A DNA stretch of 64,000 nt from Bacillota bacterium (lineage in GTDB: Bacteria > Bacillota > Clostridia > Peptostreptococcales > Anaerovoracaceae): the NCBI GenBank assembly GCA_017432345.1, contig JAFRJI010000027.1:38474-102473 (forward strand), read 5' to 3'. Shown here one piece after another: positions 1 to 64,000 of the stretch; positions within the stretch are counted from its first letter, which is position 1; every line of letters begins with the position of its first letter. The position numbers were made by a program, and so were the translations under genes. The notes under the pieces were generated by a model. The model did no database searches, was not told the DNA's origin, and saw only the letters and a program-made list of their open reading frames with translations.

Positions 1-1
1 G

Positions 2-286
2 CCATCCGCGCAAATCGCTGTAATGGGTGCGGAAGGAGCAGTTAACATCATGTCCTCCGTTAAGGCGGAACTGAAGGAAGCAGAAGATCCGGAAGCTCTG
101 AGAAAGCAGAGGATCGACGAGTACGAAGAACTGTTCAACAACCCTTACTATGCAGCTGGCCTCGGCTACGTCGATGACGTTATCGAACCGGCGACGGCGA
201 GACAGAGAATCATCAGCGCGCTGGATATGCTCAAGACAAAGAGAGAAACGTTGCCGCCTAAGAAGCACGGCGACATTCCACTCTAG
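2..286 (+). CDS. mmdA: Acyl-CoA decarboxylase carboxyltransferase (alpha) subunit, C-terminal fragment
   Basis: The 5' end lies outside the window; the frame is open from base 2. The visible 94 or so residues start PSAQIAVMGAEGAVNI, the conserved C-terminal block of biotin-dependent carboxyltransferases (propionyl-CoA carboxylase beta / methylmalonyl-CoA decarboxylase alpha), and end in KKHGDIPL, typical of MmdA. The family transfers the carboxyl group of (S)-methylmalonyl-CoA to biotin. The next two genes, an OadG-like subunit and a biotin carrier, make a Na+-pumping decarboxylase more likely than a carboxylase. Glutaconyl-CoA decarboxylase is an alternative because the substrate-defining part is not visible. 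The membrane beta subunit is not seen downstream. Confidence 0.85.
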   Translation, partial: PSAQIAVMGAEGAVNIMSSVKAELKEAEDPEALRKQRIDEYEELFNNPYYAAGLGYVDDVIEPATARQRIISALDMLKTKRETLPPKKHGDIPL

Positions 287-298
287 GGAGGTGACAGC

Positions 299-715
299 AT
301 GAGTTTAATGGAACAGTTTTCGGATCCGAGTCTGATCACGAATCTGACATTCGGTGAAAAGATGCTGGCCTCCACGATAACCATGATCATGGGTCTGGGT
401 ATCACATTCACGATCCTGATCCTCATCTGGATCTTCATCGCGATCATGGGTAAGTGCATGGACATAGCGAGCAAGCCTAAGACAAAGGCTGCAGAACCGG
501 CGCCTGCCGCAGCAGTCGCTGAGAGCGCACCGGTCGAAGCTGCAGCTGAAACTTCCGACGAAAGCCTGGTCGCAGTCATCGCGGCAGCTATCGCGGCATA
601 CGAGGGGGCCAACGCGAGCAACCTGGTAGTCCGAAAGATAACCAGACTTTCCGGCGATCAGACCCCATGGGGCAACTTCGCTTTGGAAGACAGGCTCGAA
701 ACCAGGAAGTTTTAG
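299..715 (+). CDS. mmdD: OadG-family sodium-pump decarboxylase gamma/delta subunit
   Basis: 138 residues. One N-terminal membrane helix (about residues 20-45, IMGLGITFTILILIWIFIAI) is followed by an Ala/Pro/Glu linker and a conserved tail (VVRKITRLSGDQTPWGNF...TRKF) seen in OadG-type subunits. These small subunits anchor and assemble the decarboxylase complex with the membrane beta subunit. A strong RBS (GGAGGTGACAGC) precedes the ATG. The gene lies 12 bp after the carboxyltransferase and 36 bp before the biotin carrier, so the three are probably one transcript. The family is clear; the substrate of the complex is inferred from neighbours. Confidence 0.85.
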   Translation: MSLMEQFSDPSLITNLTFGEKMLASTITMIMGLGITFTILILIWIFIAIMGKCMDIASKPKTKAAEPAPAAAVAESAPVEAAAETSDESLVAVIAAAIAAYEGANASNLVVRKITRLSGDQTPWGNFALEDRLETRKF

Positions 716-751
716 CACAGTATAGGAAATAATCGAAAGGAACAGATAACC

Positions 752-1156
752 ATGAAAAAATATAATATCACTGTAAACGGAACAACATATGCAGTAGAAG
801 TTGAAGATTTAGGCGGAGCCCCAGCTCCGGCAGCCGCTTCCTATGCAGCTCCTGCACCGGCAACAGCACCGGCAGCAGCTCCTGCTCCGGCCGCAGCGCC
901 AGCAGCAGCTCCAGCACCGGCAGCAGCTCCAGCAGCAGGCGGTGCAGCAAGCATTACAGCGCCAATGCCAGGAACCGTTCTGGATGTTAAGGTAAGCGAA
1001 GGCCAGGCCGTCAAGGCTGGCGAAGTCGTTCTGATTCTGGAAGCGATGAAGATGGAAAACGAGATCTCCGCTCCTTCAGACGGAACAGTTGATAAGATCG
1101 TCGCATCAAAGGGTGCTTCCGTCAACTCCGGCGACGTTCTGATCACACTCAAATAG
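752..1156 (+). CDS. mmdC: Biotin carboxyl carrier protein of the decarboxylase
   Basis: 134 residues. An N-terminal segment is followed by an Ala/Pro-rich flexible linker (about residues 23-63, made of APAPAAAP-like repeats) and a biotinyl domain with the motif EAMKMENEI; Lys100 is the expected biotinylation site. It shuttles the carboxyl group from the carboxyltransferase to the membrane decarboxylase subunit. RBS AAAGGAAC precedes the ATG. It is the last gene of the visible operon and is followed by a 13-bp perfect inverted repeat. In several anaerobes the beta-subunit gene follows here; in this genome coaX does. Confidence 0.9.
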
Positions 1157-1185
1157 TGTATAGTATTTTGGATTTAGGATAGAAA

Positions 1186-1230
1186 AAGAGGATGGGACAA
1201 CGGACAGCGTTTTAGTCCCATCCTCTTGAC
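1186..1230 (+). terminator. Inverted repeat, probable terminator of the decarboxylase operon
   Basis: Perfect 13-bp stem AAGAGGATGGGAC (1186-1198) pairs with GTCCCATCCTCTT (1215-1227) around a 16-nt loop. The T-run that follows is poor (GACATTTT), so termination may be partial or the hairpin may protect the mRNA 3' end. It separates mmdC from coaX. Confidence 0.5.
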
Positions 1231-1281
1231 ATTTTGCGATGGCGACTGCCGGGGAGGCAGCGGCGAAGCGGAGGTGTGACT

Positions 1282-2148
1282 ATGTTATTAGCATTTGATG
1301 TTGGAAACACGAACATTGTTCTCGGTGTATTCAAAGATGGTAAAATGGTTACCAATTGGAGAATGGAGACCGATAACCGCAAGAGTGCGGATGAATACGG
1401 AATGATCATCCATCAGCTCTTTGCCTATGAAAATCTGGATTTCAAAGAAGTAAAAGACGTTATCATTTCGACGGTCGTCCCGTCCATTCTATATACTCTG
1501 CAGCACTTGTCACAGAAGTATTTCAATACGAGAGCGATCGTCATCGGTCCGGGGATCAAGACCGGGCTGATCGTAAAGTACGATAATCCGAAGCAGGTCG
1601 GCGCAGACCGGATCGTAAACGCGGTCGCTGCGCACGCCAAATATGGCGGACCGCTCATTGTAATAGATCTTGGTACAGCGACGACGTTCTGTGCCATCAC
1701 TGAAAACGCCGAATACATCGGTGGAACCATCGCACCGGGCTTGAAGATCTCATCCGACGCCCTGTTTGAAAAGACGGCGAAACTGCCAAAGGTCGAATTG
1801 GAAGAACCTGGCCACGTGATCTGCCGCAACACCATCAACAGCATGCAGTCTGGTCTGGTCTATGGACACATGGGCCTCATCGAGTTCATCGTCAGGAAGA
1901 TGAAGCAGGAACTGGTCGAGTACTGCACGGAAAATGGCAACCCGATCAAAGAAGAAGACATTCAGGTCATCGCCACCGGTGGCCTGTCGGCCATGATCGA
2001 CAAAGGCGTCGATTGCATCAATGTGGTCGATAAGCTGCTGACGCTGGACGGTCTGGAGATCATCTACCGCAAAAACAAAAAGTGCCGTAAGCGCGCTTCG
2101 GAAGAGGAGATCCAGCAGGACGCCCTGATGTATGAGGGAAAACTCTAA
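1282..2148 (+). CDS. coaX: Type III pantothenate kinase
   Basis: 288 residues from the ATG at 1282, chosen because GAGGTG lies 6 nt upstream and the protein then starts MLLAFDVGNTNIVLGVF, the family's phosphate-binding motif with Asp6; the longer frame from 1234 adds a basic non-homologous stretch. Other family motifs are GADRIVNAVAA and the nucleotide motif IDLGTATTFC. CoaX phosphorylates pantothenate, the first step of CoA synthesis, and is insensitive to CoA feedback. The C-terminus carries a basic then acidic extension (about 30 residues) beyond the usual ~255-residue length. dus follows closely, with the dus start 46 bp after this stop. Confidence 0.93.
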   Translation: MLLAFDVGNTNIVLGVFKDGKMVTNWRMETDNRKSADEYGMIIHQLFAYENLDFKEVKDVIISTVVPSILYTLQHLSQKYFNTRAIVIGPGIKTGLIVKYDNPKQVGADRIVNAVAAHAKYGGPLIVIDLGTATTFCAITENAEYIGGTIAPGLKISSDALFEKTAKLPKVELEEPGHVICRNTINSMQSGLVYGHMGLIEFIVRKMKQELVEYCTENGNPIKEEDIQVIATGGLSAMIDKGVDCINVVDKLLTLDGLEIIYRKNKKCRKRASEEEIQQDALMYEGKL

Positions 2149-2194
2149 GCGAAAGGGCAGTCCCAACAATAACACAGAGGGAGAGTATAAAGCG

Positions 2195-3394
2195 ATGTCG
2201 GACAAAACGCTGAAAATCGGCGCGCTCCAACTGAATAACCCGTTCCTGTTGGCTCCGCTGGCGGGAATCACAGACAAAGCAATGAGAAGCCTTTGCGCGA
2301 GCGCAGGGGCTTCTTTGACGTATACCGAAATGATCAGCGCGAAGGGCCTCTGGTATGGTGACAAGAACACGCGGCGGCTTCTGGACATCAGCCCGATCGG
2401 CGACGAGGCCGGCGATCCGTTCTCTTCATCAGCAAAAGACTTCGCGCCTGCTCGCTGTTCGGCTGGCAGATCGGATTTCCCGGTGGCGTTCCAGCTCTTC
2501 GGCAGCGAGCCGGAGATCATGGAACGCGCCGCCATGAGCCTGGCACTGGGGAAATGGATGAAGCGCGGCGAATTCCTCGAGGATGTGGCAGAAGATGCGC
2601 CGGCCGGTGAGTATACTAGCGGTCCTGCGGCCAACGGTCCGACGATTCCGGCGCTGCTCGATCTGAATGCCGGCTGTCCTGTTCCGAAAATCGTCCGCAA
2701 CGGCGAGGGCTCCGCGCTCCTCAAAGACCCGGATAAGCTCTACGACGTCGCTAGCGCAATGGTGCGCGGCGTCCGGGCAGCGCACGAGGAACTGGCAGCG
2801 CAGCGATCCGAATCGTTGCTCCTTCCCGTGACCGCCAAGATCCGTATGGGTTTTGAGCGGGGAGAAAACAACGCCGTCGAATGTGCAAAAGTCTTAGAGG
2901 CCGCCGGCATTTCCGCCATCACGGTCCACGGCAGGACGCGTGAGCAGTATTACGACGGCAGAGCCGATTGGCAGGCCATCGCCGATGTGAAGCGGGCCGT
3001 CCGCATCCCGGTCATCGGGAACGGAGATATCTATTCCGGAAGTGACGCGCTTCGGATGATGTACGAGACGGGCTGTGACGGAGTCATGATCGCCCGCGGT
3101 GCGCTGGGCAATCCGTGGATCTTTGAAGAAGCCATCGCGATGTGGGAGGCGCGCAATGCGGACGTGCAAGCTGATTACGTGCCGCCGACCCAGAATCAGC
3201 GGATCGAAATGCTTTTGCATCATCTGAATCTGGTCATCGCAGACAAGGGCGAGAAGATCGCCGTCAAGGAAATGCGCAAGCACATCGCCTGGTACACCAA
3301 GGGCATGCGCGGCGCAACGGCAGTCCGCCGGGCCGTCAACAACATCGACGAAGCGGAACCGATGAAGCGGGAGATCCGCCGCCTGGTGCGGTAA
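2195..3394 (+). CDS. dus: tRNA-dihydrouridine synthase (DusB-like) with two insertions
   Basis: 399 residues from the ATG at 2195 (RBS AGAGGGAGAG), starting MSDKTLKIGALQLNNPFLLAPLAGITD. FMN-barrel motifs: TYTEMISAKGL, VAFQLFGSEPE, LNAGCPVPKIV with the catalytic Cys161, ITVHGRTREQYYDG and PVIGNGDI. The enzyme reduces uridines in tRNA D-loops with NAD(P)H. Typical DusB proteins are about 320 residues; the extra length lies in two stretches, about residues 68-95 before VAFQLFG and about 118-152 before LLDLNAGCP, both rich in Ala/Gly/Asp and without barrel motifs. The reading frame is intact and core residues are present, so it is probably active. Confidence 0.92.
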   Translation: MSDKTLKIGALQLNNPFLLAPLAGITDKAMRSLCASAGASLTYTEMISAKGLWYGDKNTRRLLDISPIGDEAGDPFSSSAKDFAPARCSAGRSDFPVAFQLFGSEPEIMERAAMSLALGKWMKRGEFLEDVAEDAPAGEYTSGPAANGPTIPALLDLNAGCPVPKIVRNGEGSALLKDPDKLYDVASAMVRGVRAAHEELAAQRSESLLLPVTAKIRMGFERGENNAVECAKVLEAAGISAITVHGRTREQYYDGRADWQAIADVKRAVRIPVIGNGDIYSGSDALRMMYETGCDGVMIARGALGNPWIFEEAIAMWEARNADVQADYVPPTQNQRIEMLLHHLNLVIADKGEKIAVKEMRKHIAWYTKGMRGATAVRRAVNNIDEAEPMKREIRRLVR

Positions 3395-3427
3395 AAAACC
3401 GCCGGTTTACGAACCAGCGGTTTTGTA
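3395..3427 (+). terminator. Intrinsic terminator after dus
   Basis: AAAACCGC (from 3396) pairs with GCGGTTTT (ends 3424), with an inner GGTT/AACC pairing and one mismatch, directly after the stop codon. The arrangement is symmetric, so it may also serve the convergent CoA-transferase gene. Confidence 0.75.
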
Positions 3428-3456
3428 TTCTCAATCCTTTTATTGTTATAAACTCT

Positions 3457-4821
3457 TTAGAACGAAATCTTCGATGTGTTCTTCCAGATACCCATCTTCT
3501 CAGCCTCTTTGATGAGGTCGTCCCGGAAGTCAGGATGCGCGATGTTGATCAGCAGTTCTGCACGCTCCCAGGTGTTTTTGCCCTTCAGGTTGGCAATGCC
3601 GTATTCCGTTACAACGAAGTTGGTCGCGGTTCGCGGCGTCGTGATGATGCTTCCAGCCGGAAGGAGCGGGCTGATCAGTGATACCCGCGTGCCGTCCTTC
3701 AAGACTCTGGTGGACGGTGTGCAAAGGAAGCTTTTGCCTCCCTTTGACGCGTAAGCACCCAGTACGAAGTCCAGTTGTCCACCGGTTCCGGAAATCTGCT
3801 GCGTTCCGGCCGATTCGGAACAGACTTGTCCGTAGAGGTCGACCTGGATGCAGCTGTTGATGGAAATGAAGTTCCGGATTTTTGCGACCGTTGTAATGCT
3901 GTTGACGTAGTCTACCGGTGCGCTGCAGCAAATCGGGTTGTCGTCGATAAAGTCATACAGACGTTTCGTGCCGCCCGCAAACGTATAGACGGCCTTTCCT
4001 TTATCGACAGGTTTGTTACCGGTCAGCTTGCCTGCTTCGAACAGATCCACGTAAGCATCCACGAACATCTCGGTGTGCGCGTTGATGTTTCTTACATCGG
4101 AGTCAGCCAGCATTGACCCGATACATCCAGGAAGGGCGCCGATTCCCAATTGCAGCGTACTGTGGGAATCGATCTGCGATACAACGTATTCTGCGATATA
4201 TTTGTCGATCTTTGTCGGTTCTTTGTTGATCAGTTCATCCATCGGAGGGTTGGATCCCTCGACGACATAGTCGATGCCGTAAAGATTGAGCTGTGTTTGG
4301 TGACCGTGCGCGATCGGCATGTTTTCATTTACTTCGACGATGACTTTCTTGGCGCTCTTGATAACGCCCCAGATATCCGCGACCTGCGGTCCGATATTGA
4401 AGTTGCCGTGCTTGTCCATCGGCGCGACCTGGAACATCGCGAAATCCACGCCGCTGTCGTTATGCTGCCAGTAGACCGGCAGTTCATTGAACATCATCGG
4501 GATATACCAGCATCTGCCGGCTTTGCTCATCTCACGGTCAAATACGCTGAAGTGAGGAGACGCGAAACGCACCTGATCATTGCTTTCGGTGGCGAGGAAC
4601 GTTTCAAACGGTTTGTTCCGCACGCCCACGGTACTGATGATCTCAACATTTTTCAGTTCGTGCGCCCGTTTGGCCAACGCCTTATCGATATCCTTGACCG
4701 TGCCGAGCCCCAATCCGAAGTGGATACGGCTGTTGTTCGGCACCATTTCCGCGGCACGTTCCGCGGTGATCAGTTTCTTCTGATATTCCTGTGCAAGAAG
4801 AGAAGTTCTATACATGGACAA
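3457..4821 (-). CDS. Acetyl-CoA hydrolase/transferase family CoA-transferase
   Basis: 454 residues. Motifs of the butyryl-CoA:acetate / 4-hydroxybutyrate / succinyl-CoA transferase group: NINAHTEMFVDAYVDL with the likely catalytic Glu251 (it forms the glutamyl-CoA thioester in this family) and GTGGQLDFVLGAYASKGGKS. Length matches butyryl-CoA:acetate and 4-hydroxybutyrate CoA-transferases (about 440-455) better than Cat1-type enzymes (over 500). The substrate cannot be fixed from sequence; candidates are propionyl-CoA/succinate (with the decarboxylase at the window start) or 4-hydroxybutyrate (with the SucD-like dehydrogenase at 8.4 kb). RBS GGAGG sits 4 nt or so before the ATG. A near-consensus promoter and a Rex-like operator lie upstream. 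Confidence 0.88.
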   Translation of the reverse strand: MSMYRTSLLAQEYQKKLITAERAAEMVPNNSRIHFGLGLGTVKDIDKALAKRAHELKNVEIISTVGVRNKPFETFLATESNDQVRFASPHFSVFDREMSKAGRCWYIPMMFNELPVYWQHNDSGVDFAMFQVAPMDKHGNFNIGPQVADIWGVIKSAKKVIVEVNENMPIAHGHQTQLNLYGIDYVVEGSNPPMDELINKEPTKIDKYIAEYVVSQIDSHSTLQLGIGALPGCIGSMLADSDVRNINAHTEMFVDAYVDLFEAGKLTGNKPVDKGKAVYTFAGGTKRLYDFIDDNPICCSAPVDYVNSITTVAKIRNFISINSCIQVDLYGQVCSESAGTQQISGTGGQLDFVLGAYASKGGKSFLCTPSTRVLKDGTRVSLISPLLPAGSIITTPRTATNFVVTEYGIANLKGKNTWERAELLINIAHPDFRDDLIKEAEKMGIWKNTSKISF

Positions 4822-4856
4822 ACCTCCAGAAATAATGTTTTTCTAATGTTACGTCT

Positions 4857-4884
4857 ATTTTATCACGCAAGAGGGAAATGTAAA
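4857..4884 (-). promoter_or_regulatory. Sigma-A promoter of the CoA-transferase
   Basis: On the minus strand TTTACA (4879-4884) and TAAAAT (4857-4862) are separated by 16 bp, 36 nt upstream of the ATG. Confidence 0.75.
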
Positions 4885-4891
4885 TAGAAAA

Positions 4892-4909
4892 TTGTTATTA
4901 ATTTAACAA
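4892..4909 (-). promoter_or_regulatory. Rex-like (redox/NADH-responsive) operator
   Basis: TTGTTATTAATTTAACAA matches the clostridial Rex consensus TTGTTAANNNNTTAACAA at 13 of 14 defined positions (T instead of A at position 7). It sits 7 bp upstream of the -35 box of the CoA-transferase promoter. Rex represses fermentation genes when the NADH/NAD+ ratio is low. Assignment rests on consensus match and on the type of gene controlled. Confidence 0.6.
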
Positions 4910-5061
4910 CAAACTTCAAAAACTCTCCGGACCGAGCCTCCGGAACCCACCGCGCCGGCTTCATCCGCACTTTCATGCAAAGCCCTAAAGCCCGCGAACC
5001 GTGTAACCGCAACAGTCCACATGGTTATACAAAAGATTTTCAAAAAAGTTCCGGAAAGTAG
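4910..5061. other. Intergenic stretch between divergent genes
   Basis: Between the CoA-transferase operator and the padR promoter. It is GC-richer than the flanking promoter DNA. I see no ORF, hairpin or RNA gene; it probably only separates the two divergent promoters. Confidence 0.5.
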
Positions 5062-5090
5062 TTGACAAACAATATTATACGACGTATAGT
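5062..5090 (+). promoter_or_regulatory. Sigma-A promoter of the padR operon
   Basis: TTGACA (5062-5067), 17-bp spacer, TATAGT (5085-5090). Confidence 0.85.
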
Positions 5091-5093
5091 ATT
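5071..5093. promoter_or_regulatory. Probable PadR autoregulatory operator
   Basis: Inverted repeat AATATTATAC-GAC-GTATAGTATT with 9 of 10 matching half-site positions. It fills the spacer and covers the -10 box of the padR promoter, so binding would block RNA polymerase. PadR proteins commonly bind such AT-rich dyads at their own promoters; binding here is inferred from position and symmetry. Confidence 0.65.
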
Positions 5094-5154
5094 AAACAAG
5101 AAATAACATTGCAAGGTTATTGGGAGCCGTTATTGATCAAGAAAGGAGGCGCAC

Positions 5155-5493
5155 ATGGCGTTCAAAATTGAATCCAGTCTGCTTGATGCATGCGCCCTCG
5201 CCATTCTACACAGAGGGGACACATACGGGTATGAGATTACTCAGGAGATGAAGAAAGCGATCGTAATTTCAGAATCAACGCTGTATCCGGTCCTGCGAAG
5301 ACTGCAGAAAGAAGAACTTTGCATGACGTACGATCAGCCGTATCAGGGCAGAAACAGAAGATATTACTCGATTACACCAAAAGGGGAAGCGAAGCTAAAG
5401 GAATATGTCAAGCAGTGGAATGACTACCGGAACGCGATCCAGAAGCTGTTGGACGGAGAAGAAGAAAATGAAAGGGGTGCAGGCGATGAATAG
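5155..5493 (+). CDS. PadR-family transcriptional regulator
   Basis: 112 residues, a short PadR (PadR-s1 type) with only the winged helix and a short C-terminal dimerisation helix. Diagnostic stretch: ILHRGDTYGYEITQEM, then SESTLYPVLRRLQKEEL and RRYYSITPKGEAKL. RBS AAAGGAGG precedes the ATG. It overlaps the start of the DUF1700 gene by 8 bp, so translation is coupled. In clostridia and bacilli this trio (PadR, DUF1700, DUF4097) recurs as a signal-sensing operon linked to envelope stress; the signal is unknown. Confidence 0.92.
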   Translation: MAFKIESSLLDACALAILHRGDTYGYEITQEMKKAIVISESTLYPVLRRLQKEELCMTYDQPYQGRNRRYYSITPKGEAKLKEYVKQWNDYRNAIQKLLDGEEENERGAGDE

Positions 5494-6292
5494 GCAGGAA
5501 TTTATTTTGACATTGCGCAAAGAGCTTTCAAAATTACCGCCTGAAGAAATCGTTGCGGCAACAGAGTTCTTTGAAGAATGTTTTGAAGAAGCAACCATAG
5601 GATTAGATGAGGAAGAGAGAATCAAGGAAGAGCAGAGGCTCATCAATGAGTTCGGCAATCCGAAGCGCATCGCGGCGCAGGTCAAAGCGGATTACGCAGC
5701 AAGGCTTTTGAACGGAGACGAAACGATCCTGGACAAACAGCCGACGGTGAAGAAAAAGCTTTCGGCAGTTTGGTGGGTCGTCATCGGGATCTGCTCAGCA
5801 CCGGTCTCGATCCCGATCGCGATCGGCATCATCTGCGTCGCAATCGGACTGGTCGCCGTGATCATTGAGATCTACGCGGGCATCATCGGCGCCGGAGTCG
5901 CGTCGATCGGCGGCATCGTTCTGGGATGTGTATTCCTGTCAAGCTCCGCCGCAACCGGCATCATGGTCATCGGCGGAGGGCTTCTCGGACTCGCGATCTC
6001 GGCAGCCGCTGCAGTCGGCGCGTACATCGGGACCAAAGCACTGGTACGGGCCATCGCCAGGACCGCGAAAACGCAAAACGCCAAGCGTAAGAGAAAAAAG
6101 TACGCGAAGATGGAACAGGCCGGCGAAAAGGAAGCCGTCTGGGTCCGCACCGACGATGAGGGTTTTGCAGAAGCGGAAGCGGACGAGACGGACGAGTGGA
6201 TCACGCTGGAGCTTCCGGAGGAACCGGCAGTTGTAACAGAGCCAGTGGCAGCGGAAGGGGAACCTCAGGTAGAAGGGGGTGAAGTGAGATGA
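5486..6292 (+). CDS. DUF1700 (HAAS-type) membrane protein
   Basis: 268 residues from the ATG at 5486 (RBS AAAGGGGTG); ATG 5468 is possible but lacks a spaced RBS. The N-terminal domain (MNRQEFILTLRKELSKLPPEEI...FFEECFEEA) is the helical HAAS/DUF1700 signature. It is followed by a run of hydrophobic helices (about residues 90-185) and a basic segment KRKRKKYAK, then an acidic cytosolic tail. It overlaps padR at its start and the DUF4097 gene by 4 bp (ATGA) at its end. The role is unknown; the operon suggests it passes a membrane signal to, or is controlled by, PadR. Confidence 0.85.
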   Translation: MNRQEFILTLRKELSKLPPEEIVAATEFFEECFEEATIGLDEEERIKEEQRLINEFGNPKRIAAQVKADYAARLLNGDETILDKQPTVKKKLSAVWWVVIGICSAPVSIPIAIGIICVAIGLVAVIIEIYAGIIGAGVASIGGIVLGCVFLSSSAATGIMVIGGGLLGLAISAAAAVGAYIGTKALVRAIARTAKTQNAKRKRKKYAKMEQAGEKEAVWVRTDDEGFAEAEADETDEWITLELPEEPAVVTEPVAAEGEPQVEGGEVR

Positions 6293-7164
6293 AGAGATTG
6301 AAGGTATTTTTCATAACGTGTGCGGCAGTAGCACTGGTCGGGCTGGTCATGCTCGTAGCCGGCGCCAGCACAGGGGGCGTTGAGGGATTTGACGCTGTGG
6401 CGGCAGATCACGACTGGATCAGCGGCAGCCCGGGAGCCCGGGCGAGCGTCGAACAAAACGATCTGGAATTTGAGAACATCGAAGCGATCGGCTACATGGA
6501 CGTCGTCATTGTCGGCGAACGCTACTACAACGATATGGCTGATGAGTACGAGCTTGGAACGATCACCGAGCCGAAGGCGGGAACCGTCATCGCGCTGTTC
6601 GGCAGCAATCTGGAAGAGCCGGACTTCAAGGTGGAAGGAAAAACGCTGAAAATCAACGCGCCGGAAATCGAGCAGGATAAGATCACGCTGAACTTCTCTT
6701 CGGAGGATGTGTATCCGACGGTCATCGTGTTCTGCCCGGACAAAGAACTGAAGTCCATCAAGTTGAATTCTTCAATCAGTGATGTTGAGATGAAGGGGAT
6801 CTCATTTAAGTACGCGGACATCGCCAACAACACCGGCGACGTCGACGCTGAAAACATCACTAGTCAGGGGATAAAGATCATCAGCGATACCGGTGATGTC
6901 GAACTGTCAGGGGATTTGAGAGGAACAACCGACGTGAGCATCGAAACAGGGGACGTCGAAATCGACACAGCATTGCCTTTGGACAAATACACGATGAACC
7001 TTAAGACCGATACCGGAGAAATCGGCATCGGCGAAGGGGAAATCGAAGACGATGATTTTGAGGGGTATGAATATACACAGGACGGCGGCGAGGATGAGCT
7101 GATCATCCGGACGAACACCGGCGACATCGAAATCGAACAGATGGCCGGAGGCGTATCGCTGTAA
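6289..7164 (+). CDS. DUF4097 beta-strand repeat protein
   Basis: 291 residues. An N-terminal hydrophobic signal/anchor (about residues 5-27) precedes a beta-helix-like repeat domain. Repeats with the pattern NTGDVDxE..., DTGDVELSG, ETGDVEIDTA, DTGEIGIGE and NTGDIEIEQ are visible in the C-terminal half, which is the DUF4097/DUF4098 signature. The protein is expected outside the membrane. Start coupled to the previous gene by ATGA, with RBS GGGGGTGA. Family function is unknown; in related operons it accompanies PadR and DUF1700. Confidence 0.87.
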   Translation: MKRLKVFFITCAAVALVGLVMLVAGASTGGVEGFDAVAADHDWISGSPGARASVEQNDLEFENIEAIGYMDVVIVGERYYNDMADEYELGTITEPKAGTVIALFGSNLEEPDFKVEGKTLKINAPEIEQDKITLNFSSEDVYPTVIVFCPDKELKSIKLNSSISDVEMKGISFKYADIANNTGDVDAENITSQGIKIISDTGDVELSGDLRGTTDVSIETGDVEIDTALPLDKYTMNLKTDTGEIGIGEGEIEDDDFEGYEYTQDGGEDELIIRTNTGDIEIEQMAGGVSL

Positions 7165-7189
7165 AAAAATAATAGCCAATACTTGAAAA

Positions 7190-7224
7190 CCCGGGCGGGC
7201 CGAAACGGTTTGCCCGGATTTTTG
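7190..7224 (+). terminator. Intrinsic terminator of the padR operon
   Basis: CCGGGC (7191-7196) pairs with GCCCGG (7212-7217), with an inner GCCG/CGGT pairing, followed by ATTTTT. Confidence 0.8.
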
Positions 7225-7273
7225 TATATGCAAAGTTCCCAAATTGCGATACACTGAAAGGGAGGTGCTAGGA

Positions 7274-8314
7274 ATGGACCAGATAAGAATTGCACTGATC
7301 GGATACGGGAACGTGGGGCAGGCTTTTGCACGGATGCTGGAAAAAAGACGGGAGTATATCAGAGAGACCTTTGATACGGATCCGGTCGTTACGGCGATCT
7401 GCACCCGCAGCAAGGGCGGGATACTGCAGCCGGCGGGAGCAGGCGGCATCGATACGGCGCGCGTGACGGACGATATGTTTGACAAATTAATCGACGCGAT
7501 CAAGATCATCGATTTCGGCGAGTACGATGTGATGATCGAACTGACGCCGATCAACATCATGACGGGAATGCCGGCGACGAGACACGTTGAGAGGGCTTTG
7601 CAGAGAGGCAAACACGTCATCACGGCGAACAAAGGGCCGATTGCCTGGGCGTACCGCGAGCTGCGGGATAAGGCGGAAGAAAACGGCGTGCAGTTTCTGT
7701 ATGAAGCAACGGTCATGGACGGCGTGCCGGTCTACAATCTGACCCGCGAAACGATGATGGGGTGCCGGATCACGGAAGTCAGCGGCATCTTCAACGCCAC
7801 GACGAACTTCATCCTGACGGAAATGGAGAAAGGGATCGATTTTGAAGAAGCGGTCGAGGAAGGCCGCCGCCAGGGATTTGTGGAGGCGGACCCTGCCATG
7901 GACGTCGACGGCTGGGATGCGGCTGCCAAACTGACAGCCTTGATGAACGTGCTGATGGATGTGCAGATCACGCCGACGGAAATCGACCGGGAGGGAATCG
8001 GACATATCACGAAAGAGGATCTGGATGCGGCCGCCGAGCAAGGAAAGAAGATCAAATTGCTCTGCCAGGGCCGGATGGAAGAAGACGGGGACACGGGAAT
8101 CCTCAAACCGGTTGGCAGCGTAAAGCCGACCCTCGTCGATCAGGACAGCCTGCCGGCCATCATGGACGCGACCTCATCTTATGTATCGATCATGACGGAC
8201 CTCATGGGCGGCGTCACCGTCATCGAGGAACCGTTCGAGCCGGAGATCGACCACACGGCGTACGGCGTCCTCAGCGATCTGCTCCGGATTTTGAACGATA
8301 CGAAGATCAAATAG
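7274..8314 (+). CDS. hom: Homoserine dehydrogenase
   Basis: 346 residues from the ATG at 7274, preceded by GGGAGGTG. The N-terminal Rossmann motif is IALIGYGNVGQAFARML; the catalytic domain shows NKGPIAWAYRELRDKA, FLYEATVMDGVPVYNL, IFNATTNFILTEM and EADPAMDVDGWDAAAKLTALMN, with the conserved Lys/Glu/Asp residues of homoserine dehydrogenases. It lacks the C-terminal ACT domain of feedback-regulated forms, so threonine inhibition through ACT is not expected. It reduces aspartate semialdehyde to homoserine. Because no other thr/met genes are nearby, a related NAD(P)-dependent dehydrogenase acting on another substrate cannot be excluded. Confidence 0.85.
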   Translation: MDQIRIALIGYGNVGQAFARMLEKRREYIRETFDTDPVVTAICTRSKGGILQPAGAGGIDTARVTDDMFDKLIDAIKIIDFGEYDVMIELTPINIMTGMPATRHVERALQRGKHVITANKGPIAWAYRELRDKAEENGVQFLYEATVMDGVPVYNLTRETMMGCRITEVSGIFNATTNFILTEMEKGIDFEEAVEEGRRQGFVEADPAMDVDGWDAAAKLTALMNVLMDVQITPTEIDREGIGHITKEDLDAAAEQGKKIKLLCQGRMEEDGDTGILKPVGSVKPTLVDQDSLPAIMDATSSYVSIMTDLMGGVTVIEEPFEPEIDHTAYGVLSDLLRILNDTKIK

Positions 8315-8351
8315 TGGGAAACCGACGAACGCCGAATTGAATAACCGTATG

Positions 8352-8404
8352 AAAAAACCCGGGCCGCAGGCTTTGTGAAAGCTGCCGTCCGGGTCTTTGT
8401 TTGC
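8352..8404. terminator. Bidirectional terminator between hom and the aldehyde dehydrogenase
   Basis: AAAACCCGG...GCAG...CTTT-GTG-AAAG...CCGGGT hairpin with an A-run on the left and a T-rich run (TCTTTGTTT) on the right, between convergent genes. Confidence 0.75.
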
Positions 8405-8420
8405 AATGAATGCTCTGCTT

Positions 8421-9785
8421 CTAGCCCCAGAGTTCCTCGTCGCTCGGAACGTGGTTGTCCGGCATGAAGCGGGCGATTCTGGAAACGTTCATCAGGTGCG
8501 TGTAGTTCAGATTCTCGGAGATGGAGTTGTGGCCCCATGATCCGCAGCCCAGCGTGTTCGTCGGGTTCAGTCCGTTGAAGTAGGAACCGCCGGTGCTGTT
8601 GGAACTGCACTGGTTGATAACGAATCTGGATACACAGAGGCTTTCGCCGATTTTGGCGATGTGCTCTTCGCTGTCGCTGTGGAAGGAAACGGAGTGGCCC
8701 TTGCCGTCTCGTTCCAGATTCTCGGACGCGATGCGGATCGCGTCGTCGAGGTCTTTATATGGGTATGCGCTGATGACCGGCGCCATCTTTTCACCGCCCA
8801 GCGCGTCCGTTGCGCCGGTGCCGTCAGCAACGGCGACGATGACTTTTGTATCTTCCGGAATCGTGATGCCGGCCAGTTCTGCGACTTTCTGGCAGGACTG
8901 TCCGACGGAGTGCCGGTTCGTCTTCCCATCTTCAAAGAGCGCGCCGCGGACCTTCTCCAGTTCGTCTTTATCCCTTACGACGTAACCGCCGTTCGCTTCG
9001 AATTCCGCCATGATGGCGTCGAAGTCTTTCTCCGGACAGATAACGGACTGCTCCGCGGAGCAGATGATGCCGTAGTCATAGGAACGTCCCTTGATGATCT
9101 TCGGAACAGCTTCTTTGAAATCGTATCCTTCGTCGATGATGCATTGCACGTTGCCTGCGCCAACGCCGAGCGCCGGTCTGCCGGAACTGTAAGCCGCGTT
9201 GACCATTCCAGGACCGCCGGTCGCGACGACGACGTCAGCACTGGAAATCAGGTTCTTCGTGTTTTCTCTGGAATGCTCGCCCAGAATCTGGATCAGGTTT
9301 TCCGGCATTCCGATCTCCGCCAGCGCCGCGTTGATCATTTCGACTGTCTTCGTGCTGCACTTAACGGATTTGTGGTGCGGTGTGATGATGATCGCGTTTC
9401 CGCACTTCAGCGCGAACATGGAGTTGCTCATTGGTGTTACGATCGGGTTCGTGCAAGGCGTGATCGCTGCAACGACGCCCATCGGCTTGGCAACTCTGGT
9501 GATACCGGTCGTTTCATCGGTGTCGAGGATCCCGCGGGACTTCTTGCCGCGCAGGTTGTTCCATACGATGCCGGCTTTCTGCCGGTTCTTCGCGTACTTG
9601 TCTTCAACGTTGCCCATGCCGGTCTCTTCGACGGCGATCTCAGCCAGGTAGCGGGCGTTCTCATAAACAACTCTGCCCATCGTCTGAACGGCCTTGTCGA
9701 CCTCTTCCTGACTCATTTTCTCGAATTCCGCCTGCGCCTTGCGGGCACGCTCGATATAACCATCAATATACTCTTTACTATCCAT
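8421..9785 (-). CDS. CoA-acylating aldehyde dehydrogenase (SucD-like)
   Basis: 454 residues. Reads closely like clostridial succinate-semialdehyde dehydrogenase (acylating): VAKPMGVVAAITPCTNPIVTP, VATGGPGMVNAAYSSGRPA, DYGIICSAEQSVI with the catalytic Cys242, GCGSWGHNSISENL and the C-terminal HLMNVSRIARF...EELWG. Members convert acyl-CoA plus NAD(P)H to aldehyde plus CoA, or the reverse. Succinyl-CoA/succinate semialdehyde fits the CoA-transferase at 3.4 kb and the putrescine aminotransferase at 24 kb; acetaldehyde or propionaldehyde cannot be ruled out. No microcompartment targeting peptide or shell gene is seen. RBS AGGAGG precedes the start. Confidence 0.88.
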   Translation of the reverse strand: MDSKEYIDGYIERARKAQAEFEKMSQEEVDKAVQTMGRVVYENARYLAEIAVEETGMGNVEDKYAKNRQKAGIVWNNLRGKKSRGILDTDETTGITRVAKPMGVVAAITPCTNPIVTPMSNSMFALKCGNAIIITPHHKSVKCSTKTVEMINAALAEIGMPENLIQILGEHSRENTKNLISSADVVVATGGPGMVNAAYSSGRPALGVGAGNVQCIIDEGYDFKEAVPKIIKGRSYDYGIICSAEQSVICPEKDFDAIMAEFEANGGYVVRDKDELEKVRGALFEDGKTNRHSVGQSCQKVAELAGITIPEDTKVIVAVADGTGATDALGGEKMAPVISAYPYKDLDDAIRIASENLERDGKGHSVSFHSDSEEHIAKIGESLCVSRFVINQCSSNSTGGSYFNGLNPTNTLGCGSWGHNSISENLNYTHLMNVSRIARFMPDNHVPSDEELWG

Positions 9786-10047
9786 CTAACTTCCTCCTAT
9801 ACTGCATAGTCACAGTTCACTACAGTATCGATTATAACGCTCCGATTTCGGCGATTCAAGGGCATCAGTCAATACAAAGCCCCGAGGGATTGCATTTAAA
9901 TTGTTCTGGTTGCTCATGTCGGAAACAGTTTCGCCCGTTCCGATGGCAGATGTTAACGAAAACCGGTCGGGACAGCTTTTTTTCGTTAGTACTAAGCGTT
10001 TCGCAATCATGGTGAGCGGTCCGCAGTCCGTAAAGAGGAACAAGCGC
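9786..10047. other. Intergenic region upstream of the aldehyde dehydrogenase
   Basis: About 260 bp with no credible ORF. It holds the 5' region of the minus-strand dehydrogenase, but I could not find a clear -35/-10 pair for it. No hairpin with a T-run or known riboswitch core was recognised. Confidence 0.4.
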
Positions 10048-10075
10048 TTGACTAATTGGAAATATATGGTAATAT
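10048..10075 (+). promoter_or_regulatory. Promoter of the prepilin peptidase gene
   Basis: TTGACT (10048-10053), 16 bp, TAATAT (10070-10075), 22 bp before the start codon. Confidence 0.6.
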
Positions 10076-10097
10076 AACAAAAGAGGTATTAAGGGCG

Positions 10098-10865
10098 ATG
10101 ATGATCATTATCAAGATAGCATGTTCCATATTGGTCGGGTTCTTTGCCGGGCCGGCTGCTGTGTTCGTGTTCAACCGGCTACCGGCAAAATGGCTGTGCG
10201 ATTACGGCGAGACGCCGTCACAGGAGCTGACGGATCCCAACGTAAAGCGCATCAAGGAGAATCCGTGGCGGTGGGTATACGCCGTCGGGTTCATTTGCCT
10301 TTGCATAAGACTGTCGCTGGCGAATCTGTTCTCGGCGGATCTGGCGTTGACGCACCTGGATCCGGGGCAGGGGATTCCGCCGAACCTGATGATCGACCCG
10401 CTGTCGGACCTGGACTGCGCGCAGTTGGCACTGGCCGGGCTGATCACCTGCTGGCTGCTGCTGATCATCAGCCTGGCGGACCTGAAATTCCAGATCATTC
10501 CGGACCAGTTCGTGATTCTGCTGGCGCTTTCCGCGATCGGATTCATCCCGTTCCACCCGGGCGGACTGTATGATCCGCTCATCGGCCTCGCCATCGGCGG
10601 GGGATCCATGCTGGTACTGGCGGGCATCGGCGCGCTGGCCAAAAAAGAAATGATCGGATTCGGCGACGTGAAACTTTGCGCGGCGCTGGGTCTCGTTCTG
10701 GGAACGCGCGGCACGATCGCCGTGATGATTCTGGCGATCCTGGCGGCGGGCATCTACGCGGCCGCCGGTCTCGCGGCGCGGAAACTGAAGCGCGACGACC
10801 ACCTCCCGCTGGGGCCATTCCTCTGCGGGAGCGCGATGGCATACATCTTCATCGCCATGTGGTAG
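10098..10865 (+). CDS. A24-family prepilin peptidase
   Basis: 255 residues from ATG 10098 (10101 also possible). Polytopic membrane protein. The two aspartates of GXGD aspartyl peptidases are visible in ISLADLKFQIIPD and in IGFGDVKLCAALGLVLG. The N-terminal cytoplasmic CxxC methylation domain of full-length PilD is absent, although the loop CDYGETPSQELTDPN occupies its place. It would cleave type IV prepilin-like leaders at the membrane. No pilin or pilus assembly gene is in the window, so its substrate must be encoded elsewhere. It is followed directly by a terminator. Confidence 0.82.
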   Translation: MMIIIKIACSILVGFFAGPAAVFVFNRLPAKWLCDYGETPSQELTDPNVKRIKENPWRWVYAVGFICLCIRLSLANLFSADLALTHLDPGQGIPPNLMIDPLSDLDCAQLALAGLITCWLLLIISLADLKFQIIPDQFVILLALSAIGFIPFHPGGLYDPLIGLAIGGGSMLVLAGIGALAKKEMIGFGDVKLCAALGLVLGTRGTIAVMILAILAAGIYAAAGLAARKLKRDDHLPLGPFLCGSAMAYIFIAMW

Positions 10866-10877
10866 AGGTATAACAGG

Positions 10878-10904
10878 ATGGGCAATGGACGTTGCCCATT
10901 TTTT
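10878..10904 (+). terminator. Intrinsic terminator after the prepilin peptidase
   Basis: ATGGGCAA (10878-10885) - TGGACG - TTGCCCAT (10892-10899) followed by TTTTT. The right arm also supplies the -35 of the next promoter. Confidence 0.8.
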
Positions 10905-10920
10905 AATATTAGGGTATAAT
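10892..10920 (+). promoter_or_regulatory. truA promoter overlapping the preceding terminator
   Basis: TTGCCC (10892-10897), 17 bp, TATAAT (10915-10920). Only 10 nt separate the -10 from the truA ATG, so the predicted leader is about 3-4 nt. Confidence 0.65.
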
Positions 10921-10930
10921 CAAATGGAAT

Positions 10931-11734
10931 ATGAGCAAAAATATACTTCTGACAATCGCATATGACGGCTCCGCGTTCCACGGCTGGCAAAAGCAGCCTG
11001 GCGAACGCACCGTGCAGGGGCACTTGGAGCGGACCATGTCGCAGCTGTTTCGGCGCGAGATCCTACTGAGTGGGACCAGCCGCACCGACGCGGGGGTCCA
11101 CGCCCTCGATCAGAAAGCGACGTTCCTATCGGAGCTCAACGTGCCGACTGAGAAACTGCCGCTGATCATCAACAACGCCCTTTGCGGCGAAGAGAAGGGG
11201 CCGTTTGCAAAATCCCCTGTGCGCATCCTCGATGCGCAGGAGATGCCGGAGGATTTCCACGCCCGGTTCAGCTGCAAAGGCAAGAAGTATATCTATCGGA
11301 TCCGCGACGGCGCGACGAATGGCCGGTCCATGGTCTTTGACCGGAATTACGTCTACTACGTTGACAGGAAACTGGACACCGGCGCCATACAGGAAGCAGC
11401 GGCGTATCTGAAAGGGACCCACGACTTCAAGTCCTTTGAGGCGTCCGGCGGCAACCCGCGGGAGACGACGGTGCGGACGATCTTTGACGCGAAAGTCACG
11501 ACAGGGCAAACGCCGAACAGCGAGATCCGGCTGCACATCAGCGGCGACGGATTTCTCTACAATATGGTCCGGATCATCACAGGAACACTGGTGGAGATCG
11601 GACAGGGCAAACGCGATCCGCAGGATATGGATCGGATCATAGAAGCGAAAGACAGGCAGGCAGCCGGCTTCACGGCGCCGCCGCACGGACTGTATCTGGC
11701 AAAAGTATATTACGAAATGCCAATAAACGATTAG
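10931..11734 (+). CDS. truA: tRNA pseudouridine(38-40) synthase TruA
   Basis: 267 residues. Motifs: LLTIAYDGSAFHGWQKQP at the N-terminus, LSGTSRTDAGVHALDQKATF with catalytic Asp53, KGKKYIYRI, and FLYNMVRIITGTLVEIGQG near the C-terminus. The enzyme isomerises U38-U40 in tRNA anticodon arms. There is no convincing RBS: the ATG follows a TATAAT box after 10 nt, so translation is probably from a leaderless or near-leaderless transcript. 25 bp separate it from the dCMP deaminase gene. Confidence 0.95.
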   Translation: MSKNILLTIAYDGSAFHGWQKQPGERTVQGHLERTMSQLFRREILLSGTSRTDAGVHALDQKATFLSELNVPTEKLPLIINNALCGEEKGPFAKSPVRILDAQEMPEDFHARFSCKGKKYIYRIRDGATNGRSMVFDRNYVYYVDRKLDTGAIQEAAAYLKGTHDFKSFEASGGNPRETTVRTIFDAKVTTGQTPNSEIRLHISGDGFLYNMVRIITGTLVEIGQGKRDPQDMDRIIEAKDRQAAGFTAPPHGLYLAKVYYEMPIND

Positions 11735-11759
11735 ATGACTGTTCATTGAGGAGAGAACC

Positions 11760-12221
11760 ATGAAAATCGACAACAGACCAAGCTGGGATGAGTACTTTAT
11801 GGAAATGGCGGAAGTGACCGCGAAGCGTTCCACATGCCTCCGCAGACAGGTGGGCGCGGTGATCGTGCAGGACAAGCACATCATCGCCACCGGCTACAAC
11901 GGTGCGCCGAGAGGCATCGCGCACTGCGGAGAGCGGGAAGAAGGATGCCTGCGCGAGCAGCTGGGGATCCCGTCCGGCGAGAAGCATGAGCTTTGCAGAG
12001 CGCTCCACGCGGAGCAGAACGCCATCATCCAGGCCGCGACGCTCGGACAGAGCGTAGAAGGCGCGACGATCTATGTGACGAACCAGCCTTGCGTGATCTG
12101 CGCGAAGATGCTGATCAACGCGGGCATCGAGAAGATCATCGTCAAAGAAGGCTATCCCGATGAGCTGGCTGTCGAGATCCTGGAAGAAGCCGGGATCAAG
12201 ATCGTGATGTTAGGAGAATGA
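11760..12221 (+). CDS. Deoxycytidylate deaminase
   Basis: 153 residues. Zinc-binding signature: HAEQNA (His83 ligand, Glu85 proton shuttle) and [10 protein letters not shown] (Cys111, Cys114). The insertion with [15 protein letters not shown] between the N-terminus and the zinc site is typical of ComEB/dCMP deaminases. It converts dCMP to dUMP for dTTP synthesis; a ComE operon role is not suggested because no competence genes are nearby. RBS GAGGAGAG precedes the ATG. The next gene starts 1 nt after its stop. Confidence 0.92.
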
Positions 12222-12222
12222 T

Positions 12223-13317
12223 TTGACAGCAACGAGTTTTGAACTTTGGGCACCGCTCATTGTTGCCGGGCTGATCTCAGCGGCGATCACGCCGCTGGCC
12301 ATCCTGATCGCTCCGAAGATCGGGGCGATGGACATCCCGAAAGACAACCGGAGGGTGCACAACAAACCGATGCCGCGGTTCGGCGGTATCGCAATATTCG
12401 TGGGGATGATGGCATCCTGGGCGATCTTTGCCGAAAAGACGCCCGGCATTTATGGTGCCATGGCCGGCTGCACGATCATCTACGTTCTAGGCGCGATCGA
12501 CGACCTGAAGAACATCAAGCCACTCGTCAAATTCGGCGGGCAGGTGCTCGCGGCAGCGGTGGCGTTCGGAATGGGCCTGCGGATCCAGTTCATCACAAAC
12601 TGGTTCAGCGGCGGGAACATGATCTTCGGCGACGTGGCCTGCTGCATCATCACCATCCTGTGGCTGGTCGCCATCACCAACGCGGTCAATCTGATCGACG
12701 GATTGGACGGCCTGGCGGCAGGAATCGCGGCGATCTCGGCGCTTTGCTTGGCTTACGTTGCGTACATCCACGGGCAGTACCTGCCGACCATCGCGATGAT
12801 GGTCGTCGCCGGTGCAGCGCTCGGATTTTTGCCGTTCAACTTCAATCCTGCAAAAATCTTCATGGGCGACGGCGGTTCGCAGCTTCTGGGCTTTGCGATC
12901 GCGGCTGTCTCCATCACCGGCGCGGTCAAGAGCGCGACCCTGGTCGTCGTTCTCATTCCGGCGCTGGTACTTGGCCTGCCGATCTTCGATACGTTGATGG
13001 CCATCGTTCGGAGAACGGCGCGGCATCAGTCCATCGGTACGGCGGACAAGGAACATCTGCATCACAAAATTCTCAAAGCCGGCTTCGGCCAGCGCAGAGC
13101 GGTTCTTCTGATGTACAGCGTCAGCGGGATCATGGGCATCATTGCGGTACTGTACAGCCGGGGCCTGTATGTGGAATGCATCGGGTTGCTGGCCATCGCC
13201 GTCATGGTCGTGGGCGTTCTGCTGACCGATACCGGACACAATAAGGTACGGATCAGAGGTATGCGTCTGATCCGGGAGGACCTTTCCGAAAAAGACCGGA
13301 AAAACAGCAGAAGGTAG
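12223..13317 (+). CDS. tagO: Undecaprenyl-phosphate GlcNAc-1-phosphate transferase (TagO/WecA/MraY family)
   Basis: 364 residues from a TTG start at 12223, supported by RBS TAGGAGAA 7 nt upstream and by tight packing behind the deaminase stop. Polytopic (about 11 helices). Family motifs: GAIDDLKNIKPLVKF, NAVNLIDGLDGLAAG, FNPAKIFMGDGGSQLLGF and the cytoplasmic KEHLHHKILKAGFGQR. It transfers a sugar-1-phosphate from a UDP-sugar to undecaprenyl phosphate, the first membrane step of teichoic acid or surface polysaccharide synthesis. MraY is less likely because the HLHHKLL/HIHH loop and GDGGS are TagO/WecA-like and no mur genes are near. Confidence 0.9.
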   Translation: MTATSFELWAPLIVAGLISAAITPLAILIAPKIGAMDIPKDNRRVHNKPMPRFGGIAIFVGMMASWAIFAEKTPGIYGAMAGCTIIYVLGAIDDLKNIKPLVKFGGQVLAAAVAFGMGLRIQFITNWFSGGNMIFGDVACCIITILWLVAITNAVNLIDGLDGLAAGIAAISALCLAYVAYIHGQYLPTIAMMVVAGAALGFLPFNFNPAKIFMGDGGSQLLGFAIAAVSITGAVKSATLVVVLIPALVLGLPIFDTLMAIVRRTARHQSIGTADKEHLHHKILKAGFGQRRAVLLMYSVSGIMGIIAVLYSRGLYVECIGLLAIAVMVVGVLLTDTGHNKVRIRGMRLIREDLSEKDRKNSRR

Positions 13318-13349
13318 GACAGGACAGAGTCCTTGAAATATAGAGTATT

Positions 13350-14726
13350 ATGAAACAGCAGAACGAGACCTTGAACACGGTCGACAACCGGAAACTGCTC
13401 AAGAGCGTCTTTGTTGTTGCGGGACCGATCGCGCTGCAGAGCCTGATCGCATCCAGTTTGAATCTTGTTGACAACCTTATGATAGGTGCCTTGGGAGAGG
13501 TGGCACTGAACGCAGTAGGCGTGTCAGTCCAGCTCTTCTTTGTTTACTGGATGTTCGTATTCGGGTTTGTCAGCGGGTCCGCGACATTCATGGCGCAGTT
13601 TTTTGGTGCCCGTGATTTCGTCAACATCCGGAGAACCACCGGATTCGCGTTTTGCGTTGTCTTTGGCATGGGAGTGCTGTTCTTCTGCGCTGCCATGATC
13701 TTCCCGCAGTACGTTCTGCGGATCTTTACCAAATACCCGGAAGTCATCGCTACCGGAATCCCGTACGTGCGGACGGGGGCATTCACTTTCCTGCTGATCC
13801 CAATCACGCAGTCGCTGACCGTCGCGCTGCGGTCGACGCAGCAGACGCACCTGCCGCTGATTGCCAGCGTCACAGGGCTTTGCATGAACACGTTCATGAA
13901 TTACTGCCTGATCTACGGGAAGTTCGGGTTCCCGCGCCTGGAAGTGCAGGGCGCGGCATTAGCCACCGTCATCTCCCGTTGTGTGGAACTGGGGTTGGTC
14001 CTGTTCTTCATCTTTGGCAGGAACAATATCCTCAAAGGGCCGATCCGGGAATTCTTCGGATTCCATCAGGAGCTGGCGAGGCGGATCGTCCGGAACGCGC
14101 TGCCGACCACCATCAACGAAACCATGTGGGGATTGGGCACATCGCTGTATGTGGCTGCCTTTGCACGGATCAGCATTTCCGCCGGCGCTGCGATACAGGC
14201 CTGCAATACGATCAACAGCTTGTTTTCACTGGCGGCGTTCAGTGTCGGGGACGCGGTTCTGATCCTGGTCGGGCAAAAGCTCGGAGAAGGAGAGAAGGGG
14301 ATGGCGTTCGAAATGGCTAAGAAACTGACGGCCCTGGCTGTGATCATCGGTTTCATTCTCGGCGGGCTGACGATCCTGTTCGGGAAACCGATCCTGAGTC
14401 TCTTTGATTTCACGGCGGCCGGCGCGGAAGACGCCTGGCTGATACTGCTCGTCTATGCGGCGTTGCTTTGGCTGGATGTGTACAATGCGACCATCGTAAC
14501 GGGCGTTTTGCGGTGTGGCGGCGACACGCGGTTCGCCATGTTCACGGAGGTGGGGACCGTCTGGCTGATCGGCGTGCCGCTGGCATTTCTGACGTCGCTC
14601 GTGCTGGGATGGCCGATCTATCTGGCGGTGCTGGCGGTCAAAACGGAGAATCTGGTCAAGTCCGTTTTCCTGACATTGCGCTTCCGCAGCCGCAAGTGGC
14701 TGAACACCGTGATCGAAGGGCTATAG
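13350..14726 (+). CDS. MATE-family efflux transporter
   Basis: 458 residues, about 12 membrane helices. Starts LLKSVFVVAGPIALQSLIASSLNLVDNLMIGALGEVALNAVGVSVQ-type sequence, the MATE N-terminal repeat; the second MatE half begins around IVRNALPTTINETMWGLGTSLYV. Such transporters export cationic drugs or metabolites using Na+ or H+ gradients. The substrate is unknown. No clear RBS is present; a TATAGA hexamer lies 5 nt before the ATG with AGGACA 17 bp further upstream, so this may be another leaderless gene. Confidence 0.92.
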   Translation: MKQQNETLNTVDNRKLLKSVFVVAGPIALQSLIASSLNLVDNLMIGALGEVALNAVGVSVQLFFVYWMFVFGFVSGSATFMAQFFGARDFVNIRRTTGFAFCVVFGMGVLFFCAAMIFPQYVLRIFTKYPEVIATGIPYVRTGAFTFLLIPITQSLTVALRSTQQTHLPLIASVTGLCMNTFMNYCLIYGKFGFPRLEVQGAALATVISRCVELGLVLFFIFGRNNILKGPIREFFGFHQELARRIVRNALPTTINETMWGLGTSLYVAAFARISISAGAAIQACNTINSLFSLAAFSVGDAVLILVGQKLGEGEKGMAFEMAKKLTALAVIIGFILGGLTILFGKPILSLFDFTAAGAEDAWLILLVYAALLWLDVYNATIVTGVLRCGGDTRFAMFTEVGTVWLIGVPLAFLTSLVLGWPIYLAVLAVKTENLVKSVFLTLRFRSRKWLNTVIEGL

Positions 14727-14771
14727 GCCCATTATCCGTCAATTCGTAAACTATTCTGAAAACGGTTGAAA

Positions 14772-14792
14772 AATACACTAAAAAGGTGTATT
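14772..14792 (+). terminator. Weak AT-rich hairpin after the MATE gene
   Basis: AATACAC (14772-14778) pairs with GTGTATT (14786-14792) over a 7-nt loop, followed by ATTTA. Low stability; only a possible terminator. Confidence 0.35.
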
Positions 14793-14832
14793 ATTTAACT
14801 CAATATAAACAATCATTTTTCGAGAAAAAGAT

Positions 14833-15276
14833 ATGACAGAATTCAGAAATGAAATCATCGTTTATGCGTGCATAATGGCCGCTGTAGCTGAGATCATATC
14901 GCTCTTCGTCATTGGTCCGGATCCTTACTTTGTTCTCGGGCTGGTGATTGGGACGGCGATCTCGATCATCGGGTTCATCATTCTGGTGCGCACAGGTCAG
15001 GTTCTCATGGATGACAAGAGAAAAAAGCCGGTCATTCTCGGCTATATTCTCAGAATCTTTCTGTATGGTGTATCTTTTCTTTTCTGCATTCGGCTCAGTC
15101 TTCGCTCAGGATGTGGGTGCGGATGCGGATTCATTACCGTACACTTTGGAATCTTATTCCTGTATGGCATTGTGTATCGATTCATTAAGAAAAAGAAGAA
15201 TCCGCTCAATGACTGGATCGGGCCGAAAGAATGGAACGATCTTAGTGTGTACGATGATGAGGACGATGACTGGTAA
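14833..15276 (+). CDS. atpI: ATP synthase-associated AtpI-like membrane protein
   Basis: 147 residues with about four membrane helices (roughly 10-30, 35-55, 75-95, 98-118) and an acidic C-terminus DDEDDDW. There is an unusual CGCGCGF run in the third/fourth helix region. Position directly before atpB with 12 bp spacing, and topology, identify it as the variable subunit I that helps assemble the c ring. Sequence similarity alone is weak, as is usual for AtpI. First gene of the atp operon; its own AT-rich upstream region probably holds the operon promoter. Confidence 0.65.
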   Translation: MTEFRNEIIVYACIMAAVAEIISLFVIGPDPYFVLGLVIGTAISIIGFIILVRTGQVLMDDKRKKPVILGYILRIFLYGVSFLFCIRLSLRSGCGCGCGFITVHFGILFLYGIVYRFIKKKKNPLNDWIGPKEWNDLSVYDDEDDDW

Positions 15277-15288
15277 GGAGGTGACAGA

Positions 15289-15990
15289 ATGGAATTAGGG
15301 CCACGAGTCATATTCTCAATCGGGTCTGTTAATATTACCGAGACAGTATGTTTCACGTGGATTTTGAGCATTCTGATTCTGATCTTCGCGTTTGTTGCCA
15401 CGCGCAACATGCAGAAGATACCGCATGGAGCTCAGAATGTGGCCGAGTTGATCGTCGGCTTCATTTACAACATGGTAAAAGATGTTATGGGCGATGTGAG
15501 CGAGCGGTTCGCGCCGTATATGGGGACGCTGATCTCATTCCTGGCAATTGGAAGTATGCTAGGGCTGCTAGATCTGCGGCCGGTCACGGCGGACCTGAAC
15601 TGCACCGCACCGCTGGCGCTCGTCACTTTTATCATGATCCATTACAATGCGGTGAAAGCACAGACGGCATTAGGGTACATCAAAGAACTTTCTTCGCCGT
15701 ACGCGTTCATGCTCCCGCTGAACATCATCAGTGACAGCATGTTCCCGGTAACACTGGCCTGCCGAATCTTCGGCAACATTCTGGCCGGCGTTATCATCAT
15801 GACGCTGGTATATGGCGGACTGAAGACGTTATCCACTTTGATGATTCCGGTTCCGTTCCTGCAGATCGCATTGCCGCTGCCGCTGAACTTCTGGTTCGAT
15901 ATGTTCGAGCCGATTCTGCAGGCATACATCTTTACGATGCTGACGATGGTATTCATTGACAACGGAAGACATCCGGTCGAAAGCGACTGA
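15289..15990 (+). CDS. atpB: ATP synthase F0 subunit a
   Basis: 233 residues, polytopic. The essential arginine region reads CRIFGNILAGVIIM, and ELIVGFIYNMVKDVMG near the N-terminus matches the family. It provides the ion half-channels at the a/c interface. Strong RBS AAGGAGGTGACAG. Slightly short compared with E. coli (271) but usual for Firmicutes. Confidence 0.95.
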   Translation: MELGPRVIFSIGSVNITETVCFTWILSILILIFAFVATRNMQKIPHGAQNVAELIVGFIYNMVKDVMGDVSERFAPYMGTLISFLAIGSMLGLLDLRPVTADLNCTAPLALVTFIMIHYNAVKAQTALGYIKELSSPYAFMLPLNIISDSMFPVTLACRIFGNILAGVIIMTLVYGGLKTLSTLMIPVPFLQIALPLPLNFWFDMFEPILQAYIFTMLTMVFIDNGRHPVESD

Positions 15991-15993
15991 TAA

Positions 15994-16311
<318 letters not shown>

Positions 16312-16359
16312 CACCCGGAAGCTATTTCTCATGTATGACTTAAGAAAGGAGGATGAAGT

Positions 16360-16872
16360 ATGGAGCTTCATACAGGGCTTATAGAGATCAATTTGACGTC
16401 TCTTATGATTCTCATCAATATTTTCATCTTATACCTCATACTCAAAAAATACTTCTGGGAAAAGATCAAAGCATTCATGGATGATAGATCCAACGCGATC
16501 AAGGACGCCATCGATGGCGCCGAAGCGATGAACAAGCGTGCTGACGCGAAAATGGCTAACTACAGCAAGCGGATCGCCAACATTGAAGAAGAAGGCCGTG
16601 CCATCATCAAAGACGCGCGGCAGCAGGCGGACGCTCAGGCTCAGCAGATCATAGCCGACGCACGACAGCAGGCGGCAGACATCATCGCCAAGGCGGAACA
16701 CACCATCGAGCTCGAACATGCAAAGGCAATGGATGACATGCGTCAGGAAATTGCCGATCTTGCAATGCTCGCGGCGGAGCAGATCGTTGAAAGAGAAGTA
16801 GAAAAGACAGGGCAGGACGCCATAGTCGACGAAGTAATTAAGAACGCGAGGAGTGCGCAATGGCAGAATTAG
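16360..16872 (+). CDS. atpF: ATP synthase F0 subunit b
   Basis: 170 residues. One N-terminal helix (about 12-30, SLMILINIFILYLILKKYFW) is followed by a long Ala/Glu/Lys/Gln-rich coiled coil with regularly spaced ADARQQA-type repeats. It forms the peripheral stalk. RBS AAAGGAGGATG. Its end overlaps the atpH start by 13 bp. Confidence 0.95.
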   Translation: MELHTGLIEINLTSLMILINIFILYLILKKYFWEKIKAFMDDRSNAIKDAIDGAEAMNKRADAKMANYSKRIANIEEEGRAIIKDARQQADAQAQQIIADARQQAADIIAKAEHTIELEHAKAMDDMRQEIADLAMLAAEQIVEREVEKTGQDAIVDEVIKNARSAQWQN

Positions 16873-17399
16873 CAGTAGACCTCACCTACGGAGAGGCGCT
16901 CAGAGAAGCAGCGGTAGACGTAGGCAAACAGCAGGAGATCCTCGAGGAAGGTCAGCAGATCGTTGAGATCCTCGAGAACGAACCTGATCTGAAGGCGTTC
17001 ATCGACTATCCGGCCATATCAGCAGAAGAAAAAAAGAAAGTGCTGGAAGAGGTGTTCGGAGGCAAGATATGCCAGGAGATGATGAACTTTCTTTTCGTGC
17101 TGATCGACAAACGGAGAGCAGGACGATTCGAACGGATCATTAAGGTATACAGAGACCTGCTGGAGAAAGAAGAGGGAGTTTCCTACGGAACGGTATTTTC
17201 CGTAGAAAAGCTGAGCGAGGAAAGAATCGCGCAGCTGGAAGAGCAGACTTCAAGGCTTTTGCGGATGAAGGTCAAGCTCGAAAACGAAATCGATCCCAAG
17301 CTGATCGCCGGAGTGAAGATCCTGGTAGAGGGCAAGATCATCGATGCCAGCTACCGCAAGCGATTTGATGAAATGGCAAGTCAGCTGAAACAAGCCTAG
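16860..17399 (+). CDS. atpH: ATP synthase F1 subunit delta
   Basis: 179 residues. N-terminal helical domain (YGEALREAAVDVGKQQEILEE) and the C-terminal motif KLENEIDPKLIAGVKILVEGKIIDASYRKR match OSCP/delta. It ties the peripheral stalk to the alpha3beta3 head. Overlaps atpF and is followed after 12 bp by atpA. Confidence 0.95.
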   Translation: MAELAVDLTYGEALREAAVDVGKQQEILEEGQQIVEILENEPDLKAFIDYPAISAEEKKKVLEEVFGGKICQEMMNFLFVLIDKRRAGRFERIIKVYRDLLEKEEGVSYGTVFSVEKLSEERIAQLEEQTSRLLRMKVKLENEIDPKLIAGVKILVEGKIIDASYRKRFDEMASQLKQA

Positions 17400-18977
<1,578 letters not shown>

Positions 18978-18991
18978 AGGAGGTGTGAGGC

Positions 18992-21699
<2,708 letters not shown>

Positions 21700-21728
21700 G
21701 CGGCGCGTTGAGAAAACCATATGACGAT

Positions 21729-21758
21729 AAAGGGATGCCGGAGCTGGCATCCCTTTTG
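21729..21758 (+). terminator. Intrinsic terminator of the atp operon
   Basis: AAAGGGATGCC (21729-21739) - GGAGCT - GGCATCCCTTT (21746-21756), with a TTTTG tail. Perfect 11-bp stem. Confidence 0.9.
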
Positions 21759-21836
21759 TGTTGATAAAGACACCGGGAATTTTGCAAATGCATCGGTAAG
21801 GATGGTGTCGCCGGAGGAACCGCTGGAAGAGTGGGG

Positions 21837-21888
21837 CGCTAACGCTGGTTAGCGTCCGCTAACTTTTCCGGTTGACTAACTTGACTAA
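21837..21888. repeat. Cluster of CTAAC half-sites upstream of copA
   Basis: A palindrome CGCTAAC-GCTG-GTTAGCG (21837-21854) is followed by further CTAAC copies near 21859 and 21876 and a tandem TTGACTAAC TTGACTAAT (21872-21889) that overlaps the -35 region. It is placed like an operator, but it does not match the CopY box (TACANNTGTA). Confidence 0.5.
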
Positions 21889-21899
21889 TATGGTAGAAT
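21872..21899 (+). promoter_or_regulatory. copA promoter
   Basis: TTGACT (21872-21877), 16 bp, TAGAAT (21894-21899), followed by RBS AGGAGGTGGG. Confidence 0.7.
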
Positions 21900-21918
21900 A
21901 AGCCTAGGAGGTGGGAGA

Positions 21919-24069
21919 ATGAACAAGAAATACGACGTCAAAGGCATGGGCTGCGCGGCGTGTTCCGCGCGCGTCGAGAAAGCCGTCAGCACGCTTCCGG
22001 GCGTTCAGAAGGCGGAAGTGAATCTGCTGGCGAACTCCATGGTCGTCAACTTCGATGAAAAGGTCTGCTCCAGCCAGGACATCATGGATGCGGTCAGCAA
22101 TGCCGGCTACGAAGCGACCGAAGACGAAGACGAGACGCACCGTACGGACCCCGGCGAAATAACGAAAGAGCACGCGGGAGAGATGAAGAAGAGATTCTTG
22201 ATTTCTCTCATTTTTGCCGTGCCTCTTTTTGTGATTTCAATGGGGTCATTCATTGCGAAACCAACCAGCTATATCGTGGAGGCGCTCCTCGTGATCCCGA
22301 TCATAGCGGTCAACTATAAATACTACAAAGTCGGTTTTTCGCAGCTGGTCCGCAAGAGCCCGAACATGGACAGCCTTGTCGCGGTGGGAACAGCGGCGGC
22401 GGTCCTGCTGATGTATTTTGAATCGGCCGGGATGATCCTGACGCTCGTGACGCTGGGCAAATTTCTGGAGGCGAGGGCCAAAGGCAAGACCGGCGAGTCC
22501 ATCGAAAAGCTCATCCACATGGCACCGGAGACGGCCGTGGTCATTCGTGACGGCGAGCGCGAGGAGGTGCCGTTGGAAGAAATTCGTATCGGAGACCGGG
22601 TCGCGGTCAAGCCGGGGGACAGCATCCCGGTGGACGGCGTCATTCTCAGCGGAACAACGTCCGTGGACGAGAGCGCGCTGACCGGGGAAAGCATTCCAGT
22701 GGACAAGAAAGCGGGCGATGAAGTTAGCTCCGCGACGGTCAATCTGAGCGGGTACATTGAGTTCGAAGCGAGCCGGATCGGGCAGGATACGACCCTGTCG
22801 CAGATCATCCGGCTGGTCGATGAAGCGGGTTCCTCCAAGGCACCGATCGCCAGACTGGCGGACAAGGTCGCCGGCGTTTTCGTGCCGGTGGTCATGGCCA
22901 TCGCCATGGTCGTGTTCGTGCTCTGGCTGATTGCAGGCGTCGGTCCGTCGCAGGCCGCGATGATCGCCATCTCCGTGCTGGTCATCTCGTGTCCGTGCGC
23001 GCTGGGTCTGGCAACGCCGGTCGCGATCATGGTCGGAACGGGCAAAGGCGCCGAAAACGGCATCCTCATCAAATCGGCCGAATCGCTGGAACAGGCCCAT
23101 AAGATCGATACGGTCGTGCTGGACAAAACCGGAACGATCACGGTAGGCAAGCCGGAAGTCACGGACGTCATCGCGCTGGATGATGACTTCAGCCTTTTGC
23201 TCGCCGCCGGAATCGAGAAGTATTCCAACCACCCTCTTGCAAAGGCCATCGTCGCTGCCGCGCTGGAAAAGCCGGGCACGATACCGGAGCCGGAACAGTC
23301 GCAGGAAATCCCGGGTCGGGGCGTTTGCGCTACGATGGGGAAGCGGACGTATCTGGCCGGCAACGAAGCGTTCATGGGGGAGAAGGGCATCAAGATGGAC
23401 TCCGGGGAAGGGCACGAACTTTCCGCCAAGGGAAAGACGGTCGTGTACTTCGCGGAGCAGGAAGAAGACGGAGGCAGCCTGGCCGGGATCGTCGCTTTGC
23501 GGGACGGCCCGAAGCCGAGCAGCCTGAAAGCCGTAACGATGCTGGAAGGCATGGGGATCGACGTGATCATGCTGACGGGGGACAACCTCGCCACGGCGGA
23601 AGCCATTAAGAAAGAAGTCGGGATCGACCGGGCCATCGCGCAGGTCCTCCCGCAGGATAAGGACAAAGTCATTGAGGAGATCCAGGAAGGCGGGCAGAAG
23701 ATCGTCGCGATGGTTGGCGACGGGATCAACGACGCGCCGGCGATCATCCGCTCCGATGTCGGCGTGGCCATCGGTTCAGGTACTGACGTGGCGCTGGATT
23801 CTGCTGACGTGGTGCTGGTGCGGGACGACCTGACAGATGTCGCCCGGATGATCCGCCTCAGCAGAGCGGTCATTTCGAATATCAAACAGAACTTGTTCTG
23901 GGCATTTTTCTACAATGTGATCGGCATTCCGATCGCGGCCGGCGTGCTTTATCCGCTGACCGGATGGCTGTTAAATCCGATGATCGGAGCCGCCTGCATG
24001 AGCCTCAGCTCGGTCTGTGTGGTCACAAATGCACTGCGTTTGCGGAAACTGAAACTGTATCAAAATTAA
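21919..24069 (+). CDS. copA: Copper-translocating P1B-type ATPase
   Basis: 716 residues. One N-terminal heavy-metal domain with GMGCAACS (Cys12, Cys15), the actuator TGES ([10 protein letters not shown]), the membrane CPC (358-360), phosphorylation Asp402 in [17 protein letters not shown] and [11 protein letters not shown] plus the C-terminal [21 protein letters not shown] identifies a Cu(I) exporter. The third and fourth helices ([35 protein letters not shown]) are joined without the usual ~20-residue external loop, making the protein shorter than typical CopA. Single-gene unit with its own promoter; no CsoR/CopY or CopZ gene nearby. Confidence 0.93.
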
Positions 24070-24097
24070 GACCCTATTTCATATATGAAACAAAAAA

Positions 24098-24145
24098 AGC
24101 GGGAAATTCTTGCATATTAGCGGGATTCTCGCTGTTTGTTTTTTT
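24098..24145 (+). terminator. Terminator after copA
   Basis: AGCGGGAA (24098-24105) pairs with TTCTCGCT (24126-24133, one G-T pair), followed by GTTTGTTTTTTT. The 20-nt loop is long. Confidence 0.55.
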
Positions 24146-24218
24146 GTACCATAAAAAACACATTTTTTAAGTTGGCAAGATAACCTTTGAAATAAGCGAA
24201 TTTTCAGCATATTTGTTA

Positions 24219-24247
24219 TTTTCAAAAACACCTTAATAGTCTATAAT
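24219..24247 (+). promoter_or_regulatory. Promoter of the putrescine aminotransferase
   Basis: TTTTCA (24219-24224), 17 bp, TATAAT (24242-24247). The predicted start is near 24254, giving a ~97-nt leader. Confidence 0.6.
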
Positions 24248-24258
24248 ATAGATGTTGG

Positions 24259-24318
24259 CATAGAATTTGAATGTTCTATGTAAGTAGAAGTTATACCGAT
24301 GCTGTCACTTAGGACAGC
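24259..24318 (+). promoter_or_regulatory. Two hairpins in the patA 5' leader
   Basis: CATAGAA-TTTGAATG-TTCTATG (24259-24280) lies almost at the predicted 5' end; GCTGTC-ACTTAG-GACAGC (24301-24318) follows. No T-run, so not terminators. They may protect the mRNA from 5' decay or form part of a regulatory leader; no known riboswitch core was recognised. Confidence 0.5.
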
Positions 24319-24350
24319 GAAACTAATTACCAAACAAGGGAGGTCATAAA

Positions 24351-25739
24351 ATGACTGAAAGAAACATGGCAAAAGCTTTAGAAGAAGCTAAGAGAGTTGT
24401 GGCTATGATCGAAGCTGATGAGCTGACTGAAGAGCAGAAAAAAGCAATTCATGACGATTCCATCAAGAACTTCAACGAAAATGTTAACCCAGGATGGCTC
24501 GAATACAGAAAGTCCGTATCAACAGATGCTGCATTCGTAGAATGGGAAGACGAAGGCGATGTATTCAGAGATCTGAACGGCGTTGAATTTATCGACTGCC
24601 TCGGCGGATTTGGTATCTTCGCTTGCGGCCACGGCAATCCTGAAATCAGAAAGACTGTCATCGCTCAGTTGAACAGATATTCCCTGCACTCTCAGGAACT
24701 GGTTGACCCGCTTAGAGGTTATCTGGCAAACCTGCTTGGAATGATCACTCCTGGCGATCTGCAGTACTGCTTCTTCACAAATGGTGGTGCCGAAGCTATC
24801 GAAATGGCTCTGAAGCTGGCTAGACTGGCAACAGGCGGCAGATGGTACATCTCAACTGTTGGCGCATTCCACGGCAAATCCATGGGTGCTATCTCCATGG
24901 GCGGCAAGGGCGCTTACAGAGAAGACTACATCCCTATGGTACAGCAGGTACAGCACGTTAAGTACGGCGATGCTGAAGCAGTAAGAGTTGCTGTTGAAAA
25001 CCTCGAAGCTGTAGGCGAAAAGGTTGCTGGTATCATCGTAGAGCCGATCCAGGGCGAAGCTGGTGTACAGATCCCACCTGATGGTTATCTTGCAGACCTG
25101 AGAAAGATCGCTGACGATCACGAAGTAGCTCTGATCTTCGACGAAATCCAGACTGGTCTTGGACGTACTGGTACTCTGTGGAGATGCGACCACGAAGGAG
25201 TTTGCCCAGACATCATGACTTATGGTAAAGCTTCATCCGGTGGTCTCGTACCTATCACTGGTATCATTGCTAGACCTTGGACTTATGAGAAGTCCGGTTG
25301 CGGAACTGGCGCAGAAGGCAAGATGTTCGAAAATCCATGGATTCTCGGATCCCCGACATTCGGCGGCAACCCTCTGGCTTGCGCAGCATTTATCTCCACG
25401 ATCAGATACATGCTCGAAAACGACCTGCCAGCTCTGTCAAAGCAGAAGGGCGACAAGTACCTGGCTGGACTGCAGAAGCTGCATGAGAAGTATCCAACAG
25501 TCCTGACCACATTCAGAGGCTCCGGTATGCTGATCTGCATGGAATTCCCTACAGACGAAATCGGCCACGAAGTAACCAAGGCTCTGTTTGCTAGAAAGGT
25601 TATGACAGCTGGTACTCTGGTTAACGCTCAGACAGTAAGAATCGAACCACCTCTCGTACAGGCTGACGAGACGATCGATAAGGTTCTGGCTGCACTGGAC
25701 GAAGCACTGGCAGAAGTTAAGGCTGCATACAATCTGTAA
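24351..25739 (+). CDS. patA: Putrescine aminotransferase (class III PLP-dependent)
   Basis: 462 residues. Long stretches match E. coli PatA: NVNPGWLEYRKSV, FIDCLGGFGIFACGHGNP, SLHSQELVDPLRGYLANLL, GAFHGKSMGAISM, GIIVEPIQGEAGVQIPPDGY, IFDEIQTGLGRTG and TFGGNPLACAA. The PLP lysine is Lys293 (YGKASSGG), with Asp264 as pyridine-nitrogen partner. It transfers the amino group of putrescine (or cadaverine) to 2-oxoglutarate, giving 4-aminobutanal, and could feed a 4-aminobutyrate/succinate-semialdehyde route. RBS GGGAGG. Codon use is strikingly different from neighbours (many GCT, GGT, ACT and CTG/CTT codons, lower GC), as in highly expressed genes. It stands alone between a promoter and a strong terminator. 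Confidence 0.85.
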   Translation: MTERNMAKALEEAKRVVAMIEADELTEEQKKAIHDDSIKNFNENVNPGWLEYRKSVSTDAAFVEWEDEGDVFRDLNGVEFIDCLGGFGIFACGHGNPEIRKTVIAQLNRYSLHSQELVDPLRGYLANLLGMITPGDLQYCFFTNGGAEAIEMALKLARLATGGRWYISTVGAFHGKSMGAISMGGKGAYREDYIPMVQQVQHVKYGDAEAVRVAVENLEAVGEKVAGIIVEPIQGEAGVQIPPDGYLADLRKIADDHEVALIFDEIQTGLGRTGTLWRCDHEGVCPDIMTYGKASSGGLVPITGIIARPWTYEKSGCGTGAEGKMFENPWILGSPTFGGNPLACAAFISTIRYMLENDLPALSKQKGDKYLAGLQKLHEKYPTVLTTFRGSGMLICMEFPTDEIGHEVTKALFARKVMTAGTLVNAQTVRIEPPLVQADETIDKVLAALDEALAEVKAAYNL

Positions 25740-25799
25740 GGATTGTAAAATCTGTAATTAGAAGTACAGAATCGGTGTAAATTCATCAAATATCGGGAG

Positions 25800-25823
25800 A
25801 ACCCCACTTCGGTGGGGTTTTTC
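25800..25823 (+). terminator. Intrinsic terminator of patA
   Basis: AACCCCAC-TTCG-GTGGGGTT followed by TTTC; 8-bp stem capped by a stable TTCG tetraloop. Confidence 0.92.
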
Positions 25824-25882
25824 TTTGGATTGAAAAAAGCGGGCAAACGTGGTAATGTTTCAATAGCAAGTGAGGGCTGGAG

Positions 25883-26578
25883 ATGAAACTGGAACTACCG
25901 GAACAAATCCATAGAGAGAATTGGCTGCGGTACCTGCAGGGGAGCGGCGAGCCGACTCCGCAAATGGTTCAGCAGATGGACGAGGCGGAGAAGATGCTGC
26001 TCGCGCAGGCCCATCCGCGCGCGATCTACCGCGTTCTGGGCCGGGAAGACGTTGCGACAGAGGGCTTTGCGATCACCAAGCATCTGGAAGGATGCGACAG
26101 GGTGGCCGTTCTCGCCATGACGATAGGCGGAGAAGCCGACGCGCTGATCCGGCGCTACGAAGTCAGCAACATGGCGATGGCGCTGATCATCGATGCCGGG
26201 GCTTCGGCGCTGACCGAGCAGATGGCCGATGAAGCGGAGCGCGTCATGATCGAGGAAATCAAGGCGAAACGCGACGCGCAGGCTGATGCCGTGCAGACCG
26301 CTGCCGGTACTGCCGTAAAGCCACTCTATTTCACGCCGCGCTTCAGTCCGGGCTATGGAGATTATCCGATTCAATATCAACGCGAGATTCTGGCGTATGT
26401 GGATGCCGCGCGCAAGATCGGCATCACGCTTACGCCTTCGAACATGATGATGCCGAGCAAATCCATTACGGCGCTGGTGGGGCTTGCCGATCATCCGGTC
26501 ACCGGGCGGCTGGCGACCTGCGGCGAATGCGTTTTGCGTGAAAAATGCACCCTGCGGAAGGAAGGACAACACTGTTAA
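25883..26578 (+). CDS. Cobalamin-dependent methionine synthase activation-domain protein
   Basis: 231 residues. Matches the SAM-binding reactivation domain of MetH as a free-standing subunit: TIGGEADALIRRYEVSNMAMALIIDAGASALTEQMADE, then RFSPGYGDYPIQYQREIL and TPSNMMMPSKSITALVGL. It ends in a cysteine cluster (CGECVLREKCTLRKEGQHC) seen in clostridial stand-alone versions. It would donate a methyl group from SAM to reactivate oxidised cob(II)alamin. No MetH catalytic gene is in the window. Weak RBS (GGCTGGAG). The acyltransferase starts 4 bp after its stop. Confidence 0.85.
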   Translation: MKLELPEQIHRENWLRYLQGSGEPTPQMVQQMDEAEKMLLAQAHPRAIYRVLGREDVATEGFAITKHLEGCDRVAVLAMTIGGEADALIRRYEVSNMAMALIIDAGASALTEQMADEAERVMIEEIKAKRDAQADAVQTAAGTAVKPLYFTPRFSPGYGDYPIQYQREILAYVDAARKIGITLTPSNMMMPSKSITALVGLADHPVTGRLATCGECVLREKCTLRKEGQHC

Positions 26579-26582
26579 GACT

Positions 26583-27653
26583 ATGGCTAAAGAACGGAAC
26601 TACCTATTCGACAACTTAAAAGCGGTTCTGATTTTCTGCGTCGTGTTCGCGCACTTTCTGCGGGCCGGCGGATTCATGGGCGCGGGATCGCTGGCGCGGA
26701 TCTTTTATATACTCTGCTTCTCCTTCATGATGGAGGGGTTCTTTTTCACGTCCGGCTTTTTCTCGAAGAACGTGGACAAATGTCATGCAAAGGCTGTCGA
26801 GACGCTGGTCGTTCCGTATTTCGTGTTCATCCCACTGCTGTATCTTGAGCGGCTGTGGCTCTTTGGCGGCGCGCACATCAATTTCCTGCGGCCGTCTCAC
26901 GCTATGTGGTTCCTGATCGCCATGTTCTTTTACCGGTTCGGCATCAAGTATTTTGCAAAGATCCCGTTCATCCTGCCGCTCAGTGCGATCCTGTTTCTGG
27001 CGGCTGGAACGATGCCGTTCCTCGGACCGACACTGGCTCTGGGCCGGTCGTGTTCGTTCCTGGTGTTCTTCATGCTGGGCTATTTCTGCCAGTGGGAGCA
27101 CATCCAGAAGATCCGCAGCATCCCGAAACCGATCATGATCATCGTGGGAGCGGTACTCGTGGCGCTGTCCGCGGTATGTGGCTGCTTCCGTCATTTTGGT
27201 ACCGGCGTGCTGATGATGAAGAACTGCTACCATGCGATCCATCTGTCGATTCCGGAAGGGCTGATCCTGCGACTGGCCGTGGGAATCGCGGCGCTGGCAT
27301 CCATTGCGGTGCTGATCAACCTGCTGCCGGACCGCAAGCTCCCGGCCAAAGGCGGCCTGATCTCGCAGATCGGGCAGAATACGATGACGGTGTTCCTGCT
27401 CCATGTTGCTGTCCGGTACCTCGTCAAATGGTACACCAAGCAGGACTTCAGCATCATCGGAGCCGGCGAGATCATCCACAGTGGAGGCATCCTCTACTGC
27501 CTGTTCATGCTGATCCTGGCGCTGATCGTCGTCTATATCTTCTCGCGGCCGATCGTCGCGAAAGTTTACGATACAGTCATGCACTACCTCTACTGGCCGT
27601 TCGGGACAGCTTACGGCTGGATCAAGGAACGCATAAGGGGGACAAACCATTGA
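26583..27653 (+). CDS. Acyltransferase-3 family membrane protein
   Basis: 356 residues from ATG 26583, chosen because the family N-terminus (YLFDNLKAVLIFCVVFAHFLRAGG) begins there; the longer frame runs back into the previous gene. About ten membrane helices. The conserved His in the first helix (VVFAHFLR) and the motif SHAMWFLIAMFFYR fit the acyltransferase-3/fucose-4-O-acetylase group, which acylates surface sugars using cytosolic acyl-CoA. The substrate is unknown. Its stop overlaps the TTG start of the next gene. Confidence 0.82.
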   Translation: MAKERNYLFDNLKAVLIFCVVFAHFLRAGGFMGAGSLARIFYILCFSFMMEGFFFTSGFFSKNVDKCHAKAVETLVVPYFVFIPLLYLERLWLFGGAHINFLRPSHAMWFLIAMFFYRFGIKYFAKIPFILPLSAILFLAAGTMPFLGPTLALGRSCSFLVFFMLGYFCQWEHIQKIRSIPKPIMIIVGAVLVALSAVCGCFRHFGTGVLMMKNCYHAIHLSIPEGLILRLAVGIAALASIAVLINLLPDRKLPAKGGLISQIGQNTMTVFLLHVAVRYLVKWYTKQDFSIIGAGEIIHSGGILYCLFMLILALIVVYIFSRPIVAKVYDTVMHYLYWPFGTAYGWIKERIRGTNH

Positions 27654-28015
27654 GAACAGGCTTGGCGAAGATATTTTTTACATCTGACCGGACGATCAAA
27701 AACGGATGGATCATCGGGATATGGGCGGCAGCGACGTTCGTTCACATCGTCCTGTATATCTATCAGCAAATGTATTTTGAAGATGATATGCCAATAGAAG
27801 GTCACTCCAGCAGACTTGGCAGGTATTTGTTCGATGGAAATATGCTGTTGTATTTTGCGTCCATTGTGATTTCAATTTTGGGAATCGTCTTTGGCCTGTT
27901 GCAGAAAGGGAAACCTATTCTAAATCGGTTGAAACCGGTCTTTGTAGTGGCCATCTGTTATTTTGGACAGTCACTGATTTTTTATATAGTTTCTCTTCTA
28001 TCAAACGGTGGGTAA
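27650..28015 (+). CDS. Small three-helix membrane protein coupled to the acyltransferase
   Basis: 121 residues from a TTG start at 27650; AAGGGG lies 9 nt upstream and the start overlaps the acyltransferase stop, so translation is coupled. Three hydrophobic helices are visible: IIGIWAAATFVHIVLYIY, MLLYFASIVISILGIVFGLL and VFVVAICYFGQSLIFYIVSLL. I do not recognise a family. GC content falls towards the end of the gene. The context suggests an accessory to the acyltransferase; that is inference. Confidence 0.7.
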   Translation: MRTGLAKIFFTSDRTIKNGWIIGIWAAATFVHIVLYIYQQMYFEDDMPIEGHSSRLGRYLFDGNMLLYFASIVISILGIVFGLLQKGKPILNRLKPVFVVAICYFGQSLIFYIVSLLSNGG

Positions 28016-28042
28016 TACGGATAGATAGTAAATAAGCAAATG

Positions 28043-28076
28043 AAAAAAACTAGCGCCTCGTGACGCTAGCTTTTTT
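28043..28076. terminator. Bidirectional terminator
   Basis: AAAAAAACTAGCG - CCTCGTGA (loop) - CGCTAGCTTTTTT between convergent genes; T-runs on both strands. Confidence 0.9.
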
Positions 28077-28099
28077 GTTATTCAAATCCTTTTGCCACC

Positions 28100-29218
28100 C
28101 TATTTTTTATGATGTTCCAGGAAGTACGAATACGTCGACCGGTACAATCCCCGCTCAAAGAGATTGTCGCTGTCTTCGTGGATGTCCTCGTAATCTTTCT
28201 GAAGGATGATGCCCACGTAGTTCTTCATGAGTCCATAGTAGACCTGCACGGATCTCGGAACGTCCACGCCAGGCCAAGCGTTGCAGCTGACGGTCACACG
28301 GCGGTTAGTGGAATCGACCACGGTCCCTTCGATCTCCGCATAGCCCGGATCATCCGGATAGATGACCATGTGACCAGGCTGCCCGGTGATGGTGCCTTCG
28401 ACACCCTTGACCAGCGGTGGATTTACACCGAAATCATAGCGGTCCGCACAGATGTCCAGGATCACCGCGTCCTCCGGAAGGAGGCCGACCTGACGGTTGG
28501 TCATGACATACAAAGACTCGTCTCTCCGCTGCGTCGCATCGACCACCAGATGGCATTCCTTGATGACCGAATCAAACAGCTCCGGATGTCCGGTAATGGT
28601 TCTGGTGCAAACGATCGGCATGATTCCATACGCTTCTTTGCCCAGGAACTCCCGGTCGCTGAGGATCTCAAGAGACCGGATGCAGTTTTGGCCAACACCG
28701 CCGACGCCCATGACCAGCGCTTTGATTGGTCCGCGCTCCGTCGAATAAAAATCGGCGTAGACTTCTTTCAGCGCTTCGACCGCCGTCTGGCAGGCGTTGA
28801 AAGCCGTTCCGAAATAGTCGACGAAGAGCCGCAGTCCATTGTCGTCGGTGATGTGATCCATTGCAAAAGCCTTAAGGCCCTTTCGGGCGATGATCTCACA
28901 GACCTTCGGGCGTGTCGCGTAGTGTAGCATCGTAAAATATACGGAACCGTCTTTGAGCATTTCCAGATCTTCCGGCTCCGGATTTTTCAGGATCATCGTG
29001 ATGTCCTTGCCGAAGGATTCTTCCCGGGAAACGAAATGGACTTTGCCGGACGCGTTCAGGTAATCGTCCGCCGTGTAGCCAAGCCGCTCGCCGTAACCTT
29101 CTTCGAGATAAAACTCAACACCATCGTACCGATCCATAAACTTGAACAGATCCGGAATGAAATCCCGGCTGTCTCCGTGGAAATTACGGATCATAGGGAA
29201 ACCAACTGACTTTGTCAT
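28100..29218 (-). CDS. Alanine dehydrogenase/transhydrogenase-like NAD(P) oxidoreductase
   Basis: 372 residues. The N-terminal half (GFPMIRNFHGDSRDF..., LKNPEPEDLEMLKDGSVYFTMLHYATRP, KGLKAFAMDHITDDNGLRL) follows the alanine dehydrogenase/PNT N-domain pattern, and a Rossmann motif follows at about residue 165 (IKALVMGVGGVGQNCIRSL). Members include alanine dehydrogenase and N5-(carboxyethyl)ornithine synthase. The C-terminal part (TVSCNAWPGVDVPRSVQVYYGLMKNYV) is unlike classical Ald, so the substrate is uncertain. RBS AGGAGGATATT. Single-gene unit ended by the bidirectional terminator. Confidence 0.7.
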   Translation of the reverse strand: MTKSVGFPMIRNFHGDSRDFIPDLFKFMDRYDGVEFYLEEGYGERLGYTADDYLNASGKVHFVSREESFGKDITMILKNPEPEDLEMLKDGSVYFTMLHYATRPKVCEIIARKGLKAFAMDHITDDNGLRLFVDYFGTAFNACQTAVEALKEVYADFYSTERGPIKALVMGVGGVGQNCIRSLEILSDREFLGKEAYGIMPIVCTRTITGHPELFDSVIKECHLVVDATQRRDESLYVMTNRQVGLLPEDAVILDICADRYDFGVNPPLVKGVEGTITGQPGHMVIYPDDPGYAEIEGTVVDSTNRRVTVSCNAWPGVDVPRSVQVYYGLMKNYVGIILQKDYEDIHEDSDNLFERGLYRSTYSYFLEHHKK

Positions 29219-29269
29219 AATATCCTCCTAACAGTTCCTAACTGAACATATTCATAGTATAAAGATATT

Positions 29270-29299
29270 TTAGCACAAAAACACAGTTTATGGTAAAAT
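29270..29299 (+). promoter_or_regulatory. scpA promoter, predicted leaderless start
   Basis: TAAAAT (29294-29299) with TTAGCA 18 bp upstream (29270-29275). Only AGTGCC separates the -10 from the ATG. Confidence 0.55.
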
Positions 29300-29305
29300 A
29301 GTGCC

Positions 29306-30079
29306 ATGAGTTACCGAGTAAAATTAAACATCTTCGAGGGGCCGTTCGATCTTCTGGTTTATCTGATCGAACACGCCAGGATGAGCATATATGACATCCG
29401 TATCTCGGAGATCACAACGCAATATATCGACTATATCCGGCAGATGGAAGAAGCGGACATCGTTCTCTCATCGGAATTCATGGTGCTGGCTGCGGAGCTT
29501 TTGGAAATCAAGTCCAAGATGCTCCTGCCAAGGACGTCCATCGATGACATAGAAGGGGAGATCTACGAAGATCCGAGGACGGAGCTGGTTGCGAAACTGC
29601 AGGAGTACAAGAAGTTTAAGGCGATTTCCGCGATGCTGGAGGAACGCCGGGACGATACGGCGATGGCGCTGGAAAAACCGCAGGAGGATCTGGCGGAATA
29701 CACCGGGGAGCCGGATGAATATCTGTCGCTGGATATCGAGCAGTTCAAGACAGCGTTTGAGCTGTTTATCCAGAGAAAGAAACGGCTCGAGGAACTGCGG
29801 GCGCACCACATCCGGACGGAAAAGGAGCGCATCACCACCGAAGTCCGTATGGCGGGGATCCGGCAGTTTTTCAAGTCCGAAGGCCTGCGGGAAACGGATT
29901 TCCGCTCACTGGTTCCGAACAAAAAAGATAAGTACGACATTTCCGTAACCTTCACGTCTGTGCTGGAAATGATGCGGCAGCGGACCCTGGACGCAAAGCA
30001 GAAGAAACTGTTTGGGGAAATCAAGGTCAAAGCAACCGACCGCCTGTTTGAAGAAGGCGAAACGATAAAGGAGAACTGA
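29306..30079 (+). CDS. scpA: Segregation and condensation protein A
   Basis: 257 residues. Kleisin N-terminus YRVKLNIFEGPFDLLVYLIEHARMSIYDIRISEITTQY and the C-terminal winged-helix part (ISVTFTSVLEMMRQRTLDAKQ) are typical. It bridges SMC heads in condensin. There is no RBS: the ATG lies 6 nt after TAAAAT. The stop overlaps the scpB start (TGATGG), so scpB depends on this message. Confidence 0.94.
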   Translation: MSYRVKLNIFEGPFDLLVYLIEHARMSIYDIRISEITTQYIDYIRQMEEADIVLSSEFMVLAAELLEIKSKMLLPRTSIDDIEGEIYEDPRTELVAKLQEYKKFKAISAMLEERRDDTAMALEKPQEDLAEYTGEPDEYLSLDIEQFKTAFELFIQRKKRLEELRAHHIRTEKERITTEVRMAGIRQFFKSEGLRETDFRSLVPNKKDKYDISVTFTSVLEMMRQRTLDAKQKKLFGEIKVKATDRLFEEGETIKEN

Positions 30080-30678
30080 TGGCAAGCAAAAAGACAATCA
30101 AATCAGCGATCGAATCCATGATGTTCGTGTGGGGAGAACCACTCAGCGTCAAGGCGGTAGCGGATATTTTCAATATGGAAAAAAAGGAGATCTACGACTG
30201 CTTCAAAGAGCTCCAGACGGAGTACGAGCAGGAAGGCAGGGGAATCGTGATCCGGGAGGTCAACAAGAGCTTCCAGTTCGTGACCCGCAAGGAGAATCTG
30301 GACTACATCGAGCGCCTTTGCACGCCAGTCCGGAAGCGGCGCCTGTCCCAGTCCGCGCTGGAGACGCTGGCGATCGTGGCATATAAGCAGCCGGTCACAA
30401 AGGGCGAGATCGAGGCGGTCCGCGGCATCCGCTGCGACCGTGTCATGGATGGGCTCATCAGAAAGGGCCTCGTGGCCGAGGTGGGCCGGGCCGATTCGGT
30501 CGGCCGTCCGATCCTGTTCGGGACGACGGATGAATTCCTGAAGCAGTTCGGGTTCGAGACGCTGAAGGATCTGCCGGAAATCGAGGATATCGAAGGGGCA
30601 CTCGCCGAGGAAGAAGACGACGCGATGGCACTGGACGGCATCCTGGGGCAGATCTCGCTGGAGGACATCAACCGGTAG
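30079..30678 (+). CDS. scpB: Segregation and condensation protein B
   Basis: 199 residues. Tandem winged helices: IESMMFVWGEPLSVKAVADIF, then LSQSALETLAIVAYKQPVTKGEIEAVRGIRCDRVMDGLIRKGL-type sequence and the GRPILFGTTDEFLKQFG end, all standard ScpB. It dimerises on ScpA in the condensin complex. RBS AAAGGAGAA lies in the scpA end. Confidence 0.95.
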   Translation: MASKKTIKSAIESMMFVWGEPLSVKAVADIFNMEKKEIYDCFKELQTEYEQEGRGIVIREVNKSFQFVTRKENLDYIERLCTPVRKRRLSQSALETLAIVAYKQPVTKGEIEAVRGIRCDRVMDGLIRKGLVAEVGRADSVGRPILFGTTDEFLKQFGFETLKDLPEIEDIEGALAEEEDDAMALDGILGQISLEDINR

Positions 30679-30696
30679 AGTATCCGATCATTCTAC

Positions 30697-30733
30697 AGAA
30701 GCTTTTGCTCACGGAGCAGAGCTTCTTTTTTTG
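30697..30733 (+). terminator. Intrinsic terminator of scpAB
   Basis: AGAAGCT..TGCTC-ACG-GAGCA.AGCTTCT followed by TTTTTTTG. It abuts the -35 of the next promoter. Confidence 0.88.
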
Positions 30734-30762
30734 TGTCAAAATATCCGATTTTTGATTATAAT
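30734..30762 (+). promoter_or_regulatory. Promoter of the FAD-oxidoreductase operon, predicted leaderless start
   Basis: TGTCAA (30734-30739), 17 bp, TATAAT (30757-30762); six nt (AAAAGC) then the ATG. Confidence 0.65.
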
Positions 30763-30768
30763 AAAAGC

Positions 30769-32223
30769 ATGGATCGACGAAACATAATCATAGTAGGCGC
30801 GGGTGCAATCGGCTGCGCTGTGGCGCGGGAACTGTCCCGCTATGAACTGAATATCACCGTCCTCGAAAAGGAGTGCGATGTGGCCGGAGGCATCAGCGGC
30901 AGGAATTCCGCCGTCGTACACGCGGGATTCAACAACCGTCCTGGAAGCCTGATGGCCAAGCTTTGCGTGGAAGGAAACCAGGGATTCGAAGGGCTTTGCA
31001 AAGAGTTGGATGTGCCGTACCGGAAGACCGGGAAGGTCTTGGTGGCGTTCGACGAACGCGACCTGCAGACGCTGCGGGCGACCATCGAGCAGGGTGAACG
31101 GAACGGCTGCCGCGGACTGCGGCTGATCGGCAGACAGGAACTGAACGATTTCCTGCCGGGCATCGGCGGGATCGGCGGCATGGTTTCTCCGGAAACGGCG
31201 ATCACCGATCCGTTTTTGTACTGCATTGCGCTGGCGGAAAACGCGCTGGAAAACGGCGCGCAGTTCCGGTTCAACGCCTGCGTGACCGACATCCGGAAGC
31301 AGGAGGGCGCTTTCGTTGTCCGCACGGAAAGCGGCGAAGAATTTCGCGCGGAGCACGTGATCAACTGCGCGGGGATGAACAGCGACCGGATCGCGGAAAT
31401 GGCCGGCGTTTCCGGCTACCGCCTGTACCCGTGCCGCGGGGAGTATTTCATTCTCGACCGGGGCCTCGATCAGCAGATCCCAATGCCGGTCTACCCGGCG
31501 CCGCGAGCGGGCATCGGGGGGCTGGGCGTGCACCTGACGCCGACGACCGCCGGGAACGTCATCATCGGCCCGAGCGCGGAATACATCCCTCAGACCGACG
31601 ACCTTTCCTGCACGCGGGAGGTCATGGACCAGCTGCTGGCAGAAGCAAAGGCCCTATGGCCGGCCTTCGACCGCAAAGAGATCATCGGCAATTACGCCGG
31701 CATTCGGCCGAAACTGGCGCCGCCGGAAGAGGGCGGCTACCGGGATTTCGTCATCCGCGAGGAGCCGGATCAGCCGGGACTGATCGACCTCATCGGGATC
31801 GAGTCGCCGGGCCTGACAGCATCCATGCCGATTGCGCGCATGGTGCGGGAGATCATCGGGCAGCGGACGGAGCTGAAGGAGAAGGCTGGCTTCACGGTGG
31901 AGCACCGCAGGCCGGTCCGTTTCCGCGATCTGAGCGAGGAAGAACAGGCAAAACTCATTGAGCAGGATCCGGAATACGGCGAGATCATCTGCCGATGCCA
32001 GAAAGTAACAAAGCGGGAGATCCGCAACGCCATCGAGAATCCGTTTGGCGCCAAAAGCATCTCCGCGATCAAATACAGAGCGTGGGCGACGACGGGCCGC
32101 TGCAACGGCGGGTATTGTCTGACCCGCATCGTTGATATGCTCATCAACGAATATCATGTAAAACCGGAAGAGATCACATACAGAAGTTCCGGTAGCGAGT
32201 TGTTTTCCGGGGAGGTGAAGTGA
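30769..32223 (+). CDS. GlpA/LhgO-like FAD-dependent oxidoreductase with BFD [2Fe-2S] domain
   Basis: 484 residues from ATG 30769, where the dinucleotide motif (IIIVGAGAIGCAVARELS) begins; an in-frame ATG 36 nt upstream would overlap the -10 box. The DAO-fold FAD domain spans about 1-370 (NCAGMNSDRIAEMAG, LIGIESPGLTASMPIA). The C-terminal BFD-like domain has CRC (ICRCQKVT) and CNGGYC, four Cys for a [2Fe-2S] cluster. Such proteins work as anaerobic glycerol-3-phosphate or 2-hydroxyacid dehydrogenases passing electrons to the partner flavoprotein encoded next. Its stop overlaps the next start by 1 nt. No glycerol kinase or facilitator gene is near, so the substrate is open. Confidence 0.82.
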   Translation: MDRRNIIIVGAGAIGCAVARELSRYELNITVLEKECDVAGGISGRNSAVVHAGFNNRPGSLMAKLCVEGNQGFEGLCKELDVPYRKTGKVLVAFDERDLQTLRATIEQGERNGCRGLRLIGRQELNDFLPGIGGIGGMVSPETAITDPFLYCIALAENALENGAQFRFNACVTDIRKQEGAFVVRTESGEEFRAEHVINCAGMNSDRIAEMAGVSGYRLYPCRGEYFILDRGLDQQIPMPVYPAPRAGIGGLGVHLTPTTAGNVIIGPSAEYIPQTDDLSCTREVMDQLLAEAKALWPAFDRKEIIGNYAGIRPKLAPPEEGGYRDFVIREEPDQPGLIDLIGIESPGLTASMPIARMVREIIGQRTELKEKAGFTVEHRRPVRFRDLSEEEQAKLIEQDPEYGEIICRCQKVTKREIRNAIENPFGAKSISAIKYRAWATTGRCNGGYCLTRIVDMLINEYHVKPEEITYRSSGSELFSGEVK

Positions 32224-33695
32224 TGGACCGTTACGATGTACTGATTGTCGGCGCCGGTCCGGGCGGACTCGCGGCGGCCAGAGGCGCGCAGGCGGCGGGC
32301 GCAAACAGCATCCTGCTCCTGGAACGGGACCGCGTTACCGGAGGGATCCTGAACCAATGCATCCATGACGGGTTCGGGCTCGTTCGCTATGGGGCGAGAC
32401 TGACCGGTCCGGAATACGCGCTAAGGGCTTTGCAGGAAGCGGAAGAAAGCGGCATCGAGCTGCTCACGGGATATCACGTGATACATATCGAGGCAGGTGC
32501 GGGAAGCGAGCTGGCACACACGGTGACGGCGATTGGGCCGGAGGGATTGCGGCAGATTGAAGCGGGCGCCATCGTTCTAGCGACTGGCTGCAGGGAACGG
32601 ACCCGCGGCGCCATCTCCATTCCGGGGTCGCGGCCGGCGGGCGTATTCACAGCTGGCGTCGTACAGAATCTGGTCAATGTCCGGAATGTCATGCCAGGCA
32701 AAAATGTGGTCATCCTCGGTTCGGGAGACGTGGGAATGATCATGGCGAGACGGCTCACCCTGGAAGGAGCTGCGGTCAAGGCCGTGGTCGAGGTGCTTCC
32801 GGAACCGGCCGGCTTGTCGCGCAATGTGAGCCAATGTCTATACGACTTTGATATACCGATCTATTGCAGCCACACGATCTCCAGGATCATCGGCAAAAAG
32901 AAGCTGGAGGCGGTCGAAGTCTCCCAGCTGGGCGAAGACGGTCGTCCGATCAAAGGCACGGAGTGGGAGATCGCCTGCGACGCGCTCATCCTGTCGGTTG
33001 GCCTGATTCCGGAAAACGAAGTGGCGGAAACGGCTGGCGTCGCACTGGACAGGAAGACGAACGGGGTTTTGACCGATCCGTTTTTGCAGACGAATGTGCC
33101 GGGGATCTTTTCCTGCGGGAATGCCCGGCGGATCATGGACCTTGCGGATTTTGTATCGGAACAGGGCGAACTGGCGGGCAGAAACGCCGTCACCTATCTG
33201 CGGCAGGAAGAGATGAAGGCCTGGGACGAAGCCAGGACTTCCTCCATGGCAAAGGGCTTCCCACCGGAAGGAACGGTCACCTGCACCATGTGCCCGAAGG
33301 GCTGCCAGGTAAAATACGACGAACAGACCGGGCAGTTCACAGGGAACGGCTGCGAACGCGGGGCGGAATTCGCCCGGCAGGAGCGGACCGCGCCGAGACG
33401 GTTCCTGACGACCACCGTCCGGGTGGCGGAGGCCAGCCACGGGCAGGCCGACGAAACGGCCAGCCGCGAGCAGGCCGGGGACAATCTCATCCCAGCCGGG
33501 GCCAGCCGCGGACCGGGGCTTTTGCCGGTGCGCAGCCGGGAGCCGATACCCCGTCAGGCACTGGAGAACGCGGCCTTTGCATTGCGTGACGTGACCGTGG
33601 AACCGCCCGTTGCATGTGGGGACATCATCGCCTGGGTGCCGGACGGAGAAGGCGGTCAGGCGGCCATCATCGCTACGGCAGAACTGGGGAAATGA
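32223..33695 (+). CDS. FAD/NAD(P) oxidoreductase fused to a DUF1667 domain
   Basis: 490 residues from ATG 32223 (GGAGG 7 nt upstream; a GTG immediately before is less well spaced). The pyridine-nucleotide-disulfide oxidoreductase fold starts DVLIVGAGPGGLAAARGAQ, with a second nucleotide motif VVILGSGDVGMIMARRL and a CGNA flavin motif. From about residue 355 a DUF1667 domain begins (TCTMCPKGCQVKY... NGCERGAEFA) with four cysteines, then a low-complexity Ala/Gln/Ser linker and LPVRSREPIPRQAL. In many clostridia DUF1667 is a separate third gene after this pair; here it is fused. The partner oxidoreductase precedes it. Confidence 0.82.
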   Translation: MDRYDVLIVGAGPGGLAAARGAQAAGANSILLLERDRVTGGILNQCIHDGFGLVRYGARLTGPEYALRALQEAEESGIELLTGYHVIHIEAGAGSELAHTVTAIGPEGLRQIEAGAIVLATGCRERTRGAISIPGSRPAGVFTAGVVQNLVNVRNVMPGKNVVILGSGDVGMIMARRLTLEGAAVKAVVEVLPEPAGLSRNVSQCLYDFDIPIYCSHTISRIIGKKKLEAVEVSQLGEDGRPIKGTEWEIACDALILSVGLIPENEVAETAGVALDRKTNGVLTDPFLQTNVPGIFSCGNARRIMDLADFVSEQGELAGRNAVTYLRQEEMKAWDEARTSSMAKGFPPEGTVTCTMCPKGCQVKYDEQTGQFTGNGCERGAEFARQERTAPRRFLTTTVRVAEASHGQADETASREQAGDNLIPAGASRGPGLLPVRSREPIPRQALENAAFALRDVTVEPPVACGDIIAWVPDGEGGQAAIIATAELGK

Positions 33696-33709
33696 AGCAG
33701 AGAATTTTG

Positions 33710-33738
33710 TTTACCAGTGGCGGTGCAAGGAGTATAAT
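33710..33738 (+). promoter_or_regulatory. Promoter of the flavodiiron protein gene
   Basis: TTTACC (33710-33715), 17 bp, TATAAT (33733-33738). A second TATAAT at 33744-33749 may give an alternative start. Confidence 0.65.
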
Positions 33739-33787
33739 TGATGTATAATATTTGCTACAAAAATAAACAAAAAAAGGAGACTAAATC

Positions 33788-35587
33788 ATGAATTCTAAAA
33801 TAACCGAATCGATCATTTACATAGGTGCCAACGATCATGATATCGACCTGTTCGAGGGCCAGTATATCGTGCCGAACGGCATGGCGTACAACTCCTATGC
33901 GGTGATGGGCGACAAGATCGCGATCATGGATACGATCGATAAGAGAAAGACGGATGAATGGCTGCAGAACATCGAGGCTGCTCTGAAGTGCAGCGCTCCG
34001 GATTATCTGGTCGTGCAGCACATGGAACCGGATCATTCCGCATCGATCCAGGCATTTGTGGAGAAATATCCGCAGGCGACAGTGGTCGGAAACAAGAAGA
34101 CCTTCAAGATGATCGCGCAGTTCTTCCCGGAACTGGAGTTGAAAAACGTTTTGGAAGTCGAGAACGGAGACGCTCTTGATCTCGGCGGACATCAGCTGAA
34201 CTTTGTTTTTGCGCCGATGGTCCACTGGCCGGAAGTCATGATGACGTATGACGTTGATGAGAAGGTGCTCTTCTCCGCCGACGGATTCGGCAAGTTCGGA
34301 GCGCTTGATGTAGACGAAGATTGGGCATGCGAAGCCAGAAGATATTACTTCGGCATCGTCGGCAAGTACGGCCCGCAGGTACAGGCGGTACTGAAAAAGG
34401 CTGCCGCGCTGCAGATCGAGAAGATCTGTCCGCTCCACGGACCGGTCCTCACCGAAGACCTGGGATACTACATCGGCCTGTATGACACATGGTCGAGCTA
34501 TCTGGCAGAGACCGACGGCATCTTCATCGCCTACACTTCCGTATACGGACACACCAAGGAAGCGGCGGAGCTGCTGAAGGCAGAACTCGAGGAAAGAGGC
34601 GTTCCGACCGTTGAAATCACAGATCTGGCCAGAGACGACTGGGCGGAAGCTGTGGAAGATGCATTCCGGTATGACAAGCTGGTACTGGCGACGACGACTT
34701 ACAACTCTGAGATATTCCCGTTCATGCGGCAGTTCATCGATCACTTGACAGAACGCAACTTCCAGAAGAAGACCGTTGCGTTCATTGAGAACGGATCCTG
34801 GGCGCCGACAGCAGCGCGCATCATGAAGGGCATGTTCGAAAAGTGCAAAGACCTGAACTTTGCAAAGAATACGGTCACCATCCTCTCCGCCATGAACGAG
34901 GAGAACAAGGAACAGATCAAGGCGCTGGCAGACGAACTGGCTGCGGATTATCAGAAGCCGGATGTGGAAGAAGAAGAGAAGAAGATCGACCCGACCGCTC
35001 TGTTCAAGATCGGTTACGGCCTCTATGTCATCACCAGTAACGATGGTAAGAAGGACAACGGCATGATCGGCAACACGGTCGCACAGGTCAGCAACGACCC
35101 GAGCAGACTGATCGTCGGCATCAACAAAGCCAACTACTCCTGCGAGACCATCGCCAAGACCGGCGTACTGAATGTCTGCACTTTGAACGAGCAGGCACCG
35201 TTCCAGATCTTCCAGCACTTTGGATTCCAGTCCGGACGCAACGTCGACAAGTTCGCTGATTTCGAGCACTATGACAAGTCAGGCAACGGACTGCCATACC
35301 TCAACAAGTACGCGAACGGCTACATGTCCCTGAAGGTATTCGATACCATCGATACGGGAAGCCACCTGATGTTCTTCTGCGACATCACAGAAAGTGCCGT
35401 CCTCAATTCCGTCGACACCATGACGTACACCTTCTATCAGAAGAACGTCAAGCCTCGTCCACAGGAAGAGATCAAGGGATGGGTCTGCGATGTCTGCGGC
35501 TATGTCTTCGAAGGCGAAGATCTGCCGGAAGACTTCATTTGTCCGCTGTGTAAGCACGGCGCAAGCGATTTCTCCAAGATGGGTTAA
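33788..35587 (+). CDS. Flavodiiron protein with flavin-reductase and rubredoxin domains
   Basis: 599 residues in four parts. A beta-lactamase-like diiron domain (about 1-250) keeps the ligand motif HMEPDH and a later HGPVLTED. A flavodoxin domain (about 255-395) starts IFIAYTSVYGHTKEAAELL. A flavin-reductase-like domain (about 405-555) follows, with YGLYVITSNDGKKDNGMIGNTVAQVS in its first part. A C-terminal rubredoxin has WVCDVCGYVFEG and FICPLCKHG. The protein reduces O2 (or NO) to water, protecting anaerobes, with electrons able to pass through its own rubredoxin. RBS AAAGGAGA. Single gene between promoter and terminator. Confidence 0.92.
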   Translation: MNSKITESIIYIGANDHDIDLFEGQYIVPNGMAYNSYAVMGDKIAIMDTIDKRKTDEWLQNIEAALKCSAPDYLVVQHMEPDHSASIQAFVEKYPQATVVGNKKTFKMIAQFFPELELKNVLEVENGDALDLGGHQLNFVFAPMVHWPEVMMTYDVDEKVLFSADGFGKFGALDVDEDWACEARRYYFGIVGKYGPQVQAVLKKAAALQIEKICPLHGPVLTEDLGYYIGLYDTWSSYLAETDGIFIAYTSVYGHTKEAAELLKAELEERGVPTVEITDLARDDWAEAVEDAFRYDKLVLATTTYNSEIFPFMRQFIDHLTERNFQKKTVAFIENGSWAPTAARIMKGMFEKCKDLNFAKNTVTILSAMNEENKEQIKALADELAADYQKPDVEEEEKKIDPTALFKIGYGLYVITSNDGKKDNGMIGNTVAQVSNDPSRLIVGINKANYSCETIAKTGVLNVCTLNEQAPFQIFQHFGFQSGRNVDKFADFEHYDKSGNGLPYLNKYANGYMSLKVFDTIDTGSHLMFFCDITESAVLNSVDTMTYTFYQKNVKPRPQEEIKGWVCDVCGYVFEGEDLPEDFICPLCKHGASDFSKMG

Positions 35588-35596
35588 GTGCATCCA

Positions 35597-35631
35597 AGGG
35601 TCGGGCCAGGTGATAGGCCCGGCCCTTTTTG
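35597..35631 (+). terminator. Intrinsic terminator of the flavodiiron protein gene
   Basis: AGGGTCGGGCC - AGGTGATA - GGCCCGGCCCT with a TTTTTG tail; one G-T pair. Confidence 0.9.
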
Positions 35632-35688
35632 TAATTATCAATTCTTATTTATCCGTTATTATCTTTTACTATTGGAAAGGAGTGAAAA

Positions 35689-37203
35689 ATGTCTCTAGAC
35701 AAACAAAGAGAGATCATCGAGAATGAGATCGCGACATTTAATGCCAGAAGATCATTGACAGCCGCCGCGATCATCGTTATCGCTGCATTCATTCTGAATT
35801 TCTTCCTGCCGGATGATCCGGCGAAATTCGGCGTGCTGTGTACGATCCCTGCGCTCCTGATGATCCTGTACATCTTCATTACGAAGAGGATCATCGAAGC
35901 TCTGACAATGGGCGCTGTTGTCGGCTTTATCATGTGCTCGGAACCGGGCGAAAACGTCCTGTGGACCTTCAGCGATTCATTGCTGAGCACCATGATGTCC
36001 GAAGACATCGCCTGGCTGATCATCGTCTGCGGACTGATGGGCGGTATCATTTCATTGATCGAGCGTTCCGGCGGAGCGTATGCTTTCGGGCAATGGGCGT
36101 CAAAGCGCGCGAAAACTGAGAAAACAGCATTGATCTGGACATGGATCCTTGGAATCGTTATCTTCATCGATGACTATCTCAATTCCATGACCGTCGGTTC
36201 CTGCATGGCGGGACTGACCGACAAACACAAAACGCCAAGAGAAATGCTGGCTTACGTCTGCGACTCAACAGCTGCGCCGCTTTGCGTACTGGTTCCGATC
36301 ACGACCTGGTCCGTCTTCTGCGGAAGAATTCTGGTCAAGAACGGATGGCAGGACGGCGATGCCAGTGAGATCGCGATGTTCGTAAAGACGATCCCATTCA
36401 ATTTCTATGCATGGATCGCAGCTTTGATCGTACCGCTCGTTATCATTGGAGTCGTTCCGAAGATCTTCGGCATGAAGAAAGCGTATCAGCGCGTAGCTGA
36501 TGGCGGCCCGCTGGCACCGGAAGGTTCCGAAAAGATCTCGATCCTCGCCAGTGACCACGGTGATGTGTCGAACATTCCGGAAAAACCAAGAATGTTCAAC
36601 TTCTTTATTCCGATTATCATCCTGGTCGTCGCTACGATCTTCTTCGATACCGACATGGAGATGGGTGTTCTTACCACCGTCGGAATCATGTTCATCATGT
36701 ACATGGCGCAAAACATCATGTCGGCCGCGGAGTTCTGGGATATCATCATCAAGGGTATCCAGAACATGATCCTGCCGCTGATGCTGATGGTCATGGCGTT
36801 TGTATTCGCGGACATGAACGAGCAGATCGGCTTCACCAAGTGGTGTATCGAATCCGCCACGACCGTTATGACACCGGCGACCGCGCCGATGATCATCTTC
36901 CTGGTTCTTGCCTGCACCGAGTTCATCACGGGCACCAACTGGGGCATGTACGTTATCGCACTGCCGATCATCATCCCATTGGCTATGAACATCGGCGTAT
37001 CGATGCCGCTGGCAGTCGGCGCCTGCATCTCCGCCGGCGTATTCGGCTCCCACATCTGCTTCTACTCAGATGCGACCGTACTGACATCAGCCGCCTGCGG
37101 ATGCGACAACTTCCGTCACGCGTTCACGCAGATGCCGTATGGTATCATCGCAGCCATTTGTTCCTTCATCATTTACGCAATTGCAGGTTTCATTATGGCG
37201 TAA
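35689..37203 (+). CDS. NhaC-family Na+/H+ antiporter-like transporter
   Basis: 504 residues, about 11-12 helices. Family landmarks: ALIWTWILGIVIFIDDYLNSMTVGSCM, CDSTAAPLCVLVPITTWSVFC, FITGTNWGMYVIALPIIIPLA and GSHICFYSDATVLTSAACGCDN. The Asp pair in FIDDYLN and Asp/Thr in SDAT are the likely ion site. Members exchange Na+ for H+, or import amino acids or their derivatives. RBS AAAGGAGTG. Together with a Na+-pumping decarboxylase this suggests an active sodium cycle. Confidence 0.87.
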   Translation: MSLDKQREIIENEIATFNARRSLTAAAIIVIAAFILNFFLPDDPAKFGVLCTIPALLMILYIFITKRIIEALTMGAVVGFIMCSEPGENVLWTFSDSLLSTMMSEDIAWLIIVCGLMGGIISLIERSGGAYAFGQWASKRAKTEKTALIWTWILGIVIFIDDYLNSMTVGSCMAGLTDKHKTPREMLAYVCDSTAAPLCVLVPITTWSVFCGRILVKNGWQDGDASEIAMFVKTIPFNFYAWIAALIVPLVIIGVVPKIFGMKKAYQRVADGGPLAPEGSEKISILASDHGDVSNIPEKPRMFNFFIPIIILVVATIFFDTDMEMGVLTTVGIMFIMYMAQNIMSAAEFWDIIIKGIQNMILPLMLMVMAFVFADMNEQIGFTKWCIESATTVMTPATAPMIIFLVLACTEFITGTNWGMYVIALPIIIPLAMNIGVSMPLAVGACISAGVFGSHICFYSDATVLTSAACGCDNFRHAFTQMPYGIIAAICSFIIYAIAGFIMA

Positions 37204-37243
37204 GCGAAGGGCAATGAAGCATTACTACACCTAGGTTTCAAAC

Positions 37244-37281
37244 AAAAGGGGTTGCCGCAACAACTGCGACAACCCTTTTTA
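37244..37281 (+). terminator. Intrinsic terminator after the NhaC gene
   Basis: AAAAGGGGTTG...GCA-ACAAC-TGC...CAACCCTTTTT, with one bulged G. Confidence 0.8.
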
Positions 37282-37295
37282 TTATGGTCTTTATT

Positions 37296-37565
37296 GAGGC
37301 ATTTGCAATTTCGTTTCGAAAGCCTCAAAACACGCATTATGAAATGTAACGAAGAGCACTCTTCAGGGCCCCGATTTGTAGTTATTATCAGATCATTTGA
37401 ATTGCCTCAAAATTTTGCCGGTTTTTTTGAGGCAATTTTCTCATTAAAGCAAAAGCCCCAAAATCCGCGTGCCTATATGTAACAAACCGATGCTTAAACG
37501 GCTGCTGATTGAGGCTTTTGCAGTTCCGTTTTAAAAACCCCAAACCCTCGCAGGACACGAAAGCG
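37296..37565. repeat. Three degenerate 55-nt modules in a gene-free region
   Basis: Modules at 37296-37350, 37429-37483 and 37511-37565 each start GAGGC, have an A-rich then CC(T/C)CAAA core at positions 23-35, and align over 55 nt without gaps. The first two end with the same ATGTAAC. Between modules one and two lies a strong hairpin AATTGCCTCAAAA / TTTTTTGAGGCAATT (37400-37437). No ORF of substance is present from 37283 to 37622. Confidence 0.6.
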
Positions 37566-37617
37566 TCAACCCTCGCAGGACACGAAAGCGTCAACCCTCG
37601 CAGGACACGAAAGCGTC
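37543..37617. repeat. 25-bp perfect tandem repeat, three copies
   Basis: The unit begins AACCCTCGCAGGACACG and ends AAAGCGTC; copies at 37543-37567, 37568-37592 and 37593-37617 are identical. The first copy is the 3' end of the third 55-nt module. The array ends 5 bp before the stop codon of the convergent endonuclease IV gene. There are no spacers, so it is not a CRISPR array. Confidence 0.95.
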
Positions 37618-37622
37618 ACCGG

Positions 37623-38471
37623 TCAGACTGAGTACGCCCGGAGCATCTCGATCTCCCGTTTGTACCCCTCGAACTCGTTCGGTGTTTCCAGAATGCACGG
37701 CAGGCCCGCCAGCTTCGGGTGGTTGATGAAGCGGCCGATAGCGTCCAGCCCGATGGAGCCCTCGCCGATGCAGGCGTGCCGGTCCTTGTGGGAACCGAAC
37801 GGATTTTTGCTGTCGTTGATATGCAAAGCCCTCAGCCGCCCAAGCCCGACGACCCGGTCGAATTCCTCCAGCACGCCGTCCAGATCGCCGATGATGTCGT
37901 AGCCGGCGTCGTGGACGTGGCAGGTGTCCATGCAGACGCCGATCTTATCTTTGCATTGCACGCCGTCGATGATCTGCGCCAGTTCCTCGAACCGGCCGCC
38001 GACTTCGCTGCCTTTGCCGGACATGGTCTCCAGCAACACGATGGTGTTCTGCTCCGGCGTGATGATATCGTTGAGCAGATTCGTGATCATCTCGATGCCC
38101 CGCTCGATGCCCTGGCCCACGTGGCTTCCCGGATGGAAATTGTAGTAGTTGCCAGGCAAGTATTCCATGCGCTGCAGGTCGTCCGCCATGCACATGTGCG
38201 CGAACTCCCGGACGTTGGCTTTGTCCGAGCACGGGTTCAGCGTGTACGGCGCGTGCGCCACGAGTGGTGCAAAAGGCAAAGCCCCGGCAGCGCCGGCGTT
38301 TAATATTAATGAAATTAAAGCCTTTGCATCATCGGGATCGATGTCTTTGGCCTTGCCGCCCCGCGGGTTGCGCGTAAAAAAGGCAAAGGTGTTTGCTCCT
38401 GCCAGAAGCGCTTCCTTGCCCATCGCTTCGAAGCCATTTGCAGAAGAAAGATGATAACCCAGATAGAGCAT
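37623..38471 (-). CDS. nfo: Endonuclease IV (AP endonuclease)
   Basis: 282 residues from the ATG at 38471 (RBS AAGGAGATG); a longer frame adds seven residues. TIM-barrel motifs: [83 protein letters not shown] and [11 protein letters not shown]. The His/Glu/Asp residues that bind three zincs are all in these blocks. It cuts DNA 5' of abasic sites in base excision repair. It follows the TSCPD gene by about 20 bp on the same strand. Confidence 0.95.
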
Positions 38472-38492
38472 AGAGCATCTCCTTTGCGTCAT

Positions 38493-38753
38493 TTATTTGC
38501 CCCGCTCTTCAGCCAGAGCCTTGTTAATAGCTATCGTCAGCTGATCGGCGCAGGACGTTGACTTAAAGCCGCAGGTGTTGCCGGCCAGTTTCTCAGTGAT
38601 CTGATCGACGGTCCATCCGTCGACCAACATAGCGATGGCTTTGAGGTTTCCGTTGCAGCCACCGGTAAAGTGTATGTTCCGGACGACGTCCCCATCCAGC
38701 TCAAATTCCAGCTTTGTCGGGCATACGTTCCTTGTCAAATATTCATGTTTCAT
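38493..38753 (-). CDS. TSCPD-domain (TIGR03905-like) small protein
   Basis: 86 residues. Resembles the short stand-alone TSCPD family: YLTRNVCPTKLEFELDGDVVRNIHFTGGCNGNLKAIAMLVDG, then CGFKSTSCADQLTIAINKAL. TSCPD domains occur at the C-terminus of some ribonucleotide reductases; the small versions have no assigned reaction. Four conserved cysteines hint at metal or redox binding. First gene of a two-gene minus-strand unit with nfo; divergent from the DUF3048 gene. Confidence 0.82.
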   Translation of the reverse strand: MKHEYLTRNVCPTKLEFELDGDVVRNIHFTGGCNGNLKAIAMLVDGWTVDQITEKLAGNTCGFKSTSCADQLTIAINKALAEERGK

Positions 38754-38822
38754 AGCAAAACCCCCATGATATAATTTTTATGACAGTATAACACACGTAA
38801 TTAAAGAAGGGAATGAAGGCAG

Positions 38823-40073
38823 ATGAAAAAACAGAAAAGCAAACTCTCGGCTTTGCTGATCTTCGCTATGGCCTTTGTGCTGGCGATGGGAACCTTTGCA
38901 CTGACAGGGTGCGGTGGTGAAGACACAGCGGTCGTGGAAGAACCGGAGCCGATCATCAATCCAATCACGGGATTCGAGGTCGAAACTGAGGAAGACCTTC
39001 CGATCCGGCCGGTCGTCGTATCAATACCGAACGCACCGGATGGCGCTGTTCCGCAATCTAACCTTTCATACGCCGATATTATTTATGAGTTCCCGGTCGA
39101 AGCGGAGCTGACGAGACTGCAGGCAGTATACTACACTCAGTTCCCGGATAAATTCGGTCCGATCCGGAGCGTCCGGTACTACTTCGTAAACGTTTGCCGG
39201 GAATGGAAGGCGTGTCATGTCGGATATGGTTGGGGCAAGAAAGCCAGAGGCTACATGGAAGACTGCGGCATTCCGCACATCAACGGTATGCAGGACACCG
39301 ATCTGTTCTACCGCGTCTCCGACAAATCCGCACCGAACAACGCCTACATAGATTGGTCCAGCGTCCAGCAGAGAGCTGACGAAGAGGGCTGGTTCGCAGA
39401 ACGCGTAAAGATCAAGCCGTTCAAGTTCCGCGACGAGAAGTGGAAGGAAGAACAGGAAGCTGCAAAGATCGAAGCGGAAGGCATCATCGCTGAAAAGGGC
39501 GAATCCAACGCAGAGGAAGATGTGAAGGCCGTCAAGAAGGCAGAGAAAGTTCTGAAGGAGCCTGAATGGGCATCTTCCGTAAAAGTTTCCTCAAGCGGCT
39601 GCAACAGTGAATGCGTCTACAACAGAGAAACCGGCAAGTACGACCGGTTCTGGTACGGACAGCCGTTCGTTGACAAAGAGACCGGCGAGCAGTTATCCTT
39701 TGACAACGTCATCATCCAGTATGTCCACAGCGACATCATGACCGACACCGATGGAACACTCGACCACAAAGGTCGTCTGAGCATTGATATGGATGAAGGC
39801 GGAGACGCGATGATCTTCACACACGGAGAAGTCGTCAAGGGCAAGTGGACCAGAAAAGACATGGATCACAGAACGATCTTCAAGGACGAAGACGGCGAAC
39901 AGTTCCGTCTGACGCCGGGCACGACTTGGGTCTATGTTGTCGACCAGAAGATGGATTGCTCCTATGAAGCGGGCGAGCCAGTCGTCGATGAAGAAGAGGC
40001 GGTCGATGAAGAAGTCGCCGAAGAAGAAGGCGGCGCTGAGCACGAAGCCGGTGCAGAAGAAACGACTGAATAA
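38823..40073 (+). CDS. DUF3048-domain lipoprotein
   Basis: 416 residues. Lipoprotein signal with lipobox FALTGC (Cys30). The DUF3048 core includes INPITGFEVE, RPVVVSIPNAPDGAVPQSNLSYADIIYEFPVE, LTRLQAVYYTQFPDKFGPIRSVRYYFVNV and, near the end, DGEQFRLTPGTTWVYVV (all read in pieces). A Lys/Glu-rich helical insertion (about residues 205-260) interrupts the domain. The tail is very acidic and may be a spacer. YerB-like proteins of this type are exported with unknown function. RBS AGAAGGGAATGAAGG. It has its own divergent promoter region but no clear terminator in its own direction. Confidence 0.85.
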   Translation: MKKQKSKLSALLIFAMAFVLAMGTFALTGCGGEDTAVVEEPEPIINPITGFEVETEEDLPIRPVVVSIPNAPDGAVPQSNLSYADIIYEFPVEAELTRLQAVYYTQFPDKFGPIRSVRYYFVNVCREWKACHVGYGWGKKARGYMEDCGIPHINGMQDTDLFYRVSDKSAPNNAYIDWSSVQQRADEEGWFAERVKIKPFKFRDEKWKEEQEAAKIEAEGIIAEKGESNAEEDVKAVKKAEKVLKEPEWASSVKVSSSGCNSECVYNRETGKYDRFWYGQPFVDKETGEQLSFDNVIIQYVHSDIMTDTDGTLDHKGRLSIDMDEGGDAMIFTHGEVVKGKWTRKDMDHRTIFKDEDGEQFRLTPGTTWVYVVDQKMDCSYEAGEPVVDEEEAVDEEVAEEEGGAEHEAGAEETTE

Positions 40074-40076
40074 AAC

Positions 40077-40106
40077 AAAAAAAAGTTAAGACCGGACGGT
40101 CTTAAC
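40077..40106 (-). terminator. Minus-strand terminator guarding the DUF3048 gene end
   Basis: On the minus strand GTTAAGACCG-TC-CGGTCTTAAC is followed by eight T. It would stop read-through from the convergent PBP gene. Confidence 0.7.
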
Positions 40107-40140
40107 CAAGATTCTTAACGTTAACCAATAATACCTAATG

Positions 40141-40177
40141 AAAAAAGCTGCAGGGCCTAGTTGACCAGGTCCTGCAG
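40141..40177 (-). terminator. Minus-strand terminator overlapping the PBP stop codon
   Basis: CTGCAGG (40171-40177, minus strand) pairs with CCTGCAG (40148-40154), followed by CTTTTTT. The stop codon of the PBP gene lies in the loop. Confidence 0.75.
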
Positions 40178-41509
40178 TACTTTATTTGCAACGGAACCGG
40201 CAGCATCGATACCGTAGCCGCCTTCCTCCACGAGGACGACGAACGCGTATGGATTCTCCGAATCATCGAGGAAGCCGACGAACCAGGAGTTCGGCGCGGA
40301 CTGTCCTTCGACCTCCGCCGTCCCGGTCTTCGCGCAAAGTTCCAAACCCGGAAAGGCGTTTTGTCCGCCATAGTGGCTTTCTACATTGTTCCGCATCATT
40401 TCTCTGAGCGATGCTGCCGTGGCAGGATCGATCATGTCCTTTTTCTTCAGGGCAGCAGTCTTGACTTCTTTGAGTTTCTCATCGACGATGTTGGTCGGGC
40501 TGAGGATGGTCGGCAGCACGGCCGTTCCATCATTGGCGATGGCGCCCATGTAGACCATCAGGTTGCACGGGTTGACCATGTCGTGCCACTGGCCGATGCC
40601 GGTCCACGCCAGATCGACGCCGCTATCCGGATAATCGAATGTTCCGGCCTTGGTCTCGATCCCGTCGATATTGAGGCTTTCATCCAGCAACGTTTTCTTA
40701 ACGTATTTCTTGATCATGTCCCCGCCCAGCTGTTCCGCGACTTTACCGAAGTAGCAGTTGCAGGAAACTTCCAGTGCTTCCTGGAGATCCACCGTTCCGT
40801 GGGCGGAGACATCCGTCACCTTGTCGCCGTGGTCATAGTCGACCGAACCGGTGCAGTCCCAGGTGTAGGAGTACGCGTTCTCCAGCGTCTCGATCGAAGC
40901 CGCCGCGGTCACCAGCTTGAACGTGGATCCCGGCGCGAACGTCGCCGATATGAAGCGGTTGATGTATGAACCATCCGGCGGATCTGCCGGCGGATTCGCC
41001 GGGTCGAACGTTGGCGTGCTGACCATGCAGACGATCTGACCGGTCTTGTAATTATAAACGCCTATGGTGCCTTTGCGTCCGTTCATCGCCTCGAAAGCCG
41101 TCGCGCAGATGTTCGAATTCAGCGTGAGGGAAACGTTCTCGCCCTCGTTGTTCAGGGTATAGATGCCGTTGATGAAATCATACCCGATCATCCGCTCGAC
41201 GAATGCCCGGTTCGAACCGGTGATAACGTTGTTATCCTTATCGCCCGTGATATGCATCATCGCGCAGCGCACGTAGTAGTCTTCGTTGAACTGCATCCCG
41301 TCCGATGTGTTCCGCATGAGCAGATTCCCGTTCACATCGTACAGGGCGCCCTTGGCGAGATCGCCGTCGGCGTACACATCACGGTTCCCTTCATAGACGG
41401 CCCATGCACCGCCTTCGTGCCAGTCTTCGTAAATGAAATAGCAAAGCCCTCCGAGCAGAACGAGAGCCAGAAGGAGGCACATGATGGCGCGCTTTTCGAT
41501 TTTCTTCAT
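40157..41509 (-). CDS. Class B penicillin-binding protein (FtsI/PbpA-like transpeptidase)
   Basis: 450 residues. One N-terminal membrane anchor (about 8-26), a short pedestal domain, then the transpeptidase with SXXK (Ser195-Thr-Phe-Lys198, active serine), SXN (Ser249-Cys-Asn251) and KTG (394-396, AKTGTAEV). It is much shorter than division PBPs of 600-700 residues, like actinobacterial and clostridial PbpA paired with an FtsW/RodA protein. The FHA-FtsW gene lies 12 bp upstream, so they probably form a SEDS/bPBP peptidoglycan synthase pair. RBS AGGAGGGATCAGG. Confidence 0.92.
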   Translation of the reverse strand: MKKIEKRAIMCLLLALVLLGGLCYFIYEDWHEGGAWAVYEGNRDVYADGDLAKGALYDVNGNLLMRNTSDGMQFNEDYYVRCAMMHITGDKDNNVITGSNRAFVERMIGYDFINGIYTLNNEGENVSLTLNSNICATAFEAMNGRKGTIGVYNYKTGQIVCMVSTPTFDPANPPADPPDGSYINRFISATFAPGSTFKLVTAAASIETLENAYSYTWDCTGSVDYDHGDKVTDVSAHGTVDLQEALEVSCNCYFGKVAEQLGGDMIKKYVKKTLLDESLNIDGIETKAGTFDYPDSGVDLAWTGIGQWHDMVNPCNLMVYMGAIANDGTAVLPTILSPTNIVDEKLKEVKTAALKKKDMIDPATAASLREMMRNNVESHYGGQNAFPGLELCAKTGTAEVEGQSAPNSWFVGFLDDSENPYAFVVLVEEGGYGIDAAGSVANKVLQDLVN

Positions 41510-41521
41510 CCTGATCCCTCC

Positions 41522-43615
41522 TTACTTTTTCTTCCCGAACAGATCGTCCAGCGTCAACGGGCGGTCTTTGCTTTTCTCCGGTGCGTCGGAGCTGCCGCCA
41601 GCCTTTTCGAACTTCCCGAAGAAGTCGTCATCGGATACGTCCGTGTAGCGGACGGCCCGGACGCGCTCTTTCTTTGGCGGCGCATAGCTGGAAGATTCGT
41701 CATAGCTGGCCGGTTCGTCGAAGGCCTCCAGATCACTGAGATCTGACACTTCTTCGTAATCCGCCGCATCGGACGATTCTTCGAAAAAGTCCACCTCTTC
41801 GAAAGCGTCCAAATCGCCGAACTCTGAACCGTCAAACTCCGCCTCGTAGTCGTCACTGTCCACTTCCTCGAAGAGGTCCTCAGGGTTTTGCAGATCACTA
41901 TCCGCGAGGTTGTCCCTGAAGTCGCTCTTCCGATCAAGCCGGATCGCGAAGCTGGCGTTTTGCCGTGTGTCCGCCGCTTTTACGAAGGCCAAAAGCCCCC
42001 AGCACGTGATCATGCTCGTTCCGCCTGAGGAAACGAACGGGAAGGTCACGCCGGTCAGCGGCAGGAGATCAACCGAACCAAAGACGTTCAGGATCACCTG
42101 GAAAAGGAACAGCGACGTAGCCGCGCAGGCCGCGATGCAGTAATACGTGGACCGGCCGGCCCGGATGGCCCGCTGCGCGAAGACGCCCAGCGTGATGATG
42201 CAGAGTACGGCGAGCACCGCGATAACGAGGCCCCACTCTTCGCTGAGCATTCCGAAGACCAGGTCAGTACTGGCCGCCGCGACATCGCTGAGATTGCCTT
42301 CCCCGGCGCCGAGACCCGGCAGTCCGCCGCTGGCGATGGATGTCAGCGTCTGTACCTGCTGGAAGCCACCGTCGGTCGGGTCTTCCCAGACGTGGCCCCA
42401 GACTTCGAATCGCGAGGCGACGTATGGTTTGAATCGCAGGACCATCAGTCCCATCAGTCCCGCTGCCCCGAGGATCAGCGCCAGCTTGGTGAAGTCGCCG
42501 GACCGCAGGAAGGAGATGATCAGGAACGTGGCAAAGAATACGATGGCCGTACCGAAGTCACCCATCAGAGCCAGGCAGCCGAGGCAGAACACGCTGAATC
42601 CCATGAAGATCATCAGGTTCTTCCGCTGCTGCAGTTCGTCCAGGGTGGCGGCACCGATATATACGAATACGATTTTTACAATTTCTGAAGGTTGGAAGGA
42701 AAGGCTTCCGATGTGGATCCAGTTCTGGGAGCCGTTGACGACCGCCCCGAAGATCAGGTTGATCAACAGCAACACCACGCTGATTCCCAGCAGGATCGTC
42801 GTGAGGCTTTTGGTCCACCTCAGGTCGCGCAGGAACCAGCAGATCACGATGAACAGGATCACGCCGAGCATTACCGCGATCGATTGCTTCAGGACCGTCG
42901 TCGGGTAGGCGGAGGCCGTGACCGCCAGACTCAGCGTCGACAGGAAGAAAGCGATGATCTCGACCTCAAAGCCTTTGCGCCGGAACGACCGCATGAGCAG
43001 GGTGTATCCCCACATCACGGCACAGAGGAGCATGTAGGCGACGGTCAGCTGCGTCGGGTAGTTTTCCCCCATCGCTACGTGGAACTGTATCACGGTCAGG
43101 AGCTGGAAGATCGTGATCGCGAACAGCGAGAACCACGGCGAGGTCGTCGACGTGTACTGTTTCCTCGTTTTTACGTTTTGCATGCGCTCCTGCAGGCTGA
43201 GCGGATACAGCTCAAAATCCGAGCCGCCGATGTTCAGGACATCGCCGCCCCGCAGGACCGTTGGTTCGTGGACCGGTATTCCGTTGATTTTGGAACCGTT
43301 CTTAGAATTCAGATCGTTGTAGATCCAGGTACCGGTGGAGTCGCGCATCAAGGTGCCGTGGCTCCTGGAAACGCTCCCCAGATTGAGTTTGATGTCACAG
43401 CCTCTGGACCGGCCGACCAGGTTCTCCCAGTGGGTCAGCGGCACACTGCTTCCGTCCGGGCAGCGCAGATACGCCCAGATCTCAGACGGATTCCGCATCC
43501 TGAGAAGCCCCAGGATCTGGTGCAGCAGAATCAGTATCGCCAACCCCACGAAGACCCAGCGTACGCCGGTCGTAAAGTAGAGCTGTACATAGTCTGTAAA
43601 TCCTTCGTAGTTCAA
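41522..43615 (-). CDS. FHA-domain / FtsW-RodA-SpoVE fusion protein
   Basis: 697 residues from a TTG start (GGGGA 9 nt upstream). Parts: a membrane helix (about 17-37); an FHA domain (about 46-137) with VGRSRGCDIKLN, SVSRSHGTL and NDLNSKNGSKING, i.e. the GRS, SxxH and NG phosphothreonine-binding residues; a SEDS glycosyltransferase (about 160-560) with SEIVKIVFVYIGAATLDELQ, MGDFGTAIVFFATFLI and PLTGVTFPFVSSGGTSMI; and an acidic Asp/Glu/Ser-rich tail (about 575-697). SEDS proteins polymerise glycan from lipid II. FHA fusion implies control by Thr phosphorylation. The adjacent class B PBP is its likely partner. No Ser/Thr kinase gene is in the window. Confidence 0.92.
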   Translation of the reverse strand: MNYEGFTDYVQLYFTTGVRWVFVGLAILILLHQILGLLRMRNPSEIWAYLRCPDGSSVPLTHWENLVGRSRGCDIKLNLGSVSRSHGTLMRDSTGTWIYNDLNSKNGSKINGIPVHEPTVLRGGDVLNIGGSDFELYPLSLQERMQNVKTRKQYTSTTSPWFSLFAITIFQLLTVIQFHVAMGENYPTQLTVAYMLLCAVMWGYTLLMRSFRRKGFEVEIIAFFLSTLSLAVTASAYPTTVLKQSIAVMLGVILFIVICWFLRDLRWTKSLTTILLGISVVLLLINLIFGAVVNGSQNWIHIGSLSFQPSEIVKIVFVYIGAATLDELQQRKNLMIFMGFSVFCLGCLALMGDFGTAIVFFATFLIISFLRSGDFTKLALILGAAGLMGLMVLRFKPYVASRFEVWGHVWEDPTDGGFQQVQTLTSIASGGLPGLGAGEGNLSDVAAASTDLVFGMLSEEWGLVIAVLAVLCIITLGVFAQRAIRAGRSTYYCIAACAATSLFLFQVILNVFGSVDLLPLTGVTFPFVSSGGTSMITCWGLLAFVKAADTRQNASFAIRLDRKSDFRDNLADSDLQNPEDLFEEVDSDDYEAEFDGSEFGDLDAFEEVDFFEESSDAADYEEVSDLSDLEAFDEPASYDESSSYAPPKKERVRAVRYTDVSDDDFFGKFEKAGGSSDAPEKSKDRPLTLDDLFGKKK

Positions 43616-43633
43616 ATCCCTTAATCCCCTTTT

Positions 43634-44578
43634 TTAGATATACTGCAAAATAATCGCAACGACCGGAATCGTGATAATGCAAAGGATCGTCGTCAGCATG
43701 ACTCCCTTCGTCGCGAATTCAACGTCCGCTTTATATCGCTCGCTTAAAATGACACTCAGCATGGCACATGGCATGGCCGCTTCCATGATGATGACGGTCC
43801 CGAACAGCGTTTCGCCGCCGATGATCAGCTTGACGAGAACGAGCGCGATGGCCGGCGCCACGAGAAGCTTGAGCAGGCAGACCAGGTACGCGTGCTTGTT
43901 CATGAACATGTCCTTGAAGCGGATCCGCGCCAGGTGTGAACCGACGACCATCATGGCCAGCGGGCTGGTGACAGCGCCGATGGCATCGACCGGACCGCCG
44001 ATGATGCTCGGCAGCGTGATCCGGCAGACGTAGAAGAGCAGGCCAATCAAAACCCCGATAAAGCATGGGTTGATGATGCCTTTCATTGTCTCTGCCGCGC
44101 TCATCTTCTCCGCGCCTTTTGCAGACTGGCGGATGAGTGTCACGCCGATGGTGAACATCAGGACATCAAAGGATGAGTCCGCCAGCGCGCCGTAGAAGAC
44201 CGCTTCCTTGCCGAACAGTCCGTCGAGGACGGGAAGCCCCAGGAAGCCGGTGTTTCCAAAGACCATCATGAAGGCCATGATCCCAGTCTGGGTCGGCGGC
44301 AGGTGGATGAACATCGTCAGCACTTTGGAGATCACCATGGCGATGAGGACGACGCCAATGAAAATGAGAACAACGTATTTGCAGTTGTTCAGCGTCTCCC
44401 AGGAAAACTCCATCTGCATCGCGCTGATGACCAGGCACGGATACGTCACGTAGGTGATCAGGTTGGAGAATCCTTCAGTATGCACTTTTTGAACCAGTCC
44501 CATTTTCGTTAACAGATAGCCCGGCAGTATCATGGCAAATACTTTGACCAGAGCCAGTATAACGTCCACAGCTCCCAT
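43634..44578 (-). CDS. AEC-family (auxin efflux carrier-like) transporter
   Basis: 314 residues from the ATG at 44578, preceded by ATGGAG; a longer frame upstream crosses the lplA promoter and is not used. About ten helices: MGAVDVILALVKVFAMILPGYLLTKMG at the start, MVFGNTGFLGLPVLDGLFG, and FGTVIIMEAAMPCAMLSVIL near the end, the standard AEC layout. Members export or import carboxylates such as malate or malonate. It is the first gene of a minus-strand run with the FHA-FtsW and PBP genes (18-bp gap). Confidence 0.87.
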   Translation of the reverse strand: MGAVDVILALVKVFAMILPGYLLTKMGLVQKVHTEGFSNLITYVTYPCLVISAMQMEFSWETLNNCKYVVLIFIGVVLIAMVISKVLTMFIHLPPTQTGIMAFMMVFGNTGFLGLPVLDGLFGKEAVFYGALADSSFDVLMFTIGVTLIRQSAKGAEKMSAAETMKGIINPCFIGVLIGLLFYVCRITLPSIIGGPVDAIGAVTSPLAMMVVGSHLARIRFKDMFMNKHAYLVCLLKLLVAPAIALVLVKLIIGGETLFGTVIIMEAAMPCAMLSVILSERYKADVEFATKGVMLTTILCIITIPVVAIILQYI

Positions 44579-44666
44579 AGATGTCCGTCTCCATTCAATG
44601 TGTGTCAATTCAAACAAAAACTCATCATAATTATACATTGTTTTCCTGGCAAGTACAAGAATGGTA

Positions 44667-44695
44667 TGTACGAACAGCGCCGGAGATGATAGAGT
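44667..44695 (+). promoter_or_regulatory. lplA promoter, predicted leaderless start
   Basis: TAGAGT (44690-44695) with a poor -35 (TGTACG, 44667-44672) at 17 bp. Six nt (AGGGGT) separate the -10 from the ATG; AGGGG touches the ATG too closely to work as a normal RBS. Confidence 0.45.
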
Positions 44696-44701
44696 AGGGG
44701 T

Positions 44702-45724
44702 ATGGAGAACAAACTGATCTACATCGAAAACGAACATACGGATCCGCGCTACAATCTGGCGTTCGAAGAATACGTGTTTACGCACGTTATCGAATCGACA
44801 CCGGTACTTTTATTGTGGCAGAACGAGCCGTCGGTCATAATCGGGAAATATCAGAACACCATCGAAGAAATCAACTACGATCACATCAAGGAGAACGGCG
44901 TGCACGTGGTGCGCCGCAATACCGGCGGCGGGGCGGTCTACCACGATCTGGGGAATCTGAATTATTCCTTCATCATCCCGGATGCGGAGACGAAGATCGA
45001 CTTCGGGACCTTCACGACGCCGCTGGTCAAAGCGTTGCGTTCATACGGGATCCCGGCGGAACAGACCGGCCGCAACGATATTCTCGTTGACGGAAGGAAG
45101 TTCTCCGGCAACGCCCAACAGTTTTCCAAACACCGGCTGCTCCACCACGGAACAATCATGTTCGACGTCGATACGAACGCCGTCGCAAAGGCTCTTCGCG
45201 TCAAACCGGGGAAGTTTCAATCAAAGGCCACGAAATCCGTCCGCAGCCGCGTGACAAATCTGAAACCGTACTTCGATGCGGCAGGCGGCGCGGCGAATGG
45301 AGCGGGCACCGTTACCGACGTGGCTGCGTTCAAAGTCCTCCTGCTGGAGTGGTTCCGGCGCGAGTACGATGTGACGGAGCTGCAGTTGAGCGAGGCGCAG
45401 CTGACGGAGATCGAAAATCTCAAGGCGAAGAAATACGACACCGATGAGTGGAACTTCGGGCGGTCGCCAAAGGCGGACGTCGTCCGGGGCGACTTCTTCC
45501 GGTGCGGCTACGTGGAATTTTGCTTCTCGATCGCACAGCACCGGATCCGCAGCGTGAAGATCAACGGGGACTTTTTCCCGGTCCGGGACATCGAAGAATT
45601 CGAACGGTCCTTCGAGGGCTGTGAGTATACGGCAGAGGTGCTGCGGGAAGTGCTGGAAGCGGCGGATCTGCAGGGATATCTGGGCGATGTGACGGTCCAG
45701 GAACTGTTGGATGTAATCGTCTAA
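44702..45724 (+). CDS. lplA: Lipoate-protein ligase A
   Basis: 340 residues. Typical N-terminus (YIENEHTDPRYNLAFEEYVF), then WQNEPSVIIGKYQNTIEEIN, VVRRNTGGGAVYHDLGNLNYSF, GRNDILVDGRKFSGNAQ and HHGTIMFDVD, all part of the lipoyl-AMP site. The C-terminal accessory domain is present. It attaches scavenged lipoate to acceptor proteins such as GcvH or 2-oxoacid dehydrogenases. No acceptor gene is in the window. Confidence 0.93.
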   Translation: MENKLIYIENEHTDPRYNLAFEEYVFTHVIESTPVLLLWQNEPSVIIGKYQNTIEEINYDHIKENGVHVVRRNTGGGAVYHDLGNLNYSFIIPDAETKIDFGTFTTPLVKALRSYGIPAEQTGRNDILVDGRKFSGNAQQFSKHRLLHHGTIMFDVDTNAVAKALRVKPGKFQSKATKSVRSRVTNLKPYFDAAGGAANGAGTVTDVAAFKVLLLEWFRREYDVTELQLSEAQLTEIENLKAKKYDTDEWNFGRSPKADVVRGDFFRCGYVEFCFSIAQHRIRSVKINGDFFPVRDIEEFERSFEGCEYTAEVLREVLEAADLQGYLGDVTVQELLDVIV

Positions 45725-45733
45725 CCACCCATC

Positions 45734-45762
45734 TTGACACGCTCAAGAAAAACACATAAGAT
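45734..45762 (+). promoter_or_regulatory. Promoter of the DUF6506-like / ABC exporter operon
   Basis: TTGACA (45734-45739), 17 bp, TAAGAT (45757-45762), 23 bp before the start. Confidence 0.8.
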
Positions 45763-45785
45763 TGCTTATATGGAGGTAGATAACA

Positions 45786-46328
45786 ATGTTGAAATTTGCA
45801 TTTTTGATCAACGTGCCGGGGCAGTCCCCGAGGATCTATTCCGGAATCTATGAGAACAGCGAAAGCTTCAATCTGGTTGCCGGAACGGGCAGCATGGAAG
45901 AAACCAAGGAATTCGTCGGCGAGCTGGCAGCGGACGGTTACACGCTGCTGAACCTGTGCGGCGATTTCGACGACGCGGTCACTGCCGAGATGCAGGAGAT
46001 CGCCGGTCCGGATGTGAAGATCCGCCACGCGGATTATCTTCCGGATGAACTGGCCAAGGTCGAAGCGCTTCCGGAATTCTCGAAATACGGGATCGTTATC
46101 GTGATGCGAGGCGTCGAAGAGCCGGCCGAAGTCGTGCTGAGCTGCACCGACTTCTACACCAAAGCTATTTTCGTCAAGGATCAGGAGCAGGCCAGCGCGG
46201 CGGCGAAGCAGCTGGCGGCGGAAGGCATGCATGACATAGAACTTTGCAGCTGGTTCACCGAGGAGAAGACACAGGCCGTGATCGACGCCATCGGCGGCGC
46301 TGTACCGGTCGGAAGCTGCGGACTGTAA
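45786..46328 (+). CDS. DUF6506-like protein with internal duplication
   Basis: 180 residues, soluble. Resembles small DUF6506-type proteins; identification is tentative. Two halves appear related: ELAADGYTLLNLCGDFDDAVTAEMQEIAG (from about 47) and QLAAEGMHDIELCSWFTEEKTQAVIDAIG (from about 142). Each half has an Ala-rich helix, then a LC motif and a second helix, as in a duplicated alpha/beta unit. RBS ATGGAGGT. The stop overlaps the start of the ABC exporter by 1 nt (TAATG), so it may sense or bind the exporter's substrate; that is inference. Confidence 0.6.
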   Translation: MLKFAFLINVPGQSPRIYSGIYENSESFNLVAGTGSMEETKEFVGELAADGYTLLNLCGDFDDAVTAEMQEIAGPDVKIRHADYLPDELAKVEALPEFSKYGIVIVMRGVEEPAEVVLSCTDFYTKAIFVKDQEQASAAAKQLAAEGMHDIELCSWFTEEKTQAVIDAIGGAVPVGSCGL

Positions 46329-48091
46329 TGCAGAAAGACTATTCAAAACCGATTTTAAGAACATTTATCACATACTTCAGGCCGCACATCGGACTGTTCA
46401 TTCTGGACCTGTCCTGCGCGCTCGTGGCATCGCTGATCGACCTGAGTTTCCCGTTGATCGCGCGGCACGCCATGTACCACATGCTGCCGAACCCAGCGTA
46501 CGAGACGTTTTTCCACGTCATGGTCATCGTGGCGATCGCCTTCCTGCTGCGGGCGGCCCTGAACTATATCATCACCTACTGGGGGCACATGTTCGGCGTG
46601 CTGGTCGAGGCCGACCTGCGTGACGATCTCTTTTCGCATATCCAGACGCTGGATTTCGGGTTCTTTAACCGGAACCGGACCGGGCAGCTCCTGTCCCGGA
46701 TGACGGGGGACCTGTTTGAGATCACCGAGATGGCGCACCACGGACCGGAGGATGTGTTCATCGCGCTGGTGACCATCGTCGGCGCGATCATCATCATGTT
46801 CACGATCGAGTGGAAGCTCGCGCTGATCATTCTCATCATCCTGCCGATCGCGCTGTTCATCGTCATGCTGAACCGGCGGCGGATGATCCTCACATCGAGA
46901 AGGGTCAAAGAACGGCTGGCGGAAATCAACGGCGAGATCGAAGCGGGCTTTTCGGGGATCCGCACCAGCAAGGCGTTTGCGAACGAGGCTTCCGATTACG
47001 GGAAATTTGCAAAAGCCAACGAGCTGTTCAAAACATCCAAGTGCGACAACTATAAAGCGTTCGGGATGTTCGCTTCGTCGCTGGAGTTCTTCATGTGCAT
47101 CATGCCGGTGGTCATCATGGCCTTCGGCGGCTGGTTCATCATGCGGACCGACATGAACTACGCGGATCTGATCACGTTCTATTTGTACATCAGCACGTTC
47201 ATCACGCCGATCCGGAAGCTGGCCAATTTCATGGAGACCTTCATGAACGGCTGGGCGGGCCTCAACCGGTTCACGGACATCATGCGGATGGAGCCGGAGA
47301 TCAAAGACGCGCCGGATGCCGTCCGGCTCGGCTGGGACGCAGACGGCAACGCCGTGCCGGTGGAGGGCAACATCGACATCGACCATGTGAGCTTTGCATA
47401 TGATAATAAGGAAATCGATGTCATCAACGACATCACGCTGAGGATCCGTCCGGGCGAAACGGTAGCTATCGTCGGGCCGTCAGGCGGCGGCAAGACGACG
47501 CTTTGCCAGCTGATCCCGCGCTTCTATGACGTGGATGAGGGGAGCATCGCTATCGACGGGCAGGATATACGGAACTTGACACTGGAGTCTTTGCGCAAAA
47601 ACATCGGGCTCGTGCAGCAGGATGTGTTCCTGTTCCCGGACACCATCGCGGAGAACATCCGCTACGGCCGGCCGGGCGCGACCGACGAAGAAGTGCGTGA
47701 AGCGGCCCGCAAGGCGGAGATCTACGACGACGTCATGGCTATGCCGCAGCAGTTCGATTCGTACACCGGCGAACGCGGCGTGCTGCTGTCCGGCGGGCAG
47801 AAGCAAAGAGTCTCGATCGCCAGGATCTTTTTGAAGAATCCGCCGATCCTGATTCTGGACGAGGCGACGTCGGCACTGGATACGGTGACGGAATCCCGGA
47901 TCCAGGGGGCGTTCGACAAGCTTTCTGTTGGCAGAACAACAATCATCATTGCGCATCGCCTATCAACGATACGTAATGCGGAGCGGATCATCCTCATCGA
48001 CGAAGGCGAAATCAAAGAAGAAGGAACGCACGAGGAGCTCATGGCGCTGAACGGTAAGTACGCCGAGCTCTACCGGTACAGTGAAAACTAA
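46328..48091 (+). CDS. ABC exporter, fused permease and ATPase
   Basis: 587 residues from ATG 46328. Six-helix type IV exporter domain (about 15-320) followed by the nucleotide-binding domain: Walker A GPSGGGKTTL, Q-loop VQQDVFLFP, signature LSGGQKQR, Walker B ILILDEATSALD and H-loop IAHRLST. All catalytic residues are present, so a homodimer would be active. Substrate class (lipid, drug or peptide) cannot be told. Translationally coupled to the preceding DUF6506-like gene. Confidence 0.95.
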   Translation: MQKDYSKPILRTFITYFRPHIGLFILDLSCALVASLIDLSFPLIARHAMYHMLPNPAYETFFHVMVIVAIAFLLRAALNYIITYWGHMFGVLVEADLRDDLFSHIQTLDFGFFNRNRTGQLLSRMTGDLFEITEMAHHGPEDVFIALVTIVGAIIIMFTIEWKLALIILIILPIALFIVMLNRRRMILTSRRVKERLAEINGEIEAGFSGIRTSKAFANEASDYGKFAKANELFKTSKCDNYKAFGMFASSLEFFMCIMPVVIMAFGGWFIMRTDMNYADLITFYLYISTFITPIRKLANFMETFMNGWAGLNRFTDIMRMEPEIKDAPDAVRLGWDADGNAVPVEGNIDIDHVSFAYDNKEIDVINDITLRIRPGETVAIVGPSGGGKTTLCQLIPRFYDVDEGSIAIDGQDIRNLTLESLRKNIGLVQQDVFLFPDTIAENIRYGRPGATDEEVREAARKAEIYDDVMAMPQQFDSYTGERGVLLSGGQKQRVSIARIFLKNPPILILDEATSALDTVTESRIQGAFDKLSVGRTTIIIAHRLSTIRNAERIILIDEGEIKEEGTHEELMALNGKYAELYRYSEN

Positions 48092-48153
48092 CATAGAGTA
48101 TTAGAGAACAATAGGTAACAATAGATTATAAAGGGAGCATCAAGGGACAAGGA

Positions 48154-48942
48154 ATGGAGGAAAAAAGACAACAAAAACGCATTTTGGTTCTGGCCGTCCG
48201 GGCCGGGGAGATCATGATGAAAGCCGGCGCGGAGATCTACCGTGTCGAGGACACGATCACGAGGATCTGTAAATCCTGCGGCATCAACTACGTCGACGTG
48301 TTTGCCATGCCGACGGGGATTTTTATTACGATGGACAAGGGATTTGAGGAAGATGACACCTACACGTACATCTGCCGGATCAAATCATCGTCAACGGATC
48401 TCAACAAGATCTCCCGGGTCAACGAATTTTCCAGACAGTTCGCGACGACAGACATGACAGTGGAAGAAGGGATGAAGATACTGGACGAGATCGAACAGGA
48501 AAAGACATACCCGCTCCCGGTACGCATCGTATGCGCCAGCCTGGCGGCGGCGTGTTTCAGCGTGCTGTTCGGCGGGAACGCGATGGATTTTGCCATCACT
48601 TTCCTGATCGGCGCCGTCTGTTATGCCTTCTCGCGGTTCCTCACCCATGCGGAGGTCAATTTCTTCATCCACGGCCTTTGCTGCTGCGCGCTGGCGGCAT
48701 TCATCGCGCTCATTGCGGCGGCTTCCATAGATGGGACGCATTACGCGATGATCATCGCGGGATGCCTGATGCTGTTCGTTCCGGGCGTGGCGATCACCAA
48801 TTCGATCCGCGACTTCCTGTCGGGCGACATGGTATCCGGTCTCGGCCGGATGGCGGAAGCGTTTCTGACCGCGGTCTCGCTGGCGGCGGGCGCCGGTATC
48901 GTTTTGAAACTCTGGGCTTTGATAGGAGGGATCGTGTTATGA
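48154..48942 (+). CDS. Threonine/serine exporter, ThrE N-terminal half
   Basis: 262 residues. N-terminal cytosolic part (VLAVRAGEIMMKAGAEIYRVEDTITRICKSCGI, VDVFAMPTGIFITMD) is the DUF1212/ThrE signature; about five helices follow (from about residue 125), including HYAMIIAGCLMLFVPGVAITNSIRDFLSGDMVSG. With the next gene it makes a split ThrE that exports threonine and serine. RBS AAGGA. Stop overlaps the next start (ATGA). Confidence 0.9.
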   Translation: MEEKRQQKRILVLAVRAGEIMMKAGAEIYRVEDTITRICKSCGINYVDVFAMPTGIFITMDKGFEEDDTYTYICRIKSSSTDLNKISRVNEFSRQFATTDMTVEEGMKILDEIEQEKTYPLPVRIVCASLAAACFSVLFGGNAMDFAITFLIGAVCYAFSRFLTHAEVNFFIHGLCCCALAAFIALIAAASIDGTHYAMIIAGCLMLFVPGVAITNSIRDFLSGDMVSGLGRMAEAFLTAVSLAAGAGIVLKLWALIGGIVL

Positions 48943-49394
48943 TGCAGCTTCTGACACAGTTCATATTGGCGCTCTTTGCCACATTGAGTTTCAGCGTGAT
49001 CTTCCGTGTCCCGCTCAACAAGATCCCCGCCTGCGTCATCATCGGCGCGCTGGGGTGGGTCACGTACGTCGTTACGTTCGACTATCTGGACTCCCCGGTG
49101 ATCGGGTGCTTCGCGGGAGCCTGCACCGTCGGGTTGCTCAGTTCTATCAGCGCCCGCGTGTTCAAAGAAGCCGCGACGGTTTTCGTTATTCCGGGAATCC
49201 TTTGCCTCGTGCCGGGATTCAGGATCTACAGAACCATGGAAGCGCTGCTGTTGCATAACTACGAGGATACAGCGGAAATCGGGGTGGAAACGCTGTTGAT
49301 GGCAGGTGCGATCGCCATCGGCCTTCTGGTCATGGGCGTCGTCGTCGGTCTGCTCCGGATCGTGTACCGCAAGGGGCGCGGGATATTGACATGA
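48939..49394 (+). CDS. Threonine/serine exporter, ThrE C-terminal half (ThrE_2)
   Basis: 151 residues from ATG 48939 (a second ATG follows immediately). About five helices; the motif KIPACVIIGALGWVTYV, VGLLSSISARVFKEAATVFVIPGILCLVPGFRIYRTMEALL is the ThrE_2/DUF3815 pattern. Overlap of 4 bp with the preceding half gives equal synthesis. RBS AGGAGGGAT. Confidence 0.9.
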   Translation: MMQLLTQFILALFATLSFSVIFRVPLNKIPACVIIGALGWVTYVVTFDYLDSPVIGCFAGACTVGLLSSISARVFKEAATVFVIPGILCLVPGFRIYRTMEALLLHNYEDTAEIGVETLLMAGAIAIGLLVMGVVVGLLRIVYRKGRGILT

Positions 49395-49417
49395 GCTGTA
49401 TTTAAAAGCAATAAAAC

Positions 49418-49450
49418 AGAGCTGCCGCAGTTTCGCAGGCAGCTCTTTTC
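49418..49450. terminator. Terminator between the thrE pair and the PTS gene
   Basis: AGAGCTGCC (49418-49426) pairs with GGCAGCTCT (49438-49446), then TTTC; on the minus strand the hairpin is followed by GTTTTATT, so it may act in both directions. Confidence 0.75.
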
Positions 49451-49524
49451 GTATTCTTGATTGTTGCCTTATGCAAAGGCTCCCGACCGCGCAGCGGCTG
49501 CCGGTGGTCCGAGTTCGCCGGAGA

Positions 49525-50580
49525 TTAGAGATCCAGCTTGTAATCGCCGTCCTTGATCAGGCCGATCTTGCGCATGATCTTGTCGATGATCAGCGCCAGG
49601 ATCGCCGGGAGGAAGATCTGTAGCAGCAGGACTTTCCAGAGAACATCCAGGGTGAAGCCCATCGCGGTGAACGTTCCGATCTGTCCGACGAACCCGCAGG
49701 TTCCCATGCCGGCGCCGATCGGAATATTCGACATATCGAACAGGCAGGTCGCCAACGGGCCGATGATGGCCGCCGTCAATGTTGGCGGCACGAGGATCCA
49801 TGGATGCTTAATGATATTCGATATCTGCAGCATGGATGTTCCGATGCCCTGGGCAACCAGCCCGCCAACGCCGTTTTCCTTGAAGCTTGCCACGGCGAAT
49901 CCGACCATCTGTGCGCAGCAGCCGACGGTAGCCGCACCGGCTGCCAGACCCGATAGTTCAAGCATAATGCAAAGTGCCGCGCTGGAGATCGGCGCAGTCA
50001 ATGCCAGTCCGACGACGACCGCGATGAAGATGCCGAAGAAGAACGGCTGCCATTCGGTAGCGGCCATGATCGCGGCACCTATCTTGACCAGACACCAGCC
50101 AACGCCAGGGCCGACCAGTTTGGCCGCGAGCCCGCCGATGATGATGGTGACCGCCGGAGTGACGAGGATGTCTACCTTTGTTTCTTTGGACACCATCTTG
50201 CCGAACTCAGCACCTAGTGCTGCAGCAACGAACGCTCCGGCAGGACCGCCAGTCGCGGCGATTCCAAAGCCGGTCAGCGTCGCGCCCATCATGCCGGTAA
50301 CGGCGCTGGAGAACAGCACGAGCGGCGGAGCCTTCAAGCTCCACGCAACGGCGACACCGATGCCAGCGCCCATCATGCTTTTCGCGATGCCGCCGATCTC
50401 GATCAGGAACGTGGAGATCGCATTCTCCCCGAACAGGGTCGTCGTCTGCGCTCCCAGCACATCTAGGATCGTGCCCATCAGCAGCGTTGCAAAAAGCCCA
50501 AGCGCCATGGCGGACAGCGCGTCCTGCACGTACCGCTTGAAACTTATTTCAATGTCTTTTCGCTTGAAGAATTCTTTCAT
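49525..50580 (-). CDS. PTS_EIIC_2-type PTS transporter subunit IIC
   Basis: 351 residues from the ATG at 50580 (RBS AAAGGAAAAAC). About ten helices, rich in Gly/Ala. KRYVQDALSAMALGLFATLLMGTIL at the start and TAPISSAALCIMLELSGLAAGAATVGCCAQM in the middle fit the PTS_EIIC_2 family. No IIA, IIB or HPr gene is in the window and no phosphorylation domain is fused, so it may depend on distant enzymes or work as a plain transporter. Single-gene unit. Confidence 0.78.
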   Translation of the reverse strand: MKEFFKRKDIEISFKRYVQDALSAMALGLFATLLMGTILDVLGAQTTTLFGENAISTFLIEIGGIAKSMMGAGIGVAVAWSLKAPPLVLFSSAVTGMMGATLTGFGIAATGGPAGAFVAAALGAEFGKMVSKETKVDILVTPAVTIIIGGLAAKLVGPGVGWCLVKIGAAIMAATEWQPFFFGIFIAVVVGLALTAPISSAALCIMLELSGLAAGAATVGCCAQMVGFAVASFKENGVGGLVAQGIGTSMLQISNIIKHPWILVPPTLTAAIIGPLATCLFDMSNIPIGAGMGTCGFVGQIGTFTAMGFTLDVLWKVLLLQIFLPAILALIIDKIMRKIGLIKDGDYKLDL

Positions 50581-50739
50581 TGTCGTTTTTCCTTTTTTGA
50601 TCCCAAACTCCTCGCCCTTACTTCGGCATGATTGTAGCAAATCAACCCATCGGTGTCAAGAAATTACATGCGCTGCAAAGGCGCCGTCCAGAGCGGAAAA
50701 CCGATCCGTGAACAATGCCCCGGATACTCCGGGAATCTG

Positions 50740-50748
50740 TGGTATAAT
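50740..50748 (+). promoter_or_regulatory. Extended -10 promoter of the YwaF-like gene
   Basis: TGGTATAAT matches the extended -10 (TGnTATAAT); no good -35. It is followed by RBS GGAGGACAG. Confidence 0.6.
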
Positions 50749-50768
50749 GATTTCACGGAGGACAGAAC

Positions 50769-51572
50769 ATGGATTTTTTCTGGGACACAGTTGAAACAGT
50801 TGACAGAGCAAAGTGCGATGGGTTCAGCCATTTTGACACCGGTCATATCATATGGCTGGTGTTCTTTTTGTGCGTGGCGGCAGTATGCACGCGGTTCTAT
50901 CTCGATGCCGGAGAAGGCCGGGGAAGTGCGTTCCCGAATTGCCGGCGCCGCATCCGAATCGTGTTCGCCGTTCTTCTCATCATCGGGGAAGTGCTGAAGT
51001 ATGTCGTTGTTGCAAAAGCCGGAGTGCCCCTTGCGGGGTATCTGCCGCTGCAACTCTGTTCCATCAGCGTGATCCTGGTGATCGTGCACGCGCTACTGCC
51101 AGTGGGCAGCGGAGCAGATGCGGATCAACGTCCGGTGTCAGGGGTTTTCTACCGATACATCGGCAACTTCCTGTATCTCATCGGTCTTCCGGCCGGCCTT
51201 GCGGCGTTGCTGTTCCCGTCTTGGACTGCGCTTCCGATCCTGGCGAATTTCATGAGCCTCCACAGCTTTACCACGCATATCCTGCTGGTGACTTATGTGG
51301 CCATGCTCGTTGCCGCAAAAGAAATCAGACCGGAAATCCGTACGGTTCCGGTCTGTGTCTGTGCGTTGATTGTTATGGCAATCGGCGTCTATTTCTTTGA
51401 TGTTTCATTCAACATGAACTTTATGTATCTCGTACACCTGAGCCCGGCCAGCCCGATAGCGCCGTTTGCCTCGTTGGGCGATTACCGGATCGGCTATGCC
51501 GTGATCCTGGCCGCCCTGATTTTAATTCTGTATGGTGTGCCGGCGCTCGTGCGCAGAACTAGTTCTCGATGA
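50769..51572 (+). CDS. TIGR02206/YwaF-like membrane protein
   Basis: 267 residues, about seven helices. AGYLPLQLCSISVILVIVHALLP, FLYLIGLPAGLAALLFPSW and MSLHSFTTHILLVTYVAMLVAA follow the YwaF/TIGR02206 pattern, whose function is unknown. The 3' end overlaps the convergent clostripain gene by 14 bp, so no terminator lies between them. Confidence 0.75.
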   Translation: MDFFWDTVETVDRAKCDGFSHFDTGHIIWLVFFLCVAAVCTRFYLDAGEGRGSAFPNCRRRIRIVFAVLLIIGEVLKYVVVAKAGVPLAGYLPLQLCSISVILVIVHALLPVGSGADADQRPVSGVFYRYIGNFLYLIGLPAGLAALLFPSWTALPILANFMSLHSFTTHILLVTYVAMLVAAKEIRPEIRTVPVCVCALIVMAIGVYFFDVSFNMNFMYLVHLSPASPIAPFASLGDYRIGYAVILAALILILYGVPALVRRTSSR

Positions 51573-54009
51573 CCGGCGTCCAGTAGTAGTTGCCGTAGAT
51601 GTCCGTGAAGCGGTACGTGATGTTCGCTCCGCCGTGACCGATCTTTTCGTTGGTGATCTCGATACCATCCGGATCATCGACCGTCATTTTCTTGCCGATG
51701 ATGTAGTCATCTTCATAGTCTCCATCATAGTCGTAGTAACTGCAGACGAATTCCAGCACGTCGCCCTTCTTGAGGCTCGGCAGTGCTTTTGCTGCGGTCT
51801 CCGTGATTTTCTCGTCGTAATCGTAGCTGACACCTGCGATGTAACCCTGTTCATTGTTGTTGTCGAAGACGAGGATCAGGTGCGCAGGTTCGCCGTTGAG
51901 CAGGACCGGCACATACCCGGTGATCGAGTACTCGTCGTTACCCTTTTCGAGCGTCTCGGTGTGGTAGTACGCAACGAGCTGCCCATCCAAAGCCAGCCAG
52001 GTCCGATCCAGTGCCGGCAGGAGATTGCCGTCGTCATCGAACGAGAAGACGTTGTCCAATCCCAGATCCGCGTAACCGTGGCCGGTATCGTAGAACATCT
52101 GCATATCCGCGGTCTCGATGAGATTCCACTGATCTTCCGTCAGGATGATCGCCAGCTCGCCGTCAGCGTTCTTCTGCCACTGGAACGCATCCGCCGAAAG
52201 ACGGTTGTTCGTGACGTACTCTGCAGCCGTTTCCGCATCCAGCGGACCGTTGGACAGGAAGTCCGTATTGGATCGATCCAGTTCGCTGATCCCGACTTTC
52301 CCGAAACCAGAATATCCGCCGGAGAGCAAAGATCCAAGGAGCTGCTCGATAGCCTGGCTGTTCAGGTTATTGTTGGACGGCGTGCTGTTCGAGCCGTTCA
52401 GCGAACCGAACGGCGAGAATCCGCCGGCAACAGCCTGTCCGCTGACTTCCATCTGCGCGAACTTCTGGATGCAGGAAGTGTAATTCTCGTCCATGCCGAT
52501 GTCCGCGTAGGTGTTCGTCATCGCGTCGACTTTGTTCAGCGTCTTGTGCGGGAAGTAGATCGAAAGGCCGTACGCGTTGGCGGTCGATTTGGAAGTCCGG
52601 TTATACTTGATCGCATCCAGGAGCGACTTGGCCAAAGCCTTGCCGGAATTCGTGTCGAGGAGTTTTGCAAAATGCACCAGGTCGATTTGGTCGAGCCGGT
52701 TGCTCTGCGCGAATTCCTTGCTGCTGCTCCGCGCGATCGCGACGTCCTTGTATTCGTTGTTGCTGATCTTGTTGCTGGTGTCATCCGCAAAGGCGTTCAG
52801 CTTGGCAGGCACGGTCTGTGACAGTTCCGCAAGGTCGACGACCGAAAGCGTCGTGGACTGTCCCGGGCACTGGCTTGCGCATTTTGCAGTAAAATCGTCC
52901 GCGATGGCTTTGCCGATCTCGAGGGTCGATGTGGATGTATTGGCGTTCAGATCTTGGAGCCAGCCGGTGTAGTACCAGCCGATGCCCGGTTCGGTTTCTT
53001 CGCTGCCGATCATGTAGTCCGCGAATTTGCTCAGCATGAGCGCTGTTTCCGTGGTCGCCATCAGGCAGGTGTCGAAGCCGATGAAGTCAAACTTCAGACC
53101 GGCATCCCGAAGAGCCGTCTTGATGCCGCTGAGGGACATGGAGCCGCTCCGCGGATATTTCTGGTCGTAACCGTATCCGCCGATGGAGCCGCCGCCGTGA
53201 TCCCAGAAGACCAGAGACGTCCGGTTGGACGGGAATTTTTTATCCGCCCACTTCAGGTAGGAGGACAGGGTCGTTGACTGCGTCATCGGCGGGTTGCCCG
53301 CGTTGCTTTCGATGCACTTGATGCTGCCGTTCCGGATCTGCCAGACCTGATTGTTGGTGCTGCTGATGACGTCGTTGCGCCACTGCTTGCAGCCGCCCGT
53401 GTAAACGATCAGGTTCAGGTTTTCGTTGTTGATCGTGGCGTTGATCATCTCGTTCAGGTCTTTTGTGGCGGCCGCCGAATTGGATTCGAGGTCCGTGCCG
53501 CACATGTAGACCATGATCGTGTATTTATCTTTGCCGTCGCCCTTGATCGTCGTGAACTTGTCGCGGGCTTCGGAGGAAACCTCCATGTTCAGATCCGTGG
53601 TGTTGGCGTCGCCTTCATACCAGCCGCTGTACGTGCCGCTTCCGTAGTTGATGTTCTCTTCGTAGTTGGATCCGCCGCCGAGCAGACCGCTCAGGCCCAA
53701 TCCGCCTCCGCCGAAAACGATCAGGACAATAATGAAAATCACGATCAGGCAGCCGCCCGGTGAACGGGATCTGGTGCCGCCTCCGCCGCCGCTGAAGAAG
53801 CCGCCGCCGGAGCTGTGGCCGCTGCCGCTGTAACCACCGGAGCCACCGCTGTAACCACCGGAACTGTGGCTGCTCGAACCGCCGCTGTAACCGCCGGAGC
53901 TGTGGTTGCTCGAACCGCTGCTGTGACTGCTTCCGCCAAATCCGCCGCCGGAACTGCCGCTGCTATGCCCGGTGAAAGTTTTTCTCGCCCTTGGCCTTTT
54001 TCTATCCAT
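51559..54009 (-). CDS. Membrane-anchored clostripain-family (C11) cysteine peptidase with Gly/Ser-rich N-terminal tail
   Basis: 816 residues. A basic start (MDRKRPRARK) leads into a Gly/Ser/His/Tyr-rich low-complexity tail (about 13-80, built of SSHSSG and GGYSGGS repeats), then one membrane helix (about 87-100). The positive N-terminus predicts the tail inside and the enzyme outside. The C11 peptidase domain follows: YTIMVYMCGTDLES, catalytic His271 in FWDHGGGSIGGYG and Cys315 in FIGFDTCLMATTE. The C-terminal ~250 residues contain no recognised motif, apart from a Gly/Asn/Ser linker. Clostripains cut after Arg and mature by self-cleavage. Faces the convergent YwaF-like gene. Confidence 0.9.
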   Translation of the reverse strand: MDRKRPRARKTFTGHSSGSSGGGFGGSSHSSGSSNHSSGGYSGGSSSHSSGGYSGGSGGYSGSGHSSGGGFFSGGGGGTRSRSPGGCLIVIFIIVLIVFGGGGLGLSGLLGGGSNYEENINYGSGTYSGWYEGDANTTDLNMEVSSEARDKFTTIKGDGKDKYTIMVYMCGTDLESNSAAATKDLNEMINATINNENLNLIVYTGGCKQWRNDVISSTNNQVWQIRNGSIKCIESNAGNPPMTQSTTLSSYLKWADKKFPSNRTSLVFWDHGGGSIGGYGYDQKYPRSGSMSLSGIKTALRDAGLKFDFIGFDTCLMATTETALMLSKFADYMIGSEETEPGIGWYYTGWLQDLNANTSTSTLEIGKAIADDFTAKCASQCPGQSTTLSVVDLAELSQTVPAKLNAFADDTSNKISNNEYKDVAIARSSSKEFAQSNRLDQIDLVHFAKLLDTNSGKALAKSLLDAIKYNRTSKSTANAYGLSIYFPHKTLNKVDAMTNTYADIGMDENYTSCIQKFAQMEVSGQAVAGGFSPFGSLNGSNSTPSNNNLNSQAIEQLLGSLLSGGYSGFGKVGISELDRSNTDFLSNGPLDAETAAEYVTNNRLSADAFQWQKNADGELAIILTEDQWNLIETADMQMFYDTGHGYADLGLDNVFSFDDDGNLLPALDRTWLALDGQLVAYYHTETLEKGNDEYSITGYVPVLLNGEPAHLILVFDNNNEQGYIAGVSYDYDEKITETAAKALPSLKKGDVLEFVCSYYDYDGDYEDDYIIGKKMTVDDPDGIEITNEKIGHGGANITYRFTDIYGNYYWTPVIEN

Positions 54010-54125
54010 CGCTTGACCTCTCGTTTTCTATCTTCATTCTTTATCTATGTTGCATTTATTATACTATATCGCGGGCTTTCGTGAAATACCGCTTTACTGT
54101 TCTGCTTCATTTTAAATGCGGCTAC

Positions 54126-54154
54126 TTGAAATCAACACAATTTTTTGGGATAAT
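54126..54154 (+). promoter_or_regulatory. Promoter of the 106-residue gene, predicted leaderless start
   Basis: TTGAAA (54126-54131), 17 bp, GATAAT (54149-54154); GTGAGC then ATG. Confidence 0.7.
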
Positions 54155-54160
54155 GTGAGC

Positions 54161-54481
54161 ATGGGTAAGAACAAAGAAAAAGACACGACAATCTGGAAGC
54201 CGAAGGGCAACCAGAAAATAACGCGTCCGAGCGGACCGGAACCGGGATCGCGCAGGGCTCGCAAGGCCATCAAGCCGGAACGTGCTTCATGGCGTTCGCA
54301 GAGCAATTTTGTGCAGAGATCGCAGGGTTATGATGCGCCAAAGTCCAACTTTGGCAAACTCAGTCTGCTTATCGGGGCCGGCGCCATCATTGCCGCCCTG
54401 GCAAAAGGCGTCAAGAACAGCGACTACTTCAAGAACGAAAAACAGGACGACAACGACGACTTTTACGGAACGGACGACTAA
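54161..54481 (+). CDS. Small basic protein with one membrane helix
   Basis: 106 residues from ATG 54161. The start is set by the promoter: the -10 ends 6 nt before it, so an ATG at 54116 lies outside the transcript. The first ~65 residues are strongly basic (KKEK, KPKGNQK, RRARKAIKPER), then a helix SLLIGAGAIIAALAKGV and an acidic tail DDNDDFYGTDD. I recognise no family. The basic part may bind nucleic acid or the wall polymer. It is followed 170 bp later by the DUF1002 gene without a visible terminator. Confidence 0.65.
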   Translation: MGKNKEKDTTIWKPKGNQKITRPSGPEPGSRRARKAIKPERASWRSQSNFVQRSQGYDAPKSNFGKLSLLIGAGAIIAALAKGVKNSDYFKNEKQDDNDDFYGTDD

Positions 54482-54651
54482 ACGAATGCCGCGCAGATCA
54501 CGGAAGCGGTGGGTTTAGAGAACGGTTGCAGAAACGGGCGCCCGGCAGACCTGCAGAAGAGGGCGACCTGAGACTGGCCGCGGATTTGCGTGCCTTTAAC
54601 AAGGATAGGGAATGGAGAAAAGGGAATGAGAAGAAAGAAAGGGGGATTTTC

Positions 54652-55515
54652 ATGAGAAACAGTTTGAAAAAAAGAGGGACAGCGATACTGGCTGTTGTTT
54701 TTGCCATGTTTATGGTAATGCCAACGGCGACGGCCTTTGCATCAGGAGATCAGGGGTACCTGGCACTGGGTGCAGACCTGTCAGGGGAAGAGAAGAGCAC
54801 GGTGCTGGAGCTTTTGGGAGTCGCGGATGAGGAGGATTACAACGTCATCACCGTGACGAACGCAGAGGAGCACCAGTATCTGGATACCTTTATCAGTTCT
54901 TCGGAGATTGGTACGAGGGCGCTTTCATCCATTCTGATCACGGAGAACGGCGGCAGCGACATCAACGTTGAAACGCAGAACATCAACTACTGCACGACGG
55001 GGATGTATAAGAACGCACTGGTGACGGCCGGCGTGCAGGGTGCGGACGTAAAAGTTGCGGGGCCGTTTGAGATTTCGGGGACCGCAGCGCTTGTCGGAGC
55101 CGTCAAGGCCTATGAGCAGATGACCGGTGAAACCGTCAGTGACGAAGTGCTCGAAGGCAGCCTGGACGAACTGACCACCACGGGCGAGATCGGCGAAGCG
55201 ATCGGTGATAAAGAAACAGCGGAAGCGATCATCGCAAAAGTCAAAGAAGAGATGGCCAACAACCCGGACATGACGGATTCGGAACTGGAGGAAGCGGTTC
55301 GGGAAGCAGCGAATGAGGCTGGGATCAATCTGTCGAACGAAAGCATCGACAAGATCGTGAAAATGCTCAGTAATCTGCAGGAACTCGATATCGATTGGGA
55401 CAATGTGAAGCAGCAGTCCCAGTCCATTTTGGAGAACTTCAAAGACCTGTTCCAGTCAGAAGAGGCACAGGGCTTCATCTCCAGATTGATCGCTTGGTTC
55501 AAGAGCCTGTTCTAG
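54652..55515 (+). CDS. DUF1002 (YpuA-like) exported protein
   Basis: 287 residues from ATG 54652 (RBS AAAGGGGG). Signal peptide (about 1-29, ending TATAFA). The DUF1002 core reads LGADLSGEEKSTVLELLGV, then TNAEEHQYLDTFISSSEIGTRALSS, YCTTGMYKNALVTAGVQGADVKVAGPFEISGTAALVGAVKAYE (in pieces). It ends in an amphipathic LISRLIAWFKSLF helix. Function of the family is unknown. The 63-residue membrane protein gene follows by 10 bp, suggesting a pair. Confidence 0.88.
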   Translation: MRNSLKKRGTAILAVVFAMFMVMPTATAFASGDQGYLALGADLSGEEKSTVLELLGVADEEDYNVITVTNAEEHQYLDTFISSSEIGTRALSSILITENGGSDINVETQNINYCTTGMYKNALVTAGVQGADVKVAGPFEISGTAALVGAVKAYEQMTGETVSDEVLEGSLDELTTTGEIGEAIGDKETAEAIIAKVKEEMANNPDMTDSELEEAVREAANEAGINLSNESIDKIVKMLSNLQELDIDWDNVKQQSQSILENFKDLFQSEEAQGFISRLIAWFKSLF

Positions 55516-55525
55516 GAGGATATCA

Positions 55526-55717
55526 ATGGACACACTGAATGAGATCGCAAGCAATCCTTTTGTAATGAAATGGTCAGGAGCTATCGTTCTGGCGCTTTTG
55601 GGTTTCGGTTTCATGCGGATGCGGAGGCATTCCATGAAAAACAGCCTCGCATTTGGCGGCGGGATCTTAGGTGTTATCGTTGTATTGAGTCTGCTGAAAT
55701 ACTTTTTGTTTAGTTAA
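55526..55717 (+). CDS. Small two-helix membrane protein
   Basis: 63 residues with RBS AGGAGGA. Two hydrophobic helices (WSGAIVLALLGFGFM and GGGILGVIVVLSLLKYFLF) separated by a basic loop RMRRHSMKNS. No family recognised. Its position right behind the DUF1002 gene points to a shared envelope role. Confidence 0.75.
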   Translation: MDTLNEIASNPFVMKWSGAIVLALLGFGFMRMRRHSMKNSLAFGGGILGVIVVLSLLKYFLFS

Positions 55718-55765
55718 AGATAGAATTCAGATAGAGTGAGAAGTTAGTAGTGAGGAGTAAAAAAG

Positions 55766-56536
55766 ATGCTGTACGCTAATCACAAGAATAAACTTTTGGG
55801 CACATCGATTCTGTTCCTGTTGCTCGGAATCGCGTTTATAGTCTATCCGGCGGATTCCATGATCATGCTCGTGCGACTGACGGGGGCATTTCTGATCGTA
55901 CTCGGGATCCTGATTTTCGTTCCGACGCTGCGCGAGCGCAAAGCACTTGGCATACGGTTCGGCATGCTCGTCGCGATGACGATTGTAATCGCAGTCTTTG
56001 GGGTCATTTTGCTGACCATGCCGGGAGCGTTCGTGGAAGTGTTCTGGATCACGATGGGGATCATTCTGATCCTGGACGGCATCAAAAACTTCTTGTATAT
56101 GAGCGCTGTACCGAACAAACTGATCACGATCATTCTGGCCGTCGTGTCCATCATCTGCGGCGTGCTGATCATCACGCATCCGTTCGGGACAGGACTGGCA
56201 TTCTCGATCCTGATCGGCGCTTTCTATGCGTACAGCGGCGCGTCCGGAATTTTCCTGCACTTTGCCGGAAAATTCATGAAAAAGACATCCCCGCTTGATG
56301 CAGGCGCAGATATCGGTGAAGAAGGGACGGTCGTGGATGTGGAGATCGTGGACGGAGCCGAGGAAGATCCTGATGGAGACGTCAAGATGATCGAAACAGC
56401 GGACATCGTTGATGAAGCGGAGGCCGAGACGAAGGCCGCCGACGCCGGGGTCGCTGAAGCCGAAGCCGAGGTCGCTGAAGCGGTCGAGGTTATCGACGAT
56501 GCAAAAGCCGGGGAACCGGAGAAACCGGAAGCATAA
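55766..56536 (+). CDS. DUF308/HdeD-like membrane protein with acidic tail
   Basis: 256 residues. Six helices in three hairpins (about 8-165) of the HdeD/DUF308 type, e.g. GTSILFLLLGIAFIVYP, LTGAFLIVLGILIFVP and FWITMGIILILDGI. From about residue 175 a long acidic Ala/Glu/Asp-rich tail follows (EAEAEVAEAVEVIDDAKAGE). HdeD-type proteins are linked to acid tolerance in enterobacteria; in Firmicutes the role is unknown. RBS GAGGAG. A hairpin follows 12 bp after the stop. Confidence 0.8.
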   Translation: MLYANHKNKLLGTSILFLLLGIAFIVYPADSMIMLVRLTGAFLIVLGILIFVPTLRERKALGIRFGMLVAMTIVIAVFGVILLTMPGAFVEVFWITMGIILILDGIKNFLYMSAVPNKLITIILAVVSIICGVLIITHPFGTGLAFSILIGAFYAYSGASGIFLHFAGKFMKKTSPLDAGADIGEEGTVVDVEIVDGAEEDPDGDVKMIETADIVDEAEAETKAADAGVAEAEAEVAEAVEVIDDAKAGEPEKPEA

Positions 56537-56548
56537 TACGATAAAAAT

Positions 56549-56582
56549 GGTAAAGGAACGGGTCGATTGGCCCGTTTTTACC
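56549..56582 (+). terminator. Hairpin abutting the RBS of the LuxR gene
   Basis: GGTAAA...ACGGG-TCGATTGG-CCCGT.TTTACC with an internal T-run. The RBS AGGTGG starts at the next base, so the hairpin could end the HdeD transcript or control read-through into the regulator gene. Confidence 0.6.
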
Positions 56583-56598
56583 AGGTGGTGATATCATA

Positions 56599-57561
56599 AT
56601 GCATACCATTCAGTTCTTTCTGTTTTTAGCAACATGTATAATCGCTTCTGCCGGATTGACATACGTGGAGATACTGTACAAATTAGGCGGAAAAAAAAGA
56701 AAGTCACTTACGCACGATTTGATTGTTTTTACTGTCGTAGTTGGTTTATTTTGTGTGTTCTGCTTTTCCGAGTATTGTTATTTCCACCGAAGTGCGTTGG
56801 GAACAGGGTGGTCCCCTATTGAAAAGGCATTAGAAATAGCATTGCATATGGCCATTGTCTCTTCGTGGATCCTTTGCCTGAGAAACGTCCTGAAGAAAAA
56901 TGACAGAGTGCGGAAAATAATATTGCACGCAGGACTTTTGATTACAGCTGTTATTTTGATTTTTCTAAACACTTTCTGCGTGGACGATCATTATCAAACA
57001 AACAGCAAACACATTGAACTAACAGACATCAGCTTTATTATGGCGGCGATTATTTTTGTCAGCATTATCATTATTTTGCATGCTGTAAAAATTGCGAGGA
57101 GCGACATTCCTAAAAAAGCCAAGTACTTCTTCATTATTGAAAGCATTTTAATCATTGTTAATTTCGCATGGAACAATTTCTATACCTTACAGCTTGTCCA
57201 CAAGCATTATATATTCATCAATTCCTATAGTTTTGGAGACCTTGATGTTACGCCATTCCTGATATTGGCGATGATATGTCTGTCGATCATGGCAATCCGC
57301 AATAGTGTGATATACTATCTGATGAATCGCGAAGATGTGGAAGGCGCAAAGCAGTTTGATATCAATAATATTCGCAAAGTGTATTCCCTTACTCCTCGAG
57401 AAGCAGAAGTGTTGGAATTGCTGATCAGAGATGCTAGTTATGCTGAGATCTGTTCCGAGTTGAATGTAACGATCAACACCGTTAAGAAACATGTGAACAA
57501 CTTGTATCGGAAAGTAGATGTGGCAAGCAAATCCGAGCTGTTCAAGAAGTTTCACCCATGA
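56599..57561 (+). CDS. Membrane-embedded LuxR-type transcriptional regulator
   Basis: 320 residues. About seven hydrophobic helices fill residues 1-240; a LuxR/GerE helix-turn-helix follows (about 255-318): LTPREAEVLELLIRDASYAEICSELNVTINTVKKHVNNLYRKV in pieces. It is a one-component regulator in which a membrane sensor is joined to the DNA-binding domain. The gene is clearly AT-richer than its surroundings, which hints at horizontal transfer. It precedes, on the same strand, the secreted amidohydrolase gene, a natural target candidate. RBS AGGTGGTG. Confidence 0.88.
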   Translation: MHTIQFFLFLATCIIASAGLTYVEILYKLGGKKRKSLTHDLIVFTVVVGLFCVFCFSEYCYFHRSALGTGWSPIEKALEIALHMAIVSSWILCLRNVLKKNDRVRKIILHAGLLITAVILIFLNTFCVDDHYQTNSKHIELTDISFIMAAIIFVSIIIILHAVKIARSDIPKKAKYFFIIESILIIVNFAWNNFYTLQLVHKHYIFINSYSFGDLDVTPFLILAMICLSIMAIRNSVIYYLMNREDVEGAKQFDINNIRKVYSLTPREAEVLELLIRDASYAEICSELNVTINTVKKHVNNLYRKVDVASKSELFKKFHP

Positions 57562-57607
57562 TATTACCCCTATATTACCCCTCCGAGTAATTGTTGTTTT
57601 TAATAAG

Positions 57608-57643
57608 ACTCCCTTATACTTGACACATAAGGGAGTTTTTTTA
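57608..57643 (+). terminator. Intrinsic terminator of the LuxR gene
   Basis: ACTCCCTTAT (57608-57617) pairs with ATAAGGGAGT (57627-57636), then TTTTTT. A TTGACA lies in the loop. Confidence 0.92.
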
Positions 57644-57738
57644 TTCCACACGGAGAGGGCAGTCATGGCGGAGTGAGACCGACGTGGTGGCCCGATAACG
57701 AGAAGACATTGTGTAGATAGTGAGGAGGTGTTAACGTA

Positions 57739-59841
57739 ATGAAACTGAGAAAAGCCAGACTCCTGGCGATCTTTCTGGCCGTTGCGATTTCGGTAACGTT
57801 CATTCCAACGTTCTCATTCGCGGCAACGTCCCTGAAAGCACCTGCCAAAGTGAAGGCCACGGTCGTATCCGATACTGCCGTACAGGTCAGCTGGGGCAAA
57901 GTAAAAGGCGCAAAAGGCTACTTAGTGTATCAGAAACAAGCTGATTCCAAGTACAAATTAGCCAAGAAGATCAAAAAAGGAGCGACCGTCAAGTGGGTCA
58001 GCAACAATCTGACCACCGGAGAAAAGTACAGCTTCAAGATCAAAGCATTTAAGGGAAAGAAGAAGAGTAAATTCTCCAAAGAAGTTTCGGCAATTCCAAG
58101 CCCGCCGGCAGCATCCATTTTCATGAATGGTAAAGTCTACACGGTAGAGGGCGAAGATTGGGAAAACAACGCAGTCGAAGCGATGGCCGTAGATGCCGAA
58201 GGTAAGCTCTTAGGCGTAGGAAGCACAGCAGAAATCACAGCCCAGTTCAAGGGAGATAACACAGAAGTCGTCGACCTTGGTGGAAAGACCGTATTCCCGG
58301 GCTTCATTGATTCCCATATCCATCCACCTGGACCAGCATTTACAGTATTATATGAAATCAGCCTGAGTGGTATTTTTACAAAGGAAGAAACACTGAGCGT
58401 CATCAAGGACTTTGTTGATTCACATCCTGACATGGATGCGTATTTCGGATTTGGATACAGCAATGCTGTAACGGATAAAGACGGAAATGTTGAGGCTGTA
58501 AACAGAGCATGGCTGGACGAGATCTGCGCAGATAAGCCGATCGTACTTTCATCGTTTGACTATCACAGCAGATGGCTGAATACAAAGGCATTAGAGATGT
58601 GCGGTATCACGAAGGACACCCTGGCTCCGGAAGGCGGAGACATCAAGAAGGATCTTGATGGAGAATTGACCGGCGTACTGACCGATTGCAGTGGCCTCGT
58701 AACTTTATCGGCAGAGTATACTGAAGATCAGATCGAAGAAGCATGGAAGTGGTTCTTTGAGAGGATGAACAGCTGGGGATACACCGGATACAGTGATGCC
58801 GGAACGAGCTCCGGGTATGCGGACATGCTGATGGAAAAATCCAAGGCTGAAAACGGACTGCCTGTAAGAATCAATTTCGCGGGAATGATGTCTGCAGATG
58901 ACATTGATGGAAGCATCGCGAGATTGGATGCTCTGAAGGAAAAAGTCGGCGATACGAAGGATATCCGCGTAACGACCGCTAAGATCTTTGCAGATGGCGT
59001 TGTAGAAGGCGGAACGGCCTATCTGTGGGAACCGTATAAGCAACCGGCATTGCAGAACCTCTTCGGAAAAGAAGAAACTGACTGGATAGGTGCGATCAAG
59101 CTTTCACAGGAAGATCTGAACGAACTCACTCTGAAGGCAAATGCTAAAGGTTACCCGATCCACGTTCACTCCATCGGTGACCGTGCAACGACGATGACCC
59201 TTGATGCCATCGAATACGCACAGACCGAACTGGCGAAGGAGGGTGTAAAGGATGAATGCAGAAATATCATCACGCACCTGCAGGTCGTAGATCAGGACGA
59301 TATCCAGAGATTCAAGGAGTTGGGCGTTATCGCTGCATGTCAGGTATTCTGGCACTTCAAGGCTCCGGATATGTATTGGCCGATCGAAGAGCCGCTCCTT
59401 GGCAAAGCGAGAGCCGCTAGAGAATATCCGCTGAACAGTTTCTATAGAATCGGTGTTCCTATCACAGCATCCGGAGACTATCCTATTTCACCGGTGAACA
59501 ACCCGTTCTGGGCAATCGAAATAGGCGTTACCAGAAACCTTGAAAACGCGGAATTCTATAAGGGCAGCTTCCCTGATATCAAAGATATCGAAGACATGGA
59601 TGAAAAGACATACCTGCTGAACCCTGCTGAAAGAGTTCCTCTGAAGGCAATGATCGAAGCATACACGATCAATGGCGCATATCAGATGAACTATGAAGAC
59701 GTTTGCGGTTCCCTGAAGGCAGGCAAGGTTGCTGACTTTGTTGTTTGCGATACCGACCCATTCGAGATCAACCCTGTTAAGATCGATGAGGTCAAAGTGC
59801 TCAAGACATACAAGGACGGCAAGATCGTTTGGGAAGAATAA
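57739..59841 (+). CDS. Secreted FnIII-amidohydrolase (YtcJ-like)
   Basis: 700 residues. Signal peptide (about 1-29, ending SFAA). A fibronectin type III domain (about 33-115: APAKVKATVVSDTAVQVSWGKVKGAKGYLVY) precedes a YtcJ-type amidohydrolase (about 125-700): metal motif VFPGFIDSHIHPPGPAF, KIFADGVVEGGTAYL, HVHSIGDRATTMTLDA and ITASGDYPISPVNNPF. Such enzymes hydrolyse amide or carbamate bonds; the substrate is unknown. Export and an FnIII module are unusual for this normally cytosolic family. T/A-rich, expression-biased codons resemble those of patA. RBS GAGGAGGTG; terminator follows. Confidence 0.88.
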   Translation: MKLRKARLLAIFLAVAISVTFIPTFSFAATSLKAPAKVKATVVSDTAVQVSWGKVKGAKGYLVYQKQADSKYKLAKKIKKGATVKWVSNNLTTGEKYSFKIKAFKGKKKSKFSKEVSAIPSPPAASIFMNGKVYTVEGEDWENNAVEAMAVDAEGKLLGVGSTAEITAQFKGDNTEVVDLGGKTVFPGFIDSHIHPPGPAFTVLYEISLSGIFTKEETLSVIKDFVDSHPDMDAYFGFGYSNAVTDKDGNVEAVNRAWLDEICADKPIVLSSFDYHSRWLNTKALEMCGITKDTLAPEGGDIKKDLDGELTGVLTDCSGLVTLSAEYTEDQIEEAWKWFFERMNSWGYTGYSDAGTSSGYADMLMEKSKAENGLPVRINFAGMMSADDIDGSIARLDALKEKVGDTKDIRVTTAKIFADGVVEGGTAYLWEPYKQPALQNLFGKEETDWIGAIKLSQEDLNELTLKANAKGYPIHVHSIGDRATTMTLDAIEYAQTELAKEGVKDECRNIITHLQVVDQDDIQRFKELGVIAACQVFWHFKAPDMYWPIEEPLLGKARAAREYPLNSFYRIGVPITASGDYPISPVNNPFWAIEIGVTRNLENAEFYKGSFPDIKDIEDMDEKTYLLNPAERVPLKAMIEAYTINGAYQMNYEDVCGSLKAGKVADFVVCDTDPFEINPVKIDEVKVLKTYKDGKIVWEE

Positions 59842-59888
59842 GTAATTATCCATATACACCAACAAAAATGATAATTTGAGAGAGAAGA

Positions 59889-59931
59889 AGAGGGCAGCAG
59901 AGGCGAATCTGCTGCTCTCTTTCTGTTTTTT
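59889..59931 (+). terminator. Intrinsic terminator of the amidohydrolase gene
   Basis: AGAGGGCAGCAG - AGGCGAAT - CTGCTGCTCTCT (one G-T pair), then TTCTGTTTTTT. Confidence 0.88.
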
Positions 59932-59947
59932 GGGAAAGCGAATCCGA

Positions 59948-59976
59948 TTGACAAAACGAACAAATGTTCGTATAAT
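59948..59976 (+). promoter_or_regulatory. Consensus sigma-A promoter of the 87-residue gene
   Basis: TTGACA (59948-59953), exactly 17 bp, TATAAT (59971-59976): both hexamers perfect. Confidence 0.93.
59957..59970. promoter_or_regulatory. LexA (SOS/DinR) box
   Basis: CGAACAAATGTTCG matches the Gram-positive LexA consensus CGAACNNNNGTTCG at every defined position. It fills the spacer between the -35 and -10, where bound LexA would shut the promoter. Confidence 0.88.
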
Positions 59977-60026
59977 AAAACCGCAGCATACCATCCTAAA
60001 AGGGGAAACAGGGAGGTGGGTCAGTA

Positions 60027-60290
60027 ATGAAACTTTTGCAAAAGCCCATTGATGCCATGGTCGTGTTCCGCGCGGAGAACGATTATCCGCGGCCATACAA
60101 ATTCAAGATCGAAGAGAACGGGGAGAAAGTCACCGTATTCGTGGATCAGGTGATCTATTCGCACAAGAGCAAAGTCTGCGGAGCGGAGAACATTCTGTAC
60201 GAATGCCAGAGCACGATCAATGGGGAAGAGAAGCGGTTTGAACTGAAGTATTTCTGTTCGAAATGTCAATGGCAGCTCTACAAAATGTGA
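60027..60290 (+). CDS. LexA-controlled 87-residue protein of unknown function
   Basis: 87 residues, soluble, with RBS GGGAGGTGGG. Starts MKLLQKPIDAMVVFRAENDYPRPYKF and ends YFCSKCQWQLYKM. Four cysteines (51, 60, 77, 80), the last two as CxxC. Alternating hydrophobic/charged residues suggest a small beta-rich fold. I recognise no named family. It is the only gene of its transcript that I can see: perfect promoter with a LexA box upstream, repeat array downstream. An SOS-induced role in DNA damage response is inferred from regulation alone. Confidence 0.8.
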   Translation: MKLLQKPIDAMVVFRAENDYPRPYKFKIEENGEKVTVFVDQVIYSHKSKVCGAENILYECQSTINGEEKRFELKYFCSKCQWQLYKM

Positions 60291-60352
60291 TATGGAAGTA
60301 TATACCAATATCAACAACATTTGCCAGCTCATATCAAAGCCCCTGCATTTAA

Positions 60353-60620
60353 AAACCCAAACTTCTACACAAAACAGCTCGCAACCTTCTAGCTTGTGTA
60401 GATTTTTCCGGAAACCATCGAAAAATCATTGCCTCTTGGTGGAGACATCTACACAGACAGCCTCTCATCCCACGGTTTTGTGTAGACGTGCCACCGTCAA
60501 GCCCCGACATCCATGAAATATCTACACAAACAAGGCAGGTCAACCGTGTTTTGTGTAGAAGTCTGGGTTTCACCAATCACAGGTCTCGCATCAGGTCGAC
60601 CGTGTTTTGTATAGAAGTCT
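60353..60620. repeat. Array of inverted-repeat units (TCTACACA ... TGTGTAGA)
   Basis: Three 39-nt units at 60364-60402, 60448-60486 and 60521-60559 each begin TCTACACA and end TGTGTAGA with different 23-nt interiors. A fourth, half-decayed unit ends TATAGA at 60615. A 29-nt segment is repeated directly (60536-60564 and 60592-60620, two mismatches). The 24 nt at 60353-60376 are the reverse complement of 60547-60570 with one mismatch. Spacers are 45, 34 and about 17 nt. No ORF with coding character is present from 60291 to 60746. Confidence 0.85.
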
Positions 60621-60692
60621 AGTGAAACTTGTACCTCTTATACTTGTTTTTTTCGCCGGCAGAATATATCATATATATGTAGTTTAATGGGG

Positions 60693-60714
60693 GAATCTGT
60701 GCGAAAACAGATTC
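60693..60714 (+). promoter_or_regulatory. Hairpin in the leader of the xpaC-telA operon
   Basis: GAATCTGT-GCGAAA-ACAGATTC, a perfect 8-bp stem 33 nt before the ATG, in an AT-rich region with TATATC/TATAT sequences just upstream that may be the -10. No T-run, so it is not a terminator. Confidence 0.45.
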
Positions 60715-60746
60715 GGGTATCAGGATTAGAAAAAGAGGTAAAGAGA

Positions 60747-61862
60747 ATGAACGATTTTAATCAACAGCACAACAGCGATTACGATCCGAAGCCGGAAATC
60801 AGACCGCTTTATGAGCAGGTCTGGTTCATTGTGGTCGTCTTTATTTTTTTCTGGCCGGCTGGATTAATGCTGGCGGTATGGAGATTCATCAGGGATCAGC
60901 AAATCAGCGCAGTGGCGCAGGCCAGTGAGGAGATGCCGCCGCTGAGCGATCAGCCGGATGGCGATCCGGAGGCCCAGAAAGAGGCGCAGAAGCAAAAGCT
61001 CACGAAGTCCAAGATCGAGGCAAGCAGAAGCTGCCGCAGTTGGAAAATCTTGGGCGGCGTGCTCATCGCGCTGGGTGCGTGCGTGCTGATCGGGTCTTCT
61101 TCCGGCGGCGAGACGATGAGAGAAGTCATCACGTCATTGTCAACGGGCGCGGGCTTTATCATCGCAGGTGCGGTCATGCTGATCGCCGCGAAGAAAACGG
61201 TCCAGAAGTGGGATCGGTACGAATCCTTTATCAACAATAAGGGAAATACGCCTATTCCGTTCCTGGCTGAAAAGATGGGCTATTCTGAGAAGACCGTCCG
61301 CGTGGATGTGCAGGCAATGATCAATAAGGGATTTTTTGACAAGCCGGGGAAGGGCCTTTCCGCTTACATCAATGGGGAATATGATCTGCTCGTCATGACC
61401 AAATACGGCGAGCCGATGCAGCCTTTGCGGAAGGCGACCGTGAAGAAGGAAGACCGGCCGCCGGCCAATTCTTATCTGGCGAAGCTGCAGACAGAGATCG
61501 ACCGCTCGAACGACGCGGAACTGACGGAGACGCTTCGCGATATGTACGGATCCATCAAGCGGATCGAAGCGAAGATCCAGGAGGAGCCGTCACTGGGCGA
61601 GATGACGAACATCCGCAAGCTGAAGGAACAGTATCTGCCGCAGACGCTGGAACTGATCCGGAAGTTCAACGACGGGGAAGGTTCCGATGCGACGAGATGG
61701 GAAATCAAGGCGATGCTTGGAACATGCGCAAAAGCCTTCAAGAATATCGAAGGCAAAGTGTACGAGAGAGACGATATAGATACGAAGGTCGATATGGAAG
61801 TCCTGCGTAAGACCCTGGAGAGGGAAGGACTTCTTGGATCGGATTTTGATATCAAATCATAG
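60747..61862 (+). CDS. XpaC-like (5-bromo-4-chloroindolyl phosphate hydrolysis) membrane protein
   Basis: 371 residues from ATG 60747 (RBS AAAGAGGTAAAG). Hydrophobic helices at about 27-48, 112-130 and 137-157. A winged-helix-like stretch follows (IPFLAEKMGYSEKTVRVDVQAMINKGFF, about 182-210). The C-terminal coiled-coil region (LAKLQTEIDRSNDAELTETLRDMYGSIKRIEAKIQEEP, MTNIRKLKEQYLPQTLELIRKFND in pieces) is the XpaC signature. XpaC and TelA genes are adjacent in many Firmicutes. Whether it is an enzyme is unclear despite the family name. 14 bp before telA. Confidence 0.82.
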   Translation: MNDFNQQHNSDYDPKPEIRPLYEQVWFIVVVFIFFWPAGLMLAVWRFIRDQQISAVAQASEEMPPLSDQPDGDPEAQKEAQKQKLTKSKIEASRSCRSWKILGGVLIALGACVLIGSSSGGETMREVITSLSTGAGFIIAGAVMLIAAKKTVQKWDRYESFINNKGNTPIPFLAEKMGYSEKTVRVDVQAMINKGFFDKPGKGLSAYINGEYDLLVMTKYGEPMQPLRKATVKKEDRPPANSYLAKLQTEIDRSNDAELTETLRDMYGSIKRIEAKIQEEPSLGEMTNIRKLKEQYLPQTLELIRKFNDGEGSDATRWEIKAMLGTCAKAFKNIEGKVYERDDIDTKVDMEVLRKTLEREGLLGSDFDIKS

Positions 61863-61876
61863 AGAGGAGAACGAAT

Positions 61877-63094
61877 ATGATAGACGATCTGAAGACGGAT
61901 ATTAAAGCACCTGAAGCACCGGAACTGACATTGGATGTGCCGGAAATGGAGATTCCTAAAACGGAGAACCTGGCAGCGGCAATGGAAGCGATGGCACCGG
62001 AACCGGAGGAAATCAACCTGGAAAAGATAGAATCCGTTATGAGCAAGGAAGATGCGGACACATTCCGGCTGCAGAACTTTACGGACGAAGAGAAGCAGCA
62101 GATCAATGAGTTCGCGGAGAAGATCGACCTGCACGACACGAACATCATCGTTTCCTACGGCGCAGGCGCGCAGAAGAGACTGGCAGAGTTCTCGGATTCC
62201 GCGCTGGAGCACGTCAGAAACAAGGATCTGGATGAAATCGGCGGCATGATCACCGATCTGGTAGCTGACCTGAAATATGATCCGGATGAAGACAAGGGAT
62301 TCCTGTGGAATCTGTTCCACAAGGGCGCCAACAAGGTCGAGAATGTGAAGGAATACTATGCGAAGGTCGAAGACAGTGTCGACAAGGTCGCGAAGAATCT
62401 GGAAGGACATCAGCAGACGCTCCTGAAGGACATCGCGATCCAGGATATGCTCTTTGACAGCAACAAGGCATACTTCAAAGAACTGACCATGTACATCGCG
62501 GCCGGAAAGATCGCGCTGGACAAGGCGTTGAATGAAGAGTTGCCGGCCATGAAGGCGAGAGCCGCGGAAACCGGCCTGTCCGAAGTGGCGCAGGAAGTCA
62601 GCGATTATTCCGCTATGTGCGACCGGTTCGAGAAGAGACTGCACGATCTGGAACTGACGAGAGCGATCTGCCTGCAGAACGCACCGCAGATCCGGCTGAT
62701 CCAGAACAACGCGATCCTGCTTTCCGACAAGATCCACTCCACGCTGGTCAACACACTTCCGCTCTGGAAGAACCAGATGATCATCACGCTGGGACTGGCA
62801 CACTCCAAGGAAGCGGTCGAAGCGCAGAACGCGGTCACCAATACGACCAATGAGCTTCTAAAGAAGAATGCGGAGATGCTCCACCAGACATCCGTCGACA
62901 TCGCCAGAGAAAACGAGCGCGGCATCGTCGATATGGAAACGCTGCAGCACACGAACAACGAGCTGGTCAACACGCTGGACGACATCATGAAGATTCAGCA
63001 GGAGGGCAGACAGAAGCGGCGTGAAGCGGAGAAAGAACTCATAGCGATCGAAGCTCAGATCAAAGCTAAGATGCTGGAAATGTCAACTCGATAA
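61877..63094 (+). CDS. telA: TelA/KlaA-family protein (toxic anion resistance)
   Basis: 405 residues, soluble and almost wholly alpha-helical. Landmarks: NFTDEEKQQINEFAEKIDLHDTNIIVSYGAGAQKRLAEFSDSAL, FHKGANKVENVKEYYAKVEDSVDKVAKNLEGHQQTLLKDI, then LYSCKxx-like region MYIAAGKIALDKA and NAPQIRLIQNNAILLSDKIHSTLVNTLPLWKNQMIITLGL, each in pieces. Originally tied to tellurite resistance; in Firmicutes it is linked to antimicrobial peptide and cell-wall stress. RBS AGAGAGGAG. The next gene starts immediately after its stop. Confidence 0.92.
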   Translation: MIDDLKTDIKAPEAPELTLDVPEMEIPKTENLAAAMEAMAPEPEEINLEKIESVMSKEDADTFRLQNFTDEEKQQINEFAEKIDLHDTNIIVSYGAGAQKRLAEFSDSALEHVRNKDLDEIGGMITDLVADLKYDPDEDKGFLWNLFHKGANKVENVKEYYAKVEDSVDKVAKNLEGHQQTLLKDIAIQDMLFDSNKAYFKELTMYIAAGKIALDKALNEELPAMKARAAETGLSEVAQEVSDYSAMCDRFEKRLHDLELTRAICLQNAPQIRLIQNNAILLSDKIHSTLVNTLPLWKNQMIITLGLAHSKEAVEAQNAVTNTTNELLKKNAEMLHQTSVDIARENERGIVDMETLQHTNNELVNTLDDIMKIQQEGRQKRREAEKELIAIEAQIKAKMLEMSTR

Positions 63095-63823
63095 ATGGAC
63101 GACGAGAAAAAGAAAAAGGCAGCGGCCGCAGCAGCGGTAGCCGCCATCATCGGCGCGTCGGGCGCTGCAGTGGACGCGAATTTTGATGATCCCGCGGATC
63201 TGCTGCAGAGCACGGCGGTGGAGCCAAAAGTTCAGCACATCGATTTAGGGGACAGCCAGGATAATGGCATTGTTCAGGACGACGAGGATAAGCAGCAGGC
63301 GAAGGACGAAAAAGGAACCTTCCGCGGATTCATCCTCAGTCTCCCGTTGGCCGTCCGTGTTCTTTTCGTGCTCCCGATGTGGTGTGCCGGGCATCTGATC
63401 ATGCTGGGCGGCGGTTTGCTCTTCGCCGGACTGTCGCCGGTCCTGCAGGGAATCCTGAGCTTCGCGCTCCTGGCCGTTGTTATCGCAGGGGCGTTCACGC
63501 TGACTGCAAAGGCCATGTTCCCGGACTTGCCGCTTGGGAAGATCCTGAACCGGCATTCCATCAAGTGGATCCTGATTGCCGCGGTTGCCGTGTACGTTGC
63601 GGATCTGATCCTGGGGATCTGCTGGGTCGGATATGCGCATTTCAAGACCATCATCACCGGCGGCATGACGCTGGTCGCGTTGGGCGCGATCACCATTTGG
63701 TTCGCGCGAAGGGAGAACCGGAAACGCGCCCGTCTCGCAGAGAAGGCGCAAAAGCAAGAAGAACCGGAGAGCAACGAGCTGGTCTACGAGTCACTCGGAC
63801 AAACCTTCGTGATCCGGAAATAG
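63095..63823 (+). CDS. Membrane protein of the XpaC-TelA operon
   Basis: 242 residues; ATG directly follows the telA stop. An Ala-rich N-terminal helix (KKAAAAAAVAAIIGASGAAV), an acidic cytosolic stretch, then about five hydrophobic helices (from about residue 82), ending in a basic/acidic tail. No family recognised. Its coupling to TelA suggests a membrane partner that recruits TelA or XpaC to the envelope; that is inference. Confidence 0.7.
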   Translation: MDDEKKKKAAAAAAVAAIIGASGAAVDANFDDPADLLQSTAVEPKVQHIDLGDSQDNGIVQDDEDKQQAKDEKGTFRGFILSLPLAVRVLFVLPMWCAGHLIMLGGGLLFAGLSPVLQGILSFALLAVVIAGAFTLTAKAMFPDLPLGKILNRHSIKWILIAAVAVYVADLILGICWVGYAHFKTIITGGMTLVALGAITIWFARRENRKRARLAEKAQKQEEPESNELVYESLGQTFVIRK

Positions 63824-63845
63824 TAAATATGATAGATATTATGAC

Positions 63846-63891
63846 AGGGGGTGGCTGTTGCATTAAGCAATTAATGCGACGCCCTTTTTTT
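63846..63891 (+). terminator. Intrinsic terminator of the XpaC-TelA operon
   Basis: GGGTGGC.GTTGCATTA-AGCAAT-TAATGCGACGCCC with mismatches, followed by TTTTTTT. The T-run overlaps the stop codon of the convergent partial gene. Confidence 0.82.
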
Positions 63892-64000
63892 ATGCGACAA
63901 CTGGCGGCGCGTTCTTGATCACAGACTTGAACACTTGCCCCATTCTTTCGTAATATGTCAATGTTTCTTCCAATTCTTTCTGAAATAACATCTCTTTTTC
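63890..64000 (-). CDS. C-terminal end of a convergent gene, product unknown
   Basis: The minus strand is open from the window edge for 36 codons to a TAA at 63890-63892. It reads EKEMLFQKELEETLTYYERM, then GQVFKSVIKNAPPVVA. The helical charged segment is plausible protein. Too little is visible to name it, and the 5' part lies outside the window. Confidence 0.5.
   Translation of the reverse strand, partial: EKEMLFQKELEETLTYYERMGQVFKSVIKNAPPVVA

What the first reader, a model, noticed from the sequence alone, without database searches (positions are those of the whole stretch)
59948..60290. Perfect LexA box inside a perfect promoter drives an unknown 87-residue gene
CGAACAAATGTTCG, a full match to the Gram-positive SOS box, fills the 17-bp spacer between TTGACA and TATAAT. 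The only gene behind it encodes a small four-cysteine protein (CxxC near the end) that I cannot place. SOS genes with such clean control are usually repair enzymes, division inhibitors, toxins or mobile-element switches, so this protein is a good candidate for an undescribed DNA-damage effector.
Basis: partly seen in the sequence, partly recalled or inferred. Interest (0 to 1): 0.75.

Follow-up and report, generated by a model that had tools for sequence, protein, structure and literature searches.

The report
SOS-switched helper of error-prone DNA polymerases
A tiny bacterial gene sits behind a textbook DNA-damage switch, and its relatives suggest that it makes a small helper of the error-prone DNA polymerases that copy damaged DNA, here run from its own separate switch.

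Summary
In detail: TTGACA-17-TATAAT with CGAACAAATGTTCG in the spacer, then an 87-aa gene. The box is unlikely to be chance. It recurs in the same promoter register in all 13 other close same-genus orthologues examined (14 of 14 with this one). In this genome recA, a YneA-like gene and an rSAM_link_UDG gene carry the same core.

Of 98 family loci examined, 52 genes lie directly behind a Y-family polymerase gene; 32 of the other 46 have their own perfect box within 300 bp; 14 have neither.

The protein can be placed. Profile comparison joins the family end to end to Pfam DUF6504 (hhalign 96.5%; score 53.8, at most 16.0 in 200 column shuffles), although the curated DUF6504 model itself does not hit it. 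By gene order DUF6504 is the published standalone ImuB-C of Deinococcus lexA-imuY-imuB-C-dnaE2.

Best reading: a divergent clostridial standalone ImuB-C, an SOS-induced accessory subunit for translesion polymerase(s), here detached from any polymerase gene. SOS control and family are well supported; partner and biochemical role are inferred. ImuB-C coupled to clostridial polymerases is in print; the detached unit with its own LexA promoter and the clade's four-cysteine set I did not find described.

The parts
59887..59922 (+). Intrinsic terminator behind the upstream amidohydrolase gene (57739-59841), separating it from the SOS promoter
   Evidence: Terminator scan: 15-bp stem plus T-tract; upstream gene matches PF07969
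59948..59953 (+). -35 hexamer TTGACA
   Evidence: Sequence; promoter scan 12/12 with a 17-bp spacer
59957..59970 (+). LexA (SOS) box CGAACAAATGTTCG inside the promoter spacer
   Evidence: Exact pattern match; perfect GAACN4GTTC in the same register in 14 of 14 close same-genus loci, this one included; same core before recA, a YneA-like gene and rSAM_link_UDG in this genome
59971..59976 (+). -10 hexamer TATAAT
   Evidence: Sequence
60011..60019 (+). Ribosome-binding site GGGAGGTGG
   Evidence: Read directly from the sequence
60027..60290 (+). 87-aa gene: clostridial standalone ImuB-C-like (DUF6504-related) protein, predicted accessory subunit of Y-family translesion polymerase
   Evidence: Family alignment, gene contexts, profile-profile match to DUF6504 with shuffle control

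Best explanation
The gene encodes a divergent clostridial member of the ImuB-C (Pfam DUF6504) superfamily, small proteins predicted to be mainly beta-stranded that go with error-prone translesion polymerases. LexA sits on the box between the -35 and -10 and blocks RNA polymerase; when RecA filaments on damaged DNA trigger LexA self-cleavage, the protein is made. It then joins a Y-family polymerase, probably together with RecA, and helps it act at stalled forks. In most relatives examined the gene lies in a polymerase operon. In this genus it is usually detached and carries its own LexA promoter. In this genome neither Y-family polymerase gene found has a LexA box in the DNA held, so the helper may be the damage-inducible component of lesion bypass. 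Shown here: promoter, box, its conservation, family relationship by profile, gene contexts. Inferred: LexA binding, induction, physical partnership, and effect on bypass or mutagenesis.
For: (1) Perfect GAACN4GTTC in the promoter spacer in 14 of 14 close same-genus loci, this one included. (2) The genome has lexA (TIGR00498, 223 bits). The GAACRNNYGTTC core precedes recA, a YneA-like LysM gene (PRK14125, 56.1 bits, just under its cut-off of 60) and rSAM_link_UDG (585.7 bits). (3) Of 98 family loci, 52 lie 250 bp or less behind a same-strand Y-family polymerase gene. Of the other 46, 32 have a perfect box in the 300 bp upstream, 6 of these with a polymerase gene directly downstream. On the one tree built, polymerase-led and own-box arrangements interchange at least 9 times by parsimony; branches with strong support force at least 6 changes of the polymerase-led label. 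(4) Of 44 polymerase-led operons whose upstream DNA is held, 23 have a perfect box before the polymerase gene and 15 only a one-mismatch site. (5) hhalign to DUF6504: 96.5%, residues 1-87, score 53.8; best of 200 column-shuffled controls 16.0, reversed 9.1; two DUF6504 subsets gave 97.0% (17 sequences) and 90.1% (11). (6) DUF6504 stands between the Y-family polymerase and dnaE in lexA-polY-DUF6504-dnaE on D. deserti and Deinococcus sp. QL22 plasmids. PMC8072749 (passages) names the 80-residue D. deserti gene at that place standalone ImuB-C. (7) PMC6511836 (section 17) reports ImuB-C coupled to YqjH-type polymerases mostly from Clostridia. (8) In 14 genomes with the close orthologue, a UmuC-type polymerase gene was found in 13: 7 have a perfect box upstream of it, 6 of these 7 in the same TTGAC..box..TATAAT design; in an eighth (G033) the order is box, this gene, overlapping UmuC-type gene.
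Against: The curated models do not hit: Pfam and NCBIfam give nothing significant for the window protein or for the 28 aligned members, and PF20114 was found in 0 of 61 relative genomes. Membership rests on profile comparison; in the reverse direction this family's model reaches DUF6504 proteins only at 1.5e-4 in a 30-sequence set. Fourteen of 46 detached loci have neither a perfect box nor a recognised polymerase: 5 have a one-mismatch box; 3 follow a DNA adenine methyltransferase-like gene (Pfam-checked in one, L080, which also has a one-mismatch site); one follows lexA; one is cut by the contig end; 4 have no explanation. Outside the genus clade many boxes do not lie in a good -35/-10 spacer, and some are 150-215 bp from the gene. 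Six of 44 polymerase-led operons show no box, and a one-mismatch site in such a stretch is common by chance (about 1 in 7, my arithmetic). Five of 13 UmuC-type genes in the genus, this genome's included, and 12 of 12 DinB-type loci show no perfect box, so co-induction of partner and helper is not general. PMC11791113 (abstract and passages) found that ImuB-C stabilises but is not needed for ImuB-ImuA' binding. No structure could be predicted, the PDB profile search found no relative, and I saw no experiment on this clade.
Confidence: 0.7

Rival explanations
1. It is an SOS-induced ImuB-C-like protein that acts without any Y-family polymerase, as a damaged-DNA binder or recruiter for other repair enzymes (Aravind et al. 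proposed DNA-damage recognition and reported standalone ImuB-C also beside photolyase-like, Ku/ligase and SRAP genes).
For: No polymerase gene within 250 bp in 13 of 14 close same-genus loci, as far as their contigs reach. Three loci sit behind a DNA adenine methyltransferase-like gene (PF02086 confirmed for L080). PMC3765255 passages propose damaged-DNA binding.
Against: Linkage to a polymerase is the commonest context in the family (52 of 98 upstream, 6 downstream). In the one linked genus locus the neighbour is a UmuC-type polymerase with overlapping ORFs (L025).
Confidence: 0.18
2. A different kind of SOS effector (toxin, division inhibitor, zinc-ribbon regulator or mobile-element switch) that merely resembles ImuB-C.
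For: Four cysteines (51, 60, 77, 80) are conserved together in 14 of 14 close same-genus members, which would suit a metal site; the gene stands alone with a clean SOS promoter.
Against: The four-Cys set is absent from the other 82 of 96 sequences (one, L070, has the CxxC alone). No significant match in Pfam, NCBIfam or PHROGs and none in 50,697 phage records; the family-wide invariants P23, C60 and W82 (96 of 96) belong to a family linked to polymerases. PADLOC was not searched.
Confidence: 0.08
3. The LexA box is a chance palindrome in a strong constitutive promoter.
For: Bare counts of the box in the genome do not exceed the backward control; 11 of 100 window shuffles reach the 3 one-mismatch matches seen.
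Against: Same register in 14 of 14 close orthologues; 32 of 46 family loci not led by a polymerase have a perfect box within 300 bp; same core before recA and other SOS-type genes here.
Confidence: 0.03

Closest known systems
Standalone ImuB-C / Pfam DUF6504 (D. deserti imuB-C in lexA-imuY-imuB-C-dnaE2; Geobacter lexA-imuB-C-polY)
   Same: Size (about 80-90 aa), end-to-end profile alignment including the C-terminal W.LYK, SOS linkage, operons with Y-family polymerase and sometimes lexA.
   Different: Not recognised by the DUF6504 model; here a separate transcription unit with its own LexA box and no polymerase or dnaE neighbour; C60 invariant in this family has no counterpart in the DUF6504 consensus (alignment).
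Clostridial PolY (YqjH subgroups) + ImuB-C operons reported by Timinskas and Venclovas 2019 (PMC6511836)
   Same: Probably the same branch (inferred; their sequence lists were not seen): polymerase gene directly upstream in 52 of 98 loci, a few overlapping by 4 bp.
   Different: In this genus the gene is usually outside the operon and the Y-family polymerases are elsewhere.
YolD/YqjX, SOS-induced partner of UvrX/YqjW in Gram-positives
   Same: Small SOS-controlled Y-polymerase partner; in S. aureus yolD lies apart from the polymerase with its own LexA site (PMC6511836 passage).
   Different: Different family: no YolD (PF08863) hit for any of 28 members at E of 1 or less; PMC12926913 (passages) models ImuB-C as a barrel unlike the UmuD'/YqjX SH3 barrel.

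Membership tests
ImuB-C / DUF6504 superfamily | Profile similarity along the domain | tested here: met
   hhalign 96.5%, score 53.8, residues 1-87, vs best 16.0 of 200 column shuffles; hmmsearch of the DUF6504 model against family members reaches 1.1e-8, the reverse search 1.5e-4 (small databases)
ImuB-C / DUF6504 superfamily | Match to the curated Pfam PF20114 model above its cut-off | tested here: not met
   No PF20114 hit for the window protein or the 28 members at E of 1 or less; 0 of 61 relative genomes. So it is filed as a relative of DUF6504, outside the curated model
ImuB-C / DUF6504 superfamily | Conserved C-terminal tryptophan (PMC3765255 passage) | tested here: met
   W82 in 96 of 96
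ImuB-C / DUF6504 superfamily | Genomic association with Y-family polymerase / lexA | tested here: met
   Family level: polymerase upstream in 52 and downstream in 6 of 98; lexA upstream in L034, L100, L101. The window gene itself is not linked
ImuB-C / DUF6504 superfamily | Beta-barrel fold of ImuB-C | not testable with these tools
   Structure prediction switched off
LexA-regulated SOS gene | CGAAC-N4-GTTCG operator overlapping the promoter | tested here: met
LexA-regulated SOS gene | lexA and recA present and a shared operator motif in the same genome | tested here: met
LexA-regulated SOS gene | LexA binding and induction by DNA damage | not testable with these tools
   Needs EMSA and transcript measurement
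YolD (PF08863) | Match to the YolD model | tested here: not met
   No hit in 28 members at E of 1 or less

The most novel reading that the evidence does not exclude
In this lineage LexA controls lesion bypass by inducing only a small ImuB-C-type subunit. Both Y-family polymerase genes found in the genome lack LexA boxes, so a freely diffusing cofactor, possibly stabilised by a clade-specific four-cysteine metal site, is the SOS switch that licenses polymerases already present.
Probability: 0.25. Interest if true: 0.65.

Novelty: new variant of a known kind. Interest (0 to 1): 0.45.

Why it matters
[quoted passage not shown] A natural case in which the module is its own LexA-controlled unit, away from any polymerase gene, allows its contribution to SOS mutagenesis to be tested by deleting one small gene. 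It also suggests a role for a family of short hypothetical proteins in Bacillota.

Tried and rejected
Ribosomal protein L33 / zinc-ribbon reading: weak hits only. The lowest E for any Pfam or NCBIfam family was 0.0071, in one member; L33 came at 0.016-0.04, below its cut-offs. Rejected. Phage gene: best PHROGs E 0.33 and no match in phages. Plasmids gave two distant hits, one in a dinB operon. YneA-like division inhibitor: the genome has a separate YneA-like LysM gene, and the 87-aa protein has no LysM match. YolD: not met. DUF6504 in the S. meliloti pSymB record, meant to show the ImuB C-terminus directly: no match, so the DUF6504 = ImuB-C identity rests on the D. deserti gene order plus PMC8072749. 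PDB profile search: no hit. The C. difficile LexA regulon paper (PMC4234289, passages) does not hold 'dinB', 'hypothetical' or 'DNA polymerase' in its main text, so it neither supports nor refutes. DUF6504 is named in no held paper. No held paper contains both 'ImuB-C' and 'Clostridium'; seven contain 'ImuB-C'. I read passages of six of these; of PMC11237743 I saw only the listing.

Incomplete coverage: of 63 match rows, contexts were examined for 51; all 47 rows were examined. Several contigs end close to the gene. The genome is 81.8% complete, so a polymerase could be missing.

Corrections made on checking: the 14 of 14 now states that it includes this locus; the tree statement now gives the weaker, support-based minimum too; results against the reading were added, and confidence in the best explanation was lowered from 0.72 to 0.70 for them.

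Full report
OBSERVATION. The window contains TTGACA (59948-59953), a 17-bp spacer whose last 14 bases are CGAACAAATGTTCG (59957-59970), TATAAT (59971-59976), a ribosome-binding site and an 87-codon ORF (60027-60290). The promoter scan finds 12 of 12 consensus bases; a 15-bp-stem terminator at 59887-59922 lies behind the upstream amidohydrolase gene. The box alone is not rare: CGAACN4GTTCG has 3 places in 1.82 Mb versus 4 for the backward control, and GAACRNNYGTTC 6 versus 10.

SOS REGULON OF THIS GENOME. A lexA gene is present (PF01726 E 1.2e-18; TIGR00498 223 bits). Its own upstream shows only an imperfect palindrome, AAACAAATGTTT (read). The 6 GAACRNNYGTTC sites lie before or in: the 87-aa gene; recA; a 104-aa LysM gene close to YneA (PRK14125, 56.1 bits, cut-off 60); a gene matching TIGR03916 rSAM_link_UDG (585.7 bits); the 5' end of a TnpB-like ORF; and a LarC/transporter-like region. 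The last two names are my reading of the translations and these sites may be chance. So 4 of 6 sites, this one included, sit at plausible SOS genes.

CONSERVATION. Homologues occur in 44 of 100 genomes searched among relatives, own included, and in 43 of 398 across the phylum by profile, own included. In the 14 closest loci, L018-L031 (this one and 13 same-genus orthologues at 74-87% identity), a perfect GAACN4GTTC starts 41-70 bp before the gene. It lies behind TTGACA (10) or TTGACT (4) and, in 13 of 14, directly before a -10 with at most one mismatch at the same offset; L020 has a poorer -10. More distant same-genus homologues vary: some are in polymerase operons, some have their own box, and some have neither.

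CONTEXT. I located the gene with a profile in 98 loci: 47 of 47 rows, 49 further rows, and two plasmid loci, of which L070 has the coordinates of another row (51 of 63 rows examined, 12 not). Fifty-two genes lie within 250 bp downstream of a same-strand Y-family polymerase gene. Of the other 46, 32 have a perfect box within 300 bp upstream, and 6 of those 32 are followed by a polymerase gene; 14 have neither. Of these 14, five have a one-mismatch box (L044, L113, L116, L130, L131); L034 follows lexA; L080, L098 and L120 follow a DNA adenine methyltransferase-like gene (PF02086 checked for L080 only); L041 is cut at the contig end, inside what reads like a polymerase tail; L039, L070, L118 and L132 remain unexplained. 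Outside the genus clade some boxes lie beside rather than inside a recognisable promoter spacer, and several are 150-215 bp away. Among polymerase-led operons 44 of 52 have upstream DNA held: 23 have a perfect box, 15 only a one-mismatch site, 6 none. On a 95-row tree of 87 columns, with many forks unresolved, polymerase-led and own-box states change at least 9 times by parsimony; well-supported branches force at least 6 changes of the polymerase-led label. Whichever way the changes ran, a gene outside the operon usually has its own LexA box. That is the strongest evidence that SOS control is the selected property.

POLYMERASES IN THE GENUS. In 14 genomes with the close orthologue, PF00817 finds Y-family polymerases in 13. 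A UmuC-type gene occurs in all 13. Seven have a perfect box upstream of it, 6 of these in the TTGAC..box..TATAAT design. In G033 the order is box, small gene, overlapping UmuC-type gene. Five, this genome included, show no perfect box (one of them has only 210 bases held). None of 12 DinB-type loci has a perfect box. In this genome no perfect GAACN4GTTC lies anywhere in the 3.4 kb held around either polymerase gene; the UmuC-type gene overlaps the end of the gene before it. The NSAYLSW-type polymerase that leads most operons of the family was not among the two found here, so the partner in this 81.8% complete genome is open.

WHAT THE PROTEIN IS. Pfam, NCBIfam and PHROGs give nothing significant. 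From memory I suspected DUF6504. PF20114 has 0 of 61 hits in relatives but 95 of 398 in the phylum sample. Comparing the two genome lists by eye, only G332 is in both (about 10 expected if independent), which fits replacement of one by the other, though phylogeny alone could cause it. An alignment of 30 DUF6504 proteins against 96 of this family gave hhalign 96.5%, score 53.8, residues 1-87; 200 column shuffles reached at most 16.0 and the reversed alignment 9.1; subsets of 17 and 11 DUF6504 sequences gave 97.0% and 90.1%. In Deinococcus plasmids DUF6504 stands in lexA-polY-DUF6504-dnaE, and PMC8072749 (passages) identifies that 80-residue D. deserti gene as standalone ImuB-C. PMC3765255 (passages) defines ImuB-C, its conserved C-terminal Trp and its links to DinB, UmuC and DnaE2. 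PMC6511836 (abstract, passages, section 17) reports ImuB-C with YqjH-type polymerases mostly from Clostridia. PMC12926913 (passages) models ImuB-C as a barrel without a close PDB match. PMC11791113 (abstract and passages) found that ImuB-C stabilises but is not essential for ImuB-ImuA' binding, which counts against too central a role. PMC10421592 (two passages) recalls that removing the ImuB C-terminal 168 residues phenocopies deletion of imuB; that stretch includes more than ImuB-C.

CYSTEINES. P23, C60 and W82 are invariant in 96 of 96; C80 is present in 79 of 96. The set C51, C60, C77, C80 occurs in exactly 14 of 96, the 14 closest loci; L070 alone shares the CxxC.

MECHANISM. Shown: promoter-operator design, its conservation, the family relationship by profile, and the alternative gene arrangements. 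Inferred: LexA binds and represses; DNA damage induces; the protein joins a Y-family polymerase (and RecA) and supports lesion bypass. That the helper is the only LexA-boxed part of the bypass machinery here is suggested by the missing boxes at both polymerase genes found, but the genome is incomplete.

NOVELTY. The superfamily and its polymerase link are known. I did not find in print the detached unit with its own LexA promoter in Clostridia, nor the four-Cys clade (searches, all within the held open-access library; subscription papers are mostly missing). A close analogy exists: S. aureus yolD, apart from uvrX, with its own LexA site (PMC6511836 passage).

Noticed in passing
window 60364-60615 (+/-): Seven copies (0-1 mismatch) of TTTGTGTAGA, mostly in alternating orientation, in the 397-bp gap after the gene; 15 such matches in the whole window against 1.8 expected, 0 of 100 shuffles as many. 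Possible repeat element or cluster of binding sites.
   Followed up: partly
L066 1501-1512 and following ORF (G000:C20:7917): A perfect GAACATTTGTTC box before a TIGR03916 rSAM_link_UDG gene: a likely SOS-regulated putative DNA repair radical-SAM gene.
   Followed up: partly
L080, L098, L120 (two Bacillota genomes): The same small family directly behind a D12-class DNA adenine methyltransferase-like gene (PF02086 confirmed for L080), in genomes with six matches each.
   Followed up: no
L064 1501-1512 (G000:C18:27689): A LexA-type box GAACAAACGTTC at the 5' end of a TnpB-like ORF; may be chance or an SOS-responsive element. TnpB naming is my reading of the translation.
   Followed up: no
398 genomes: The clostridial family (43 genomes) and DUF6504 (95 genomes) share only one genome, G332, as if one replaces the other.
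   Followed up: partly
L034, L100, L101 (one genome, G031): Three copies of the family in one genome, two behind lexA and a polymerase gene and one directly behind lexA.
   Followed up: no
window 60687-63094: An ORF without an informative family match, followed by TelA (PF05816, 379.8 bits), downstream on the same strand; no plus-strand terminator found between them and the SOS gene, so read-through is possible.
   Followed up: no
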